A DNA stretch of 64,000 nt from Paenibacillus sp. OVF10 (lineage in GTDB: Bacteria > Bacillota > Bacilli > Paenibacillales > Paenibacillaceae): the NCBI GenBank assembly GCA_022836915.1, contig CP094668.1, positions 310,001 to 374,000 on the forward strand, given 5' to 3'. Below the pieces are notes generated by a model, which saw only the letters and a program-made list of their open reading frames with translations, searched no databases and was not told the origin of the DNA. The position numbers and the translations under genes are program-made. Of this stretch, positions 1 to 64,000 are shown piece by piece. The stretch's first letter is position 1. Each line of letters opens with the position of its first letter.

Positions 1-453
1 AACAAAGATGCCGTTGCACTCGAAGCCTTCACCCAATACTGCGCGGACTATACTTCACTGATTGACGGGTATGTTCGACAGGAAGGTCCGGTGCTGGAAC
101 GCTTCAAGCAACTGGTTACCGAGGTTCTCCATCTGCATGATGAAGATCCCTACGGGCTGCTGCTGATTTCACAGAATCATGAAATATTCATTGAAGCCGG
201 AAGCAGCGAGGATTACCGTCAGCCATTGGATGCGTTGATGGATCTGATCGATCAGGGAATGATGCGGGGTGAACTGCCTCAGCAGGATTCACGGCTCACA
301 GCCGTTCTGGTGATCGGTGCGATTACACGTATGGCGGTCTCCAGTATGCAAGGTGAGCTACCAGAGCTGTTGGTACCTTATACGGGGAAACGGTTCACCG
401 ACTTGCATCAATGTTGGGGCAGGTACCCCAAGAGTAGCGAGGGAGAGTGGTAG
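1..453 (+). CDS. TetR/AcrR-family regulator, C-terminal part
   Basis: The open frame runs from the window edge, so the N-terminal helix-turn-helix lies outside. The visible 150 residues are all-helical and look like the ligand-binding and dimerisation domain of a TetR repressor: a helix ending in LRxFxxxV-like spacing, a middle segment GLLLISQNHE, and a late helix LVIGAITRMAVSS. The family normally represses a neighbouring gene by binding a palindrome and releases it on ligand binding. The flavodoxin-like oxidoreductase 170 bases downstream, on the same strand but behind a terminator, is a plausible target. Family assignment rests on overall pattern only, because the diagnostic HTH is missing. 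Confidence 0.6.
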   Translation, partial: NKDAVALEAFTQYCADYTSLIDGYVRQEGPVLERFKQLVTEVLHLHDEDPYGLLLISQNHEIFIEAGSSEDYRQPLDALMDLIDQGMMRGELPQQDSRLTAVLVIGAITRMAVSSMQGELPELLVPYTGKRFTDLHQCWGRYPKSSEGEW

Positions 454-550
454 CCATTCTGACCTCGCAGAACACCAAGTAAGGCTCGGGGCTACACGTT
501 ATAAAAAGAGAATCGTCAACATACCATCAGGATATACCAGATGGATTATC

Positions 551-576
551 GGGTCATACGTGACCTTTTCTTTTTG
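551..576 (+). terminator. Terminator after TetR gene
   Basis: A short hairpin GGTCA-TACG-TGACC is followed by TTTTCTTTTT, about 100 bases after the TetR stop codon. It separates this gene from the oxidoreductase that follows. Confidence 0.7.
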
Positions 577-627
577 CACATGAGGTTAGTGTTCATTAAC
601 TAAAATAGTCAGGATGTGTCATTTTCC

Positions 628-1205
628 ATGAAAAAAATATTAATTATTCAAGGCAATCCCGTCTCACCCAGTTACAACGGCGCAATCGCCGAGGCTTACC
701 GCAAAGGTGCGGTGCAAGCTGGTGCTGACGTCCGCATGATCACCTTGAACGAGTTGGCGTTCAACATGAATCTGGAAGGAGGATATCGTAATAAACTTCC
801 ACTTGAACCAGATTTGCTGGAGGCCCAAGAAGCAATCAAATGGGCCGAGCATCTCGTATGGGTGTTCCCAATATGGTGGGGAGGACCGCCTGCCCTGCTG
901 AAAGGTTTTGTAGACCGAATCTTCATGCCAGGTTACGCCTTCAAGTATCAAAAGGAAAACCCTTCCCCGATCAGTTGCTCAAAGGCCGTACCGCCCGCAT
1001 GATCACCACGATGGATGGTCCGAGCTGGTACTTCAAATGGTTCCAAGGTGAGCCTGCACATAAAATGATGAAAATCTCCACATTTGGACTTACCGGCATC
1101 AAACCCGTGCGGATAACAACCGTAGATCAAGTTGGGAAGAAGTCAGATGAACAGAGAAAGAATTGGTTGGATAAGATCGAACAGCTTGGGCGGAAGATGG
1201 GGTAA
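628..1205 (+). CDS. NAD(P)H dehydrogenase (quinone), flavodoxin fold; one frameshift
   Basis: Flavodoxin-like NAD(P)H:quinone oxidoreductase of the MdaB/YwrO/KefF type, about 192 residues once repaired, which is the family length. It is expected to bind FMN or FAD and make two-electron reductions of quinones in the cytoplasm. The N-terminus has the flavodoxin strand KKILIIQGNP; the middle shows the family segment FPIWWGGPPALLKGFVDR around residue 80; the second half contains the LLKGRTARMITTMDGP segment. The ATG at 628 follows AGGATG at 611-616; a GTG at 616 is possible. The frame breaks at about 950-959. One extra A in the run at 950-953 restores the family-like sequence YQKGKPFPDQLLKGR, so the shift is probably an assembly error. 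Confidence 0.85.
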
Positions 1206-1206
1206 A

Positions 1207-1340
1207 AGATTTCTGCAAGAAAGCCTCATCGGAAGTATACGCTTCTCTCCAGATGTTCACCTTGTAAGTTAAATCAAAAATCTGGGGATAAGCGTAATTC
1301 AGAGGTAGTCCTGTAATCCGCGAGTGGCGCAATTGTCATT
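1207..1340 (+). repeat. Repeat family A, copy 1 (left-truncated)
   Basis: This copy starts just after the oxidoreductase stop codon with TTTCTGCAAGAAAGC. It shares GCATACGCTTC-like, TTCACCTTGTAA, AATCTGGGGATAA and GAGTGGC blocks in the same order as the copies at 12771, 49335 and 50979. The left terminal part (ATTTACACGA...) found in the others is absent here. Confidence 0.7.
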
Positions 1341-1387
1341 TTAGTTTAACTTATATCAGAAAGCAGGAAATGTGCCTATTCTCAGTT

Positions 1388-1438
1388 ACAAAAAAAGGTT
1401 GTCCCTACGTCTTGTTCAAGACGTAGGGGACAACCCTT
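1388..1438 (-). terminator. Terminator of nik operon
   Basis: A near-perfect stem of about 17 bp (GGTTGTCCC...GGGACAACC) with a tiny loop, followed on the minus strand by a run of seven T. It lies beyond nikE, with repeat copy B1 between them. Confidence 0.85.
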
Positions 1439-1453
1439 TAGCATTCATTATGA

Positions 1454-1650
1454 TCTAACGAACCGTAAACACGCTATTAGTGCCATTTTCGATAAGTATG
1501 CGGTTTAACGAATCGTAGACGCGTTATTTCCTCGATCTGTGTATCTTTGGGCAGTTTTCCACTGGTTTGCACCGGAATAACTTCACTGAGGTTCGTTACA
1601 TTTTGCATTCCACGCTAAATCGCCATTTAACGCTCATTCGGTTCGTTAGC
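1454..1650. repeat. Repeat family B, copy 1: four 25-bp units, two direct then two inverted
   Basis: Units at 1454-1478 and 1504-1528 read TCTAACGAAC...ACACGCTATT on the plus strand. Units at 1576-1600 and about 1626-1650 are the same motif on the minus strand. Unit starts are offset by 0, 50, 122 and 172 bases. The copy at 21886-22082 has exactly the same offsets, although the sequence between units has diverged. The whole is an interrupted palindrome of 197 bp between nikE and its terminator. Confidence 0.85.
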
Positions 1651-1683
1651 GACTTGCCCATCTACAACCATACAAACAACGCA

Positions 1684-2482
1684 TTACCCAAACGAAATAC
1701 GACCTGATGGATGCTCAGGCAAAATAGCTGTAACCAACTGCCGCACAGCTGGATGATCCGACTGCATTACCGAATCCCCGCATCACCGCTATAGACCAGC
1801 TTCCCTGATCCATTACCGCAATGCGGTCACAGATCGTCATGGCAGCCCGAATATCATGCGTGATAAAGAGGTACGACAACCCGTAGGACGCCCTGAGCTC
1901 CGCCAATAAGGATAGAATTTGAGTCTGGTGCACCATGTCTAGGCTGCTGATTGATTCGTCCAGTACGATTAACTTTGGCTTGAGCGCGATGGCTCGTGCG
2001 ATGTTAATTCGCTGTAATTGACCGCCACTGAACTGGTGCGGAAGCTTGCTCCCATCCTCAGGTGTAAGTCCAACCTGCTCAAGCAGTTGTCCAACCACAC
2101 GAAGTTGTTCTTTGGCCGACAATCGCTCGTAATTATCCAGCGGCTCCCCAATGATCTGCGCGGCAGTCATAAGCGGATTCACAGCCGAATAACAGTCCTG
2201 GAACACGACTTGCAGATCACGTCGTAATCCCTTGAGTACAGGTTTGCTAGATCGATAGATATCCTGCCCTTGAAATAAAACCTGACCCTGGCTAGGCTTC
2301 TCCAGACCAAGAATAATTTTGCCCAAGGTACTTTTACCTGCCCCACTCGTACCCAACAGTCCCAGACAAACACCCTTTTCAATCGTAAGTGAGATGTCTG
2401 CCAGCACAGGAGGACGCGCTCCCGAACGATCCAGCCAATTGCGTTTGCCATAGCTATGGCTTACTTCACGTACCTGAAGCAT
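1684..2482 (-). CDS. nikE: Nickel/peptide-type ABC transporter ATPase, NikE-like; two frameshifts
   Basis: Second ATPase of the importer; it hydrolyses ATP on the inner face of the membrane to drive uptake through NikBC. It shows a Walker A GTSGAGKST, a signature FSGGQLQRINIARAI, a Walker B LIVLDESISSLD and an H-loop FITHD. Start: ATG at 2482 behind GAGGAGG; an upstream in-frame start at 2518 has no comparable site. The frame breaks twice near the end. Adding one base at 1801-1802 and one in the C run at 1776-1779 gives MDQGKLVYSGD and then a family-like C-terminus ending in SGRISFG at 1684. Without repair the protein would end in an unrelated tail at 1715. Confidence 0.85.
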
Positions 2483-2643
2483 CAGGTCATCCTCCTCTCT
2501 TCTACTTGGCAGAAGCAATCTCTGTAGAAAATGAAATTACACATCACCATGCCAATTCCATCTCTACGACTGCCCACTCAAAATACAGTTCATACCCGCT
2601 CTACAGATACTCTCATTGAACGATCCATCCCACATGTCATTCG

Positions 2644-3449
2644 CTATCGTCCCAAAGACATACTGGGTCTGGCATTTAACAACATCCGGGTATACTCATG
2701 CTGCGGGTGATCGAACAGTTGATACACATCCGCCTGCTCCACAATTCGCCCCTTCTGCATAACCGCGACTTCATCTGCCATTTGTGAGATCACGCCCAGA
2801 TCGTGAGAGATGAGTAAGATGGATGTGCCGTATTCCGTACGTAAACGATCCAATTCCTGAAGCACCTTGAACTGATTCACGACATCCAGTGCCGTCGTTG
2901 GTTCATCAGCAATAACCAAGGCGGGTCGCAGGCACATCGATATGGCAATCATCACCCGCTGCAACATACCGCCACTCAGTTGGAAGGGATATCGCTTCAT
3001 CAGTTTAGCTGGTTCGGGCAGGTTCATATCTGCCAAGGCAGCAATGGCCCGCTCCCTGGCAGCTGCTTTGGACATTCCCGTATGCGTACGCAAGGTTTCA
3101 ATGAATTGAGATCCAATCGTATATACGGGTGTAAAAGCATTCATCGGATTCTGCATAATAAATCCGATGTCCTTGCCCCGGATGCGCCGCATCTCCTCAC
3201 CTGACAACGAGCCAAGCTCCCGTCCATTCAGACGGATGCTGCCCGACACTTCCATCCTGCGTGGATCAAGCAGATGGAGCAAGGCATTACATGTAACGGT
3301 CTTGCCGCTGCCACTCTCGCCGACTAGACCGAAGACACGACCTTTTTTAATTCAAAATCTATGGGCTCCAGTAACGGGACTGAACCCTTCGCTGTTCTAA
3401 GATTCACTTGCAGACCACGAACTTCGAGTACCTTCGCTGCATCATCCAT
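2644..3449 (-). CDS. nikD: Nickel/peptide-type ABC transporter ATPase, NikD-like; one frameshift
   Basis: First ATPase of the importer. The repaired N-terminus reads MDDAAKVLEV and carries a Walker A GESGSGKT; further on are the Q-loop region FIMQNPMNAF, a signature LSGGMLQRVMIAI, a Walker B ALVIADEPTTALD and the H-loop LLISHD. Start: ATG at 3449, behind GGAGGTG with eight bases spacing. The frame is broken at the T run 3343-3348 (an A run in the gene). One more base joins the two halves directly into the Walker A region. It lies between nikC and nikE and belongs with them. Confidence 0.87.
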
Positions 3450-3487
3450 CGTTACGTTCACCTCCATATGCCTTCGGTCTCGAACCA

Positions 3488-4316
3488 CTACCTTTTTGCA
3501 ATGCCATAACGCTCGGATAACGCTTCACCCAAGATGTTGAACGTAATGACTACCAGCAGAATCAATGCACCCGGGTAGATCATCAACTCCGGATGACTGC
3601 GAATGTAACCTGTTCCTTCATGAATCATGGCCCCCATTCTGCATTCGGGGTTGAATACCAAGCCCCAAGAAGGACAGAGCGGATATATCCATAATCGCCC
3701 AGCCCATCTCCAGTGTGCCCATCACAACAATGGGACGCTGCACGTTGGGGATGATATGTCTACGGATAATCGTCCACGAAGACGAGCCGCTAATCCGCGC
3801 CGCTGCGATGAAGTTCCGTTCCTTCAGACTGACGACCATATTCCTACAGATGCGTGCATAATACACCCACTGCACCATCATGAGGGCCAGAAGCACCTGC
3901 ATCAGACCTGGGCCGAAAATCCCCACAATGCCCAGCACCAGTACTAGATTCGGAAACGCCATAATGCCTTCACACAAGCGCATCAACAGACTGTCCACCC
4001 AGCCACCAAGGTAACCGGAGATGGAGCCTACAATGACACCTATGAGCAAAGATGACAGGAAGATCAGGGTAGCAAATCCAAGCGACACTCTCGCTCCATA
4101 CATCAGCCTAGTGAGATTGTCGCGTCCCAGATGATCCGTTCCGAGCCAATGCTCAAGCGATGGACTCGCCAGCTTCTGCAACAGATTCACCTTCACCGGG
4201 TCATGAGGAGCAATCCATGGGGCTAATAACGCGATCACGAAGAAAAGCAATATGATCACCGAGCAGATCTGGATGGCTCTCTGTCCTTTAAATACCGCAC
4301 GCCATTTGTTTATCAA
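3488..4316 (-). CDS. nikC: Nickel/peptide-type ABC permease, NikC-like; two frameshifts
   Basis: Inner-membrane permease of the DppC/OppC/NikC type. It has the N-terminal OppC leader helix (IQICSVIILLFFVIALLAPWIAP), the segment HWLGTDHLGRDNLTRLMYG typical of this subfamily, and the cytoplasmic EAA loop around AARISGSSSWTIIRRHIIP that docks the ATPases. The start is TTG at 4316, overlapping the nikB stop (TTGA), a sign of translational coupling. The frame breaks at the G run 3647-3650 and the C run 3631-3635. Adding one base to each gives the family C-terminus beginning GIQPPNAEWGAMIHEG and ending at 3488, for about 276 residues, the usual length. Confidence 0.88.
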
Positions 4317-5257
4317 TGTTCTGCCCGTCCTTTCGCTGAAATCCGTGGGTCCATAACGAGCTGCACCAGATCAACGAGCAGATTGCATACGATGAACAGG
4401 CATGCCGCCAGGAAGACATAACATTGAATCACGGGAATATCCCGGTTAAATATCGCATCGACAAAGTATCGTCCGAACCCAGGCCAGGAAAACACCTGCT
4501 CTACAATAATGGTGCCTGTGAGCAGCTTGCCCATACTCATCCCCATCCCCGTGATGAGGGGTGATATAGCGATCTTCAGGACATGTTTCAGCATGATGAC
4601 TCGTTCGCGAATCCCGCGTGTTCTAGCGTACTGTACATACGTCTCCTGCAATTGCTCCAGTACACTGGAACGTAATAATCGGGTGTAGATCGCGATAAGA
4701 ATCAAGGAGAGTGTAATCGTAGGCAGCACCAGATTCTCCCACGATCCACGTCCTTCCACAGGCAGCCAGTCCAGCTTCACCGAGAAAAAGAAGATCAACA
4801 GATAACCAAGCCAGAATTGCGGGATCGACGCGCCAAAATAGGAAATAGCACGGCTGACCATGTCAATCCAGCTATTCTTGTACACCGCCGCCAGTATTCC
4901 CAAAGGAATACTTACCAAAGCGGATAACAACATACTCCAAAAGGCTAGTTCAGCCGTAGCGGGAATCCTTAGTTTCACTTCATCCCATACGGGTTTGTTG
5001 GTGAGATATGAGGTGCCAAAGTCGAGCTTGGCAATCTTCTGAATCGTATGCACATACTGGGTTAATAAGGGCTGATCCAGACCGAATTCATGCCGTTTTT
5101 GCGCAAGCAGCTCCGGTGTTGGATAGATATGAGCGGCTGTCAGATAAGCCTCGGCTGGATCAACCGGTGAAATATGAATAAGCGCAAAGGTAACAAGTGT
5201 AGCGATAAAAACGATAGGAATGATCGCGATCATTCGTTTCCCAATATAACTGATCAC
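4313..5257 (-). CDS. nikB: Nickel/peptide-type ABC permease, NikB-like
   Basis: Inner-membrane permease of the DppB/OppB/NikB type, about 314 residues with six predicted membrane helices. The N-terminal helix IAIIPIVFIATLVTFALIHI is followed by the subfamily segment DPAEAYL. The EAA-like loop (RTRGIRERVIMLKHVLK) contacts the ATPase, and the late segment VEQVFSWPGFGRYFVDAI is a hallmark of the family. A GTG at 5257, eight bases after GGGAGG, is the likely start; a TTG at 5260 is an alternative. It heads the permease-ATPase part of the operon and pairs with NikC to form the channel. Confidence 0.9.
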   Translation of the reverse strand: MISYIGKRMIAIIPIVFIATLVTFALIHISPVDPAEAYLTAAHIYPTPELLAQKRHEFGLDQPLLTQYVHTIQKIAKLDFGTSYLTNKPVWDEVKLRIPATAELAFWSMLLSALVSIPLGILAAVYKNSWIDMVSRAISYFGASIPQFWLGYLLIFFFSVKLDWLPVEGRGSWENLVLPTITLSLILIAIYTRLLRSSVLEQLQETYVQYARTRGIRERVIMLKHVLKIAISPLITGMGMSMGKLLTGTIIVEQVFSWPGFGRYFVDAIFNRDIPVIQCYVFLAACLFIVCNLLVDLVQLVMDPRISAKGRAEH

Positions 5258-5333
5258 CAAACGTTCCTCCCTTTTATCAAGCTACATGACCTTACTAAGG
5301 CCTTACCACTTCCAAAATTAAAGTAATTACTAC

Positions 5334-6968
5334 TTATTGATTGCCCAATTCAATGCCCACAAACGGATTTTCGTCACGGTTCGCCGGGAAAATAAAGTTG
5401 GAGATTTTCTTCTGATATACAGCCGTTTTCTTAATATAAGAGATTGGTACGATCGCCGATTGCTCCTGAAGTGTTTTCAAGATAGAGCCATACAGCTCCT
5501 GGCGTTTCGTCTCGTTTGTAGATGACAGTGCTGCATGCACCTGATCGTCCAGTTCCTTTTTCATCGGCAACGCACTCAAGGTCTCGGAAATCCCGAATCC
5601 AGGGCTCGCCACAACGTTAATGAAGGAATGTGGATCATATGGAGCGCCATAGTTGTACCAGAAATACAGGTCGAAATCATTAGCTTTCAAACGTTTGATC
5701 TGAACCGTCAGTTCCAGCCCAGTGAGGTTTACTTTAACCCCAAGCTCGCTCCATTCCGCCTGAATGGTCTCAGCCATCGCTTTCTGAATCGGGTCTGTCT
5801 TGTCAAAAATCATCTCGAAATCAAGCTGCTGACCGTCTTTCTCACGAACCGTACCACCTGCAGGCAGCTTCCAGCCCGCTTCATCCAGTAAAGCTTTGGA
5901 TTTCTCCACGTCATACGTGATCGGTTCCAAGTCTACATTGGTGTACGGATAGTTTTTGGACAATACGGTATCGGCTGGTTCTTCCAATCCGGAAGTAACA
6001 CCTTCCACCATCGCCTGTTTATTAAACCCTTGCTGAAGCGCCATCCGCACTCTGACATCGGACAGCTTTGGATTGGAAGAGTTCAGCAGCAGACTGCGTG
6101 TGCCCACCGGATCAGACAATTGGGTCACATATTTATCATTGTCACGCAGCTCCTGGAACGCATCCAGACTGATCATACCTTCACCATAGATCAGGTCGAG
6201 ATCGCCTTTTTCAAAAGCAAGGACACGGGTTTCACCGTCAGGAATGATTTTGACCGTAATCTGATCCACCTTTGGTGCTGTTCCCCAATAATTCGGATTG
6301 CGTTTGAAAACAGCAGATTCGTCCTGCTTGTATTCAGCCAGCATCCACGGGCCCGTTCCAACTGGCTCTTTGATGCCTTGGGAAGTATCTCCGTCATCAG
6401 GGAATCCAGCTTCACCCAGGAAGCGGAACGGACGGACCACAGACAAGTCCTGAAGAACCGGATAATATGGCTCTGTGAGTGTCAATCGGAAAGTATGGTC
6501 ATCCACAACTTCTGTCTTGTCGAGCACACCTACAATGCCCAGCCAGCTATGTGTATCTTTGTTTTTCATTACAGCGTCAAAGTTCTTTTTCACAATCTCA
6601 GCATTAAATGGCGTACCATCTGAAAATTTCACACCTTGGCGAAGCTTGAATGTATATACCTTGCCGTCATCGGAGATGGTCCATGATTCTGCCAGAGCAG
6701 GTTCCAGTTTTCCGTCCTTCTGGTAACTGATCAGTGGCTCATAGAGCATGGATTGGGCAAATAATTGCGAAGGATTGTACGTATGCGGATTCATTGTACC
6801 GATATCACGTGGCCATGACATCGTAATCGACTTCGTAGATGTTTGATCCGAAGCAGCAGATGAGGATTCATCTCCACTTCCTGTATTGCTGCAACCCACA
6901 ATAACGAATAACAACAAGAGCATAGTTGCCAGCGTGAGGGCCGAAGATTTGCGATGTTGAACAGACAT
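5334..6968 (-). CDS. nikA: Nickel/metallophore-binding lipoprotein, NikA/CntA-like
   Basis: Extracellular solute-binding lipoprotein of the SBP_bac_5 family, about 544 residues from ATG 6968. It has a lipoprotein signal peptide with the cysteine at the end of LLLLFVIVGC. Similarity to E. coli NikA as I remember it is strong: the opening WPRDIGTMNPHTYNPSQLF, the RPFRF motif that in NikA includes a ligand arginine, PVGTGPW, and GAPYDPHSF near residue 450. The tryptophan before GAPYDPH in NikA is tyrosine here. NikA-type proteins bind nickel complexed to small chelators, and Gram-positive relatives (CntA) bind opine metallophores. A Fur box 29 bases upstream argues for iron- or metal-responsive control. 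No metallophore synthesis genes lie in the window. Confidence 0.85.
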   Translation of the reverse strand: MSVQHRKSSALTLATMLLLLFVIVGCSNTGSGDESSSAASDQTSTKSITMSWPRDIGTMNPHTYNPSQLFAQSMLYEPLISYQKDGKLEPALAESWTISDDGKVYTFKLRQGVKFSDGTPFNAEIVKKNFDAVMKNKDTHSWLGIVGVLDKTEVVDDHTFRLTLTEPYYPVLQDLSVVRPFRFLGEAGFPDDGDTSQGIKEPVGTGPWMLAEYKQDESAVFKRNPNYWGTAPKVDQITVKIIPDGETRVLAFEKGDLDLIYGEGMISLDAFQELRDNDKYVTQLSDPVGTRSLLLNSSNPKLSDVRVRMALQQGFNKQAMVEGVTSGLEEPADTVLSKNYPYTNVDLEPITYDVEKSKALLDEAGWKLPAGGTVREKDGQQLDFEMIFDKTDPIQKAMAETIQAEWSELGVKVNLTGLELTVQIKRLKANDFDLYFWYNYGAPYDPHSFINVVASPGFGISETLSALPMKKELDDQVHAALSSTNETKRQELYGSILKTLQEQSAIVPISYIKKTAVYQKKISNFIFPANRDENPFVGIELGNQ

Positions 6969-6996
6969 GGATGTTGAACCCCTTTTCTCTATTTTA

Positions 6997-7011
6997 TGAT
7001 AATGATTATCA
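6997..7011. promoter_or_regulatory. Fur box upstream of nikA
   Basis: TGATAATGATTATCA is an exact match to the 7-1-7 Fur consensus of Bacillus (TGATAATNATTATCA) and is a perfect palindrome. It lies just downstream of the predicted nikA promoter, a repressing position. Confidence 0.9.
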
Positions 7012-7024
7012 TATTCATCCATTA

Positions 7025-7053
7025 AGAATAGGCAGGAGCCCTCCTTTTGTCAA
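7025..7053 (-). promoter_or_regulatory. Predicted sigma-A promoter of nik operon
   Basis: On the minus strand, TTGACA (7048-7053) is separated by 17 bases from TATTCT (7025-7030). The Fur box begins about 14 bases further downstream. Confidence 0.65.
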
Positions 7054-7087
7054 CAAAATTCGACATAGTATGTGTTGTTATTAAAAT

Positions 7088-7123
7088 AGCCAAAAAAGCC
7101 CTTCCTATAGGAGGAAGAGCCTC
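7088..7123 (-). terminator. Terminator after the mannanase gene
   Basis: On the minus strand GGCTCTTCC pairs with GGAAGGGC and is followed by six T. It closes the mannan uptake operon before the nikA promoter. Confidence 0.7.
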
Positions 7124-7262
7124 TCGACCTGAATATAAATTGCAACTGCAAAAATAAGTTCCACAATAATCTGCTATTCCTTGCTCACAGCAAGGTAATC
7201 ACGAAAGTACATATGCAGATATATTACTGAAATCCATCTTCATACGCCTTCTTGTTTCTCAT

Positions 7263-8204
7263 TTAAACGTCTACAGCGATGCCCTCATAGAACCGACGAA
7301 TCACCTGCTCCGCTGGCTTGCCGTAAACTCCATATCCGTCATCGGTCAGCGCATCCTTCTCCGCGTGCAGATGTGCGCTCCAATCCCACAGACCGAATCC
7401 GCGTACCCAATGACGCTGACTGACATGCCGGAACATCGCCTCATAGAAACGCTCCTGTTCCTCCGCATTCACTTCGCCTTCCAGTCCCCAATCGTTTGGT
7501 ACCTGGGCTGATCCACTGCGGCTGGGACAGCCTGCTTCTGCTAAGAAGAAAGGTTTGCCGTAGGGAGCAATCGCCTGCTCAATTCGATCCAGCTGTGCCT
7601 CCCAATCTCCGATGGGATAATACCCACTGGAAGAGATGACGTCCACAGCATCCCACCATTTCACATGACCTTCCTGATATTTGTCTGTATTGTATGACAC
7701 CGGTCCCGTGTACACTTCACGCACACCAGCGATTACCTCGCGCCATTCCTGATCCCGACGCTCGGATTGCACCATCTCACAGCCTACGATGAACATCTCA
7801 CACTTTTCCTGCTCTGCAATCCCTGCATAATGCTTCTGAAATGCCGTGTAACTGCAGAACCAATCCTTCCACTTCGGCTCACAAGGCACATCGATATCAA
7901 AAAAGTTAATGTGTGCACGCCATGTGCCGTCGGTGCAGTTAACGGTTGGTTTCAGAATGATACGCAGCCCGAGTGTACGGGCATAACGAATCATGTCGAT
8001 TAGTTCATCATCCTCCACCAGATGTTCACCCCGATACTTGACCTCTACCGCCTGCGGATGATCCTGATGTGCCGCCAGTGCAAAAATAACATGTGAACTG
8101 CCTGTACGTTCAGCCATCAGGCGCAAGGATTCTTTGGCTTCCGGCTTGCGGAAGTCGCCCTTGCCACTCATCCAGCCAAATGTAAATCCCTTAATATAAT
8201 CCAT
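7263..8204 (-). CDS. GH113-type beta-mannanase, intracellular
   Basis: TIM-barrel glycoside hydrolase of about 313 residues resembling the GH113 endo-beta-1,4-mannanases. The opening (KGFTFGWMSGKGDF) and two catalytic-glutamate regions fit this family: FIVGCEMVQSE around residue 140 (acid/base) and FFLAEAGCPSRSG around residue 235 (nucleophile). There is no signal peptide, so it should cut imported mannooligosaccharides in the cytoplasm. ATG at 8204 is eight bases after GGGGAG. It is the last gene of the operon binding protein - two permeases - GH130 - GH113, and pairs with the GH130 enzyme 70 bases upstream. The family call is by motif memory; a neighbouring barrel family cannot be excluded. 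Confidence 0.75.
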   Translation of the reverse strand: MDYIKGFTFGWMSGKGDFRKPEAKESLRLMAERTGSSHVIFALAAHQDHPQAVEVKYRGEHLVEDDELIDMIRYARTLGLRIILKPTVNCTDGTWRAHINFFDIDVPCEPKWKDWFCSYTAFQKHYAGIAEQEKCEMFIVGCEMVQSERRDQEWREVIAGVREVYTGPVSYNTDKYQEGHVKWWDAVDVISSSGYYPIGDWEAQLDRIEQAIAPYGKPFFLAEAGCPSRSGSAQVPNDWGLEGEVNAEEQERFYEAMFRHVSQRHWVRGFGLWDWSAHLHAEKDALTDDGYGVYGKPAEQVIRRFYEGIAVDV

Positions 8205-8276
8205 ATGCATTGCTCCCCAGTGTTCCTGTTAACTTAATGTAAATACAATGACCGAATATATACACTTTCACTTCAA

Positions 8277-9314
8277 TTACAGCTTGCCTTCCTCGTGATC
8301 TCCTGCAATGACTTCGTCCGTCTCGATCACATAGTTCACGATCTCTTCGATGGTCGTGTAAGCCACGCCCACATACGTGTCGGCTGCGCCGTAATAGATG
8401 GCGATACGTCCGGTATCAGCATCATGCAGTGTTGCACACGGGAAGATGACGTTATCAACGAAGCCTTGCTCCTCGTACCATTTTTCCGGTGTCAGTACAA
8501 AGTTAGAAGAACGATATTTTACTTTGGAGGGTTCATCTAGATCCAGAATGACCGCACCCATGCTATATACCAAACCGTTACAGGTTCCAGTGACGCCGTG
8601 GTAGAACATCAGCCAGCCTTCAGACGTTTCAATCGGAGCAGGACCGCCGCCAATTTTGACCGATTGCCACCAGCCCTGGCCGCCTTTGCTCATCACATGA
8701 CGGTGCTTGCCCCAATACACGAGATCCGGGCTTTCGCTCAGGAAAATATCCCCGAATGGCGTATGTCCACTGTCACTTGGTCTGGACAACATTACATAGT
8801 TATCGTTGATTTTGCGTGGGAACAACACGCCATTCCGGTTGAATGGCAGCATTGGATTTTCGAGGCGGACAAATGTTTTAAAGTCATCTGTTTTGGCCAG
8901 ACCCAGTGCTGCACCGTAGAAGTCTGTACACCAGATGATGTAATACGTGTCTTCGACTTTGACCAAACGTGGATCGTACGCATAGTTCGGCATAAACGGA
9001 TCGCCATTTTCATCCACAAATGCAATACGCTCCTCTTCAATCGTCCACTCCAGACCGTCCTCACTCGCCCCCATGTGCAGGTGCGGACGGCCATTAACGG
9101 TTTCAGCGCGGAATACACCAATGAATTTTCCTTCATACGGTATAACAGCACTGTTGAAAATACGGGCAACACCCTTGACCGGGTTACGCGGAACCACCGG
9201 ATTCGCCGAGTGTCTCCATACCGGGCCTTCCGTTCCCTCCGGTTTGGCTTCCCATGGCATATTCGGCAAAGCATCCCCAACAATGTGTACGTTTTTCGTT
9301 TCGGCAACTGACAT
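8277..9314 (-). CDS. GH130 beta-mannoside phosphorylase (short, subfamily 2-like)
   Basis: Five-bladed propeller enzyme of 345 residues in family GH130, which phosphorolyses beta-mannosides to mannose-1-phosphate. The catalytic aspartate lies in NYAYDPRLV around residue 115. Other family features are IFNSAVIPYEGKFIGVFRAE near the N-terminus and GGGPAPIETSEGWLMFYHGV near residue 225. Compared with the longer GH130 enzyme at 14169 it lacks the extended N-terminal helix, as expected for the mannooligosaccharide phosphorylase subgroup. Subfamily 2 also contains enzymes acting on beta-1,4-mannosyl-GlcNAc and beta-1,2-mannosides, so the linkage is inferred from the locus. It is translated 23 bases after the permease gene. 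Confidence 0.8.
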   Translation of the reverse strand: MSVAETKNVHIVGDALPNMPWEAKPEGTEGPVWRHSANPVVPRNPVKGVARIFNSAVIPYEGKFIGVFRAETVNGRPHLHMGASEDGLEWTIEEERIAFVDENGDPFMPNYAYDPRLVKVEDTYYIIWCTDFYGAALGLAKTDDFKTFVRLENPMLPFNRNGVLFPRKINDNYVMLSRPSDSGHTPFGDIFLSESPDLVYWGKHRHVMSKGGQGWWQSVKIGGGPAPIETSEGWLMFYHGVTGTCNGLVYSMGAVILDLDEPSKVKYRSSNFVLTPEKWYEEQGFVDNVIFPCATLHDADTGRIAIYYGAADTYVGVAYTTIEEIVNYVIETDEVIAGDHEEGKL

Positions 9315-9336
9315 TTTTCATTTCTCCCTTCGGATT

Positions 9337-10170
9337 TTATTTAACTGAGCCTTGCGCGAAGCCGTTGTAGATGTACTTCTGTAACAACAGGAAGATGATC
9401 ATGGTTGGAATAATGGCGATCATGATGCCAGCGCTGATGACTTCCCACTGCGATCCAAACGGTCCCTTGAATTTGAACAAGGCGGTGGATATGACCTGTA
9501 GATCGGTCTTTGGCATGTACAAGAACGGTGTGTAGAAGTCGTTATAGATGTTCACACCCTTCACGATAATGACCGTTACAATGGCCGGTTTCAGCAGTGG
9601 CAGAATGATTCTCCAGTAGATCGTGAAGTACGACGCGCCGTCCAGCATGGCGGATTCATCCAGTGCACTTGAGATGGAGCCAAGGAACTGCAGGAAAATA
9701 TAAACCGCGATGATATCTGTACCCAGGTACATCACGATGGCCGCCCAGCGTGTGTTGAACAGGTCGAGCGCGTTGATGATCTGGAATGTGGCGACCTGTG
9801 TCGTAACACTTGGAATCAGGGTAGCGAGCAGGAATGCCGCGACCATGATTTTCTTGCCTTTGAATTTGAACCGATCCAGCACATACGCGATCATGGAACC
9901 CGTTAAGGTCGCCCCTATAATGGAGATGACCAAGATAATAATTGTATTTTTGAAACCAACCAGCATGTTGCCATCCACAAAAGCCTTCGCATAGTTCGCA
10001 AAGTTCAGCCAGTTGGCTGGCGGGGCAAGCGGGCTGCTGGTAGCGTATTCTGCATTCGTTTTGAGAGATGCAAACAGGATGACCACGATAGGTAACAGTG
10101 CGATAAACGCCGCAAGCACCAGGGAAGCATATTTAACCACGCTCGCAAGGGTGTATTTGAGTTGTGTCAC
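9337..10170 (-). CDS. Sugar ABC transporter permease, MalG type
   Basis: Membrane permease of the CUT1 carbohydrate importer family, 277 residues with about six membrane helices. The first helix is VKYASLVLAAFIALLPIVVILFASLK. The EAA loop that docks the ATPase reads DESAMLDGASYFTIYWRIILP around residue 190, and the C-terminal sequence LLLQKYIYNGFAQGSVK is typical of MalG-like subunits. GTG at 10170 follows GGGAGG. The stop and the upstream permease start region are separated by only two bases. No ATPase is encoded in the locus, so the importer probably uses a shared MsmX-like ATPase elsewhere. Confidence 0.9.
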   Translation of the reverse strand: MTQLKYTLASVVKYASLVLAAFIALLPIVVILFASLKTNAEYATSSPLAPPANWLNFANYAKAFVDGNMLVGFKNTIIILVISIIGATLTGSMIAYVLDRFKFKGKKIMVAAFLLATLIPSVTTQVATFQIINALDLFNTRWAAIVMYLGTDIIAVYIFLQFLGSISSALDESAMLDGASYFTIYWRIILPLLKPAIVTVIIVKGVNIYNDFYTPFLYMPKTDLQVISTALFKFKGPFGSQWEVISAGIMIAIIPTMIIFLLLQKYIYNGFAQGSVK

Positions 10171-10172
10171 GT

Positions 10173-11060
10173 TTATTCCTCCCCTTTCATGGTGACGCGC
10201 TGCACAAGCGTAACTAGAATAACGATCAAGAGCAGCACCACAGCCATGGCGGATGCCAGTCCCAGCTTGCCATATTTAAATGCCAAGTGAACCGTTTGGA
10301 TTACAAATGTCATACTGCCGTTGGAACCATCGGTCATGATATATGGAATATCGAACGCACTAATTGCGCCGCTAATCGCCAAGATCAGGTTAAGCTGCAG
10401 GATGCGTGTAATGCTTGGCAGGATGATGTGGCGGAATTGCTGCCAGCGATTGGCACCATCAATATCGGATGCTTCATACACATCCTTCGGAATGGAGGAG
10501 ATTGCACCCAGGAAAATGATAAAGTTGAAGCCCATGTATCTCCATACCGATGCACCTGCGAGTGACACGTTAATAATATTGGGATTACCGAGCCAGAGCT
10601 GCGTGTATTGCCCCAGCCCTACAGCATGCATGAGCATATCGAGTGTACCGTCAGGTTTGAAGAAAAAGAGGAAGATAAAACCGATGGCTACCCCATTCAG
10701 CAAATAAGGGAAAAACAGTATGCCTTTGAAGAAGTTTTTGCCTCGAACTTTGAAACTCAGAATCGTGGCAAAGTAAAGCGCCAAGCCCATCTGTAAGAAC
10801 GTAGCCACGAAGTAGTACAAGCTGACAATAAATACTTTGAAGTATTCGGGATCACTGAAGATACGCGTATAGTTCTCAAACCCAACATAATCGAACCTTT
10901 TGCTGTATCCGTTCCAATCGGTGAAACTGTATTTGAACATGTTGATGACTGGCAAGTATGCAAATGTAAACAGCAACGCCAGCGGAATAATTGAGAAGGC
11001 ACAGATGATAAATATGCGTTGCGCTGAGTAGCCCCAATTCGAAAGTTTTAAGTACTTCAT
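10173..11060 (-). CDS. Sugar ABC transporter permease, MalF type
   Basis: CUT1-family membrane permease, about 295 residues, partner of the MalG-type subunit. It has the N-terminal signature LPLALLFTFAYLPVINMFKYSFTDWNG-like region, and the EAA loop EASDIDGANRWQQFRHIILPS near residue 205. ATG at 11060 is nine bases after GGAGGT; a GTG three codons upstream would be too close to that site. It is separated from the binding-protein gene by about 190 bases containing a small hairpin, an arrangement that often lets the binding protein be made in excess. Confidence 0.9.
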   Translation of the reverse strand: MKYLKLSNWGYSAQRIFIICAFSIIPLALLFTFAYLPVINMFKYSFTDWNGYSKRFDYVGFENYTRIFSDPEYFKVFIVSLYYFVATFLQMGLALYFATILSFKVRGKNFFKGILFFPYLLNGVAIGFIFLFFFKPDGTLDMLMHAVGLGQYTQLWLGNPNIINVSLAGASVWRYMGFNFIIFLGAISSIPKDVYEASDIDGANRWQQFRHIILPSITRILQLNLILAISGAISAFDIPYIMTDGSNGSMTFVIQTVHLAFKYGKLGLASAMAVVLLLIVILVTLVQRVTMKGEE

Positions 11061-11148
11061 GCTCTCCACACCTCCAAGCGGTTCTCCCGCCTATATATCG
11101 AAAGACTCCGTCCAATGGAATTCCTGCGGAATAACTGCCGGGGAAGAG

Positions 11149-11167
11149 CATGGGTATCATGCTTTCA
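11149..11167. promoter_or_regulatory. Intercistronic hairpin between binding protein and permeases
   Basis: AGCATG-GGTAT-CATGCT forms a short perfect hairpin in the untranslated gap between the two genes. It has no T tract, so it is more likely an RNA-stability element than a terminator. Confidence 0.4.
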
Positions 11168-11254
11168 AATACCACATACTCCATGCTCCATTCATAAATG
11201 GATTCCTTTATCCCCGCAGTCCATTCATCACCTGATCCACTTACGTTAATCCAA

Positions 11255-12568
11255 TTATTTCGTGAGTTCTGCTCTTGCTTTGACCCACTTGTCGTTCAGA
11301 TCTTTCATAATGTCGTCATACGATTCCTTGCGGTTCCCAATACCTGCTTCGATAATGCGTTTCTTGAAGTCAGGCTGCCAGAGACCGATTTCGCCTTCGT
11401 TATCAATCTTGTCGACCAGACCTTCCTGACCTTCTTTGGCAGGTGTAAGCGTGGAGAATTTCACATCTTTATATTGATCCAAAATGGGTGGTAATTCAGC
11501 ATTCTTGTCTGCATCCATACCGCCACCCTGTTCAACCGCGTAGTTTGATTTCGCCAGGAACCAGTCAATCCAGGCTTTAGCAGCAGGTTTGTTCTCGCTG
11601 TTCACGTTCATACCGATGTTATAGTCGGCGGAGAGCGGAACCACAACCTCACTTGCATTCGTAGGGAAAGGAAGGAATCCGATGTCGTCCGGTGTATCCG
11701 TCATCCCTTGAATTTGTGTGATGGCCCAAGAGCCAAGTGCCATCGTGGCAATTTTGCCTTTGGCAAGATCAGCCTTGGAGCTTTCCCAGTCGGTTGTTGT
11801 TGGATCTTTCTCGATTAGACCGTTCTTGGCTGCATCATAGAGCACTTTATATAGTTCATAGTGCGGCTGACCAGGCACAAAGTTCTCATCTGTGTTCGGT
11901 TGGTCCACGTTAACGTAATCCACACTGCCTGCAACGGTTGGCAGATCCGATTCCCATTGTGTCAGGGCCCAGCCGGATGCATAGTTGGTGTAGAGCGGAA
12001 CCGCGTCAGTATTGTCTTTGATCAACTGAAGCGCAGCCTGGAATTGTTCAGGTGTTTTTGGAACTTCCATAATGCCTGCGTCTTTGAAGACCTGTTTGTT
12101 ATAAATGATTCCGGAGAACGTGATCACGGTAGGGATACCGTAGACCTGACCATCCACCATGCGTTCTTCAATGGCGGTGTACTTGTCTTTCAATTCATCA
12201 TACGTGCCGAGCGGCTCGAAAAAGTCCGGGATATCCGCGATCGGAACACTGGTCGGGATCATCAGTACATCACCATAATCCTTGGTGCTCATACGGATCT
12301 TCACTTGTCCTTCGTAGTCGGCTAGTGCCTGAAAGTTCACTTTGACATCCGGGTATTCCTTATTGAACTCAGCAGCGTAGTCTTTGAATACGGTATCAAC
12401 AATATCTGTACGTTGTGTAAGGACAGTAATCTCACCCTTGATATCTGCCGGATCTGTACTGATCTCCTCCCCTGCCTGCGAAGATCCACCTCCGGATGAA
12501 CATGCAGCAAGTAGTGAAGTGATGAGCAGCATCGTCAGCAACATCATCCAACCTTTGTTTTTTCTCAA
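11255..12568 (-). CDS. Sugar-binding lipoprotein of ABC importer
   Basis: Extracellular solute-binding lipoprotein of family 1 (SBP_bac_1), 437 residues. The signal peptide ends in the lipobox LLAAC followed by a Ser/Gly-rich spacer. The fold signature EITVLTQRTDIVDTVFKDYAAEFNKEYPDVKV-type N-lobe strand and the segment GKIATMALGSWAI around residue 270 are characteristic of oligosaccharide-binding proteins. It starts with TTG at 12568 after GAGGGG. As the first gene of the operon, read from a regulated promoter at 12621-12651, it probably delivers mannobiose and larger beta-mannooligosaccharides to the two permeases. The substrate is inferred from the enzymes nearby. Confidence 0.87.
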   Translation of the reverse strand: MRKNKGWMMLLTMLLITSLLAACSSGGGSSQAGEEISTDPADIKGEITVLTQRTDIVDTVFKDYAAEFNKEYPDVKVNFQALADYEGQVKIRMSTKDYGDVLMIPTSVPIADIPDFFEPLGTYDELKDKYTAIEERMVDGQVYGIPTVITFSGIIYNKQVFKDAGIMEVPKTPEQFQAALQLIKDNTDAVPLYTNYASGWALTQWESDLPTVAGSVDYVNVDQPNTDENFVPGQPHYELYKVLYDAAKNGLIEKDPTTTDWESSKADLAKGKIATMALGSWAITQIQGMTDTPDDIGFLPFPTNASEVVVPLSADYNIGMNVNSENKPAAKAWIDWFLAKSNYAVEQGGGMDADKNAELPPILDQYKDVKFSTLTPAKEGQEGLVDKIDNEGEIGLWQPDFKKRIIEAGIGNRKESYDDIMKDLNDKWVKARAELTK

Positions 12569-12596
12569 TTGTTTCGACCCCTCTCTTAAGTTAATT

Positions 12597-12613
12597 AAGT
12601 TATCGTTAAGGTT
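12597..12613. promoter_or_regulatory. LacI-type operator O1
   Basis: AAGTTATCGTTAAGGTT resembles O3 at 12734 (AAGTTACCGTTAACTT). It lies just downstream of the leftward promoter. Confidence 0.5.
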
Positions 12614-12621
12614 ACAAAATG

Positions 12622-12651
12622 AATTCTATTATGGTAACGCTTACCTGTCAA
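12622..12651 (-). promoter_or_regulatory. Promoter of the mannooligosaccharide uptake operon, with operator/cre-like O2
   Basis: Minus-strand TTGACA (12646-12651), 17-base spacer, TAGAAT. The spacer contains the palindrome GGTAACGCTTACC (12633-12645). On the minus strand this matches 12 of 14 positions of the CcpA cre consensus TGWAANCGNTNWCA, so it could serve the local LacI protein, CcpA, or both. Confidence 0.75.
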
Positions 12652-12695
12652 TTAAATTATTTATAACTTAACAAGAAAAATTGCGAGGTATTTCG

Positions 12696-12724
12696 TTGAC
12701 ATCTGTTTTTCAGAGCACTAATAT
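12696..12724 (+). promoter_or_regulatory. Promoter of epimerase-phosphorylase arm
   Basis: TTGACA (12696-12701), 17-base spacer, TAATAT (12719-12724): a near-consensus sigma-A promoter reading towards the epimerase gene. Confidence 0.85.
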
Positions 12725-12733
12725 TATTTAATA

Positions 12734-12749
12734 AAGTTACCGTTAACTT
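12734..12749. promoter_or_regulatory. LacI-type operator O3
   Basis: AAGTTACCGTTAACTT has perfect 6-bp arms around a CG-containing centre, as in LacI-family operators. It overlaps the predicted transcription start of the rightward promoter, a blocking position. The LacI gene at 15539 is the likely binder. Confidence 0.7.
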
Positions 12750-12770
12750 AATTATATGAATTGATTAAAC

Positions 12771-12922
12771 ATTTACACGAAACGTAGAGGACAGAAAGAA
12801 CCTGAAGAAGCGGAGCGTTCGCCTTTATCACCGGAATTTCACCTTTGAAAAAGGGAATCAAAAAAATCTGGGGATAACAGCGATCGGAAGGTTATTCTGT
12901 CATCGGAGTGGCCAGTGTAAAT
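12771..12922 (+). repeat. Repeat family A, copy 2, in the epimerase 5' leader
   Basis: A 152-bp copy bounded by ATTTACACGA and CAGTGTAAAT, which are inverted relative to each other. Inner blocks GGACAGAAAGAACC and GGTTATTCTGTC are also inverted, so the transcript can fold into a long hairpin. It lies between the promoter and the epimerase ribosome site. It lacks the TTTCTGCAAGAAAGC block present in the other three copies. Confidence 0.75.
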
Positions 12923-12981
12923 ATTCTTTAATTCAATTTATATATTAAGATTTATGTAACACGTTGAAGGAGTGCTCACTT

Positions 12982-14172
12982 ATGAATACAAAAACACCCC
13001 AACTCCAATCTGAAATTAAGGCGCATTGGGAGAAGCAGATTTTACCCTTCTGGTCCAACCTTAAAGATACAACCCACGGTGGATTCTACGGCTGGGTTGG
13101 CAATGATCTTCAGGTGAATCCACAGGCCCCCAAAGGCGGGATCGCCACGGCACGACAACTCTGGTCTTTTGCAGCGGCGTATCGGGTTACCGGAAACGAA
13201 AGATGGCGCGATCACGCGGAGCACGCCTATCGTTTTCTCGCAGACCATGTGATGGATACCGAATATGGCGGTATGTACTGGATGGTAGATTACACAGGGG
13301 AAGCGCTGGACACGAGCAAACATGTGTATACGCAATCATTCGGTGTGTATTCACTCAGTGAGTACTATCGTGCTACCGGGGATGCTTCTGCATTGGAACT
13401 TGCGAAAACGCTTTTTGCTTTAATCGAGGACAAAGGTTTGGATGCCGAACTACCTGCGTACAAGGAACAATTTGATCGCACATGGAAGGAACAGCCCAAT
13501 GAAATGCTGAGCGAAAACGGGGTGATTGCGGATTACACAATGAATACGCACATCCATGTGTTAGAGGCCTACACCACGCTCTATCGCGTGTGGCCGGATC
13601 AACAAGTGAAGGCAGCGCTGGAACGCCTGCTCGGAATTCTATATGAACGGGTGTATGACCAAGACACCAAGTTTCTCGGGGTATTTTTCAACAAACAGTG
13701 GGAATCCATCATCGATCTGCGCTCGTTCGGACATGACATTGAAGCCAGCTGGCTGATCGACGAAACACTGAAAGTGCTGGGACTGGAACAACATCCGGAG
13801 TATGCGGCGATGGTAACGGATATTGCCTATAACATCTCCAACGTGGCCGTAAATGCCGATGGTTCCCTGCTAAATGAACAAGAAGGTGAACATATCGATG
13901 AGAAGCGAATCTGGTGGGTTCAGGCAGAGGCGATGGTTGGCTTCTATAACGCGTATCAGCGTACAGGCGATCCCTTGTTTCTGGAGAGAGTGGAACGCTT
14001 GTGGACCTATACAAAAGAAAACATCATTGATCAGCGCGCTGGTGGGGAATGGTACTGGTCGGTTGATGGGAACGGTACACCGGATCAAAGCGAGATTGCT
14101 GGACCGTGGAAATGCCCGTATCACAATAGCAGATTCTGTATTGAACTAATCGAGAGGATGGGATCAGAATGA
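12982..14172 (+). CDS. Mannobiose/cellobiose 2-epimerase
   Basis: (alpha/alpha)6-barrel enzyme of the N-acylglucosamine 2-epimerase superfamily, about 396 residues. In the beta-mannan pathway it turns mannobiose into 4-O-beta-mannosylglucose for the phosphorylase next door. Motifs match cellobiose and mannobiose 2-epimerases: [12 protein letters not shown] with a catalytic histidine near residue 250, [11 protein letters not shown] near 315, and [15 protein letters not shown] with the second catalytic histidine near 380. ATG at 12982 follows AAGGAG. The stop overlaps the next start as ATGA, so the two enzymes are probably translationally coupled. Cytoplasmic, no signal peptide. Confidence 0.9.
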
Positions 14173-15353
14173 TACACCCGAAATACAAGGAGTTGCTGGA
14201 GAAACAGGAGCAGTTGCTTAGTCGCACTAATGAGATCAATTCTTCCTTCTACAACGGCATATACGATCGGTACCAATATCCGGTTATCACTCGCCATCAT
14301 GTACCGCTGCATTGGAGATTCGATCTGGATGAGACGACGAACCCACACTTTATGGAGCGTCTGGGTATCAACGCTACACTGAATCCAGGAGCCATCTATT
14401 TCAATGGCAAATACGTCATGGTCATCCGTACGGAAGGATTGGACCGTAAATCGACCTTTGCGCTCGCGGAGAGTGACAATGGAATTGACGGGTTCCGTTT
14501 CACGGGTAAACCATTGGTCTGGGATGATATCGATGCGGATGAAACCAATCAGTATGATATGCGCCTTGTTCAACATGAAGATGGCTGGATCTATGGCATC
14601 TATTGCTCGGAACGCAAAGACCCGGAGGCTCCTGCATTTGATACGTCCAGCGCAGTTGCACAGGCAGGACTGGTCCGTACACGGGATCTTACAAGCTGGG
14701 AACGGTTGCCCAACATCACAACGAATTCCCCTCAACAGCGCAATGTCGTATTGCACCCGGAATTCGTGGATGGAAAATATGCCTTCTACACCCGTCCACA
14801 GGACGGATTCATCTCGACAGGCAGCGGCGGCGGAATCGCCTTTGGTCTGTGTGAGGATATCTTGAACCCTGTCATTCATGAAGAGACCATTATCGACGAA
14901 CGGCAATATCATACGGTATATGAGGTCAAAAACGGTCAAGGCCCTGCTCCGCTCAAGACGGATCGAGGCTGGATTCACATTGCTCACGGAGTTCGGAACA
15001 CCGCAGCAGGCCTGCGTTATGTGTTATACACCTTCGCTACGGATCTGAATGATCCGGCGCGTATTATTGCCAAGCCGGGCGGCCACTTCATTGCCCCTTA
15101 TGACGACGAGCGTGTAGGCGATGTATCCAATGTTATTTTCTGCAATGGTGCTGTGCTCAATGAAAAAGAAGAAGTCTTTATCTATTACGCATCCAGTGAT
15201 ACCCGCTGTCATGTAGCAACAACGACTCTGGAGAAACTGGTCGATTATACGTTCAATACACCGGCTGATCCATATCGTTCCTTGGACTGTGCTAGCCAAC
15301 GGGGTCAGCTGATTGAACAGAATGAGAAGCTTCTACAGAAACAATTGACATAA
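14169..15353 (+). CDS. 4-O-beta-D-mannosyl-D-glucose phosphorylase, GH130 subfamily 1
   Basis: GH130 enzyme of 394 residues, the length of mannosylglucose phosphorylases. It splits 4-O-beta-mannosyl-glucose with phosphate into mannose-1-phosphate and glucose. The N-terminal helical extension ([15 protein letters not shown]) is typical of this subfamily. The catalytic aspartate lies in NQYDMRLVQ around residue 130, and the [16 protein letters not shown] segment around 200 is also characteristic. Its position directly after the 2-epimerase makes the mannobiose route the best reading. ATG at 14169 overlaps the epimerase stop. Confidence 0.9.
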
Positions 15354-15538
15354 CATCGGTAGAGCGTCCTCTCAGGGAAACCTGCAATGTGCTGAAAATT
15401 AGCGAAACAACAGCCAGAATGGCTTTATTCCAAGTGGGTAACGATGTATACTGATATGGATTGTTATTATGTTGGAGGAAAGCGCTCATCATAATGACAG
15501 CACATTGTGCCTATACCGGCTTGAAGGAGGCGACCATA

Positions 15539-16570
15539 CTGAAGAACAATATCACCATGCGGGATATCGCCGACAGGCTCGGGGTCAGCAGTGTGACCGT
15601 CTCGAAAGCATTGAATGATAAAGATGGCGTGAGTGGCGAATTAAAGGAAAAAATTAAAGTGCTTGCTGTTGAAATGGGCTATCGGTATAATGCTGCTGCC
15701 CGTTCCATGAAGGAAGGCTTAACCCATAATATTGGCGTAATTATCCCGGAGCGTTTTACCGGGCCTACGCAGTCGTTCTATGTACGCGTGTTCCAGCGCA
15801 TCACCAAACATCTGGAGGAACAGGGCTACTACGGCATTCTGCACATTCTGAATGTGGAGGATGAGGAGGAATTAACACTGCCCAAGCTGTACAGCGATAA
15901 CAAGGTCGATGGTTTCATCGTGCTCGGACAGATCAGCAAAGAGTATATTGAACTGGTGCGATCGATGGAGGTTCCCAAAATGTTTCTCGACTTCTACGAT
16001 GAACATTCGGACATCGATTCCGTCGTTACCGATAACTTCTACGCTGCCTATGAGCTGACGAACTATCTGGTTCAGCAGGGCCACCGTAACATTGCTTATG
16101 TGGGGAACCTGTATTCCACGAGCAGCATCCAGGACCGATTCCTCGGGTATTACAAATCCTTGCTGGAACATCGGTTGCCGATGAATCCAGAGCTGGTTCT
16201 GAATGATCGGGATGAACGAGGTACGTTTATTGAGATTGATCTGCCGGAACAGCTGCCAACCGCCTTTGTATGCAACTGTGATCAGGTCGCTCATCTGCTC
16301 GTCCAAAAACTGACTTCCATGGATATTCAGGTGCCTGGCCAATGCTCTGTTGTTGGTTTTGACAATGATATCTATGCGATGCTCTCCGATCCCAAGCTGA
16401 CAACTGTTGAAGTGGATGTGGAACAGATGGCGCGCACGGCAGTTCAGTCCATGCTCAAAAAGGTCGACAACCCAAACCGCAGTTTCGGCCGTGTACACGT
16501 GAAAGGCAACATCATCTATCGTGACTCGGTGAGTGCTGTGTCTGCCTCATCAGATACAATGGATATTTGA
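15539..16570 (+). CDS. LacI-family transcriptional regulator of the mannan locus
   Basis: LacI/GalR repressor of about 343 residues. The N-terminal HTH (ITMRDIADRLGVSSVTVSKAL) is followed by the hinge and a periplasmic-binding-protein-like effector domain with the sequence SVVGFDNDIYAMLSDPKLTTVEVD near residue 280. The start is unusual: a strong AAGGAGG at 15524-15530 is placed for a CTG at 15539, while the first ATG with the right HTH is at 15557, 26 bases away. Upstream ATGs exist but lack a site. It closes the epimerase-phosphorylase arm and probably represses both divergent promoters through the AAGTTA-CG-TAACTT-like operators at 12597-12749. Confidence 0.88.
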   Translation: MKNNITMRDIADRLGVSSVTVSKALNDKDGVSGELKEKIKVLAVEMGYRYNAAARSMKEGLTHNIGVIIPERFTGPTQSFYVRVFQRITKHLEEQGYYGILHILNVEDEEELTLPKLYSDNKVDGFIVLGQISKEYIELVRSMEVPKMFLDFYDEHSDIDSVVTDNFYAAYELTNYLVQQGHRNIAYVGNLYSTSSIQDRFLGYYKSLLEHRLPMNPELVLNDRDERGTFIEIDLPEQLPTAFVCNCDQVAHLLVQKLTSMDIQVPGQCSVVGFDNDIYAMLSDPKLTTVEVDVEQMARTAVQSMLKKVDNPNRSFGRVHVKGNIIYRDSVSAVSASSDTMDI

Positions 16571-16599
16571 ATTAAAAAATGAAATAAACGAACACAGAT

Positions 16600-16632
16600 G
16601 ACTGGCCTTTATCTTACTGGCCAGTCTTTTTT
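16600..16632 (+). terminator. Terminator after lacI-type gene
   Basis: GACTGGCC and GGCCAGTC form a perfect 8-bp stem followed by six T. Confidence 0.92.
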
Positions 16633-16645
16633 GATGCATCGGAGC

Positions 16646-17323
16646 TTAACGACGGCGATGATCTGTTGAATTCTTCAGAAATGTAGTCGTTCTCCAAATC
16701 GAGAGGATGAGGATTAACTCATACACATTGGTTAAAGTTCCGGTTTCCACTGGCAGGGAGATTAACTGTCCTACAAACAATAATGCAGTCCCAACAAACA
16801 GCCATACCCATTTATGTTTGAAAAGAACGATCAGGCTAACAAATAAGAGTACAAGCCCCACGATGATCACCATCATCGGCGGACCTCCATGACCTTCTGC
16901 CATATATCTCAGTACTCCATACTCTTCTATAACCTTGAGATTTTTAACCTCGGATAAAGTAAAGCCTACAATCTGGTAGATAACCAGACCCAACGTTATC
17001 AGCCATGCTACCACATTCGTTATACTTCTATTTGCAAACTTGGCACCTGAGCTACGCAAGATATGGTAGCCAACCAGAATAAGGGTAGGGGTAGCAAAGG
17101 CATGTAGCCAAAATCGAAGGCTACTGAGAACCATTAGCGGTTCCCCTTCCCCTATCAAATTACCTAAAGCAATAATTCCATTATCATATGCCAAGCTGAA
17201 CGCTACGAATAGCTGAAAACTGGAATACGCGAGCCATTGCTTCCTCTGGGTTAAATCGACGGCCATCCAAACAACAAGTATCAAATAAACAAGAGTAAGT
17301 ACGGAGTATATCCATACATCCAA
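16646..17323 (-). CDS. Uncharacterised membrane protein, about seven TM helices
   Basis: I do not recognise the family. The 225-residue protein is almost entirely hydrophobic, with membrane segments at roughly residues 5-22, 32-52, 66-88, 102-122, 146-166, 170-190 and 196-214. A short acidic and glycine-rich loop (EYGVLRYMAEGHGGPP) follows helix 4, and the C-terminus is arginine-rich, suggesting a cytoplasmic tail. Nothing around it gives a job: it sits alone and convergent with the LacI gene. The ribosome site (AAAGGATGG) is rather far from the ATG. Confidence 0.7.
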   Translation of the reverse strand: MDVWIYSVLTLVYLILVVWMAVDLTQRKQWLAYSSFQLFVAFSLAYDNGIIALGNLIGEGEPLMVLSSLRFWLHAFATPTLILVGYHILRSSGAKFANRSITNVVAWLITLGLVIYQIVGFTLSEVKNLKVIEEYGVLRYMAEGHGGPPMMVIIVGLVLLFVSLIVLFKHKWVWLFVGTALLFVGQLISLPVETGTLTNVYELILILSIWRTTTFLKNSTDHRRR

Positions 17324-17643
17324 GCTGCTTCACCATCCTTTCGACAATCTTCAAGAGCCGGATCCGTTCTCCGAATTCAACTCATATTCCCTTTCTCGTT
17401 TTTGTATATTGGTACATAAGTGGTCAATTCTAATAAATTATATTTACCGGTAAGTAAAATTACAAGGTCAATTTGTGAAAATGGATAATTTGTCATAAAT
17501 TACTCACTGATGTAATGAAGATGAAATATCGATATATAACGATCACCCGGGAGATCAACACATGCTGTAGCTGGAGATGATCCACCCTTACAAGGAATCA
17601 TTCTTCTATAGACCACCAAACTGTTTATGGAGCTGATTCATAT
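17324..17643. other. Non-coding stretch
   Basis: AT-rich spacer upstream of the membrane protein gene. I see no gene, repeat copy or convincing operator in it; it probably holds the promoter of the gene at 16646-17323. Confidence 0.5.
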
Positions 17644-17688
17644 AAAAAGAGCACTCCCGGCTATCGTAGCTGCAGGAGCACTCTTTTC
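17644..17688 (-). terminator. Terminator after pectate lyase gene
   Basis: On the minus strand AAAAGAGTGCTCC pairs over 13 positions (two G-U pairs) with GGAGTGCTCTTTT and runs into a T tract. Confidence 0.85.
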
Positions 17689-17727
17689 CTTATTTGAAAA
17701 ACGTAAAAGCAACAGGTTACTCTGATA

Positions 17728-19155
17728 TCAATAACTTGTCTTCAACCAATTATCCTTGGACCAGGTCAGTCTACCCGAACCCGCGCCATTGGAAGCCGTG
17801 AGACGTGCATTCAACGTAGATGGATCATCCGTGGTATAGCTGTAAGGAAGTGTCGAGAAACCGTTCCAGGAGAACGATTTTACCACTGCCGGGATCGGAG
17901 CCAGCGGACTGCCGGACGTATCACTGCTGCCCCGGAATGAGCTTCCATCCAAAGAATACATGGTATCGGTCACTCTGATTTTGCCGGTATAGGTTGGATC
18001 TGCCGGGTCAGTCTGATTGTTACGAACAGGATACAGCACGTCCTTAATGACCGATTTCTCAACCAATACAGCTCCGCTTTCCGTAGAAATCGCTCCGTTG
18101 CCAATGATATCGAACTTATAACCTTTGGACGCAATCGCTGTTGCCATCGCCGTTGTAATTTTGGCTTTAGCGGCACGTGCCCCTGTCGAATCCATCACGA
18201 TGTTGTATGCATGTGCGTTGCCTCCACGCAGGCGTGGCATCCGATCCTGAATATCTTTGTACAGATTATGGTGCAGGGTCATGGACAGGTTGGCGTTAGC
18301 TGATTCCAGGCTGGTCGAACCGACCAGATGTCCTTTCTTTTGGGGTCCCGAGATGGCGATAATATCGGCTTTGCTGAGACCTACAGCACTGCTGCGCAGG
18401 TAGTTGTACATGGGATAGGAAGCCTTATTTGCTTCCAATTCGTTAATCTGCTGGGTAACCCAGCTGTTCGAGCTGCCGTCATCCCCTTTGAAGAGGGACC
18501 AGGAGATGGTCACGCCGCTGGTTCCTTTTTTCGAATCGACGAGTCCGTCATAGGCTTTATTAAATGTGCAGTGATCAATCCATACGTTGCTGTTCTCCTC
18601 CAGGGTGATGTAATCCCAATCGTTCTTGTCGTAATCACCTTTGGTTGATTCATCCCATTCCCATAACTCATCAAATTCCAGGTTGCGGATGATGACATTT
18701 GAGCTTCGTTTCACGCTGATCGCAGCGTGTTTGATCTTGGAACCATTGGCGGAGAAAATCGTGAGTCCATTGAAACCGTCAATCGTGAGTTTGCTGACAC
18801 CGGTCTGTTTCAATACGGGATGTGTCAGCGCATCATTATGCTTGGCAAAAGGAGAAGTCTGCGCTGCGCTCGGAATTTCATTCCATCCCAGATTCAGATC
18901 GTTCATGATCTCAACAACTTTGACACCGGAGTTCTTTTTCAACGCCAATGCCAGATCGGTCGCATTATACACTTTCTTATACGTGGCTGTGTTTGATTCG
19001 CTAATGATACCGCCGCCCGCGTTCCCTTGGGAGAAGCCTGTTAGATTGTAGTCTGCGTTACCCGCTGCCTGCACACTTGCCGGGCCGGACAATAAAGTTA
19101 ACCCCAACGTTAGAGCCAAGGCTGCGCTGCACCAGCTTCGAAATTTGATTTTCAT
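17728..19155 (-). CDS. Secreted pectate lyase, family PL1
   Basis: Extracellular right-handed beta-helix enzyme that cleaves polygalacturonate by calcium-dependent beta-elimination. About 475 residues with a signal peptide (MKIKFRSWCSAALALTLGL..., cleavage after VQA). The PL1 motifs are present: NVWIDHCTF near residue 205 with calcium-ligand aspartates in FDELWEWDE and YDGLVDSKKG, and the catalytic RMPRLRGGNAHAYN near 315 containing the RxPxxR arginines. ATG 19155 is ten bases from GGGAGG; an ATG nearer the site is only one base away from it. A cre-like site at 19243-19256 suggests CcpA repression on good sugars. Confidence 0.93.
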   Translation of the reverse strand: MKIKFRSWCSAALALTLGLTLLSGPASVQAAGNADYNLTGFSQGNAGGGIISESNTATYKKVYNATDLALALKKNSGVKVVEIMNDLNLGWNEIPSAAQTSPFAKHNDALTHPVLKQTGVSKLTIDGFNGLTIFSANGSKIKHAAISVKRSSNVIIRNLEFDELWEWDESTKGDYDKNDWDYITLEENSNVWIDHCTFNKAYDGLVDSKKGTSGVTISWSLFKGDDGSSNSWVTQQINELEANKASYPMYNYLRSSAVGLSKADIIAISGPQKKGHLVGSTSLESANANLSMTLHHNLYKDIQDRMPRLRGGNAHAYNIVMDSTGARAAKAKITTAMATAIASKGYKFDIIGNGAISTESGAVLVEKSVIKDVLYPVRNNQTDPADPTYTGKIRVTDTMYSLDGSSFRGSSDTSGSPLAPIPAVVKSFSWNGFSTLPYSYTTDDPSTLNARLTASNGAGSGRLTWSKDNWLKTSY

Positions 19156-19242
19156 CGATTCCATTCCTCCCAATATATGATGATAACATTCGTCCATCGC
19201 TGCCATGCCAAGTTACGAAGGACATGTCCTCAATGTAATTGT

Positions 19243-19256
19243 TAAAAGCGATTACA
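19243..19256. promoter_or_regulatory. cre-like site upstream of pectate lyase gene
   Basis: TAAAAGCGATTACA matches 13 of 14 positions of TGWAANCGNTNWCA and lies 88 bases before the start codon. Confidence 0.6.
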
Positions 19257-19406
19257 ACAATAATCCCTATCTCACATGTGGTTAGGAAAGGCTGGTATGG
19301 TAAGGGTTTGTACTGTAAACAACCTTGAATCGTACGAAGTTAACTTTGGGGGTAAGGTTTCAGGGATATATCGTGGCAACAAGAAGATCTCGGGTAAAAT
19401 GAAACC

Positions 19407-19440
19407 AAAAAAGCAGGACTGCATCTGCTGCAGACCTGCT
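19407..19440 (-). terminator. Terminator after UPF0316 gene
   Basis: On the minus strand GCAGGTCTGCA pairs with TGCAGTCCTGC and is followed by six T. It lies immediately after the stop codon inferred by repairing the frame at 19450-19453. Confidence 0.85.
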
Positions 19441-19445
19441 CGATT

Positions 19446-19960
19446 TTACTTTTGATGGAACGTGTCCAGAAGCCGCCATGGAACTGTTTGGGCTCCACGG
19501 TAATGACAAATGCTTTGGGGTCCAGGCTGAGAATCGTCTGATAGAGCAGTTTCTGGTTTTTTCGTTTCGCCAGAATCTCCATCACGAGCCGATCTCCATC
19601 ACGTCCACTACCCACCCAGGCAGTAACGCCATATCCTTTATCTCGCAGGGCATTCGCGACGCTTCCATCCAGCTGATTACAGATTACTTTAACGGTGATA
19701 TAACCGAGCGCAATCTTTTCTTCAATCCACGCTCCGAGCAGCACACCCAATCCGTAACCTACCGCATATACAATCAGGGCCTCCGGTTGTTTCAGATAGT
19801 TTAACACCAGATTCAGACCGAGCACATAGATCACAATCTCACCCATGCTGATCAGTGCGGCGATATATTTCTGTCCTTTGAGTGTCAGAATCATCCGGAG
19901 TGTATAAGCCGATACGTACACAATCTGGATCAAAAAGATAAATACCAATATTTTAAACAA
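19446..19960 (-). CDS. UPF0316/DUF2179 membrane protein; frameshift at the last codons
   Basis: Small membrane protein of the UPF0316 family (B. subtilis YebE-like), about 171 residues. It has three hydrophobic helices in the first 85 residues and a soluble C-terminal DUF2179 domain (VICNQLDGSVANALRDKGYGVTAWVGSGRDGDR), a fold found in proteins thought to bind nucleotides. TTG at 19960 follows AAGAGGG with six bases spacing. As sequenced, the frame runs on through the terminator to 19340. Adding one base to the T run at 19450-19453 ends the protein in FWTRSIKK, as in relatives. The biochemical role is unknown. Confidence 0.85.
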
Positions 19961-20302
19961 TCGTAATCCCTCTTTCCTGGCCTTCACAACGAAATTGGCC
20001 CTTTGCTGCATATCCTCGACGATTTCGTTTCATCTATGCTTCCTGTATGTTCGCTCTATCTCCATCATTGGACGTTATGCCCTCATTCTAAACGGTTGAA
20101 TGTAAATCCGTAGGCATTTTCTGCTCTCTGGCATGCCGGAACTGCAATTATAGAACCGTTTGTACCGATTATCAACCCAGCGGAGGTCCCAGGGTCGAAA
20201 ACGAGGGTCTTTGAATATGCTGTATCATCATAAAGCCAAGCACGCTGGCACAGGATATCAGGTCAGAACCAGGATGGATGGGTCAAAAAAAGGGGTACCG
20301 TC
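19961..20302. other. Non-coding stretch before leucine dehydrogenase-like gene
   Basis: Presumably holds divergent promoters of the UPF0316 gene and the dehydrogenase gene. No clear -35/-10 pair, repeat copy or operator stands out. Confidence 0.45.
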
Positions 20303-21517
20303 ATGCAGCTATGGCAGGAGATGGAGCGGGAAGGCATGGAGGAACTCATTTTTTGCCATGATGCAGATAGTGGATTGAGGGCGGTCATTGCCATTCATAA
20401 CACGGTCCTTGGACCTGCGCTCGGCGGATGCCGCTACTGGACGTACGCGTCCGAGGAAGAAGCTGTTCGGGATGCTGTGAAGCTTGCCAAAGGCATGACG
20501 TACAAAAATGCAATCTCAGGACTGCCGTATGGTGGCGGGAAAGTGGTCATATGGGATTCACCCTTTGCGAAGAGTGCAAAACCGGATGTGGATGGTTGCG
20601 GGTCTGTTAGTGGTGAGCAAGTCGCTGGAGATCTAGGGGTAGAGCAGCAAAAGAGCGCTGCCACGGAACGAGAAGTCGCCGCCGATCAGGTTGCTGATCG
20701 TATAGATAAGAGCCTGGATACGGACGTATCCAGGCGGGCGCAGCGCTTTCGCGCATTGGGTCGTTGTCTGGAGCGGCTGAACGGACGGTACGTGACAGGT
20801 CTTGATCTGGGTACCACGGCGACAGACATGGACCAGATCCGACTGGAGACCGCACATGTGACGGACACCACGGGTTCACTTGGGGCGCAGGATGACTTCA
20901 CTGCCGAGATGACCGCCTACGGTGTACACATCGGCATTGTGACCTCGCTGCGCCAGCAAGGCATTGCATCTTTGCAGGGCATTCCCGTTGCCGTCCAGGG
21001 ACTGGGCAAGGTCGGGTATGCCCTGTGCCGTTACCTGCATGCAGCCGGGGCACGGCTCATTGTGGCAGACGTTGTACCGGAGCGTGTACAACGTGCCCTT
21101 GTGCAGTTCAGCGGCGCCATCTCGGCCGATCCGGCCCATATCCACGCCGCTGACTGCAAGGTCTTCGCCCCCTGTGCCTTAGGGGGCGTACTGACCCCGG
21201 CAACGGTGGAGGAGCTGCGCTGCTCCATCGTTGCCGGAGCGGCCAACAACCAGCTGAGTGAACGACAGCTGGTTGTTGGCCGCATGCAGGCGCGCAGTAT
21301 CCTGTACGCGCCTGATTATGTGCTCAACGCAGGCGGGATCATCTCCACCGCCTACGAGCTGGAAGGCGCGGGGCCTGACCTGATCCGCCAAAAAGTGGCG
21401 GGGATTGCAGGCACGCTGAGCAAGGTATACGCAGAAGCTACGCAATCTGCGATCTCCACAGCGGATGCAGCCGATCGGCTGGCGGAATCCATCCTTCGAT
21501 CAGGCTATAAGAAATAG
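20303..21517 (+). CDS. Glu/Leu/Phe/Val dehydrogenase family (leucine dehydrogenase-like) with internal insertion
   Basis: NAD-dependent amino-acid dehydrogenase related to leucine dehydrogenase (Bcd), which deaminates branched-chain amino acids to keto acids. The dimerisation domain has IFCHDADSGLRAVIAIH and the active-site segment AKGMTYKNAISGLPYGGGK with its lysines near residues 64-80. The NAD domain has VAVQGLGKVGYALCRYLH, and AGAANNQL and YAPDYVLNAGGI follow. The protein is 404 residues against about 364 for Bcd. The excess is 45-50 residues between VVIWDSP (about 87) and RFRALGR (about 147), rich in Asp, Glu, Val and Ala and with no counterpart in Bcd. The DNA there is full of short perfect palindromes. 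Activity cannot be judged from sequence. Start ATG follows AAAAGGGG. Confidence 0.8.
   Translation: MQLWQEMEREGMEELIFCHDADSGLRAVIAIHNTVLGPALGGCRYWTYASEEEAVRDAVKLAKGMTYKNAISGLPYGGGKVVIWDSPFAKSAKPDVDGCGSVSGEQVAGDLGVEQQKSAATEREVAADQVADRIDKSLDTDVSRRAQRFRALGRCLERLNGRYVTGLDLGTTATDMDQIRLETAHVTDTTGSLGAQDDFTAEMTAYGVHIGIVTSLRQQGIASLQGIPVAVQGLGKVGYALCRYLHAAGARLIVADVVPERVQRALVQFSGAISADPAHIHAADCKVFAPCALGGVLTPATVEELRCSIVAGAANNQLSERQLVVGRMQARSILYAPDYVLNAGGIISTAYELEGAGPDLIRQKVAGIAGTLSKVYAEATQSAISTADAADRLAESILRSGYKK
20654..20747. repeat. Nested palindromes inside the dehydrogenase insertion
   Basis: AGCGCTG (20654-20660) pairs with CAGCGCT (20741-20747). Between them are two perfect hairpins, CGATCAG/CTGATCG (20683-20700) and GCCTGGATACG/CGTATCCAGGC (20712-20735). 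The segment coincides with the extra residues in the protein. Confidence 0.7.
21239..21283. repeat. Perfect 18-bp inverted repeat inside the dehydrogenase gene
   Basis: Arms at 21239-21256 and 21266-21283 are exact reverse complements with a 9-base loop. The left arm encodes the conserved AANNQL motif and the right arm QLVVGR. A further perfect 8-bp hairpin (CGCCCCCT/AGGGGGCG) lies about 70 bases upstream. Confidence 0.9.
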
Positions 21518-21885
21518 GGCACCCCACTCTGCCCAAAGATACAGATCAAGAACCGTTCCAATAGCAGACCCCTAGCCGTAAACAAGTCCAGAACCATCCG
21601 TTAGATTACTCACTTCTACCACAATTCACGCGGGTGATTGCGTACTCATGTGTCCCCACATACCTGAACCTAATATTTACTTGCTGGGCGCGACGTTACT
21701 GCTAGTCCTTATTACTACAGCTTCTATATACAAACACCCTGCCACCTAAGTATATTCACACCGCCAACACATCGGCCGTCTCCCTATTGATTCAAAGTTA
21801 TAGTATTACCTGGAACTCATTATGGGCTTCACTCGATTTAGATATTTCGACGTACCGAAAGAGAGCCTCCACTGCTTTACCTCAT
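21518..21885. other. Non-coding stretch
   Basis: AT-rich spacer after the dehydrogenase gene. I see no gene or structure in it; repeat copy B2 begins at its right end. Confidence 0.5.
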
Positions 21886-22082
21886 TCTAACGAATCTGAT
21901 ACACGTTATAAGCCCCTTTTAGCATGGATCTAATATCTAACGAATCTCAGACACGTTATTGTGCCTAGTTTGGTCCTTTTTCAAGCTAAATAACTACTTT
22001 TCCGAAGAATAGCGTTCCTGAGGTTCGTTAGAATTTATATTTCAGAATTTTACCCTGAATAGGTTGTCTCAGGTTCGTTAGC
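21886..22082. repeat. Repeat family B, copy 2: four 25-bp units, two direct then two inverted
   Basis: Plus-strand units at 21886-21910 and 21936-21960 (TCTAACGAAT...ACACGTTAT), minus-strand units at 22008-22032 and 22058-22082. Offsets 0, 50, 122 and 172 equal those of the copy at 1454-1650. Both copies lie in the gap beyond the 3' end of an ABC-transporter operon, but before its terminator at 1454 and after it here. Confidence 0.88.
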
Positions 22083-22119
22083 GCTGCGGACGAGGGTTCT
22101 ATGGGGTAGTATCACCTAT

Positions 22120-22163
22120 CAAAAAGAGCTAACCCCGACATCCGTGTCCAGGTTAGCTCTTTT
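22120..22163. terminator. Bidirectional terminator
   Basis: AGAGCTAACC/GGTTAGCTCT is a perfect 10-bp stem with an inner GACA/TGTC pairing and T/A tracts on both sides. It serves the ABC permease gene on the minus strand. Confidence 0.9.
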
Positions 22164-22214
22164 ACCCTCTCTTATTGTTTAGTCCTCTTACTCTCTTTCT
22201 CTACTACTCTATTC

Positions 22215-23880
22215 CTAAACTGCAACCGGCCTCTCCTTCGCTGTCTTCTTCTCTCGAAACAGCAGCGTCCATAGTAACACATTCGCTACGATCAGTAGCG
22301 CACCGTAGATCCAGATGCCCCCGATACCGAACGGAAAAAGACATGGACTCCCCATAACATGGCAAGCACAGGGAGGGCGGCAAATACATACCAGCCATCA
22401 CTTTGCTGCGCCATACTGAAAGATTGGGAGAACGGCGGCTTACGCAGCAACAATTTGCCTGCCAGTGGGACAAGTGCCGTAGCCGTCAACAAAATTATCG
22501 CAATATCCGGCAGTATCCGTGATCCAAATGCCCAGGTGAACAGAATGGCATTTGCCAGAAATATAGGCAGGAACATGTTGTACAGGAACGCCTTCAGAGC
22601 GCCTTTGTATAACGCGCTATCGTTCGCCATCGGTGCAGCGCGAAAGGTCCAGAACGCCTTATATTGTCCTGAAAATTTCAGCATGACCACAACCGTTACA
22701 ACCAGCATTAGTACGATATAAAAAGTGTATACAAACGAACTTTGCCTAAACTCAGCCCAGGTAGAAGACTGCAATTCGGTAAACCAAAATACATAAGGTA
22801 AGACAAATGATAAACCAAGCGATGGATACACCTTCAGCTTGAATTCCCGTTCATTACGCATCATGCTGGCTGACAGACGGAAGCAAGCCTGCTCCTCTCT
22901 GGAACGACTGACCACCTTGGAGATCAACCGATCCCATCTTCCGTGTCTGCGTCCGGAGGACTGACCCGAATGTGCCATTTTCTCCAAATACAATTCAAAG
23001 GAAGGCATAAGCTTCACATATGCGATCAGACTTACCACAGGAACCAAAACTGCAAGGGCTGTGAACGTGTAGATCCATACATTCCCGCCCCCTGCGAATA
23101 ACCATTCGTAGGCAGCCGCATACCATAACGGAGGCAACAGCAACTGCCACCAAGCTGGTGTAAATACCATACCAAAGTCAATAATACTGAACGAACGGAT
23201 GACCAGCTGATAACCGATTGCAATCCCCACGGAAAGCAGAATCTGTACCATATTGATCATATCCTTCAGCTTCTCGCCATCCAGAAACTTCATCATGAAC
23301 AGATAGATCAGAGACGTTGTCACCAGAATCAGCATATTGATCAGAATCAGTTCTACAAGGAAAATCAGAAAGAATCCGATCCCATGCGTCACTAACGCGG
23401 CAATTAGCGGTATACCGGTTAATGAACCCGTCAGCAATAGCAGATAAACGCCTGCATGGATGGCTCGGGCCATACCTACCGTTCGCCCATTAACAGGCTT
23501 GGTCATAATAATATTACGATCCCGAATGTCCAGCAGTACGGAGGAAAAATCCGAGATCATGGACGTCATGATCATAAACATTAAGATACCAAACACAAGC
23601 CCCATCTGAAGCATGAAATGCCCCGTATCCCAGACGATGAAGGGGACCATCATCAGTCCCATTAATCCATACAACCACAGGGAACGAAGAAACTGATTCC
23701 CTTCCTTGCGCTCTTTTTCCCTGAATTGTTGGATAAAATGGTAGGTACTCTGCGTTGATCCATCTGAAATTTCACCCGCAAAATCAGGCGAAGCACATCA
23801 TAATCCGCCCCTGTTCTGGCGATGATCGGACGAAAGCGATCCAGAATCTTGAGTGTGCGGAAGTCGGAGGATTCCTCCAT
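22215..23880 (-). CDS. ABC-2 type transporter permease; two frameshifts
   Basis: Large membrane protein of about 555 residues after repair, forming an ABC exporter with the ATPase encoded immediately upstream. A soluble N-terminus (MEESSDFRTLKILDRFRPII) precedes about twelve membrane segments arranged in two halves around a charged cytoplasmic stretch near residue 270 (SGRRHGRWDRLISKVVSRSREE). ATG at 23880 follows GGAGGTG. The frame breaks at the A run 23735-23738 (one base restores FIQQFREKERKEGNQFL into the first helix) and at the A run 22334-22338 (one base restores a last helix, ending at 22215). Substrate unknown; no neighbour indicates one. Confidence 0.82.
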
Positions 23881-23881
23881 A

Positions 23882-24667
23882 TCAGTACACCTCCTGCACA
23901 ATCGATACAAATCGCTCCGCAATGGCTTTGTGCTCATTGAAGCCTGTCAATTGATTAAATACTTCCTCCAGCGTCCCTTCCATGGACTGCTGTTGGAGCT
24001 GCTTGAACGTACCGTCTGCCACCACGCGTCCTTCAGCGATCAGTACAATTCGACTGCTGATCTTCTCCACCACATCCATGATGTGTGACGAATAGAAGAT
24101 CGTTGTGCCTTTGGCTGACAATTGTGACAAAATCTCTTTGACCACCATCACACTATTGGCATCCAATCCGCTGAGTGGTTCATCCAGAAATAGCAGATCC
24201 GGGTCATGCAGCAGCGCAGAGATTAACAGCACTTTCTGACGCATACCTTTAGAAAAGGATGCAATGCGGGAATGATATGATTTTTCCAGTCCAAAACAAT
24301 CCATCAATAGCTTGGCTTTGTAATCTGCATCTTCATAGGACATGCCGTATAACTCCCCCGTAAAAGTCAGATACTCCGCAGGCGTTAATTGTTCGTACAA
24401 TTCCGCGACCTCCGGAACATAGCCGATTCTGCGTTTGTACTCTACATCCCCATCCGCAATATCTTTACCAAAGATTCGTACCGTGCCTACATATCCTTCA
24501 ACCAGCCCGAGTAAAATCTTAACCGTCGTACTTTTGCCAGCCCCATTCGGACCAATATATCCAATCATCTCACCGCGATTCACTTCCAGATCGATGCCGT
24601 TCAGCACATAACGTCCGTTGTATCTCATACGTAAGCTTTCAATGGATAGCACTTGTTGTTCACTCAC
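23882..24667 (-). CDS. ABC transporter ATP-binding protein
   Basis: ABC-2 family ATPase, 261 residues, which energises the permease encoded one base downstream of its stop codon. It has Walker A GPNGAGKST near residue 40, signature FSKGMRQKVLLISALLHDP near 140, Walker B LLFLDEPLSGLD and an H-loop with YSSHIMD. The serine-for-glycine signature (SFSKGMRQK) is common in bacterial drug and peptide exporters. GTG at 24667 follows AGGAG at a slightly long spacing. The pair probably exports an antibiotic, peptide or lipid, but nothing in the window specifies it. Confidence 0.9.
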   Translation of the reverse strand: MSEQQVLSIESLRMRYNGRYVLNGIDLEVNRGEMIGYIGPNGAGKSTTVKILLGLVEGYVGTVRIFGKDIADGDVEYKRRIGYVPEVAELYEQLTPAEYLTFTGELYGMSYEDADYKAKLLMDCFGLEKSYHSRIASFSKGMRQKVLLISALLHDPDLLFLDEPLSGLDANSVMVVKEILSQLSAKGTTIFYSSHIMDVVEKISSRIVLIAEGRVVADGTFKQLQQQSMEGTLEEVFNQLTGFNEHKAIAERFVSIVQEVY

Positions 24668-24821
24668 TTCGTTATCCAGCTCCTGTCTCTATCTTTTTCT
24701 ACAATTCTACTAGTTTACCACAGATTGGGATGGTAATGATCGGAAATAGGTCACGATATGAGCCATCAACTGGATATCCCTTTCGAGTAAGAGCATCACG
24801 TAACAAGCTCTAATACATCAC

Positions 24822-24860
24822 AAAGCCCCTGTCCCACCTTATGGTAAGAGACAGGGGCTT
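24822..24860 (-). terminator. Terminator after GH43-ricin gene
   Basis: GCCCCTGTC and GACAGGGGC form a perfect 9-bp stem; the minus strand continues with TTT. Confidence 0.75.
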
Positions 24861-24901
24861 CCACTTTATGTTGAACCTTATTTTATAATATTTAAAACGT
24901 C

Positions 24902-26410
24902 TTACTGCACCTTAACAATCTGAAAATGCTGATTCGTACCTCCATTATCCGTCCACTGGATGGCCGCAGCACCATCTGCCAAAGATTGACCGGAGATGTC
25001 CAAGACCTTGCCTGTACTGCGGTTTTTCAGTTTATAATAACCACCACCTACATGGACGAGCTGCCATTGCTGGCTGGCCCACCCTCCATCATTCCACTGT
25101 TCAATGACAGCCCCATCAGTGGTGGCACCATTCTCCACACCGATTAGCTTACCGCTGGAACGGTTGATGATTTTGACATAACCGCCACCCGCATCGGTAA
25201 TCTGCCACTGTTGACTTGTTGTTCCCCCATCTGCTCGCTGCTCCAAATCCGCACCGTTGGCGGAAGAACCCCCGATGACATTTAGCAACTTGTTGCTTTT
25301 ACGGCTAATCAGCTGATATGAAGCATTTGGGTCCCAGACATCCGGGGTATTCACTCCAGTTACGGTACCTGTTGCTGTATCAATCGTAATACTACTGGCC
25401 CAATTCATCGCCAGACTGGTTGCGCTTGGGAATGAAAGTGGCAGCCAGACATACTTGGAATCTTGCACAGGCCCACTCCACGCTCCAGCCCAGCGATCAC
25501 CCATGTAGAGATAGGAGGTTGTCTGTGAACCTTCTACCGGAACGACATATGTCGATTGAGAACCATACGTTGTACTGTCTCCAAAGTTGCTGAGACCGCT
25601 CCATGTGCCTGTAATGCTGGAGGCTGTCGCATATTTCGCCTGATTTGGATTCCAGCCGGTCGCACCCGAGGTGATCAGGAAGTAGACGCCGTCTTTTTTG
25701 AATAGGGCAGGTGCTTCTCGATATTGTCCGGGCCACAGTGTTGTGACAAGGGATTCCACACCGAGGAAATCCGGGGTCAGCTTATATATATTCAGATCTG
25801 CATTCACTCGGGTCGCGGAGATCAGATAAGCGGTTCCGTTATCGTTGTATACCGTCATGTCTCTGGAATCATACCCAAGTGGACGATAGCTGCCCACATA
25901 CGTGTAATTGCCATCAACCGTATTAGAAGTAGCTACGGCCACTCGGGCCTCGCCATAATCCAGACCATTCTCCTTGTGCATCCACAGCACATATTTGCCG
26001 GTAGCACTGTTGTAGATAACCTTCGGGCGTTCAATGTTGGAGATATTTAGCTCCGTTGCCGAGCTACTGGTGAGCACATCATTGCGATACTCCCAGTTCT
26101 TGAGGTCCGATGAACGATACACCGATACTGCCTTGAACGTTCCATTCGTATTACGATTCTCCCCAAACCAATAATAATACCCATTTGCCTTGATCATCCC
26201 GCCCCCATGAGCATGAACGACATTGCCATTGGTATCCTTGAACTGTATCCCGTTCGTTACACTGAGCGGAGCAGCTGAAGCATTCGGTCCGGGTGCAAGC
26301 AGCATACCTATTGATTGCAGCGCCAAAACCAAAGCAAGCAGATAACTTAAGCGGCGGGTAAAGCGACGTGAATGTGTATTCTTTTTCAACCATCCATCGT
26401 TCATAGCCAT
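24902..26410 (-). CDS. Secreted GH43 family enzyme with ricin-type (CBM13) domain, exo-beta-1,3-galactanase-like
   Basis: Secreted protein of about 502 residues: a signal peptide with arginine-rich start (RRFTRRLSYLLALVLALQSIGML), a five-bladed propeller (about 45-370), and a ricin-like lectin domain (about 380-502) with three QxW repeats (SQQWQI, SQQWQL, NQHFQI). The propeller segments GGGMIKANGYYYWFGENR and NIERPKVIYNSATGKYVLWMH are like those I associate with GH43 subfamily 24 exo-beta-1,3-galactanases, which trim arabinogalactan side chains; those enzymes often carry CBM13. ATG 26410 is nine bases after GGAGGTG. A cre-like site lies upstream. It fits the plant-polysaccharide theme of the window. 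Confidence 0.8.
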   Translation of the reverse strand: MAMNDGWLKKNTHSRRFTRRLSYLLALVLALQSIGMLLAPGPNASAAPLSVTNGIQFKDTNGNVVHAHGGGMIKANGYYYWFGENRNTNGTFKAVSVYRSSDLKNWEYRNDVLTSSSATELNISNIERPKVIYNSATGKYVLWMHKENGLDYGEARVAVATSNTVDGNYTYVGSYRPLGYDSRDMTVYNDNGTAYLISATRVNADLNIYKLTPDFLGVESLVTTLWPGQYREAPALFKKDGVYFLITSGATGWNPNQAKYATASSITGTWSGLSNFGDSTTYGSQSTYVVPVEGSQTTSYLYMGDRWAGAWSGPVQDSKYVWLPLSFPSATSLAMNWASSITIDTATGTVTGVNTPDVWDPNASYQLISRKSNKLLNVIGGSSANGADLEQRADGGTTSQQWQITDAGGGYVKIINRSSGKLIGVENGATTDGAVIEQWNDGGWASQQWQLVHVGGGYYKLKNRSTGKVLDISGQSLADGAAAIQWTDNGGTNQHFQIVKVQ

Positions 26411-26435
26411 ATCGTAATGCACCTCCATATTTTTT

Positions 26436-26449
26436 GTGAAGCGCTTACA
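26436..26449. promoter_or_regulatory. cre-like palindrome upstream of GH43 gene
   Basis: GTGAAGCGCTTACA contains the AAGCGCTT core and matches 11 of 14 cre positions. It lies 26 bases upstream of the start codon, next to the ribosome site. Confidence 0.45.
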
Positions 26450-26638
26450 TAAAATAAAATCGATATGTCTCATCTGCCTCCGATCGATGATGCATTTTAG
26501 CAATAGAATTCTTGGCAAGATTGGCTGGGCATTCACCTCCTTGATTCCGATTGTATCCGCCACGTTCCTGCTCGGATAGTGAACAATCCGGCGGAAGATG
26601 TACAATTTCATACTCCATTCTCTTCATCAACAGCAATA

Positions 26639-26659
26639 AGACGCTTCCCCGAAGCGTCT
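26639..26659. terminator. Hairpin between GH43 and PepSY genes
   Basis: AGACGCTTC-CCC-GAAGCGTCT is a perfect 9-bp stem. The minus-strand tail is only weakly T-rich, so termination is likely but not certain. The remaining bases between 26411 and 26769 hold no gene I can support. Confidence 0.55.
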
Positions 26660-26769
26660 CTGCTATACCTGCCCTGCCCCTCCATGATGTAACGATCTCT
26701 AGCTGTGTGCGGCTGTTGATAGGCAGGTTTTTATATGATGTTTTATCGGCGTACTCTCGCCCTTATTGC

Positions 26770-27405
26770 TTAGTCTTGGTCGTCAAAATCCTGGTCGAAC
26801 GATAACACTTTACCTGTGTTGGCATCGATATCTACATCTGCTTCACCTTGAGCGGTTCTCAGTTCGATCTCATACACATAGCGACCATCATCATGATCCA
26901 GCTCGACTTTGGTTACTTTACCACCCGTAACTTGTTTCAGCGCAATGTTTGAAGCTTGGGATGCCGTCAATTTGACCTGCTTGGAAGCAGAGTTGTTAGA
27001 TGTGTTGCCTGTCACATTATCTTTATAATCGTCGTCATCATCGTAGTCTTCATCGTTCACGACCGCAAGAATTTTGCCTGTATAAGCATCCAGACGAACG
27101 ACAACATCATTGGTTCCTTTTCTGTCGATCTCAACTTCATAGAACGTTTGGCCGTTTCTACGCTCCAGATCCACGTCATCCACTTTACCATCGGCTGCTT
27201 TTAACGCCAACGCTTTTGCTTGTGATGCATTCAGCATTTTACCTGTGTTGTTCTGATTCTGTGTTGCAGATTGTGTTGTTGACGTTGGTGTAGTTTGCAC
27301 CGATTGTCCGTTCACATTCCCGCTAGCCGCTACGGCTGATCCACCAAGTAATACTGCTGCTGACAAGCTACCAATCCAAAGTTTATGTTTGTTCATCATC
27401 ATCAT
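26770..27405 (-). CDS. Secreted protein with two PepSY domains
   Basis: About 210 residues: a signal peptide (IGSLSAAVLLGGSAVAASG), a Thr/Ser/Gln/Asn-rich spacer, then two PepSY repeats. The first (about 58-118) starts LNASQAKALALKAADGKVDDV and ends LDAYTGKILAVVND; the second (about 145-205) starts LTASQASNIALKQVTGGKVTKV and ends IDANTGKVLSF. An acidic run of Asp/Glu separates them. PepSY domains are extracytoplasmic and are thought to inhibit proteases or sense envelope state. B. subtilis YkoI, encoded beside the YkoGH two-component system, is of this type, and the same order is seen here. Four in-frame ATGs in a row make the exact start uncertain. Confidence 0.85.
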   Translation of the reverse strand: MMMMNKHKLWIGSLSAAVLLGGSAVAASGNVNGQSVQTTPTSTTQSATQNQNNTGKMLNASQAKALALKAADGKVDDVDLERRNGQTFYEVEIDRKGTNDVVVRLDAYTGKILAVVNDEDYDDDDDYKDNVTGNTSNNSASKQVKLTASQASNIALKQVTGGKVTKVELDHDDGRYVYEIELRTAQGEADVDIDANTGKVLSFDQDFDDQD

Positions 27406-27548
27406 TCATCTCCTCGTTTGTTGTTTCGTTCTCGTCTACATTTATAGAATAACCTGCAGGAATGAGAGATCAGCGAGAGTTAGATTAGAATTTGATGAGA
27501 AAATGAAGAGAATGCTCATTTAACAGGTATTCATTGTCCATCTAATTG

Positions 27549-27580
27549 AAAAAGATGACCCCTAAACTAGGAATCATCTC
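27549..27580 (-). terminator. Terminator after membrane PepSY gene
   Basis: On the minus strand AGATGA..CCTA pairs with TAGG..TCATCT and is followed by TTTT. It separates the two PepSY genes into different transcripts. Confidence 0.75.
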
Positions 27581-27631
27581 TCTAAAGCAGTTTAACACTA
27601 TAACTATATTTAATGGGTTCTTTGCAAAAGG

Positions 27632-28432
27632 TTAATCCTCGTCCTCATCCCAAGTCACCGAACGAATCGCTCCTGAGATGGCATTCACCTGCACAATAGC
27701 CTCTCGGCCATCCTCCAGATCAATTTCAACCAGATAATATGGATTCCCACTGTTGGTTCCACGCAGTTCGATGTCGTCCACTTCTCCCGGGACCTCCGCA
27801 AGTGCCTTCTGCTTGGCTTGTTTCTCGCTCAGAAACTGAGGTTTGGGATCATCCTTGGTTGGTTCAGTTGTCGGGGCTGCTATTGTTTTGGAAGCTATCG
27901 TCTCTCCCGTATATGGATCGATCGTAAGTTCTTCACGGCTATTATCCTTTGCCTTCACTACGGCGGTGTATACCGGACTGCCTTGCTGCTCCACAAGTTC
28001 TAGAGAAACCAGTTGGTTATCTGTTTGTTGTTTTAACAACGCCGTCTTGATCTGCTCGCGGCTCCATAACGTCTTTTCTTCCGCTTGTGGGTTGGACTCC
28101 AGCCGTTTAATGGAATTCACGGTAGCCGTGACGGCATCCACCTGCACGTCATACAGTCCGGTCTCCGAGCGGAGCTGCATGATATACGTCCCGTCCTTCA
28201 ACGTGGAATTCACAATCTCACCTGGATATTGATCAAGCACCGATTGTGCTGCCGCATCTGCCGTAAGTACCGCACCCGTCGATTGCCACGGCTTCCACCA
28301 TACAACAGCTGCCACAATCAGCACAACGAGAAGCCCTGCACCCCACCAAAGTGACTTTCGTGATTTCGCCCATCCACTGTTCCCTTGTTCATGCCGTTTC
28401 ATCTCCGGTGGTCGCTGCTCATGCTCTGTCAT
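27632..28432 (-). CDS. Membrane-anchored PepSY protein
   Basis: About 266 residues: a charged cytoplasmic head, one membrane helix near residues 29-46 (SLWWGAGLLVVLIVAAVVWW), and an external part with three PepSY-like units. These are LTADAAAQSVLDQYPGEIV, WSREQIKTALLKQQTDNQLVSLEL and LSEKQAKQKALAEVPGEVDDIEL, each followed by a Y-x-V-E/Q strand and a conserved 'dp-tG-i' turn. ATG 28432 follows AGGGGGA. It lies 79 bases after the histidine kinase gene and so probably belongs to the same operon. It could modulate the sensor, as YkoI-type proteins are presumed to do. Confidence 0.85.
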   Translation of the reverse strand: MTEHEQRPPEMKRHEQGNSGWAKSRKSLWWGAGLLVVLIVAAVVWWKPWQSTGAVLTADAAAQSVLDQYPGEIVNSTLKDGTYIMQLRSETGLYDVQVDAVTATVNSIKRLESNPQAEEKTLWSREQIKTALLKQQTDNQLVSLELVEQQGSPVYTAVVKAKDNSREELTIDPYTGETIASKTIAAPTTEPTKDDPKPQFLSEKQAKQKALAEVPGEVDDIELRGTNSGNPYYLVEIDLEDGREAIVQVNAISGAIRSVTWDEDED

Positions 28433-28510
28433 CACGTTTCCCCCTATGCACTCTCTTATCATCCCCAGTTGATCTGATGCTTATCAGTATATAAGAGAAG
28501 AATGAGAATT

Positions 28511-29887
28511 TCATGAGAGCGGCCCGTTCTGAACCGATAAAGGCAAAATAATCGAAGCCTCGGTGCCTTCACCCTCGGTGCTGGTCAGTTCGATCCGTGC
28601 TCCAACTGCTCCTGCAAGCTCTTTGGCAAGTGACAATCCCAGACCTGAACCGCTTGCGCCTAAACTGCGTGTTCTGGCCGGATCAACCCGGTAGAATCGG
28701 TCAAATACTTTCTCCAGCTCGTCCTCCCGCATACCAATCCCGGTATCCACGATCCGAATACGGCACTCTTGCCCCTTGGCTTCCAGCCTGACTTCAATTG
28801 CATCTTCACTATACTTCCGGGCGTTATCCAGCAAAATAAACAACAGTTGCTTCAGCTTGCTCTCATCGCTGATCGCCCAGATTGAACCTGGATCTTCACA
28901 CCGGACTTCACGGTGATAGGCTTCGCGAAACGCACGTGTGGAGTCTGTTGCCAGTCTCGTAATATCCACACGCTCCAACTGTACATTCCACTGCTCTGGC
29001 TGCTTCGCGAGCAGTAGCAGTTGCTCGGTCATCTCTCGCATGCGAACCGATTCGGACAGAATTGCTTCCACCGCTTCATCAAATACCTCGGGCCGCTCTT
29101 TTCCTCGCCGCTGTAGCAGACTGGCATAGCTCTCAATAATGGTCAGCGGTGTTTTGAGCTCATGAGATGCATCGGATACGAATCGTTCCTGACGTTCAAA
29201 GTTGGATTCGAGCAAGTCCATCATCCGGTTAAATGTCTGTCCCATCGTTTTCAGTTCATCTTTCGATCCTTCCTCCAATGGAAGACGCTTGAATTGGCCG
29301 CTGGACTGAATGTCACTCATCGTGCGTGTCATCTGCTGAATCGGTCTGGTCATCCGATTCGCCAGAATCCGGCTGGAGATAATGGCTGGGATCAGAGCAA
29401 TAATCGTGACTGCCACAAGCACGGTACGAAGAACAGACAGACGATTCTCCGTCTCTGCAATGCTCTCAGTGACCTGTACATTCACCACCTCGCCATCAGG
29501 CCAGATGACCGGGACTGATACCCACACATAACCAATCTGTTCAACTTGGGTATACTCCGATTTCTTCTCACTTTCGTACTTATAAGGTAGCTTGCTCAGC
29601 TGCTCGGAAGCTGCTGTTGTTGTCACCGGGGAACTGGTGCCGTCTTCATTAACGATCCGAAGCATGCCGTTCACAGGCGCGTAGGCCCGCAACAAGTCAT
29701 CCGGCGGAATGGAGCCGGCAGACTGACGCACTCCTTTGACAATAGACTCCGCTTCCGCTTCCACCCGATTAACCTCGTTATCAATCGACATCCGTTCAAA
29801 CACGATGTAGACCGACAGGTTCACCGCGATTAACAGCACAGCAAATAATACAGACGAATACCCGTAGATTTTACTGCGCAGGCTCAT
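28511..29887 (-). CDS. Sensor histidine kinase, YkoH-like
   Basis: Membrane kinase of 458 residues: helix 1 at about 12-32, an extracellular domain of about 115 residues, helix 2 at about 152-172, HAMP linker (ANRMTRPIQQMTRTM), HisKA with phosphorylated H242 in SDASHELKTPLT, and an HATPase domain with N box LLDNARKYSEDA, G1 VDTGIGM, F box DRFYRVDPARTRSLGASG and G2 GLGLSLAKEL. ATG at 29887 overlaps the regulator's stop by four bases. With the PepSY genes downstream, the arrangement matches B. subtilis ykoG-ykoH-ykoI. The signal is unknown; an envelope or cation stress is a reasonable guess. Confidence 0.93.
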   Translation of the reverse strand: MSLRSKIYGYSSVLFAVLLIAVNLSVYIVFERMSIDNEVNRVEAEAESIVKGVRQSAGSIPPDDLLRAYAPVNGMLRIVNEDGTSSPVTTTAASEQLSKLPYKYESEKKSEYTQVEQIGYVWVSVPVIWPDGEVVNVQVTESIAETENRLSVLRTVLVAVTIIALIPAIISSRILANRMTRPIQQMTRTMSDIQSSGQFKRLPLEEGSKDELKTMGQTFNRMMDLLESNFERQERFVSDASHELKTPLTIIESYASLLQRRGKERPEVFDEAVEAILSESVRMREMTEQLLLLAKQPEQWNVQLERVDITRLATDSTRAFREAYHREVRCEDPGSIWAISDESKLKQLLFILLDNARKYSEDAIEVRLEAKGQECRIRIVDTGIGMREDELEKVFDRFYRVDPARTRSLGASGSGLGLSLAKELAGAVGARIELTSTEGEGTEASIILPLSVQNGPLS

Positions 29888-30639
29888 AACTGTTCCTTCA
29901 GGACGTATCCTACGCCCCGTACGGTATGTATTAAGGGTGGTGTGAATCCGTTATCCACCTTTTTGCGCACATAACGGATGTACACATCCACCACATTGGT
30001 ATCTCCATAATAATCGTATCCCCACACGGCCTGCACAATCTGGTCACGACTGAGCACCTGACGTTGATTCTGCAGCAGATACACGAGCAGGTCGAACTCA
30101 CGTGGAGTAAGCTCAATGGCCATACCATCTCGGGATACCTCTCGCGTTCCTTCATTTAGTTTCAACCCGGCAGCCGTCAACCAGCCCGCCTCAGCTTCAT
30201 CCTGATGCCCAGAAGAGCCATTCCCCGTATCAGCAGGTGTAGAAGAAGAAGCGGAAGAAGCAACCGACGCCACTGCACTAAGCCGCAATGCAGCTCGAAC
30301 TCGGGCAAGCAGCTCTTCAATCTGGAACGGCTTGGTGATGTAGTCATTGGCTCCGAGATCCAGGCCAGATACTTTGTCTTCTACCGAATCTTTGGCAGTG
30401 AGCATAATGATCGGAACTGTAGCATCTTTGGCCCGCACTCGCCGCAACACTTCAATTCCACTCAGACCAGGCAACATCACATCCAGCAGAATCAGATCCC
30501 ACTGTCCTTCAGCATACTTCTCCAGTCCTTCTGTTCCACTGCCCGCCTTGCCTACCTGATATCCCTCATACTGTAGTTCCAATTCCAGCAGACGTGCTAT
30601 TTTGGGCTCATCCTCTATGACCAGCACGGCTTCGTTCAT
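29884..30639 (-). CDS. OmpR-family response regulator, YkoG-like
   Basis: Two-domain regulator of 251 residues: receiver with acidic pocket ED (10-11), phosphorylated D53 in LILLDVMLPG and lysine in YITKPFQ; then a winged-helix DNA-binding domain (about 155-251) with LTPREFDLLVYLLQN and DVYIRYVRKKVD. The linker between them is unusually long and of low complexity (SAVASVASSASSSTPADTG...), about 35 residues. It is the partner of the kinase encoded directly downstream. The gene follows the NmrA-like reductase gene by 55 bases with no terminator seen between them. Confidence 0.93.
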   Translation of the reverse strand: MNEAVLVIEDEPKIARLLELELQYEGYQVGKAGSGTEGLEKYAEGQWDLILLDVMLPGLSGIEVLRRVRAKDATVPIIMLTAKDSVEDKVSGLDLGANDYITKPFQIEELLARVRAALRLSAVASVASSASSSTPADTGNGSSGHQDEAEAGWLTAAGLKLNEGTREVSRDGMAIELTPREFDLLVYLLQNQRQVLSRDQIVQAVWGYDYYGDTNVVDVYIRYVRKKVDNGFTPPLIHTVRGVGYVLKEQL

Positions 30640-30694
30640 GCAGCGCTCCCCCTCATCCCCATCATTTCATTCTCCCGTTATCTTACAATAACAT

Positions 30695-31339
30695 CTACAA
30701 TTTGCCCAAGGCATCATCAACCGGATGCTCCCCGGCAATCAGATCAAAGGCCATCCGGTATGTCTTCTCTTCCTGCAAAGAAGCCACGATGACGCGAGCC
30801 ACATCTTCACGCGGGATGCTTCCTGGCTCCAGATCGGTTCCAACTGCAATCTTGCCTGTGCCCGGTTCATTCTTCAGACCACCCGGGCGAATAATTGTGT
30901 AATTGAGATCACTTGCAAACAACACACGATCCGCATAATGTTTCGCCACGTAATAAGGCTTGATGGACTCTGACCATTTCTCCCGTTGATCTGCGCCATA
31001 CGCACTGACCAGAATATATCTGGAGATTCCTTGCTGCTCTGCGGCTTCCATCGTTTTCACCGCACCGTCGAGATCAATCAGCAGTGTTTTGTCCTGACCG
31101 GTAGATCCGCCAGAACCTGCCGTAAACACAATGGCATTATGATCCTTCATTGCCTCAGCCAAATCCTCCACACTACCCTCCAGGTCACCAATTACCACAT
31201 CTGCACCGAGTTCCTTCAGTGTACCCGCCTGCTCCGGTTTGCGGATCATGGCCGTTACTTTATGTTTGCCTTCCTGTGCCAGCTGCTCCACCACAAACTT
31301 ACCGATTTGTCCATTCGCTCCTATAACTAAAACGTTCAT
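30695..31339 (-). CDS. NAD(P)-binding atypical SDR, NmrA/YhfK-like
   Basis: Rossmann-fold protein of 214 residues with the dinucleotide motif VIGANGQIGKFV at the N-terminus and FTAGSGGSTG at the end of the fourth strand. The active-site region has SAYGADQREKW and PYYVAKHYADRVL, resembling B. subtilis YhfK and plant PCB-reductase-like proteins. No substrate can be named. RR and kinase genes follow on the same strand 55 bases later, so they may be co-transcribed. Confidence 0.87.
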   Translation of the reverse strand: MNVLVIGANGQIGKFVVEQLAQEGKHKVTAMIRKPEQAGTLKELGADVVIGDLEGSVEDLAEAMKDHNAIVFTAGSGGSTGQDKTLLIDLDGAVKTMEAAEQQGISRYILVSAYGADQREKWSESIKPYYVAKHYADRVLFASDLNYTIIRPGGLKNEPGTGKIAVGTDLEPGSIPREDVARVIVASLQEEKTYRMAFDLIAGEHPVDDALGKL

Positions 31340-31427
31340 ACGTCATTTCTCCTCTCAGTTGAACGGGCTGCTTGTTGTTGCTCCCCGTTCCTTTTATTTA
31401 AAGATGCTCATCCTATAATTTAAACGA

Positions 31428-31453
31428 AAGCCGGCGCTTCTAAGCGCCGGCTT
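31428..31453. terminator. Hairpin downstream of ndh and upstream of the SDR gene
   Basis: AAGCCGGCGCTT and AAGCGCCGGCTT form a perfect 12-bp stem with a 2-base gap. No clear T tract follows on either strand, so it may be a terminator of modest efficiency or a processing site. Confidence 0.5.
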
Positions 31454-31614
31454 CCAGGTTCATGTCCGTTCAGTACATCTATGAAATGTGAAGTCTTCCG
31501 TTGTTCCATTAATATGCCATATCCCCTAGGTGGTTTATACACAACTTCACATCGACCACTTCTGCTGCACCTTTTTCCCATCTGAATATCTGTGATCATT
31601 TGTAAAAGTCACAA

Positions 31615-31640
31615 CAAAAAAGACGCCCAAATGGGCGCCC
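31615..31640 (-). terminator. Terminator after ndh
   Basis: On the minus strand GGCGCCC-ATTT-GGGCGTC (one G-U pair) is followed by six T, just beyond the ndh stop codon. Confidence 0.9.
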
Positions 31641-31656
31641 TTGAATGGCATGAAGA

Positions 31657-32838
31657 TTAGTAAGCCAGTGCGAACAAACCGTGAATATGAGCCAGGTAAC
31701 GGATGTTACTTGCTTCTTTCATCATGGTTGCAGGCAGACCTTTCAGACGAGTCTGGTTGCCACCGATCATGCCGACAGCATCTTTACGACCCAGACTTCC
31801 CAGCGTACCGGAGAATACTGGTGTGAAGGATTCCATTGCGCCACCTTTGAACATAACGCCCAGGTTGTGACCAATAGTCTCACCCATTTGCCAAGCCAAT
31901 TGTGCTGTTGGAGGGTAAGGGCGAGCGCCTTCGCTAGGGAAGACCACTGCGCTGTCACCAGCAACAAACACGTCTTTGTGAGAAGTAGATTGCAGAACTT
32001 CCGTAACTTTCGCACGGCCACGATCCACTTCAATTCCGCTGTTAGCAACAACAGCGTTGCCTTGTACGCCACCTGTCCATACGAGTGTGTTCGTAGGGAT
32101 GGAGCTGCCGTCTTTCAGCAGAACTTCGTTTTCTTTCATCTCGGTAATCGCTACGCCAACGATGAAGTTAACGCCACGTTTCTCAAGACTTGATTTAGCA
32201 CGCTCAACCAGTTCCGGCGGGAATCCTGCCAGGATGGAAGGACCTGCTTCAACTGTGTACAGGGATACTTCTTTGAAGTCGATGCCTTTTTCTTGGCATA
32301 CTGCAGGAAGCAGGTCAGCGAATTCGCCAACAAGCTCAATACCTGTCAAGCCGCCGCCACCAATAACAAACGTAGCGTCTGCTTTGTTGCCGGACTGTTT
32401 GTAAGCATCAAGACGTGCTTCAACGTGTGCACGAATACGGTTTGCATCGCTAACCGATTTGAGCGTGAAGCTGTACTCTTGCAATCCCGGAATTCCGAAG
32501 AATGCCGTTTCGCTGCCCAGAGCAACGACAAGTGCATCGTAAGAGTATGTGGAGCCGCTGGTCATCAGAACTTTCTTCTCGTCCGGCTTGATAGTATCCA
32601 CCGTATCGATTTTCAAGTTCACGTTTTTGCCACGCAGCAATTTTTCGAGTGGAAGAGCAACTGCTTGTTCAGCAATGCTTCCCGCTGCAAGACGGTGCAG
32701 TTCCGTGATAATTTGGTGTGTAGGGTAACGGTTCACGACAGTAATTGTCGCTTCTTCCGGAGACAAGTATTGACGCGCAGTCAATGCAGTCAACAGACCG
32801 CCGTATCCTCCACCCAAGATCAAAATTTGCTTCGACAT
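31657..32838 (-). CDS. ndh: Type II NADH dehydrogenase (NDH-2)
   Basis: Membrane-associated FAD flavoprotein of about 393 residues that passes electrons from NADH to menaquinone without pumping protons. The FAD-binding motif ILGGGYGGLLTAL is at the N-terminus, the NADH-binding motif FVIGGGGLTGIELVGEFADL near residue 160, and the second FAD motif VFVAGDSAVV near 290. The quinone-site AQ motif is TAQLAWQMGE. ATG 32838 is six bases after GGAGG; the upstream ATG directly abuts that site. It is co-directional with the DUF1641 gene 24 bases upstream, as in the Bacillus yjlC-ndh operon. Confidence 0.93.
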   Translation of the reverse strand: MSKQILILGGGYGGLLTALTARQYLSPEEATITVVNRYPTHQIITELHRLAAGSIAEQAVALPLEKLLRGKNVNLKIDTVDTIKPDEKKVLMTSGSTYSYDALVVALGSETAFFGIPGLQEYSFTLKSVSDANRIRAHVEARLDAYKQSGNKADATFVIGGGGLTGIELVGEFADLLPAVCQEKGIDFKEVSLYTVEAGPSILAGFPPELVERAKSSLEKRGVNFIVGVAITEMKENEVLLKDGSSIPTNTLVWTGGVQGNAVVANSGIEVDRGRAKVTEVLQSTSHKDVFVAGDSAVVFPSEGARPYPPTAQLAWQMGETIGHNLGVMFKGGAMESFTPVFSGTLGSLGRKDAVGMIGGNQTRLKGLPATMMKEASNIRYLAHIHGLFALAY

Positions 32839-32862
32839 ATCCATCCTCCGTTCTTCTAAGTC

Positions 32863-33309
32863 TTAACGTTTCGGTTGTTGACGCTCGTTCAGGATGCTCA
32901 AGAAAGATTGAGCAAAACGAAGCGATTGTTGTACGTTTGGATCTTTAAGCATTTTCAGCATAGCGAACAAGCCAACTGAAGTTTGCTCTGTTTGCGCACG
33001 GTCATTGGCTTCGATAGCAGCAGAAGCTACACCTTTAGCTTTGTCTACAACAGGCTTAGCGAACTCGCCCATTGCGCTCATTGTGTCGCTGATCAGAACT
33101 TTGTCTGTTGCTACACTTTGTGCAAAGTCATAAGCTTTCGTCATAGCAGTAACCATTTCAGCCAATTTAGGCAGGTTCTCCACCAGAACGGTTAAAGACT
33201 CCTGTACCTCAGGCTTCATCAGTTGATCCAGAACGTCCAAGGACTGGCGCTCGGAAACGTTGGCACCTTCTGTAACTGGCACCTCTTGTTGAGTAGGCGA
33301 TTGTGACAT
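32863..33309 (-). CDS. yjlC: DUF1641 protein, YjlC-like
   Basis: Small helical cytoplasmic protein of about 148 residues with DUF1641 features: VLDQLMKPEVQESLTVLVENLPKLAEMV in the middle and LFAMLKMLKDPNVQQSLRF near the C-terminus. Its role is not known, but in Bacillus the gene is co-transcribed with ndh, and the same order is kept here. ATG 33309 follows GGAGGA with nine bases spacing. The predicted promoter is about 300 bases upstream. Confidence 0.87.
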   Translation of the reverse strand: MSQSPTQQEVPVTEGANVSERQSLDVLDQLMKPEVQESLTVLVENLPKLAEMVTAMTKAYDFAQSVATDKVLISDTMSAMGEFAKPVVDKAKGVASAAIEANDRAQTEQTSVGLFAMLKMLKDPNVQQSLRFAQSFLSILNERQQPKR

Positions 33310-33583
33310 AAGAGAAAGTCCTCCTTTACTTTGGGATAGAAGTCCGCGACTTTCATGATGCCTGTCAAGCAGAGCCGAACCACAAAATACATCGAATACA
33401 TCTAAATGTACCAAATTTCACACAATAGGATGAGCGTAGCTCATGGCCACTCCCATATCATGCATTGTATCTTGGATCTATTGCGGACAACATGTGTTGA
33501 CGCACAAAACGACAAGCAGGCCGAAACCGAACTCTATACCCTTATATTACACCTCTTACACATGAACATGAAAAAGAAATTTT

Positions 33584-33636
33584 TTACACTTGTGAAGATA
33601 TTGTGAACATTGTAGCAAAATCGATTTTTTTGTCAA
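33584..33636 (-). promoter_or_regulatory. Predicted promoter of yjlC-ndh with downstream TTCACAA repeats
   Basis: Minus strand TTGACA (33631-33636), a 16-base spacer containing a homopolymer, then TACAAT (33609-33614). Just downstream are two direct TTCACAA motifs 11 bases apart. They resemble Rex half-sites, but the arrangement is direct rather than inverted, so Rex control is only a possibility. Confidence 0.5.
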
Positions 33637-33992
33637 GCATTGCGGTCGGATTAAAATCGATTATTCTCCTGTCCCAGATCCGTCATCCTACCACATGTGG
33701 TATGAAGACAAGATCCCATATGACCATATGTGCGATATGTACACAAGGAAGGATTTTTTCAACTAATGATTCAGGAATTGTTTTCCAAAATCATGAATTT
33801 CATGCAACGAAATTGGTCACTGTCGTTATTATGCAGCTAGGGGTGCAGCCTTATTCCTGAAATGACATCATTTCTTGTTCAAGTATGAACCTCTTGCGTC
33901 ACGAATGCAAAACTTGGAACACACCCTATGCGTTTAGAATGCAGACATCCCGGTTAATAAGGACTACACCAGAAACGAAGGAGATGTTCGAT
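33637..33992. other. Non-coding stretch before csbD
   Basis: Contains a 14-bp palindrome TACCACATGTGGTA (33689-33702) of unknown role. A weak GTTTAG..GGTTAA pair upstream of csbD only faintly resembles a stress-sigma promoter. No gene is visible. Confidence 0.4.
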
Positions 33993-34166
33993 ATGAGTAA
34001 TTCAACTAGCGATAAAATCAAAGCAGGCGTAAACAAGGCCAAAGGCGAAGTGAAGGATCAGATCGGTAATGCAACCAATAACAGATCCCTTCAGGCTGAG
34101 GGTAAAAAAGACAAAGCCAAAGGTGCTGTACAGGATAAAATTGCCGACGTTAAAAGAGATCACTAG
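33993..34166 (+). CDS. csbD: CsbD-family stress protein
   Basis: Small hydrophilic protein of 57 residues with the CsbD pattern: KAGVNKAKGEVKDQIGNATN, then EGKKDKAKGAVQDKIADVK. CsbD-like proteins are abundant during general stress in Bacillus, but their molecular role is not established. ATG 33993 follows AAGGAG with about nine bases spacing. An upstream in-frame start would give a non-family extension, so it was not used. Confidence 0.9.
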   Translation: MSNSTSDKIKAGVNKAKGEVKDQIGNATNNRSLQAEGKKDKAKGAVQDKIADVKRDH

Positions 34167-34275
34167 ATCCTTTTGATGCAAAAGTCAGAAAGCACGAAGA
34201 TTTCGTGCAATAGATTGTTTTAAAATAGCCTGACCGTCCGTGTTCGAAAGCTATCCGAAAATGAGACGGAGGCGC

Positions 34276-34326
34276 AAAAAAGCCAAGGAAGGTGTTACTC
34301 AATACACCCTTCCCTGGCTTTTTTGT
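34276..34326. terminator. Bidirectional terminator between csbD and epimerase gene
   Basis: AAAAAAGCCAAGGAAGGTGT and its near-complement ending in GGCTTTTTT flank an 8-base loop. It serves the csbD gene on the plus strand and the epimerase gene on the minus strand. Confidence 0.9.
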
Positions 34327-34331
34327 GTATT

Positions 34332-35332
34332 TTATACGGCTGGAACTGCGTATCTTGCCATATCGATAATGAAACTGCGCGTTTCCCTTGTTGTATGGTA
34401 TTCACGGCTGAACTGTCTGACCCATTCGGGGTGTTCCTGATACCAACGGAAGGTTCTTTCCAATCCTTTTTCCAAAGTGGTTTGAGGTAACCACCCCAAT
34501 TCCGCTCGCAATCTCCCTGAATGTACGACCAGACTGGACCCCTGGACTGGGTTGGTTCTTGCTCCCGGATCTCTACAGCAGCTATAGATCGATCCATCGG
34601 TTTCAATATCTCCCCGATTTCCTGCATGGTTGTTCCAAGCCCTGTCGATATGTTATAGACCTGTCCATCTTTGCCTTTCAGCATGATCTGTTCAATGGCA
34701 CGGAGGGCATCATCTACATACAAGAAATCACGTACTGCCGATCCCTGGATATCAAGAGGCAGTCCATCCAGCATTCGACCGAAGTTTCGGGGAATAATAC
34801 GGTCTGGCAATTGCCATGGACCATAGAGGTTGGTCAAACGAAAAAGTTTGACTGGAAGCTGGTAACATTGAGCGTAGGAGTGAGCAAGCATTTCACACGC
34901 GACTTTGGATGCGGAATAAGGTGAGACAGGTGCATACGGATCTGATTCGTGATAGACTCTGCCCCAATCACCGCCATACACTTCAACGGATGAAGCCAGC
35001 AAGACTGGAATGTGATGTTCGGTCGCATATTGCAGAATAGCCTGTGTGCTGAGTGTATTATTGCGGAAAACTTCTCCTGGCTGATGATACGAATAATCCA
35101 CGTGTGGCATGGCTGCCAGATGAATAATGTAATCTGTTCCTGGAGGCAGATGAATCCGGTCCGATGCAAGGTCACAACAGATGAACGGCATCTCATGCAG
35201 AGGAGAAATGTGAACAAGCCTCTGACAATAATCATCCCGATCCAGAAGGGTAATTCGATGCCCCTTTTGCGCCAAATACTGTGAAAGATTAAATCCCACA
35301 AATCCAGAAGCCCCTGTAATAACAATGTTCAC
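34332..35332 (-). CDS. NAD-dependent sugar-nucleotide epimerase/dehydratase; one frameshift
   Basis: Extended short-chain dehydrogenase of about 334 residues. It has the NAD motif VITGASGFVGFNLSQYL, the strand-4 motif IIHLAAMPHVDYS, the catalytic Ser region ASSVEVYG and the YSASKVACE motif with Tyr and Lys, followed by FRLTNLYGPWQLPDR. Members act on UDP- or GDP-sugars for surface polysaccharides; the exact substrate is unclear. As sequenced, the frame runs into the terminator. Adding one base at about 34505-34517 gives the family C-terminus LRAELGWLPQTTLEKGLERT... and a stop at 34332, just before the terminator. Confidence 0.87.
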
Positions 35333-35400
35333 ACACGATTCCCCCTTGCGATTTATACAACGAGTGCACCTGAAGAGAGTTTATGTACTGAGTATAACCT

Positions 35401-35427
35401 TAAAATGATACATTTTGTATCATTTTA
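35401..35427. promoter_or_regulatory. Perfect 27-bp palindrome between divergent genes
   Basis: Two 12-base arms (TAAAATGATACA and its complement) flank TTT. It lies in the shared upstream region of the epimerase and cupin genes, so it is a good operator candidate. No regulator gene for it is recognised nearby. Confidence 0.65.
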
Positions 35428-35485
35428 CAATTGTTTTTTGTTCGTCCTTGAGGTTATAGGGTAATTTATAGTGAGGTGATGTGAG

Positions 35486-36004
35486 ATGAATGAACGGAAA
35501 AAGGACATAGAGACGTTATTCTTTCAGGATGACGGTGTAATTCCCAATCATCCGACCCTGCCTGTGCTTTTGTATAAGAATGTATGGGCTGAAGAGGCTC
35601 TTCATGCAGAATCGTTGCTGAATCGTAATGGATGGGGAAATAGCTGGTTGAATGGTGTGTTCAATTATCATCATTATCATAGTAATGCTCATGAGGCTCT
35701 TGCTGTGGTGAGTGGATTCGTGAAACTGATTTTAGGCGGAGAAAATGGGCAGAAAGTTTACCTTCAAACAGGCGACGTTGTCGTGCTTCCCGCTGGAACA
35801 GGGCATAAACGTCTGGAGTCCAGCACTGATTTTCGTATTGCCGGTGCTTATCCGGGCGGCATGAGTTACAACACACGCACAGGTGAGGAAGACGATCGTG
35901 CCAAGGCTCTTCAGGAAATCCGAGAGGTTCCGATCCCGAATACCGATCCGGTTTATGGGCAGCACGGACCGCTACTAGAAATCTGGAATGGAAAGAAATC
36001 TTAA
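35486..36004 (+). CDS. yjlB: Cupin protein, YjlB-like
   Basis: Single-domain cupin of 172 residues. The first cupin motif is FNYHHYHSNAHEALAVVSG near residue 60, with histidines and a glutamate for metal binding; the second is GDVVVLPAGTGHKRL near 103. It resembles B. subtilis YjlB, which in that organism lies next to yjlC-ndh, as it does here within 2.2 kb. The reaction is unknown. ATG follows GAGGTG. The 27-bp palindrome upstream probably controls it. Confidence 0.87.
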   Translation: MNERKKDIETLFFQDDGVIPNHPTLPVLLYKNVWAEEALHAESLLNRNGWGNSWLNGVFNYHHYHSNAHEALAVVSGFVKLILGGENGQKVYLQTGDVVVLPAGTGHKRLESSTDFRIAGAYPGGMSYNTRTGEEDDRAKALQEIREVPIPNTDPVYGQHGPLLEIWNGKKS

Positions 36005-36074
36005 TACAATGATGATCATAAAGATGATTGGACAATGCACAAGCGAAGTTGGTTCAGTAATCAAGGATGAAAAA

Positions 36075-36120
36075 TAGACTGTTCCCCGGACAAGTAGGAG
36101 TTACTCATCGGGAACAGTCT
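36075..36120. terminator. Terminator after cupin gene
   Basis: AGACTGTTCCC and GGGAACAGTCT form a perfect 11-bp stem. The minus strand continues with TATTTTTC and the plus strand with TATTTA, so it may act both ways. Confidence 0.75.
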
Positions 36121-36272
36121 ATTTAAGTGTTAAATCTGAACAGCTGGTAACAGAGATACTTCGTGATCATATTCCTGTCTGTGCAAGTAACTGCTCAAAT
36201 CTTCCGTCTTAGTTCTAACTTTGCGATCTCGTCGCTTGTTTTTCTATCTCTGTGTTTCTGCTTTAGTCCCTT

Positions 36273-37352
36273 TCAGCGCTCGGCAATCCGAATACTGTAA
36301 TACCTCATTGCAAGTGGCTTTCCATCCATTTCAAGTTGGCCTTGCAGCACCAGTTGTCGTAGACGGTACTCCACGAACGTATCACTTATATGCTGGCTAC
36401 TTGTACCAATCACTTCACCCACAATACGAGCTGCTCGGATATACTTGCCTGGCTCCCAGTTCGGTGTCAGTTCCCTCACCTTCTGCATAATGTACTCGTC
36501 CAAAGCATCTTCAGTTAAGCTCCGAATCACGCCATTCTCCATCATACGTAATAGCCCAGGCTGTACCGAAAGTTTCAGCCAATCCTGTTCCAGCTGGAGG
36601 CGTTCTTGCTTGGACAATGGCTCTTGCTCCGAGCAAACGTGCCACATCGCCAGAAGCTTTTCCGGAAGAATCTCGCCTGTGTGGAGCACATCGTATTGAA
36701 CGTCAGGTCTATCAAATAAATGCTGATATAAGCCACTCGTCTCGATAAGATATATGGGGCTCTCGCTGTTCCGCAGTAGATACATGACGTAGAGCAGTCC
36801 CGTCTTCTCCCGTGCATTATTCGCACACCAGATAATGATCGACTTCTTGGAATCAAAGGACTGTATTGTGGCGTTGAGCTCAAATAATGATTCCAGTTCA
36901 TGCAAGGCATATGCCTCACGGTCATTGAGACACATTCGTTCGGTCAGCCAGAGATGCCTGCGTTGCAAAACTGCACGATGGGTCAGATCACCTAACGGAC
37001 CCACTGCATAATCATCATCCATGGAGAAAAAACTCCGTTTTTCCTGATCAGGTAATGTACTCATCCCCATTTTCAGACTACTTAGAGGTGAATCTCCAAA
37101 CGTGATATGAATTTCATTTGGCTTGTCTACCTCACCCAAAGCCTGTTGCTCCAGCTGCCCCAGATCCAAAGGTGTATCCAGATCCCGAAACAGGGATTGC
37201 ATGGTGTCCGCAAAATCCACTTTTTCGCCTTGCTTTTCCTGCCGTTTGACCACGAGTGCTGATTTCATATAGAGCACACGCAGTACTGAACGAAGTTCAT
37301 CTTCACTCATACGATTTATCGTTCGGCTGAATGCATAGATATTATCATTCAT
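36273..37352 (-). CDS. DUF1835/DUF3658 domain protein
   Basis: Cytoplasmic protein of 359 residues with an N-terminal helical part, then a DUF1835 domain starting IHITFGDSPLSSLKMG near residue 82 and containing IIIWCANNAREKTGLLYVMYLL, and a C-terminal DUF3658 domain (AARIVGEVIGTSSQHISDTFVEYRLRQLV to MRYYSIRI). Proteins with this pair are common in Paenibacillus and Bacillus but have no assigned function. The gene stands alone between a terminator and the VTT-protein gene upstream. Confidence 0.82.
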   Translation of the reverse strand: MNDNIYAFSRTINRMSEDELRSVLRVLYMKSALVVKRQEKQGEKVDFADTMQSLFRDLDTPLDLGQLEQQALGEVDKPNEIHITFGDSPLSSLKMGMSTLPDQEKRSFFSMDDDYAVGPLGDLTHRAVLQRRHLWLTERMCLNDREAYALHELESLFELNATIQSFDSKKSIIIWCANNAREKTGLLYVMYLLRNSESPIYLIETSGLYQHLFDRPDVQYDVLHTGEILPEKLLAMWHVCSEQEPLSKQERLQLEQDWLKLSVQPGLLRMMENGVIRSLTEDALDEYIMQKVRELTPNWEPGKYIRAARIVGEVIGTSSQHISDTFVEYRLRQLVLQGQLEMDGKPLAMRYYSIRIAER

Positions 37353-37414
37353 GCTGGGTCCTCCTTCGATCTAACGGGATTACTGACATCCTATATCTGC
37401 GTACTGATCATTTT

Positions 37415-38049
37415 TTATGAGGAAATCGATTTTCCAGAGGGTTGATTCAGATCATGTAGATCTTCTCCATCTGACGATGACCGGGTAAAGTGTCGCTCCA
37501 GTTTGCGGCTTGCCCACAGGGACACCGCGATGAACAGTAATACGCCTACCCAGCGTACAGGGTGCTCCAGAAATTGTTCCACATTGGAACCGATATACGT
37601 AACAGAGAAAATCATGATCGCTTTACCACAGCCCACCGCAAGCAGGAAGGATAACAATCGCATTCGCGCGATACCTGCCGCCACATTAATAATAACGAAC
37701 GGACCTACCGGGAAGATACTCAGCAGAAAAACATAACTGAATGCATTCCTTCGAATCCATACCATGCTGCGTTGCACACGAGGTTTGCGTGCCCATCGCT
37801 CTACAAAAGCGGATTTCCCAATCTCCCGTACGATCAGGAACGTAACGGTACAACCGAGCACCATGCCGATCCATGAATATATAAACCCTGCCCACAGACC
37901 ATATACCGCACCGTTCACGCCCACAATCAACAGCGTGGGAAGCGGCGGTACAAATGATTTCATAAACGTAAGCAAAATTCCCGGTAACGGGCCCAGGAGC
38001 GAAACTTCTCCAGCCAGAAACGAATATTTTCTTCCGTAATATATGACAT
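37415..38049 (-). CDS. VTT-domain (TVP38/TMEM64, DedA-like) membrane protein; one frameshift
   Basis: Membrane protein of about 211 residues with the SNARE-associated/VTT pattern. Re-entrant segment SLGPLPGILLTFMKSFVPPLPTLLIV is followed by VNGAVYGLWAGFIYSWIGMVLGCTVTF and the conserved FPVGPFVIINVAAG motif near residue 140. This superfamily includes lipid scramblases and transporters. The continuous frame gives an odd N-terminus. Adding one base at about 37996-37997 instead joins MSYITEENIRFWLEKFRS, starting at 38049, to LGPLPG, which fits the family better. The start site lacks a strong ribosome site. Confidence 0.8.
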
Positions 38050-38341
38050 AATGTCTAATGCTGCCGGGGTCATCTGCATCCATCCAATCTATACAGTCTA
38101 AGTTCTTAGGCTTGATGTTCACTATACATTTCATCATTCATATGGATGATGAAGCTTCTTTAGTAACTCCTCCCAGTATAACGTACATCTTCGATGAACA
38201 CCGTTGTCAATTTGAAGAAATTTATTGCACAGCAAACTCACTTCCCACCCAAATCAAAATTGAATCAAAAAAGCACACCTCGACCTCTTGTGGTCTTGGT
38301 GTGCTCTTCATATCGAAACCCCGATCCTTCTTTGGGGGTAT

Positions 38342-39984
38342 TTATCCTTCTTCCAGCTGCGCTTCCTGCATTGCCAGTTCAATCAGCTCTGCCTGATGTG
38401 CAGCATTCCATTCGGGAATACCGGAACGCATGAACTCTTCGGCATCCATCGCTGCTTTGGACTGGTTGCACAGATTACAGGCGCAGACACAGTTGAGCGG
38501 GGTGGTATGTCCACCTTTGGCACGCGGCAGCAGATGGTCAATCGTATCTCCATACGATCCACAGAAGTAACAAGTGTAGTGATCCCGGGTTAAAATATAC
38601 CGCTTGAAATCCTTGTTGCTGAACAATCGGCGAATCGTGTACCGATTGACCACCACAGCGGCTTTTTCCTTCACCAGCGTGACCGCAAGCTCCATGTCCA
38701 CTTCCTGATGCCAGCGTCTGCCCTTGTCGGTCTTGCCTCGCATCCGTACCATGCCTTGCCGGTTGGTCCGGAGCGAAGCCGGATCTTCCGGGTCGATAGC
38801 GACCGGGGCCGACGGGGTCTGGCGGCGGGGACGGCCATCCGTGCCAGCACCGTGACTACGGCTGGCATGCGCGGGTCGCTGCCCGGATGTAGCGCGGGCA
38901 GCGACTTCGCCGCTCGCCTTGGGCGCACGCTCCTTGTGCGCCTGGCGCGGCTTGGACCCTGGCGAGCCAGGCTGGCGCACGGGCGCAGGAGGCCCTGCCT
39001 CCGCAGCATCCCCGGCGCTTGCCCGGGCTCGCGACTGGTGGCGGCAGGCTGTGCCTCCGCCGCCGTAGGTGCAGCGACCGTGGTGGCATCGCCACGGTCG
39101 CTCAAGGCCGGCGCATGGGCCTCAGCAGCTATGCTGCGGGCCTGCCCTGCGCCGGGCGCTAGCGCGGCAGCACGCTTGCGGCGCCGCTTGCGCTTGCGTT
39201 TGGCTGCGGTCGGTTGATCCGCAGCCATGGGCTCTGCTGCCGGGCCTTGCGGCTCAGCCGGCAGCAGAGCTTGGTGGGCCGCCGCGGTCTGCTCGGCGGC
39301 CTGCACTGCAGCGGTTGCTCGCGCGCCAGCCCGCTGTGCAGTGCCCTTATCATTCGCAGCAGCATGCCCCTGCGAATGCCCTTCTACCCCACGCCAGCGC
39401 TCACCTGGCTGTGGCTCATCTCCTACCTCACCTGCCGAGCCATCCTGCTCCAGACTCGTCTCTCTCAGCTCATTGCCCGTTATGCTCTCTGATCGCTTGC
39501 TCTTCCTCCGTCTTCTCCTCTTCTTCCGAATACCCGAAGAAGAGGGAGAGGAAGTAACCAAGTCAGCACGTTCATCGTCATTCGAAGATGACGAGTCTAC
39601 TGACGGTTGAGACACCAGACTTCTGTCAGACTCAGCCAACGTAGCAGTTCCCTGCTCCATAACATGAGAGGTACGACCTGCTTCATTCCTTGCAGTTGCA
39701 GAGGGTCTGGCAGTAACCTCACGTGTATCCAAACCATCCCGTTGACGCCCGATCCGTTCATTCGTTTGCCCGCCCACGCTTGAACCTGCATCGTGGTCAG
39801 CCTGTCCACCGAGTTGGCGACAGCTGCGACAGGCTCCACGCCTGGCTCCGGGACCTGCCCGCTTTCCGGTTCTGCGCCGGAATTCGGACATCGGCCGCTG
39901 TTGTCCGCAATACATACACGTTTTGCTCAGTCGCGCTTCTTGTTCCGTCTTTCCTTGCCGGAAAGGGGCTGGACCCGTCTCCAT
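38342..39984 (-). CDS. HNH endonuclease with N-terminal zinc finger and long basic Ala/Arg-rich linker; one frameshift
   Basis: About 547 residues after repair. An N-terminal CxxC...CxxC zinc finger (KTCMYCGQQRPMSEFRRR...CRSCRQ) is followed by some 330 residues of low complexity rich in Ala, Arg, Gly, Ser and Lys (for example GIRKKRRRRRKSKRSE and TAAKRKRKRRRKRAAAL). A C-terminal HNH domain ends the protein: YTCYFCGSYGDTIDHLLPRAKGG...CNLCNQSK, with two CxxC pairs and the DH catalytic histidine. The linker DNA (about 38800-39400) is much richer in G+C than its surroundings and full of perfect palindromes. One base added to the C run 39010-39013 joins the halves. Start ATG follows GAGGTG. It may be a DNA-binding nuclease; substrate unknown. 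Confidence 0.82.
38875..39102. repeat. Perfect inverted repeats in the HNH linker coding sequence
   Basis: Two exact 11-bp hairpins: GTCGCTGCCCG (38875-38885) with its complement at 38895-38905, and AGCGACCGTGG (39073-39083) with its complement at 39092-39102. Confidence 0.85.
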
Positions 39985-40028
39985 GTTGTCACCTCGGTTC
40001 CGTATGAATCCGGTTTCTTTCTATTGTA

Positions 40029-40178
40029 TCACATCTGCTCGTGAACACCCTCATGGCCATAGGCCTGATAATCTTTCGAGTTGTACTCCTGTGTCTGTTC
40101 ACTGCATTCGTGAAGAATGTGTTCCACATATTCCAATATATCTTGCATCGGTCTCCCGCATTTTTCGCATGTTGTCAT
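40029..40178 (-). CDS. 49-residue protein with CxxC zinc knuckle
   Basis: Short gene 45 bases upstream of the HNH gene on the same strand. It begins MTTCEKCGRPMQDILEY and ends GHEGVHEQM, with CxxC at residues 4-7 and further potential ligands H20, H23 and C25. ATG 40178 has a good ribosome site, AAGGTG, with six bases spacing. The paired cysteines echo the N-terminal finger of the HNH protein, so the two may be functionally linked. Family not recognised. Confidence 0.65.
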   Translation of the reverse strand: MTTCEKCGRPMQDILEYVEHILHECSEQTQEYNSKDYQAYGHEGVHEQM

Positions 40179-40292
40179 TATATTCACCTTAATCCTGTTA
40201 TCCATAATGTATTATCGTTCCGCCTTATGATTACCCCTCATACATGAAAAAGAAACACTCGTTCCCCATATCACACATATCTTTATAGACAA

Positions 40293-40342
40293 AAAAACCG
40301 CTCCCTGCTCTCCCCTAAGGTCGACCAAGAAACGGTTTATTA
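40293..40342 (-). terminator. Probable terminator after acyltransferase gene
   Basis: AAACCG and CGGTTT flank a long loop, with seven T following on the minus strand. Confidence 0.5.
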
Positions 40343-40363
40343 TTCCTGTGTTGGAAAACTATC

Positions 40364-41539
40364 TTAACGAACGTCCAGTTGTCCCGAGTTCTGTTGTGGG
40401 ACCAGACGTGGTTTGGGTTTTGGAAGATTGCCAAAGATGACCCATGCATATGGAACAAACCTTGCCGTCAATCCAACGACGATCCACGAAGCGATCAGAG
40501 CTACACCGAATCCTCCGGCATACCACAGATGCACTAACCACGATACTCCTGTTTGCGGTGGATAATTCCGATACACAAGCAGGAAGAATGGATGAATCAG
40601 ATAGATGCCAAAGGACAATGCCCCAAGCCGATTCAGCGGCTTGACGATGAGTGAAGGCCCTTTGCGATAGAGCAGATAGGCAATCTGGATAAGTACCAGC
40701 GCACAAGCAAAGGTATGCACATTCCAGAAGAATTCATACCACAGTGTGTTATACGTTGCGATCTTCAGACGCAGCAGGTAATAGATATACACATGGCCAA
40801 GTCCGGCAATGATCCATACCGCCCAGAGCAGAATCCATGAAGCTACGCGTCCTTTGGTTGCATTGGCCCGACTGATGACAAACCATTGCTTGATTTTAGG
40901 GAAATATACCCCGATAAAAGCACCCAGCATGAAATAGGAGAAGTATGAGAACGCCCAGCTTCCCTTGTTGGGTACCTGGAATCCATATTTATTACTTACG
41001 ATAAATGCCCATTGAATCAATAGTCCAATCGGTACAGACCATTTCACCACGGAAGGATACTTCTTAAGCAACCATAACACCAATGGGAATAACAGATAAA
41101 ATTGCATGTTAATAAATACAAAGTACAGATGTGTATAAGCCTTGCCTGTAAACAATTTCGTGATAAAACTTACTGCCGATTCGCCGAAAGGTCGGCCCTG
41201 ATAATGCGTGAAATGCAGCAACACAAAATACATTAATGAGAACAGGAAATACGGAAGCAAAATATACACAAATCTTTTCTTGTAGAAGTTACTCACGAGT
41301 TTCTTATCCAGCGGACGGGAATAATAGTTATAGAACAGTACAAAACTGCTCATAAAAATAAAGGTTGGCGTACCATATTTCATAAAGATATTAATAAAGT
41401 TGTACAGCCAGTAGTAGCCTGAACCCGTCATGTCCACCGTCGCATAGGACGTGGAATGCACGCACAGTACGCCGATAATTGCCATGGCACGCACCAGATT
41501 CAGCTCTGGGATTCGCTCTCTTTTCAGTGTTTCACTCAT
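40364..41539 (-). CDS. Membrane acyltransferase family 3 (OafA/YrhL-like)
   Basis: Multi-spanning O-acyltransferase of about 391 residues with some ten membrane helices. The N-terminal signature PELNLVRAMAIIGVLCVHSTSY contains the conserved histidine; further family features are GTPTFIFMSSFVLFY near residue 50 and LSFGIYLIHPFFL near 325. Such proteins move acetyl or succinyl groups onto exported polysaccharides, peptidoglycan or lipids. ATG 41539 follows GGAG. No glycosyltransferase genes adjoin it, so the acceptor is unknown. Confidence 0.9.
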   Translation of the reverse strand: MSETLKRERIPELNLVRAMAIIGVLCVHSTSYATVDMTGSGYYWLYNFINIFMKYGTPTFIFMSSFVLFYNYYSRPLDKKLVSNFYKKRFVYILLPYFLFSLMYFVLLHFTHYQGRPFGESAVSFITKLFTGKAYTHLYFVFINMQFYLLFPLVLWLLKKYPSVVKWSVPIGLLIQWAFIVSNKYGFQVPNKGSWAFSYFSYFMLGAFIGVYFPKIKQWFVISRANATKGRVASWILLWAVWIIAGLGHVYIYYLLRLKIATYNTLWYEFFWNVHTFACALVLIQIAYLLYRKGPSLIVKPLNRLGALSFGIYLIHPFFLLVYRNYPPQTGVSWLVHLWYAGGFGVALIASWIVVGLTARFVPYAWVIFGNLPKPKPRLVPQQNSGQLDVR

Positions 41540-41702
41540 GTTTACGTTTCTCCTTAATGTGTTCGTCAATATGTCAGATATGACTTAATACAATAAAGCT
41601 CTCTATCTATTAAAAGCCATAATGCTTAAGATGGATAGTCCATTTTCTTAACAATTCCTAAATTTTCAACACATTTCACACTATTTTCATGTCTATATAT
41701 GT

Positions 41703-41727
41703 AAAAAAGACCGCGAGTACGCGGTCT
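41703..41727 (-). terminator. Terminator after photolyase gene
   Basis: GACCGCG-TACT-CGCGGTC followed by six T on the minus strand. Confidence 0.92.
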
Positions 41728-41820
41728 GTGGGACATCCTGCTCTCAACCAAATGAATATTGGATCAACAGGATGAAAATGGTGAATTTGGGTTTGGGCAT
41801 GATCACGCCCCTGACCGAGT

Positions 41821-43166
41821 CTACTTCCCACGACTCGCCAGAATCTGTTTATACACGTCAATAGCTGCCTGTCTCGATGCCTTCAGATCAACAATGGCAT
41901 CCTTGCGCGGCTGATGGATGTCCTTGCTGTGCAGATCCTTCAATTCAGGCAACCACTTGCGAATATAATCACCTTGCGGATCATACTTCTCGGATTGTGT
42001 TACCGGATTATTCACGCGAAAATACGGAGCCGCATTCTCACCAAGCGAGGCACACCATAACCAGTTACCACGGTTTTGAATGTTATCATAGTCACGCAGC
42101 TTGCGCCTGAAATAGGCTTCACCCAAGGTGAACGGGCATTGCAGGTTTTTGGTGAGAAACATCGCCGTGAGAATTCGCAGCCGGTTTGGCATATGTCCGG
42201 TCTCATTCAGTTCCGTCATCGCTGCATCAATAATCGGAATGCCTGTCTCCGCCTTGCACCACCGTTCAAAGTGATCATTATGGAGAGCCGAGAGATCGTA
42301 CACCTTTTCATATGTAAAATAGTGACTCTCATAAACTGCACGATACAGATAGAAGTCGCGGAAGCACAACTGCCTGATCCATTCCCCGCTTCTGCCGTGC
42401 GACTCGCCGCATCATACATCTTGCGAATGGATACAGCCCCCACAGCCACGTAAGAACTGAGATGACTCGGCTCGTAAGCCTCATATTCATCCCGATGATC
42501 CCCATATTCAGCAATTCGATCCGACAAAAATTGATCCAATAGCAGATGCGGGTCCTCGTCATTCGAACCACTGCCCTCCAGCAACTCCGGAGGTACCTGC
42601 ATTGCATCCGGCCATTCAATCTGACGATCACTCACCTTCAACTCTGCAACCGTTGTTGCCGAAGGAGGGTTGGGATGTTCATTCATGAATTCCACCCACC
42701 GCCGATGGAAAGCCGCAAATACCTTATATGGCTCCGACTTGCCTGTAAAATTGGCAAATCCATTCAGATCCATCAGCAGATGATCCGTCAGTTGTGTGAA
42801 CGAAACCTCGTGCGCCTCACTGACTTTGCGTATGGCCCTATCCCGCTCGATTGCATATGGCGTCATATCCCGATGGACCACAATCTCGTTAATCTCACCT
42901 TTGAATTCGTTCAAGATGAATTCAACCACTTCAGCTGGATTGCCATAAGCAACATGCAGTTTTCTTTTGGCTTCAAGATAACGTCTGCCTAATTCCGCTG
43001 CATGCTGCCTGAAATTCACACCGCTGTGTTCCTTCTCTCGGCCTTGCCGCAGGAGGAATGCATCATAGATGAGAACATGCACACTCTCTTCTTGGTTTTC
43101 CCGCAAATAATCGAATGCGGCCAGATCATCCGTACGCAAGTCTTTGCGGTGTATGAATAGCTTCAT
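41821..43166 (-). CDS. phr: Deoxyribodipyrimidine photolyase; one frameshift
   Basis: Light-driven repair enzyme for cyclobutane pyrimidine dimers, about 448 residues after repair. The N-terminal Rossmann-like antenna domain starts MKLFIHRKDLRTDDLAAFDYL. The C-terminal helical FAD domain has LRILTAMFLTKNLQCPF, NIQNRGNWLWCASLGENAAPYFRV and NPVTQSEKYDPQGDYIRKWLPEL, all photolyase hallmarks. The frame breaks at the C run 42384-42387; one extra base gives EWIRQLCFRDFYLYRAVYE without loss. It stands alone between a terminator and the regulator gene. Confidence 0.92.
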
Positions 43167-43202
43167 GCCTCACCCTCCTGTCTGAACTTACGTTACATAC
43201 GT

Positions 43203-44365
43203 TTATTTGTCCGTCAGGTTCTGATATAACCTGCTTGTTTCGGGCTCGGGCTGATACCCCAGATCCTCAATTAATGTCAATGTAAATGTATGATATAAAC
43301 GAAGTATGCCTTGCTGATCATCCATGGATGCATACACTTCCATCATGAGTCGGCAGATTTCTTCCGAATAAGGCTCCCGTTCCTGCAATATCGTTAATTG
43401 CTCAATCGCTTCCTTGCCACGACCATGCTCCATGTCCCATCTCGCGATATCCATAACCAGCCCTGTATACTTGCGTCTGAGTTCCCTTGCTTTGGCCTGT
43501 GCCCAACGATAGTCATGCTCTTCCAGATAATCGCCACGATAAAGCGGAATCATATGCCTCAAGTCATCGATATTGTCTGATGTGATGACGTTGTAGACCA
43601 TGGATTTTTCAAATTGGTCCACATCACTTACCAGATTGCCTGCTAACAGACGATAACGGTTCATATTGTACTCCAGCTTGCCCGTCATGTTCCATTCCTT
43701 AAGCAGCTTTCGAATCTGGTACACGGATGTATGTAGATGGGTTAATCCCTTTTCCTGGGAAACATCACCCCATAACTTATCCAACAAAATCTCCTTGCTT
43801 ACCCATTCTTCCCTGTGATGGAACAAAAAGCAAACAATTCCTGTGATTTGGTTGTGCGCCACTTATGTTTCTTGGCGCCCTGATCCAAACTTCTGTAGAT
43901 ATCCAGATGTTTGAACGTGAGCAGCCCCGGAACTTCAGTATCCAACTCCACAGATACGGGTTCCGATCCCTTTACCTCGGCGGTGGCTGCAACTTGGGAA
44001 TTATGCGACATTATGCCCGCGATTCGATCAACGGTTTTGGCCAATCGGGCGGAGCTTACCGGTTTCAGTACATAATCCAGTGCATGCAGCTCAAATGCTT
44101 CCACTGCATGGTCCGCATATGCCGTAACAAAGATAATACGAATACTCTGATCCAATTGCTGTATATATTCAGCCGCTTCCAGGCCATTCATCTCGGGCAT
44201 TCCAATGTCCAAAAATACAACATCTACACGTTCCTTTGCCAGAAAATGCAGACCATCACGAGCTGTTGAAAAACATTGCACGGGTGTAATTCTTCCGTCC
44301 GTTCGTAGTAGTCGCTCCAGATGAAGCTGCGCTGGCTTCTCATCATCGATCACAATGGCTCTCAC
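43203..44365 (-). CDS. Response regulator with SARP/BTAD effector domain; one frameshift
   Basis: About 387 residues: a receiver domain with DDE (7-9), phosphorylated D53 in VVFLDIGMPEMNG and K101, then a winged helix (residues about 150-240, with LLDKLWGD and HLHTSVYQIRKLL) and a BTAD helical-repeat domain (about 250-385, from DVDQFEKSM to EPETSRLYQNL). The winged helix plus BTAD make a SARP-type DNA-binding protein. The frame breaks at the A run 43825-43829; one extra base gives SQELFAFLFHHREEWVSKE. It sits 100 bases downstream of the hybrid kinase gene, its likely partner. Receivers joined to BTAD domains are found in Paenibacillus, but their targets are mostly unknown. Confidence 0.85.
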
Positions 44366-44464
44366 CGTTCTTTTAGCCTCCTGCTATGAAAGATTCAATA
44401 GGAATACCGATTTTATCGGCATCCGCTTATTAGTCTGTTAACCATAATTGCTTAACTCGGCACA

Positions 44465-47400
44465 CTAATTGGAATAATCCACCTTTTGCACAGGGATACG
44501 GAATCGGATCTGCGTGCCTTTACCCACATGGCTATGAATCTCCAGTCCCTGACCGTAGAGTGACATCAGGCGACGGTTTATATTTTGCAGCCCGACACCC
44601 CCGGACCTTCGGTGCGCCCAGACTTGACCTGAGCCATACGCTCAGGAGGGATACCTACTCCATCATCTTGAACCTGTACGACTACATGCTCGCTCTCTTT
44701 GAAAACCCTAAGGTGAACTGTCCCGCCGGCTGCCCGCTCCATCACGCCGTGGCGAATGGCATTCTCCACAAGCGGCTGAATACTGAGAGGTGGCAGATAT
44801 AGATGCACGTCCGATTCCACCTCATACTCAACCACCAGTCTTTCCTCAAATCTGGCCTGTTCCAGATGCACATATGACTCCACCAATTCCAGCTCTTTGG
44901 TCAAAGGAACAAGCTGCTCCCTGTTCTGGAAGTCAAAACTTCCGCGCAGGTAATGACTCAATTCAATCAGCAGATCGGTTGCTTTGTCCGGATTCACTGC
45001 ACAGGTCGCGATAATGACATTGAGTGCATTATATAGAAAGTGCGGCTTAATCTGGGCCTGCAAAAAGGCCATTTCGGTCCGAATAGCTTCCTGCACAGAA
45101 CTCCGCATCTCAATTAATGTCCGAACTCTGGCGCGCAATTCACCAGCATCCACCGGTTTGCTCAGGAAGTCATTGGCTCCCGCCTGGAATCCGTGTTTGA
45201 TATCCTCAGGCAACCCGCGGGCGGTCAGCATCAGAATCGGTAACTCCGACAAGGAACTGTGCTCGCGCAGTTTTCGACATAACTCAAGCCCGGACATCTT
45301 AGGCATCATCCAGTCCGTAATAACAAGATCAATGGACGGGAACTCCTCACGGAGTTTCAATGCAGTGGACCCGCTGTCCGCTGCGAGCACGCGATATCGT
45401 TCCGTCGATAACAGATTCAGCAATACCTGTCGATTGACGGGATCATCGTCTACAATCAGAATCGTATGCTCCGCTTCCGTAAGATCATCCTGCTCATCTG
45501 ACTCTCTTGTCACAAGCTCCTTCGCCCCTGCCCCCTGTGCAGCAACATATCGGGCGGCAGCTGGTTTCGAATGAGATTGCAGCAGCGGCAACTTCATAAC
45601 AGGCAGGGTGAAATGAAAGGTTGAACCTTGCCCCGGCTCCGATTCAACCCAGATCTCACCACCGCCAAGCTCAACGAGTTTTCGCGTTATACTCAGACCC
45701 AGTCCGGTTCCATTATTCAATCGCTCGATCGTGCCGTTACTCTGCTCATACGCCTGGAAGATATCCTCCTGTTTGTCCAAGGCAATGCCTACCCCTGTAT
45801 CAGCAACCGATACCTTCACCCAATCCCCTTCAACACTGGCGTACAATCGAATCTCACCCTGCTCAGTGTACTTATAGGCGTTACCCAGCAAGTTATACAG
45901 AACTTGCCTTAGGCGATCTTCGTCTGCCTCAACAAGTGGCAACGACTGGGGCCATTGCTGAATCAATATAACTGGCTTATCCTCAAACGTGAAACCTGAG
46001 ACTTCAACCACAGTACGAGCAACGGATTCCAGATCAACAGGTACCCGTTTCAACTCGATCTCACTATTTTTTAATTTGGAAAAATCCAAAATATCGTTAA
46101 CCAGCAGTGAAAGGCGCTTGCCGGTTGAAGTAATCATGGACAGATTTTTGGCTTGCTTGGGCGTGACTGCTCCGGCCGCCCCTTCCAGCATGGATTGCGC
46201 AATATTAATGATGCCGTGCAGGGGCGTTCGCAACTCATGAGACGTGTTCGCCATGAACTCGTCCTTGAGACTGTCGATGGCCAGCAAACGCTCTGACAGG
46301 GCTTCCACGTCTCGGAATGATTGTGCAAAGCGGATTGCGGTCACAATCATCTGGGCAAATACAAATAATAAAAGTTCAATCAGCGCAAAGAACGCTGTGT
46401 CTAGGGTAGTGAACGCACCAAGCGTATACAACACAACAACCATGAGTATGCTCATCATGCTCACCAGTGCAAAGTGGCTGTCATTCGGCCGTCCTTTCAA
46501 CCAATAGAACATGGCTCGCAGCGTATAAAACATGACAACAAGTGAGATCAGCAACATGGGAAGCTCAAGAGACGAGAAAAGCGTCGGAGGGAGCGTAATA
46601 CCCACAATGGTCTGGGTAATGATCAGCACTACAGCCAGACGAACAAACCACTGATGAACTGCTCCTGGCACACGGGCATCCATATACCGAAGCAAAAAAT
46701 AATAGGCAAAGGCTGAACTAAGGAGCTGAATCCGAAGTATCTCATTATTGGTCAGGAACGGTACAAACGTACCTAGTAACTTCTCCCCATGTGTCAGAGC
46801 GTACACCGCACCAGAAAGGCTGAATAATCCGAGAAAACGAAGTTCCTTCTCCGTACGTCGTAATCTGAACAGAAGTAGAAAAAAGGCGGCTGGCAAGATA
46901 AAACCAAATAAGGCCATCAGATCCTTGAGCCAACCTTGTTGCTGGCTTTTCAGAATACTATGCTCGTCTCCAAACAAAATGGGCGCTACAATGCCCCCAG
47001 ACGAGTAACTATAATTCGATACCTGAATGATAATGTCAGCCGTGTTGCCCTCAATGGACGTGAATCCTGTAAAGGGCAGATTTAATTGTATATCTGTCGC
47101 CTTGGTCTTTCCTGGTAGTCCTTTGCCACCAATCTCTTTACCATCGATAAATACCCGGTGCGCCATGCGTATATTCTGCGTGCGTATACCATAATCGTTT
47201 TTCATCGTTCGGGGTGTAAGCTGGACTTGCAAATGATAGGTTCCATACCCATGGGCCTGACCCAAAGATTTGTTCCATCGGGCAGGAACTTGAATGCCCG
47301 ACGAAGCCGGCAAAGGCTTGCGACCGGATACACTTGCTTCAATATCTGCCGGACTCAGCAACTGCCCAGGGTAGAAATCCCAGACACCCTTTAGAGACGC

Positions 47401-47559
47401 TGCACCCTTACGATCAAAGTCCCATTGGGTCAGGTCAATTTTTCCATCCGTAGCCTGGGGGTTACTCCGCTCGCTAATTAACGTCTGGGCGATCCAGCCC
47501 AGCGGAACAATGACAATGCATATGAAGCTTATGGTCAGCATAATCCAGTGTTTTCTCAT
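44465..47559 (-). CDS. Hybrid histidine kinase: 7TMR-DISM sensor, HisKA kinase, receiver and LytS-type kinase; one frameshift
   Basis: About 1,030 residues. Order: one N-terminal helix; extracellular jelly-roll domain (about 40-200, with VPARWNKSLGQAHGYGTYHL); seven membrane helices (about 210-410); HisKA with H441 in NTSHELRTPLHG; HATPase (about 545-655) with N box LLGNAYKYTE, G1 DTGVGI and G2 GTGLGLS; receiver (698-815) with D749 in VITDWMMP and K801; then a LytS-type His_kinase with H840 in QIKPHFLYNAL; and a second HATPase with N box VENAIRHGV and G1 DDGVGI. The frame breaks at the C run 44598-44602. One base restores GVGLQNINRRL and a proper end at 44465. It is the partner of the SARP regulator. 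Confidence 0.9.
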
Positions 47560-47735
47560 CTATGTATTCCTTCCATCCACAATGGCGAGAGACGTCTAAT
47601 TCTGTCGATTTATAACTATAATTCATGTTACACGTTTCTGGTGCTCACGGAAATAGTTTCCGTCTCATAATCGGTCAACTTCCTTATAATTTTAAGGATC
47701 TCTATCTGTTTTCGCCAGCTCCTGGTACACCAAGA

Positions 47736-47785
47736 AACCCCAGGCCGAATTTCACCGGATTGAACGGGCGAAATGGCCTGGGGTT
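47736..47785 (-). terminator. Terminator after SRPBCC gene
   Basis: AACCCCAGGCC and GGCCTGGGGTT form a perfect 11-bp stem, with an inner ATTTC/GAAAT pairing. The minus strand continues TTTCTTGG. Confidence 0.75.
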
Positions 47786-47799
47786 GATTGAATGAAGAT

Positions 47800-48228
47800 T
47801 TATTTAACAACTTGGGCAAGCTTCTGAACGATTCCGGCCCATCCCTGTTCCATACGTTCGCGTACGATAGCGTGGGCCTGTCCAAACTCGGTCAGTTTAT
47901 CCGCATCCCAACCGCTGTGAATCAGTGTGAAATCCGTACCTTCGGGCTGTTCATTCAGTTGGAACGTCAACGTCCAGTCCTTACCCCAGCGAAATGACAG
48001 CTTGTGCAGCGGAAGAACTTCCGTCACCTGACATGGTGATTGGCCGAAGGGGCCTGCTTCCAATATAAACTCATGACCTTCCACCGGTTCCAGATTGCCC
48101 GGCATGAACCAGGTTTTCAGTCCCTGCTCGGTCGAGACCATCTCCCACACCTTCTCTACAGGTGCATGGAGCACAAGTTCCTGCCGGATATCTGGCAGTG
48201 CACTTGATGAACTTGATGATGAATCCAT
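47800..48228 (-). CDS. SRPBCC (AHSA1/YndB-like) domain protein
   Basis: Helix-grip fold protein of about 142 residues. The N-terminus is a serine run, followed by the AHSA1 pattern LHAPVEKVWEMVSTEQGLKTWFMPG and W-rich strands LSFRWGKDWTLTFQL, ending in a long helix (RERMEQGWAGIVQKLAQVV). The fold binds hydrophobic ligands; specific functions in bacteria are rarely known. ATG 48228 follows a very strong AAGGAGGTGATT site. Confidence 0.85.
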   Translation of the reverse strand: MDSSSSSSSALPDIRQELVLHAPVEKVWEMVSTEQGLKTWFMPGNLEPVEGHEFILEAGPFGQSPCQVTEVLPLHKLSFRWGKDWTLTFQLNEQPEGTDFTLIHSGWDADKLTEFGQAHAIVRERMEQGWAGIVQKLAQVVK

Positions 48229-48455
48229 TCGAATCACCTCCTTATACATTTCATTTCGTATAACTACCCGAATAGAAGTTGACCTCCGCTTTATCCCCAC
48301 CCTATAATTGGAACATATTACATAAAAGGTGCGTGATTCCTATGATAGTCTGCTCTGAAAAATCCAATTCCAACCGTTGCCGGAAGGGATAATCTTAGCG
48401 AGTTCCCTTCCACGTTTGCAATTCATTATATCAAAATGTGGGGGACACCTATACT

Positions 48456-49223
48456 ATGTCATTCAGTTATTACGGTCCATTATGCACCGCCGTTTATGAT
48501 CTAACGAAACCTGTGGGACATTCCTTGGGAGGAGACATTGAATTTTATCGCCATTATCTTCAGCGCTGCAAAGGACATATCCTTGAAGCCATGTCGGGAT
48601 CAGGCCGAGTGCTCATTCCTTTGCTTGAAGCAGGCTTGAAGGTGGATGGAATTGATTATTCAATGGATATGATTGACTCTTGCCGTTCTCGATGTATGGA
48701 GCGGGCATTACCCATGCCTGAGCTGTTCGTTGTCGATCTGGAGAAGCTTGACCTTCCATATCGATACGAGGCAATTATCATTCCCGGAGGTTCTCTGCTC
48801 CTCATTCAAGACAGACAGGCATCGATTAGCGTATTACGTAATCTATTTCAGCATTTAGAACCTGGCGGCAAGCTCGTGTTTGATCTGTTTCTGCCCGATG
48901 TGACACAACCCTCTTCTGTAGAAACATCAACCGTTTCATTACCCGATGGTGATACGATCACGGTAGAAGTGACAACCATTGAAGTAAACCTTCTTCAACA
49001 GTGCAAAGTGAGTCTAATTCGCTACGAACAATGGCATCAGGGTGCTCTTGTTGCTACGGAACTGCAACAACTTACCCTGCGTTGGTACGGCATAGAAGAG
49101 TTACGCCTAATTCTCGAACACATTGGTTTCTCTGATATTAAAGTGTACGCCGACTTTAACCCGGATCAGCCACCTACACAGTCGAACCAGAAATTCGTCT
49201 ATGAAGCAACTAGAAGAGCGTAG
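48456..49223 (+). CDS. Class I SAM-dependent methyltransferase
   Basis: Cytoplasmic methyltransferase of 255 residues. The SAM-binding motif I is ILEAMSGSGRVLIPLLEAG near residue 43, with the acidic residue after the next strand in VDGIDYSMDMID. Motif II is AIIIPGGSLLLI and a later strand is GGKLVFDLFLPD. The substrate is not identifiable. ATG at 48456 is nine bases after GGGGGAC; a GTG at 48438 is an alternative start. Confidence 0.87.
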   Translation: MSFSYYGPLCTAVYDLTKPVGHSLGGDIEFYRHYLQRCKGHILEAMSGSGRVLIPLLEAGLKVDGIDYSMDMIDSCRSRCMERALPMPELFVVDLEKLDLPYRYEAIIIPGGSLLLIQDRQASISVLRNLFQHLEPGGKLVFDLFLPDVTQPSSVETSTVSLPDGDTITVEVTTIEVNLLQQCKVSLIRYEQWHQGALVATELQQLTLRWYGIEELRLILEHIGFSDIKVYADFNPDQPPTQSNQKFVYEATRRA

Positions 49224-49269
49224 CCATCCGTAATTGGACGGATATGCTGATGCTTCTCATTATACAGAT

Positions 49270-49312
49270 AAGGCCACAGCATGAGGTTTAACCCATACTG
49301 TGGCCTTTTTTA
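49270..49312 (+). terminator. Terminator after methyltransferase gene
   Basis: AAGGCCACAG and CTGTGGCCTT flank an imperfect inner stem, followed by six T. Confidence 0.92.
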
Positions 49313-49334
49313 CTATATAAAATTTGCACTAACA

Positions 49335-49478
49335 TTTACACGAAAACGAAGAGGACAGAAATAACTTGAAGAAGCGAAGCTACAACCTTTCTGCAAGAAA
49401 GCTACATCGAAAGCATACACTTCGCCTTTATCCTCAGATCGGAAAGTTATTCTGTCATCGGAGTGGCAAGTGTAAGTA
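49335..49478 (+). repeat. Repeat family A, copy 3
   Basis: A 144-bp copy from ATTTACACGA to AAGTGTAAGT with inner inverted blocks (AGGACAGAAATAAC and GTTATTCTGTC) and a small TTTCTGCAAGAAAG hairpin. It lacks the CAGATTTTCACC to AATCTGGGG part of the longest copy at 50979. Confidence 0.8.
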
Positions 49479-49492
49479 TAATTTAGAGCAAA

Positions 49493-50526
49493 TTAGTATC
49501 CACGAGAATATTGCTCTGCAATGGCAGCTTGATCCTTACTCACACCCAGTTCCAGAGCGGCATGGTTCGCCCAGTACGGATCACGCAGCATACCTCTGCC
49601 AACGGCAACCAGATCCGCATCACCGTTTCCAATCACCGCCTGAGCCAAGGCTGCATCCTCCAGCATACCCACTGCGATTACAGGAACGTTCAGTTCTTCA
49701 CGGAAGCGACGGGCAAATGGTACCTGATACCCCGGATAGTTCCCCGGTTTCCGCTGTCCAGAAGGACCTTCGCCACCTGAACTGATATGGAACATGTCCA
49801 CACCTGCATCTTGGTAAGCACGGGCAATATTAATCGTGTGGTCGATGTCGTATCCACCATCCGCGTATTCTACAGCCGAAATCCGCAAAATCAGCGGCAT
49901 ATCTGCTGGCATTTCTTTTTCACTGCCCGAATGACTTCTACGCCAAAACGGGACAGATCCTGCCCATATACATCCTCACGATGGTTCATCAGCGGAGAAT
50001 GGAACTGGTGGATCAGGTATCCATGTGCACCGTGCAGTTCAATGGTATCTACTCCAGCCTGTACTGCGCGGCGAACACCGTCTGCGAACTTCTGCACCAT
50101 GGCTTCTACTTCTTCCGTACTTAACGCACGTGGTTCCTTGTACTTTTCTCCCGGGAATTTAACTACCGATGGGGCAACCGGCTGCAGTGCATCCTCTGCT
50201 TTTCGTCCCGCATGTGCGATCTGAATAGCTACTTTGGAGCCGTACGCATGGATTCCATCTACAAGTTTGGTGAAGGCAGGCACATGCTCATCTGACCATA
50301 TACCCAAGTCATTATCGGTAATACGTCCATCCGGATCTACATCGGTCATCTCGATTACAATCAGTCCTGTTCCTCCAACCGCACGGCTCACATAGTGAAC
50401 CTGATGCCAATCGTTCGGAATGCCATCCTTAGCTGTCACGGAATATTGGCACATTGGTGCCATGACGACACGGTTATTTAATTGCAGACTCTTGAATTGA
50501 TAAGGGGAAAATAATTGTTCAGTCAT
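49493..50526 (-). CDS. namA: NADPH-dependent old-yellow-enzyme reductase (NamA/YqjM-like); one frameshift
   Basis: FMN-containing TIM-barrel ene-reductase of about 344 residues that reduces activated double bonds. It has the YqjM-type APMCQYS motif with the redox-tuning cysteine near residue 25, HGAHGYLIHQF with the substrate-binding histidines near 168, and in the second half RISAVEYADGGYD and VGRGMLRDPYWA. The frame breaks at the T run 49916-49920; one extra base gives AVKKEMPADMPLILR, continuous with the family. A tautomerase gene lies 48 bases upstream, and repeat copies A3 and A4 flank the pair. Confidence 0.92.
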
Positions 50527-50574
50527 TAATTCTACATCTCCTGTTCCATGATCATGATATATATGAAGCCTTAC

Positions 50575-50766
50575 TTATTTGTCTAAGTCCGAAAACAGTT
50601 TTCCGTTCTTGCCGTAATTGTCCTTCTCCAAATCCTCAATGAAGATAAAGACTTTGCTCGGATCAACATCCAGTGTCTCACAAGCCACCTGAGTCATACG
50701 TTCAATCAACTGACGTTTCTGCTCAACCGACTTGCCTTCCAATACCTTAACAGTGATAAATGGCAT
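50575..50766 (-). CDS. 4-oxalocrotonate tautomerase family protein
   Basis: 63-residue protein that begins MPFITVKVLEGKS, so Pro1 (after Met removal) is available as the catalytic base. The family pattern QKRQLIERMTQVACETLDVDPSKVFIFIED follows. It acts as a homo-oligomer on keto-enol substrates. Co-directional with namA, with which it may form a two-gene operon for unsaturated carbonyl compounds. Confidence 0.9.
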   Translation of the reverse strand: MPFITVKVLEGKSVEQKRQLIERMTQVACETLDVDPSKVFIFIEDLEKDNYGKNGKLFSDLDK

Positions 50767-50978
50767 GTCTAGAACTCATCCTTTCTTCATCATTTATTAT
50801 GAACCTCAGTTACAGAAATACAAGTACGTACATTTTTGTGACCTAGTACCCTTTTTGATACCTAGTCATCCTCATATTTCGGTTCAGCCCCATTCTGGAA
50901 ATGACTGCAAAACATGATATGATAACCGTAGAGAACCACATTAATTACTATACCCAATTTACATAAGTTGTGACTAAA

Positions 50979-51159
50979 GGTTACACGATAACGGAGAGGG
51001 CAGAAATAACCTGTAGAAGCGGAGCTAAAAGCTTTCTGCAAGAAAGCTGCATCGAAAGCATACGCTATCCTCAGATTTTCACCTTTGTAAAGTGAATCAA
51101 AAAATCTGGGGATAACAGCGATCAGAAGGTTATTCTGGCCTGTAGTGGATCAGTGTAAA
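50979..51159 (+). repeat. Repeat family A, copy 4 (longest)
   Basis: A 181-bp copy from GGTTACACGA to CAGTGTAAAA. It contains all blocks seen in the others: GGCAGAAATAACCT, GAAGCGGAGC, AGCTTTCTGCAAGAAAGCT, AAAGCATACGC, CAGATTTTCACC, AAAATCTGGGGATAACAG and AGGTTATTCTGG. Outer and inner blocks are mutually inverted, giving a long imperfect hairpin. It lies in the upstream region of pepT. Confidence 0.85.
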
Positions 51160-51206
51160 ACAAGTAGCTCAACTTATATACTACTCAAGCTAGGGAGAGA
51201 TTATAG

Positions 51207-52445
51207 ATGAAAGATATATTAATTCAAAGACTGAGTACTTATGTTCAAATGGATACCCAATCCGATGAAAATAGTGAGACCTGCCCTTCCACACCCGGCC
51301 AACTGGCCTTGGGCAAACTGCTCGTTGAAGAATGTACCTCCATTGGTCTGCAAGATGTGACGATGGATGAGAATGGTTATGTCATGGCTACACTGCCATC
51401 CAATACCGACAAGGATGTTCCTGTAATTGGTTTCCTGGCTCACCTCGATACAGCGACCGACTTTACTGGCAAAAATGTCAAACCACAGGTTATCGATAAC
51501 TATGATGGTGCTGACATTGTGCTGAACTCGGAGCTGGATGTAGTACTGTCCAACAAGGATTTCCCGGAGCTGCACGAGTATAAAGGCCACACCCTGATCA
51601 CAACCGATGGTACAACGTTGCTTGGTGCAGATAATAAGGCAGGCATTGCCGAGATCATGACGGCGATGGCCTATCTGATTGAACACCCGGAAGTGAAACA
51701 CGGTAAGATTCGGGTTGCTTTTACCCCGGATGAAGAGATTGGCCGTGGACCGCACAAGTTCGATGTAGCTGCTTTTGGAGCCAAATATGCTTACACAGTC
51801 GACGGTGGACCACTTGGTGAGCTGGAATACGAGAGCTTTAACGCAGCTGCCGCTAAAATTACCGTACGAGGCACCAATGTACATCCTGGAACTGCGAAGG
51901 ATAAGATGGTGAACTCCCTGAAAATTGCGATGGAATTGAATCGACGCCTGCCTGTGAAGGAAGCTCCTGAATTCACGGACGGTTATGATGGATTCTATCA
52001 TCTGTTGTCTCTGGAGGGTGATGTTGAGCTGACAAAGATGAGTTACATCATCCGTGATTTCGACCGGGCGAAGTTTGAAGAGCGCAAAACAAATCTATTG
52101 AATATCGCGAACGAACTGAAGACCAAGTATGGAGAGAAAAGCATCACGATTGAATTGAATGACCAGTACTATAACATGCGCGAGAAAATTGAACCCGTAC
52201 GCCAGATCGTCGACATTGCCCATGAAGCCATGACCCGACTGGACATCGAACCTGTTATTCGTCCCATCCGGGGAGGAACAGATGGTTCCCAGCTATCCTA
52301 TATGGGCATGCCAACACCAAATATCTTTACTGGTGGTGAGAACTACCACGGCAAATTCGAATATGTATCGGTAGACAATATGGTGAAGGCCACCCGTGTC
52401 ATTGTAGAGATCGCTCAATTGTTCGAGCAACGCGGAGATATCTAA
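51207..52445 (+). CDS. pepT: Peptidase T (tripeptidase)
   Basis: Zinc-dependent M20 aminopeptidase of 412 residues that removes the N-terminal residue of tripeptides in the cytoplasm. Metal and catalytic motifs: [11 protein letters not shown] (H and D near residues 78-80), [16 protein letters not shown], and PDEEIGRGP with the general-base glutamate pair near 175. The sequence [23 protein letters not shown] near the C-terminus is highly typical. ATG follows GGGAGAG. Confidence 0.95.
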
Positions 52446-52468
52446 TTCACTTAAATGCAGAGTAAAAA

Positions 52469-52506
52469 GGGCACCCCTTGGTATATTCGGGAGGGTGCTC
52501 TTTGTT
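52469..52506 (+). terminator. Terminator after pepT
   Basis: AGGGCACCCC pairs imperfectly with GGAGGGTGCTCT, followed by a T-rich stretch. Confidence 0.65.
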
Positions 52507-52580
52507 GTGCCATATTGTATTTTATTGTGTCGCGTCATGTCACATAGATATGCAGGCTTAGTCTTTATTTTAAAATGCCA

Positions 52581-53273
52581 TCACTCATATATATTGCCTC
52601 CTGCGATGACACGCAACTGTTCCAGATCACAGATCACTAGCTTTCGCTGCACTTTACGAATAATATCTCGATTACACAGATCTTGAACAACTCTATTAAG
52701 ATGTCTATAGCTGGTGCCCAGCATATCCGCCAGTTCGGTGAGCTTGGAGGTCTGGATCTCTTCGGAAGAAGACTCGTCCTGGCCCATTGTGGACAACAGA
52801 TAGCTGGCAAATCGGCTCTCGACCGGATATAACATATTCAGACTCGACAGGTTGGAAAAGGTATACAATTTGTGTGTAACTTGACCGAGCATAAAGTGGA
52901 GAAACTTAGGGTTCTCTGCATACGTATTCTGGAGAGCGCGGTAGCTGATACCCAGCAGCAGGCTTTTGCTCACAGACTCTACCGTATTCATAGCCTCCTT
53001 GCCATTCACCAGTTCCAAATCTCCCACAAGCGCAAGTGGTGTACTGAAACGAAGCAACAGAGACTTCCCGTTAGGCAAGGTGGTATAGATCTTGAGCTTG
53101 CCCTGCACGAGAAAATACAATCGCTCGGGTCGTTCACCTTTGGCACATATCATCTCGCCCTTCGCAGCCTCAAGTAGTCGCAACTCAGCGAGTGCAGGCT
53201 CGTCCAGCACCTGATCCAACCCATTCTCACGAGCGAGTTGCCGCACAAGTCCAAAGTCCATGATTTCTTTCAT
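52581..53273 (-). CDS. Crp/Fnr-family regulator, YeiL-like
   Basis: About 230 residues: a cyclic-nucleotide-binding-like beta-roll (about 35-125; GERPERLYFLVQGKLKIYTTLPNGK), a long dimerisation helix (VTHKLYTFSNLSSLNMLYPVESRFASYLL), and a winged helix with the recognition region KLTELADMLGTSYRHLNRVVQDL. There are no Fnr-type cysteine clusters at the N-terminus, so it is not an oxygen sensor of that kind. The nucleotide-binding arginine of Crp is not evident. ATG 53273 follows GGAGG. Confidence 0.88.
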   Translation of the reverse strand: MKEIMDFGLVRQLARENGLDQVLDEPALAELRLLEAAKGEMICAKGERPERLYFLVQGKLKIYTTLPNGKSLLLRFSTPLALVGDLELVNGKEAMNTVESVSKSLLLGISYRALQNTYAENPKFLHFMLGQVTHKLYTFSNLSSLNMLYPVESRFASYLLSTMGQDESSSEEIQTSKLTELADMLGTSYRHLNRVVQDLCNRDIIRKVQRKLVICDLEQLRVIAGGNIYE

Positions 53274-53554
53274 TCCGACTTCCTCCGTTGTCGTATATAA
53301 CGTATATAAAAGGACATATGTCCCATAATTAATATACATCCGTACAAATATCTTGATATAAAAATAGTTACAACTAACACTTATATCCAGTAAAACAGTT
53401 CAACTGGGAAATATTTTAAAATTTAATCATAAAATGTTCATTCTTTCATGCAAAATGCCGTTCACGAAAATCCATTTCTATCCGATGAAAGATAGAGCAT
53501 TCCATAGATCGTTAAAAATAATACATTCAAATATTGAAAGGATGGTCCTCTTCC

Positions 53555-54394
53555 ATGAACGTTGTAGATGCCCTGCTTAAAGTAATGCCTTATATCAGCA
53601 TGATCCTTAGAGAACCAGCTAGTTTAACTGTATATGATCACGAAAAGGTATTGGAGGTTGTTACCACCGACAAGTTTGACCTTGGTTTTGAAAAAGGAAT
53701 GCCACTCTTGGAATCGTATCAAAACTTTGCCATCTTAAAAAACGGAAGAGAAGCTACTCTCGCTACTCTCTCCAAGGAAGTTTATGGTATCGAACTGGAT
53801 ATTCTGAACATTCCGATCTTTGATGATCACCAAAAAGTTGTTGCTGTTTTCTGTGTATCTTACGACCAGTCTAACCAGAACCAACTTGAAGACATTATAC
53901 AAGAAAATCAAACCATCAATGGTAACCTCGTTGATATGGTGCAACATGTCGCCGCTCATGCCGAAGAATTGCAAGCAACCAGTGAACAGATCTTGCAGAA
54001 CACAAGACTTGCTGTTCAGAACTCTTCCCAAATCAACAAAGTAGCCGGGTTCATTCGTGAAATCTCTGAGCAAACCAACTTGCTTGGCCTGAATGCCGCT
54101 ATTGAAGCCGCTCGCGTTGGTGAAGCCGGTGCCGGCTTCGGAGTGGTTGCTTCCGAAGTACGCAAACTCTCTGTGGATGCCAAACAAGCTACAAGTGATA
54201 TCGATACCAGTCTGAGAGATGTACAACAGGTCATCAAACAGATGGAAGTTGAAGTCTCCCAGATTGCAGCCTCTTCACAGGAACAAGCAACGCTTGTATC
54301 CTCCTTTACGGATGTGATTGAGCAGCTTAATGAAACAGGCGAGCGAATGAAAGCTCTGTCCGAACAACTGATCAGTTATTCCGTTAAAAATTAA
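53555..54394 (+). CDS. Soluble methyl-accepting chemotaxis protein, YfmS-like
   Basis: Cytoplasmic chemoreceptor of 279 residues without membrane helices. An N-terminal sensory domain (about 1-115) is followed by a short signalling coiled coil whose tip carries the conserved [40 protein letters not shown]. The total length and single short coiled coil are like B. subtilis YfmS. No methylation helices of classical length are present. It probably signals to CheA or CheW from the cytosol. ATG 53555 lies nine bases after AAAGGATGG. Confidence 0.9.
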
Positions 54395-54446
54395 TCAAAA
54401 TATATCTTTGATGAACTTTGGCTAGTGCAAAGAAATATTTTATATG

Positions 54447-54502
54447 CAACAAACAGGACCTGGGTTGCCCATGATGGATAATCCAAGTCCTGTTGTTTGT
54501 TG
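54447..54502. terminator. Terminator between chemoreceptor and symporter genes
   Basis: CAACAAACAGGAC and GTCCTGTTGTTTG form a long stem with an interrupted inner part. It lies between convergent genes and can serve both. Confidence 0.75.
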
Positions 54503-54540
54503 TGTCCATTTTATATAACCAACTACATTCAGATAAAATC

Positions 54541-55976
54541 TTAATTGGCTACATGTATTGATTTATCTCCAATAACTTCTTCTTCCGACTGCCAGCATTC
54601 CACTTCACCCGGAATATGAATTCGGTCCCGGGTAAAGACGGGATCACGTCCTTCAGCCTTTTGTTTCTTGTAGTCCTTCAACGCTTCGAAAGTCACCTTG
54701 GACAGCATCAGAATTGCAATCAGGTTCACCACCACCATGAGCCCCATGAACAGGTCAGCCAAATCCCATACCAGCTGCACTTTGGCTACCGCACCAAACA
54801 CCACCATCGCGATAACGCAAATACGGTATACCCACAGCCAGACTTTGTTGGATTTGATAAACTCAATGTTAGTTTCTCCATAGTAATAATTTCCAATTAG
54901 TGTACTGAAAGCAAACAGGAACACCATAACCGCCAGGAATCCCGATGCCCATGAACCAATATGTACACTTAATGCTGCCTGAGTTAACTCAATGCCACCC
55001 AGATCGGAACCTTTGTACACTCCTGATAGCAAAATAATCATGGCTGTGCTTGTACATATCACTAACGTATCTGTCAGCACGCCAAATGCCTGGATAAGTC
55101 CCTGTTTCACTGGATGTGTTGTATCCGCCGTTGCAGCAGCATTCGGGGCGCTACCCATCCCCGCCTCATTGGAGAACAATCCGCGTTTCACACCGTTCAT
55201 CAGTGCAGCGCCCAACGTTCCGCCAGCCACCTGTTCAATGCCGAAGGCATTTTTGACGATCAATGCAATCATGGCCGGAAGCTGGGTAATGTTCGCCAGC
55301 ACCACAAAAGCCGCTACCCCAATGTACAATACGGCCAGTACAACAACGATGTATTCCGATGCTTTTGCAATCCGTTTGACACCGCCCATGATAATTCCTG
55401 CAAATATCACAGCCATAATGATACCCACGGTTAACCGATCCGTGCCAAATGAGTTCTCAAATGCAACTGTAATCGTGTTAGACTGCACCGCATTAAAGAC
55501 CAAACCGAATGAAAGTGTGATGAGAATGGCAAATAAAATCCCCATCCAGCGCTTTCCTAGCCCACGCTCCATATAATACGCCGGACCCCGCGGAATCCGC
55601 CCTTATCCTTCACTTTATAGATCTGAGCCAGCGTGCTCTCCACAAAACTGGAGGCAGAACCAATAATCGCAATAACCCACATCCAGAATACAGCCCCGGG
55701 TCCCCCCAGTGCGATGGCCAGTGCAATACCGGTAATATTGCCTGTGCCTACACGGGCCGCCATACTAATACAGAACGCCTGAAAAGGTGAAATTTTGCCT
55801 GGTTCCTTGCTTTTTGGCTCTAGAAGCACCTTCACCATATCTCCAATCATGCGGAATTGCATGAATCGGGTCTTGGTGGTGAAGTATATCCCACATACTA
55901 CCAATAGTATAATTAACACTTTGGACCATAGAAAATCATTGAAAATGACGACAATATCTTGTATTGTTTGCTCCAT
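54541..55976 (-). CDS. glnT: Sodium:alanine/glutamine symporter (AGCS family), GlnT-like; one frameshift
   Basis: Na+-coupled amino-acid symporter of about 479 residues. AGCS hallmarks: FCISMAARVGTGNITGIALAIALGGPGAVFWMWV near residue 85, the GRGGPAYYME-like region, and GLFSNEAGMGSAPNAAATADT near 290. The frame breaks at the C run 55586-55589; one extra base gives GGFRGGPAYYMERGLGKRWMG, exactly as in the family. The gene is divergent from a glnL homologue 330 bases away. In B. subtilis the GlnK-GlnL system controls the AGCS glutamine transporter GlnT, so glutamine is the likely substrate. ATG 55976 follows AAGGGG. Confidence 0.9.
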
Positions 55977-56174
55977 CGGTATGCCCCTTTTTATGGTGTA
56001 TTTCAAGCACAGAGATGGTTACGGGAAAAGTTTGTACCATTCTGCACAACACTAGCCCCAGACTTCGGGATGTTACTTATACTACAAGGGCATCTACGGA
56101 AATCGACAAATACCTACATGCAATTTCTACATTTATTTTAAAAATGGGCTTTGATTGCCCAATCATTGTCATTT

Positions 56175-56192
56175 AACCTGACATGTCAGGTT
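56175..56192. promoter_or_regulatory. 18-bp perfect palindrome between glnT and glnL
   Basis: AACCTGACATGTCAGGTT is fully symmetric and lies in the divergent upstream region. It is a candidate operator, for GlnL or another regulator. Confidence 0.5.
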
Positions 56193-56305
56193 CTATGCAA
56201 GAAGGAAAGGAACGATTACACTGGAACGAGAGTTCATGGCGGAGTTAGCCGCCTTTACCATAGATTTATCAATCACACCATTCGCAGAGAAAGGGAATGA
56301 CTGAC

Positions 56306-57235
56306 ATGCGTTATTTTATCGTGGATGATGATCCTGGCGTTCGTTCCATGTTGATGGATATTATTGAGGATGAAGGCCTTGGCGATATTGCCGGGGAAGC
56401 TGAGGACGGAGCACATATTCACGCGGAACTGTTGGAATTGCATAAGGTGGATGTCCTGCTGATTGATCTGCTGATGCCACAACGAGACGGGATTCAGACC
56501 GTGCGGGCGCTTGAAGGAAGGTTCGAGGGTAAGATCGTCATGATCTCCCAGATCGAGTCGAAAAATATGATCGGAGAAGCCTATTCACTAGGCATTGAAT
56601 ATTATATTACGAAGCCGATTAACCGGTTAGAGATTCTATCTGTTCTGCGGCTGGTGAGCGAAAGGCTTCGGATGCAGCAATCCATCGCAGATATTCAGCG
56701 GACATTGCAGGGATTGTCCGGTTTGAATTCTATCGAACGTACCGCAGCTCCGGTTCCGGACAAAACAATCACGACAGCAGGACATTTCCTGCTATCCGAG
56801 ATGGGCATGATCGGCGAAGCAGGCAGCAGAGATCTGCTGGACATGCTGGAATATCTGGAGCAGGTAGAGACAGATGAGCATAAGCTGTCCCCCTATACGT
56901 TCCCATCCCTCAAAGACATCTTCCAGAATGTAGCGATACGTAAACTGGGAGAAGACGCCTCTCTCGCAGAGGTGAACAAGGAGATCAAGGCATCGGAACA
57001 ACGTGTTCGCAGGGCCATCTTCCAGACGCTGAGCCATGTGGTTTCTCTGGGATTAACAGATTATACACATCCCAAGTTCGAGAATTATGCATCCAAATTT
57101 TTCGATTTCACCGAAATTCGCAAGAAAATGCTGGAGCTGCAAAACAATGTGGAGCCTTCCTTGTCCCAGACACGCATTAATACGAAAAAATTCGTACAGG
57201 TGTTATATTTGGAAGCCAAACGATTGCTGCATTAA
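56306..57235 (+). CDS. glnL: Glutamine-responsive response regulator, GlnL-like
   Basis: About 309 residues: a receiver domain with DDD (7-9), phosphorylated D54 in VDVLLIDLLMP and K104-type lysine in YYITKPINRL, then the YcbB domain (about 160-305; LSEMGMIGEAGSRDLLDMLEYL to FTEIRKKMLELQNNVEP) found in B. subtilis GlnL. GlnL activates the glutamine uptake gene glnT, which is the divergent neighbour here. The usual kinase partner gene glnK is not present upstream in this window. ATG 56306 is nine bases after AAAGGGA; an ATG at 56297 overlaps that spacing. Confidence 0.88.
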   Translation: MRYFIVDDDPGVRSMLMDIIEDEGLGDIAGEAEDGAHIHAELLELHKVDVLLIDLLMPQRDGIQTVRALEGRFEGKIVMISQIESKNMIGEAYSLGIEYYITKPINRLEILSVLRLVSERLRMQQSIADIQRTLQGLSGLNSIERTAAPVPDKTITTAGHFLLSEMGMIGEAGSRDLLDMLEYLEQVETDEHKLSPYTFPSLKDIFQNVAIRKLGEDASLAEVNKEIKASEQRVRRAIFQTLSHVVSLGLTDYTHPKFENYASKFFDFTEIRKKMLELQNNVEPSLSQTRINTKKFVQVLYLEAKRLLH

Positions 57236-57265
57236 ACAGATGCATGATGGATACGATGCAAAAAC

Positions 57266-57345
57266 AAACGGGCATGAATATTACGCCGGTAGGATACCGC
57301 CTCTTCAACTGAGGCTGTCCACACCGGCTATATTCATGCCCGTCT
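57266..57345. terminator. Long hairpin between glnL and the Spo0E-like gene
   Basis: ACGGGCATGAATAT and ATATTCATGCCCGT are perfect 14-bp arms with inner GCCGGT/ACCGGC pairing. The minus strand continues with TTTGTTTTTG, so it best terminates the Spo0E-like gene; it may also protect the glnL transcript. Confidence 0.75.
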
Positions 57346-57408
57346 GTACGATCAAGCGTTACAATCTATGTGATTTGTTCCGTGTATAAAATTAAAATCG
57401 CTTTGGGT

Positions 57409-57585
57409 TCAGGCCCGTGAATGGTTTCGGCTAATTCGGTTATACTCATTAATCAATTCGTCCAATGCCATAGACTGCCGAATCACATCGGGATGCCCAA
57501 GACCACCCTTGTTATGCTCTACCAGCATATGAAGGTTATGTCTGGCCTTCTCTATTTTATTTTTCAAATCCAAACTCATAACCAT
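57409..57585 (-). CDS. Spo0E-like aspartyl phosphatase
   Basis: Small helical-hairpin protein of 58 residues with the Spo0E signature: an N-terminal helix IEKARHNLHMLVEHN, a turn, and IRQSMALDELINEYNRI, in which the S-x-x-L-D-x-L-I motif carries the catalytic residues. Such proteins dephosphorylate Spo0A~P and delay sporulation. ATG 57585 lies behind AAGGAGGT. Divergent from the acetate transporter gene and convergent with glnL. Confidence 0.87.
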   Translation of the reverse strand: MVMSLDLKNKIEKARHNLHMLVEHNKGGLGHPDVIRQSMALDELINEYNRISRNHSRA

Positions 57586-58020
57586 GACCCCTGATACCTC
57601 CTTATTCTGTGAACCATTTTAGTTTTTCCTGTCAATCTATAGTTGGATTAACATATGGCATAGGAGACAAGGATGTTTTGTATTCTTCTCCATTTTTTGA
57701 TAAAGATTATTTTATCACACAAGAGCTTATCCGAAAATGGCTGATATGACGCAATTTTAGTGGTATTATCGAGAGTTGGATTCTAGCGTCTGGCCTCATC
57801 ATTCACGGCCAGAACGGATTGTGTCGTAAATGTGTATATTGAAAAAACAAAAAGTCTATTGGTTCAAAAGGTAATAAAATCCCTTTCCATAATGGGGTCA
57901 TTCAGGTACAATAGGGCGATGTGTGTGTCCGGACCCGGCGGATACAAATGATGTAATTTAGAGGACGGCCAACGACGGCCATGGATCCTGATTTGATATT
58001 ATTGGAGGCTTATCATCACC
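57586..58020. other. Non-coding stretch upstream of acetate transporter gene
   Basis: Long AT-rich region holding presumably the promoters of the Spo0E-like gene and the transporter gene. A short hairpin TCTGGCC/GGCCAGA is present near 57790-57815 without a T tract. No gene or repeat copy is visible. Confidence 0.5.
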
Positions 58021-58644
58021 ATGCAGACCGATTCACAGACTAAAGTCAAAATTGTTAACGCCGATCCCAGCGCAATGGGATTATTTGGGTTGGCTATCGT
58101 AACCCTGGTTGCTTCTTCCCAAAAGCTTGGCATTACGGATGGACTTAGCTACGCTATTCCTTGGGCGATCTTCCTGGGTGCATTTGCCCAGCTATTCGCA
58201 TGTATTCAAGATTCCAAACGCAACAATACCTTTGGCACAACAGCTTTTGGCGCGTACGCATTCTTCTGGTTTGCCATGGCTGCCAACTGGATGATCAAAA
58301 TGGGCGTATTTGGCTCCACTCTCGCTGAACAGGCCGATGGCAAGCAGCTCGGATTTGCTTTTGCCGGATACCTTGTATTCACCCTGTTCATGACAATCGG
58401 TGCGATTGAAGCGAATAAAGTATTGCTTATCATCTTCATTCTGATTGACTTCCTGTTCCTTGGCTTGACCTTTGACGCTTTCGGCGTAGCTCCTCACATT
58501 TTCCACACTATTGCAGCATACGCTGAAATGGCTATCGGAATTGTGTCCCTGTATGGTACAGGTGCTTCGGTACTGAATGCTCACTTCGGTTATGCGTTCT
58601 TGCCGATCGGCAAACCGTCCGGCATTTTCAAACCCAAGGCTTAA
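58021..58644 (+). CDS. Acetate uptake transporter family protein (GPR1/FUN34/SatP)
   Basis: Membrane protein of 207 residues with six predicted helices. The family motif near the N-terminus (NPAPLGL in SatP) appears as ADPSAMGLFGLA; FGTTAFGAYAFFWFAMA lies near residue 75. SatP-type proteins are channels or proton symporters for acetate and succinate. ATG 58021 follows GGAGG and a short spacer. It is a single-gene unit with a strong terminator. Confidence 0.9.
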   Translation: MQTDSQTKVKIVNADPSAMGLFGLAIVTLVASSQKLGITDGLSYAIPWAIFLGAFAQLFACIQDSKRNNTFGTTAFGAYAFFWFAMAANWMIKMGVFGSTLAEQADGKQLGFAFAGYLVFTLFMTIGAIEANKVLLIIFILIDFLFLGLTFDAFGVAPHIFHTIAAYAEMAIGIVSLYGTGASVLNAHFGYAFLPIGKPSGIFKPKA

Positions 58645-58655
58645 TATACAGCAGT

Positions 58656-58694
58656 AAACCGCCAGCGCGCCGGTCCGCGCCTGGCGGTTTTTTT
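58656..58694 (+). terminator. Terminator after acetate transporter gene
   Basis: AAACCGCCAG and CTGGCGGTTT form a perfect 10-bp stem with further inner GC pairing and a tract of seven T. Confidence 0.95.
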
Positions 58695-58818
58695 GCAGTC
58701 CAACTTCATTTGAATATGTATCTGACCGACACCTATACTAGGGATAATAGATCAGAAATAGACCCTGCAACACCTGAAATGAAATGTCACAGCAGCCATA
58801 CTGTCAGGAGGAAAAAAC

Positions 58819-59367
58819 ATGAGAGAGATACCGAAACCAACGGAGATGGATCAGGTGGAGAAAAAATATGTACGCGAAACACGTTGTTTCAAGACGGCAC
58901 GGGTGTTCCCAACCGATGTCAACAATCATAATACGCTATTCGGCGGCAAGCTTATGTCCTACATCGATGATATTGCATCCATCGCCGCTTCCAAGCTATG
59001 TCGGGTCAATACTGTAACAGCTTCAACCGACTCTGTCGATTTCCTGTACCCGATCAACCCAACAGACTCCGTTACACTTGAATCGTTCGCGTCCTGGACA
59101 GGACGAAGTTCCATGGAGATTTTTGTGAAGGTGATTCGAGAGGATCTGAAGACCGGAGAGAAGAAAATTGCGGCGACGGCATTTCTGACCTTTGTGGCCC
59201 TGGACGAAAATAATCGCAAACTGATCGTACCTCGCATTATTCCGGAGACGGAAGAAGAGAAGAAATTATACGAGACCGCTCCGGATCGGGCGGCCATGCG
59301 GAAACAACGGCGGGAAGAGAGCAAGAAATTCGCTGACTTCCTGACCGTTACTTATCCTTGGGAATAA
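58819..59367 (+). CDS. Acyl-CoA thioesterase, hotdog fold (YkhA-like)
   Basis: Hotdog-fold acyl-CoA thioesterase of 182 residues. The catalytic region is PTDVNNHNTLFGGKLMSYIDDIASIAA, with the Asn/Asp pair before the central helix; ASTDSVDFLYPI and ASWTGRSSMEIFVKV follow. It hydrolyses acyl-CoAs in the cytoplasm, normally as a hexamer. ATG follows AGGAGG. Monocistronic and convergent with the TrpD-like gene. Confidence 0.92.
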   Translation: MREIPKPTEMDQVEKKYVRETRCFKTARVFPTDVNNHNTLFGGKLMSYIDDIASIAASKLCRVNTVTASTDSVDFLYPINPTDSVTLESFASWTGRSSMEIFVKVIREDLKTGEKKIAATAFLTFVALDENNRKLIVPRIIPETEEEKKLYETAPDRAAMRKQRREESKKFADFLTVTYPWE

Positions 59368-59408
59368 AAACACGCTAAACCATAACAAGATTGAACACTG
59401 GCATCACA

Positions 59409-60484
59409 TTATCTGGACGATGCCGGATAGATGGACATCGCTCTATTATCCGGCAGTTCGCCACCCATGGAGACACACCACTGTTGATAGATGCGATATG
59501 CTGCACCACTCTCCAACAACCCCTGACAAGTGTATATGCCCTCTTCGATGGAATTAACACGCCCCGCAGCGTACAAGCGGAATCCTCCATTTAACAAGAC
59601 CTGATTCACAAAAGCAATATGACCGTCACCGCTTAATACACTTTCCGCCACTTCAAGCTGCTTCGCAGCCGTCCAGACCAGTTCTGGCACGGGCATATCC
59701 AGTTCATAGGCTGCAGGATCAACCAATTCCAGCTTCATATCTCCGTCTTCCACGGCGTATACGCGGGTTGGCCGATCAATATACAGATCCTCAGAACCTT
59801 CCATTCCCTGTACCACATAAGCACGGCGATAGTTAAACCGGGTGAGCAACTTCGCAATCCGATCCAGAAAGGTATTATGAAACACACCAAACACCAAATA
59901 CGGTGAATGGTTATAATCAATGAGTTTCTCTGCTGTGTTCAGCACTGTGCGGAATCCCAGCTCTTCCCGTAACGGACGAAGCTTGCGAAGAGGCCCACAC
60001 CAATCCTCGGAGGACACGTACATGACACCCGAACGCAATGCAGCGCTCCGGGCATCTTCCCGATCCATCTTGTGTGTATTAATACCCACTTCCTTCAAAA
60101 GTACCGACAACGTGACGCCCCACTTGGGTGGTAAAGGATCACTCCCGTGCAAAGTCACCGGCAACCCGGCCGCCGCGAGTACAAACGCAACCGGAAACGT
60201 GGCCATGAACGACTTCGTCCGTCCATCATAAGGACCCGCGCAGTCCAATCCATCCTGAAATATAGAGAAACGTTCCGCACTGTTACGACATGCATGAACA
60301 AAAGCTTCCAGTTCCTCAACGTTTTCCATTTTCATTCGTTCAGCCATTAGAAATGCGGCCGTCTGGGCAGGGAAACCTCCTGTTTCAGGATTTTCTCTGC
60401 TACGGTCAGTGCCTCTGTATAATTCAGATCACGTGAGCCTCGTTTCCCACGTCCGACCTCTCGGAGTATCTGAGACATATCCAT
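59409..60484 (-). CDS. Anthranilate phosphoribosyltransferase-like (TrpD-family) protein; one frameshift
   Basis: About 358 residues after repair. The N-terminal helical domain has RDLNYTEALTVAEKILKQEVSLPQTAAFLMAERMKMENVEEL, typical of TrpD. The phosphate-binding KVGN/GTGGD motifs of true TrpD are not obvious: the corresponding region is GPYDGRTKSFMATFPVAFVLAAAGLPVTLHGS. It is therefore more like the TrpD2/YbiB group, which is not a tryptophan enzyme. One base added to the G run 60365-60367 joins the N-terminus (ATG 60484 after GGAGG) to the rest. It lies 18 bases after the ANTAR gene, forming an operon next to nirB, so a role in nitrogen control is conceivable. Confidence 0.82.
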
Positions 60485-60502
60485 GGAGAATCCTCCTTCC
60501 AA

Positions 60503-61096
60503 TTAAGACTGGAGCAGTTGATGGGCCTTCACAATTGCTGTGGCTACATCAACCATCCGTTTGCGTTCATCCATCGCTTTCTTGCGTAACAGGTCATAGG
60601 CTTCGGCCTCGGAGATCTGCTTCAGATCACTAAGGATGGCCTTCGCCATATCAATCCACTTCCGATCCTCCAGCCTGGATTGCAGCTGCTTCCGTTCCTG
60701 CTCCCACTGTTTGCGTTCCATGTAACGCCGAGCTGCAAAGTGAAGAGTCCAGTGGATCTCAGGCCCGGTCATGGATGGTGTAAGTATTCCATCAAATGAA
60801 GTTTCGACCTCGCAGGATTCTGCGGAGGAAGAAGCCGTATCTGGCGCGCACCACCAGAGCAACGGGGAATCCGACTTCCCCTTTCCCAGGCAGTTCACCC
60901 AGTACTCCACATCAGCCAGCGACAGATGCAAGATGGACGCTTCCGCTGCCCGAGCCAGCTTCAACGCTTCCGTTTCACTGCCCGCCACCTGTACATGGTA
61001 CCCGTTTGCTCCCAGCAGCCTCTCCGGTGTCAGAGGGATTGCATCGGATGAGGCAGCTATCGTTGGTTGAACACGGATGACCAATAAAGATCGCAT
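60503..61096 (-). CDS. ANTAR-domain RNA-binding antitermination regulator
   Basis: 197 residues: a degenerate receiver-like N-terminal domain (about 1-115) and a coiled coil leading into the ANTAR domain (about 140-195: DRKWIDMAKAILSDLKQISEAEAYDLLRKKAMDERKRMVDVATAIV). The receiver lacks an obvious phospho-acceptor aspartate at the expected strand (ILHLSLADVEYW), so control may not be by phosphorylation. ANTAR proteins bind dual-hexaloop RNA in leaders and prevent termination. Exactly such a leader lies in front of nirB, 420 bases away on the other strand. It therefore probably switches on nitrite reduction. Confidence 0.9.
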   Translation of the reverse strand: MRSLLVIRVQPTIAASSDAIPLTPERLLGANGYHVQVAGSETEALKLARAAEASILHLSLADVEYWVNCLGKGKSDSPLLWWCAPDTASSSAESCEVETSFDGILTPSMTGPEIHWTLHFAARRYMERKQWEQERKQLQSRLEDRKWIDMAKAILSDLKQISEAEAYDLLRKKAMDERKRMVDVATAIVKAHQLLQS

Positions 61097-61173
61097 GATG
61101 GATCAATCCCTCCCTATGGCGTATAGTCAGAGTCCACAACATTTAAGACGTTAATACATCAAAGCGATAAACG

Positions 61174-61190
61174 TGTTATATTACCTAACA
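61174..61190. promoter_or_regulatory. GlnR/TnrA box 1
   Basis: TGTTATATTACCTAACA is a perfect match to TGTNAN7TNACA. It lies 78 bases upstream of the ANTAR gene start and about 300 bases before the nirB promoter. Confidence 0.75.
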
Positions 61191-61442
61191 AAAAACCAAG
61201 TAGTGATGATTATACGTCTTGATTTCAACATTAGAATGATCTTTTCATGCCTCATCATGCTGTATAAAAGGGGGACACCATACACATGGCACCTTTTCTA
61301 CAGTATTTATTGTATAAGGCATGCTAACGTTATCTAAAAGCCTTTAAACTAAGAAGATATACTCGTAAAACTTCGTCGTCCATTCGATATTCCAATAAAC
61401 TCATGTAAACATAATTAACTTTAAATTTCAAATACTTTTTTA

Positions 61443-61459
61443 TGTTAACTATCTTGACA
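61443..61459. promoter_or_regulatory. GlnR/TnrA box 2 overlapping the nirB -35
   Basis: TGTTAACTATCTTGACA matches TGTNAN7TNACA perfectly, and its right half is the TTGACA hexamer of the nirB promoter. Confidence 0.8.
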
Positions 61460-61482
61460 TGGGTAGATCGATCTTTTATAGT
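61454..61482 (+). promoter_or_regulatory. Predicted sigma-A promoter of nirB
   Basis: TTGACA (61454-61459), 17-base spacer, TATAGT (61477-61482). Transcription would begin near 61489, just upstream of the ANTAR target. Confidence 0.8.
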
Positions 61483-61515
61483 TAAGCCATAACAACTCCA
61501 TATTTGAATCGATCA

Positions 61516-61560
61516 CAGTTACAACGGCGTAGCTGGTTGAAACGGCAATGAAGCCTGTTT
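61516..61560 (+). promoter_or_regulatory. ANTAR dual-hexaloop RNA target
   Basis: P1: CAGTTAC-AACGGC-GTAGCTG (61516-61535), 7-bp stem with one G-U pair. P2: AAACGGC-AATGAA-GCC(T)GTTT (61540-61560), 7-bp stem with one bulged T. Both loops have six bases with A at position 1 and G at position 4, the ANTAR recognition pattern. The 3' arm of P2 overlaps the 5' arm of the terminator, so the two structures exclude each other. Confidence 0.88.
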
Positions 61561-61626
61561 TGCAATCTCGGAGCAAGGGATGCGTATGTATATGCGCAGT
61601 CCTCCGAGGCATAACAGGCTTTTTCG
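61551..61626 (+). terminator. Regulated leader terminator of nirB
   Basis: AAGCCTGTT pairs with AACAGGCTT, and CTCGGAG with CTCCGAG inside it, capped by a TGCG/CGCA hairpin; a T tract follows. It lies between promoter and gene and would abort transcription unless P2 forms. Confidence 0.9.
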
Positions 61627-61684
61627 ATTTTAGAGACAAGGTTTTGAGGCAGTTTGCAGAATGGACCTAAGGGGGCTAATCATA

Positions 61685-64000
61685 ATGAGTACAACGAAAA
61701 AACTGGTGCTGGTCGGCAATGGCATGGCGGGAATCCGCACAATCGAACATATCCTTAAGCTTGCTCCACACGCTTATGAAATTACAGTCTTCGGCGCAGA
61801 GCCGCATCCCAACTACAACCGGATCATGTTATCTACTGTACTGGCTGGCGGAACATCCATCGAAGATATCGTAATCAATGAGTGGAGCTGGTACGAAGAT
61901 AACGGCATTCGGGTGTACCCGGGTGATCCGGTCGTTCAGATCGATCCCAAGCGCAAGGAAGTTGTATCTCAAAATGGTGTACGCGCAGCCTATGATGAGC
62001 TGATTATGGCAACTGGTTCACAAGCGTTCATTCTCCCTCTTCCCGGCGCTAACAAGGAAGGCGTGATCGGTTTCCGCGATATTAAAGACTGCGAGACCAT
62101 GATGGCAGCATCACAAAAGTATCGCAAAGCTGCCGTCATTGGAGGTGGATTGCTAGGACTGGAAGCAGCGCGGGGCTACTCAATCTGGGCATGGACGTCA
62201 CAGTCATCCATATTAACGGTCATCTGATGGACCGGAACCTAGATTTGCCGGCAGGTCTGATGCTCCAGCGTGAGCTTGAAGAACAAGGCATGAAATTCCT
62301 TTTGAACAAACATACCGAAGAAATCACAGGCAAACAACGAGTAAAAGCCATTCGTTTCACCGATCACACGGTGCTTGAAGCGGATCTGGTTGTCATGGCT
62401 GTCGGGATTCGTCCGCAGATTGAACTGGCTCGCAATACCGGCCTCGATGTGAATCGTGGAGTCATTGTAGATGATTATATGCATACCAGCATCCCTGGCA
62501 TCTCTGCCGTTGGCGAATGTGCAGAACACCGCGGTATTGCCTACGGACTGGTTGCTCCATTATATGAACAAGGTATGGTGCTCGCAAAACGCCTGGCTGG
62601 TGCGGCAACCGAAGGATACGAAGGTTCAGTCACTTCTACCAAACTGAAAGTATCCGGTGTGGACGTATTCTCTGCCGGACAATTCAAAGACGCTGCGGAC
62701 ACTCGCAGCATTCGTATTCAGGATGACGTTGATGGTGTGTACAAAAAGATGGTGATCAAAGACGGACAGCTGATCGGAGCTGTATTGTTCGGGGATACCA
62801 CGGATGGCGCATCGCTGTTTTCCCTCATTAAGAGTGGTGAGAACATCAGTGGTCGGGAGAAAGAAATTTTGCTCGGTGTACCTTCCGGTGGCTCTGGATC
62901 TGGCCCATCTGTCGCAGAACGCATGGCAAGTATGCCAGATGACGAGATCGTCTGTGGTTGTAACGGTGTTACCAAAGCTTCCATCGGAGACGCTGTTCTG
63001 AATAAAGGCTGTAATACACTCGGTGCAATCAAATCCTGTACCAAAGCTTCCGCTTCTTGCGGTGGGTGCAAACCTATTATCGAAAACCTGCTCACATATT
63101 ATGCTGGTGATAATGTAGGTGAACAGACCAAAGAAGGCATCTGCGGCTGCACATCCTATGATCGGGATGAGATTGTTGCACAGATCAAGGAAATGGGACT
63201 CAAAAGCGTTAAGGAAGTTATGAACGTTCTCGGTTGGGATCAGCCAGAAGGCTGCTCCAAGTGTCGTCCTTCCCTCAACTATTATCTCGGTATGATCTGG
63301 CCGGCAGAATACACGGATGAGCGTGTATCCAAATTCACCAATGAACGTTATCACGCCAATATCCAGAAGGACGGTACTTACTCCGTTATTCCACGGATCT
63401 ATGGTGGTGTCACTTCCCCGGCGGAATTGATCAAGATTGCAACTGTCGCAGAGAAATATGATGTGCCGTTGGTGAAATTCACGGGTGGACAACGACTCGA
63501 TCTGCTCGGTGTACAGAAAGAGAATCTGCCGAAGATCTGGGAAGAGCTCGATATGCCTTCCGGTTTTGGTTATGGCAAGGCGCTTCGTACGGTGAAAACT
63601 TGTGTTGGTAATACATTCTGCCGATTCGGCACACAGGATTCCATTGAGATGGGTATTCGTCTGGAGAAAAAACTCGATAAGATGGTGGCTCCGGCCAAAG
63701 TGAAACTCGCTGTCTCCGGATGTCCGCGGAACTGTGCTGAAGCGACCATCAAGGATCTGGGTGTTGTCGCCATTGATGGCGCTTGGGAAATTCATGTTGG
63801 CGGTAACGCGGGAGTCAAGGTTCGTGCAGCCGAGTTGCTCTGTACGGTGAAGACCGATGCGGAAGTGGAAGAGTGGACTTACTCTTACCTGCAATATTAT
63901 AGAGAGAATGCAAAATGGAATGAGAGAACAGCGGCATGGATTGAACGGGTAGGTCTGGATCATGTGAAGGAGGCATTGGCGGATCGGGATGTACGTCTCG
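61685..64000 (+). CDS. nirB: Assimilatory nitrite reductase large subunit (truncated at window end); one frameshift
   Basis: NAD(P)H-dependent siroheme nitrite reductase, about 770 residues visible. Order: pyridine-nucleotide oxidoreductase domain with LVLVGNGMAGIRTIEHIL and AVIGGGLLGLEAARG; two BFD-like [2Fe-2S] modules (CGCNGVTKASIGDAV...CGGC and CGCTSYDRDEIVAQI...CSKC); then the ferredoxin-like half and the siroheme/4Fe-4S site with TCVGNTFC and VSGCPRNCAEA. One base added to the G run 62172-62175 gives EAARGLLNLGMDVTVIH and restores the frame. ATG 61685 follows AAGGGGG. The stop and probably the small-subunit gene lie beyond the window. Confidence 0.95.

Follow-up and report, generated by a model that had tools for sequence, protein, structure and literature searches.

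The chromosome of Paenibacillus sp. OVF10 carries, in many dispersed places, an element made of four short units in the order forward, forward, reverse, reverse (F1, F2, R1, R2). The distances between the units are nearly fixed, and the spacers carry A/T-rich tracts every 10.1 bp. We propose, with a probability of about 0.6, that a four-dimer complex of a putative protein wraps the roughly 190 bp of double-stranded DNA and has a role in DNA topology or in the nucleoid. The layout, the spacing steps, the A/T phasing, the low rate of change in the unit cores, the core dialects and the genome position are seen directly in the genomes compared here.

Layout of the element

The window is the whole stretch of 64,000 nucleotides that was analyzed, positions 310,001-374,000 of a single-contig genome of 7,243,271 bases. 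It contains two copies of the element, both flanked by convergent ORFs (Table 1). An earlier note, made from the sequence of the window, had described copy 1 as four 25-bp units at offsets 0, 50, 122 and 172, and all of this is exact (1454-1478 and 1504-1528 on the forward strand, 1576-1600 and 1626-1650 on the reverse strand). The scan for 23-mer units gives copy 2 offsets equal to those of copy 1, as the note had also stated.

Table 1. Features of the two element copies, in window coordinates.
Feature	Position	Strand	Basis
Copy 1, four-unit element	1454-1650	.	25-mer positions and unit scan
Copy 1 unit F1, 23-mer	1456-1478	+	unit scan
Copy 1 spacer 1, 27 bp	1479-1505	.	coordinates from unit scan; A/T profile from family
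Copy 1 unit F2	1506-1528	+	unit scan
Copy 1 central spacer, 47 bp, 70-centre class	1529-1575	.	unit scan; family spacing classes
Copy 1 unit R1	1576-1598	-	unit scan
Copy 1 spacer 3, 27 bp	1599-1625	.	coordinates from unit scan
Copy 1 unit R2	1626-1648	-	unit scan
Terminator-like hairpin adjoining copy 1, outside the element	1393-1439	.	inverted repeats
Copy 2	21888-22080	units 21888 (+), 21938 (+), 22008 (-), 22058 (-)	unit scan

With up to 3 mismatches the 23-mer pattern matches the genome 182 times, against 21 times for the same pattern read backwards as a control, and thus stands well beyond chance. A weight-matrix scan of stretches around pattern matches found 47 clusters of two or more units. 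At least 44 of these are complete four-unit elements, a lower bound because the stretches were picked around the matches listed, and the remaining 3 clusters have 2 or 3 units. The order is F, F, R, R in 44 of 44 complete elements. The distance F1-F2 is exactly 50 in 41 of them and R1-R2 exactly 50 in 42; the 23-mer offsets are 0/50/120/170 in 28 elements and 0/50/119/169 in 9, while the 7 that remain deviate by at most 4 nt. Some units of an asymmetric subfamily in this genome contain TAAGGAAC. The earlier note had proposed a genome-wide search with an alignment of spacings, and held that random unit number and spacing in other copies would speak against its reading. The search shows rigid spacing in at least 44 complete elements, so that the spacing in the host genome is not random; the number of units does vary elsewhere, with 5 to 7 units in three copies of genomes G388 and G237.

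Two observations concern the assembly itself. An oxidoreductase-like gene beside copy 1 (window 616-1205) is broken over two frames or carries a stop, and the dnaA gene (G000:C1:662857-663341) is likewise frame-split or stop-carrying, which suggests sequencing indels. Identical 57-bp pieces of the element lie near both ends of the contig (G000:C1:6642-6698 and 7213140-7213196), a hint of overlapping ends or of a duplication.

Spacing and unit structure

A loose scan across genomes gave 180 four-unit sets, from which 26 were dropped because their outer spacing lay beyond 48-52 or their centre fell in neither 57-62 nor 67-73; many of the dropped sets, with offsets of 48 and 62, appear to be units scored out of register. 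This filter is circular for spacing, and the spacing claims therefore rest on the 44 host elements and on 84 elements (80 listed loci) found with a pattern whose outer spacings were fixed at 50 and whose centre was free over 55-85. Three of the 84 are identical to earlier elements and 55 are less than 75% identical to every earlier one. Among these matches listed, the centre is 59 in 19 elements, 60 in 45, 63 in 1, 69 in 2 and 70 in 17; that is, 64 fall at 59-60, 19 at 69-70 and one at 63. The looser collection of four-unit sets likewise falls mostly into these two classes. Centres of 60 and 70 differ by a step of about one helical turn. By arithmetic, at 10.1 bp per turn, the outer centre-to-centre distances of 50 correspond to 5 turns each and the central one of 61 or 71 to 6 or 7.

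Each 23-bp unit resembles a 21-bp dyad, TAACG-N11-CGTTA. In the genomes G166 and G244 the palindrome TAACGATG-N5-CATCGTTA has TAACG at positions 1-5 and CGTTA at 17-21, and asymmetric units have TAACG and CGYTA at the half-site positions of the palindrome. The simplest reading of these sequences is that a dimer would bind the unit through a strong half-site and a weak one. Palindromic relatives alternate in spacing, mostly 51/62 in G166 and G244 and 51-52/73-74 in genus g23, and long arrays of up to 11 palindromic units (L284-L287 in G166, L293 in G348) are spaced 51/62 or 51-52/73-74.

A/T phasing of the spacers

In 162 non-redundant half-elements, taken after the 26 sets had been dropped, the sequence of the spacers is poorly conserved and their A/T content is conserved, with peaks near positions 20-23, 30-33, 41-42, 47-49, 70-73, 80-83 and 91. 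The period was analyzed in the 128 sets with an outer spacing of exactly 50, which reduce to 75 non-redundant ones. A wave of 10.1 bp fits the spacer A/T content with an R2 of 0.50 both in the 60-centre set (20 elements) and in the 70-centre set (30 elements), and exceeds all 500 shuffles in each. The bootstrap interval of the period is 10.10-10.15, and the 10.75-bp GC period of a strong gyrase site does not fit, R2 at 10.75 bp being 0.01-0.04. DNA outside the 60-centre elements has no significant A/T period, and that outside the 70-centre elements has a weak one of 6.5 bp (R2 0.14, p 0.01).

The rhythm was replicated on unseen elements for the 59 and 60 centres only, two fresh 70-centre elements being left. 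Among the matches listed, 18 fresh 60-centre elements, less than 75% identical to earlier ones, have a period of 10.1 bp (R2 0.62, above 300 of 300 shuffles), and five fresh 59-centre elements one of 10.0 (R2 0.44). An additional A/T peak in mid-element distinguishes the 70-centre form from the 60-centre form, as if a whole turn had been gained or lost. An A/T rhythm near 10 bp runs through the element, as would be expected of a wrapped nucleoprotein site. On our own argument, a rhythm of 10.1 bp, being below 10.5, suggests a left-handed DNA path, unlike the 10.75-bp motif of gyrase.

Constraint at orthologous loci

A 1.9-kb query from the copy 2 locus has matches in 54 of 75 genomes of the genus. 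The element is missing at 9 of 30 fetched loci, and one orthologue (L263) is decaying. Rates of change were taken from 19 of the 30 loci, chosen for an element match; the window's own identical row was excluded, L265 is without the element, L273, L281 and L282 (TAACGAT) were left out, and gaps counted as changes. In 17 relatives, and with the exclusion of loci where the element was lost, changes amount to 24/748 in the unit cores (3.2%), 106/816 in the unit middles (13.0%), 226/1717 in the spacers (13.2%) and 335/1360 in the flanks (24.6%). Variable columns number 16 of 44 in the cores against 71 of 101 in the spacers (Fisher p 0.0002) and 70 of 80 in the flanks (spacer versus flank, p 0.007). 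In a comparison of orthologue pairs at loci found via the motif, the 11 pairs left after 7 of 18 were dropped for spacing off by 1-3 nt give changes of 32/704 in cores, 31/308 in middles and 177/1109 in spacers.

The suggestion of the earlier note that geometry is selected as a protein array is well supported: spacing holds across genera, the centre shifts by about one turn, A/T tracts recur every 10.1 bp, and cores vary less than spacers at orthologous loci. Its alternative, an RNA cruciform, is not supported by the comparison of units and spacers. As a transcribed RNA element or cruciform the element would pair F1 with R2 and F2 with R1, and copy 2 does fold far better than shuffles (z -5.97), copy 1 modestly so (z -1.85). 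Some folding is expected from any inverted repeats. In 20 host elements of the family studied here (family B), the likeness between the supposed pairing partners does not exceed that of shuffled units (F1-R2 z -1.6, F2-R1 z -1.3), which speaks against covariation. Across genomes these partners do show excess likeness (F1-R2 z 5.0, F2-R1 z 3.5), and units that cannot pair show it to as large a degree (F1-F2 z 6.5, R1-R2 z 5.3), the pattern that species dialects would produce. Facing spacers are not complementary beyond their composition (0.387 versus 0.374, sd 0.010). In a search of Rfam with the window, no family reaches its gathering score, and the element itself is free of hits even when E values up to 1 are allowed. 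We consider an RNA element very improbable.

Genome position

Convergent ORFs flank 18 of 31 elements in G025 and G011, 13 of the 29 host elements counted and 3 of 11 in G388, compared with 10 of 63 long intergenic regions from randomly chosen parts of the host genome. The host count leaves out elements represented by short duplicate loci only. Among the matches listed across genera the convergent context holds for 26 of 74 elements versus 11 of 84 other intergenic regions (p 0.001), with 10 further elements lying at the edge of a locus. Divergent contexts were found for 1 of 31 elements in G025 and G011, 1 of 29 in the host and 0 of 11 in G388; among the cross-genus matches listed they are not significantly rarer than elsewhere (12/74 versus 23/84, p 0.12). 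Of the 31 elements from G025 and G011, two fall within an ORF call.

The half of the chromosome around the origin contains 39 of 47 elements in the host, 20 of 23 in G025, 18 of 19 in G011 and 14 of 16 in G036 (Kolmogorov-Smirnov p 3e-6 to 1e-3 against uniformity, with dnaA as reference). The 47 host positions are a merged set from which 5 chance-like pairs and one duplicate were removed. Because 9-17% of randomly chosen reference points perform no worse than dnaA, and because three of the four genomes share orthologues, this is a bias and not a pin-point location.

A position that is intergenic, dispersed, origin-biased and often between convergent genes would also suit an intergenic element bound by gyrase, which in Paenibacillales would correspond to BIME-2 of E. 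coli. Gyrase sites of E. coli are drawn downstream of transcription and enriched in some BIME-2 (PMC6379681). The gyrase motif has a period of 10.75 bp over about 130 bp (PMC6379681), as against 10.1 bp here. The cores are species-specific, which suggests a dedicated protein, whereas gyrase is present in nearly all bacteria. These differences make a gyrase site quite unlikely.

Distribution, dialects and spread

An exact three-unit TAACGAA pattern was found in 87 of 392 Paenibacillales genomes, which represent 21 of the 49 genera. By our count the reversed control has matches in 9 genomes, a single one in each apart from G136, whose 7 matches may belong to another repeat family. When the sampling is widened to the class, 19 of 398 genomes have a match, every one of them in Paenibacillales, and 0 of 360 sampled genomes of Bacilli outside this order have a match. 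Named carriers among the matches listed include Paenibacillus, Saccharibacillus and Cohnella; carriers of the 193-bp form include, among the matches listed, Paenibacillus amylolyticus and P. xylanexedens.

The TAACGAA pattern is blind to TAACGAT genomes and to a TAAGGAA subfamily, so that absence here means absence of that pattern. Five Paenibacillus genomes (G159, G010, G245, G020 and G029) have 58 to 125 three-unit TAACGAT matches each, on both strands, and no three-unit TAACGAA match; one TAACGAA pair is present in G029. The spacing is 50/70/50 in 10 of 10 elements measured in TAACGAT genomes. Unit cores in other lineages are TAACGAAAC (G388), TAACGATAC (G243) and TAACGATTG (G240). A core that differs genome-wide is what a change in the specificity of one protein would be expected to leave behind. 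A search for the TAACGAT type adds 11 genomes to the 87, several of which qualify through just one match or through palindromic arrays. By these patterns the element is missing from the majority of the genomes sampled in the order, and it is thus dispensable there.

In some genomes the element also spreads or amplifies, as near-alike copies and tandem duplications indicate. Very similar copies are listed in G071 and G388, and whole elements are repeated head to tail together with their flanks at L264 (G754; three, about 327 bp apart) and L183 (G388; two, about 280 bp apart). The earlier note had argued for selection rather than recent copying, which holds for the diverged B copies of the host and not for G071 and G388. 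A scan of viral contigs (IMG/VR) found 3 contigs with the element, and nearby ORFs were read in two. There the elements (L231:8803-8985 and L233:9541-9723) lie in or near gene clusters that we take to be contractile-tail-like. The presence of elements in contigs called viral indicates that prophage-like regions carry the element as well.

Such copies raise the question of a mobile element. MITEs and transposon ends with inverted or direct repeats are short and non-coding, have two sites per inverted end and form subfamilies, and the element shares these traits. F1F2 and R1R2 would then be paired transposase sites at the two ends, and the copies products of transposition, a reading that agrees with the sharp outer boundaries, the subfamilies, the patchy distribution and the similar copies just described. 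The element differs in that 155 elements have no consistent target-site duplication, which very old copies could have lost (over 168 cells of length, offset and set, z is scattered from -2.9 to 3.3 and is highest in the 11 elements of G388). It also has no autonomous partner that we could see: in a non-exhaustive search of the genomes, the sole gene-enclosing F-F...R-R pair, L171:1494-2922 in G388, is an insertion of about 1.3 kb, presumably of the IS4 type, which splits an element at its centre and encodes a transposase-like ORF of 373 aa. Core constraint at one fixed locus and a 10.1-bp A/T wave are not expected of dead copies either. We consider a MITE-like mobile element unlikely.

Comparison with known systems

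Several known kinds of chromosomal site resemble the element in part. The parS, Noc and matS sites are single short palindromic protein sites that are dispersed non-uniformly along the chromosome; the units of the element are likewise of palindromic type, dispersed and unevenly placed. To our knowledge no parS-like chromosome-organizing site combines four sites in phase with spacers whose A/T content is phased as well. Nucleosome positioning sequences have an A/T content with a period of roughly 10 bp over 150-200 bp, and the element differs from them by its four strong sequence-specific sites and its bacterial host.

The E. coli REP/BIME elements, including BIME-2, are also dispersed, intergenic, inverted and near the 3' ends of genes. 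BIME-2 contains gyrase sites (PMC6379681). The present element differs from REP/BIME by its four fixed sites, its helical-turn spacing, an A/T rhythm of 10.1 bp rather than the 10.75 bp of gyrase, and the lack of stem covariation in tests of pairing between units. For RemA of Bacillus, wrapping of DNA round an octameric ring has been proposed, with 7-bp protections and 3-bp gaps, a 10-bp rhythm (PMC8481266). The element shares with RemA-bound DNA a rhythm near 10 bp and a proposed wrapping. RemA sites are described as poorly conserved AT-rich direct repeats in promoters (PMC8481266), whereas the element has strong dyads at gene ends. RemA was rejected as the wrapping protein: two RemA genes are present in all of the 40 genomes compared, 20 with the element and 20 lacking it, so that gene number does not track the presence of the element.

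MITEs, gyrase sites, REP/BIME and the Rfam families each fail a tested feature, and no named system fits. The earlier note knew of no described element with this layout, and our searches of the open-licence literature and of Rfam, which found no described element with a matching layout, agree. Intergenic repeats that are dispersed over a genome, and oligomers that wrap DNA, are both known in themselves.

A proposed DNA-wrapping complex

From these features we infer protein binding, a dimeric state, wrapping and a function. As double-stranded DNA, the element would serve as the platform to which a sequence-specific and probably dimeric protein, encoded elsewhere, binds. One dimer would bind each 23-bp unit, taken as an asymmetric version of the 21-bp dyad. 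At intervals of 5, then 6 or 7, and again 5 turns, the four dimers would share one side of the helix and merge into one complex. The spacer DNA, A/T-rich once per turn, would bend round this core over about 185-195 bp in the fashion of a nucleosome. The likely job of the complex would be to constrain or insulate DNA topology, or to organize the nucleoid. Such a role is likely from the location of the copies: most are found away from promoters and in the half of the chromosome around the origin, and convergent genes often flank them.

Tentatively, and at odds somewhat below even, Paenibacillales may have a counterpart of the positioned nucleosome, with a dedicated four-dimer core on about 190 bp, dozens of platforms per chromosome, dialects that change together and a whole-turn geometry. 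The dialects (TAACGAA, TAACGAT and others) would provide natural specificity variants for finding the putative protein. If the proposed complex exists, dozens of DNA-wrapping sites are built into the chromosomes of many species in a large order, and bacterial nucleosome-like particles, supercoil barriers between convergent genes and the co-evolution of a protein with its sites would become directly testable.
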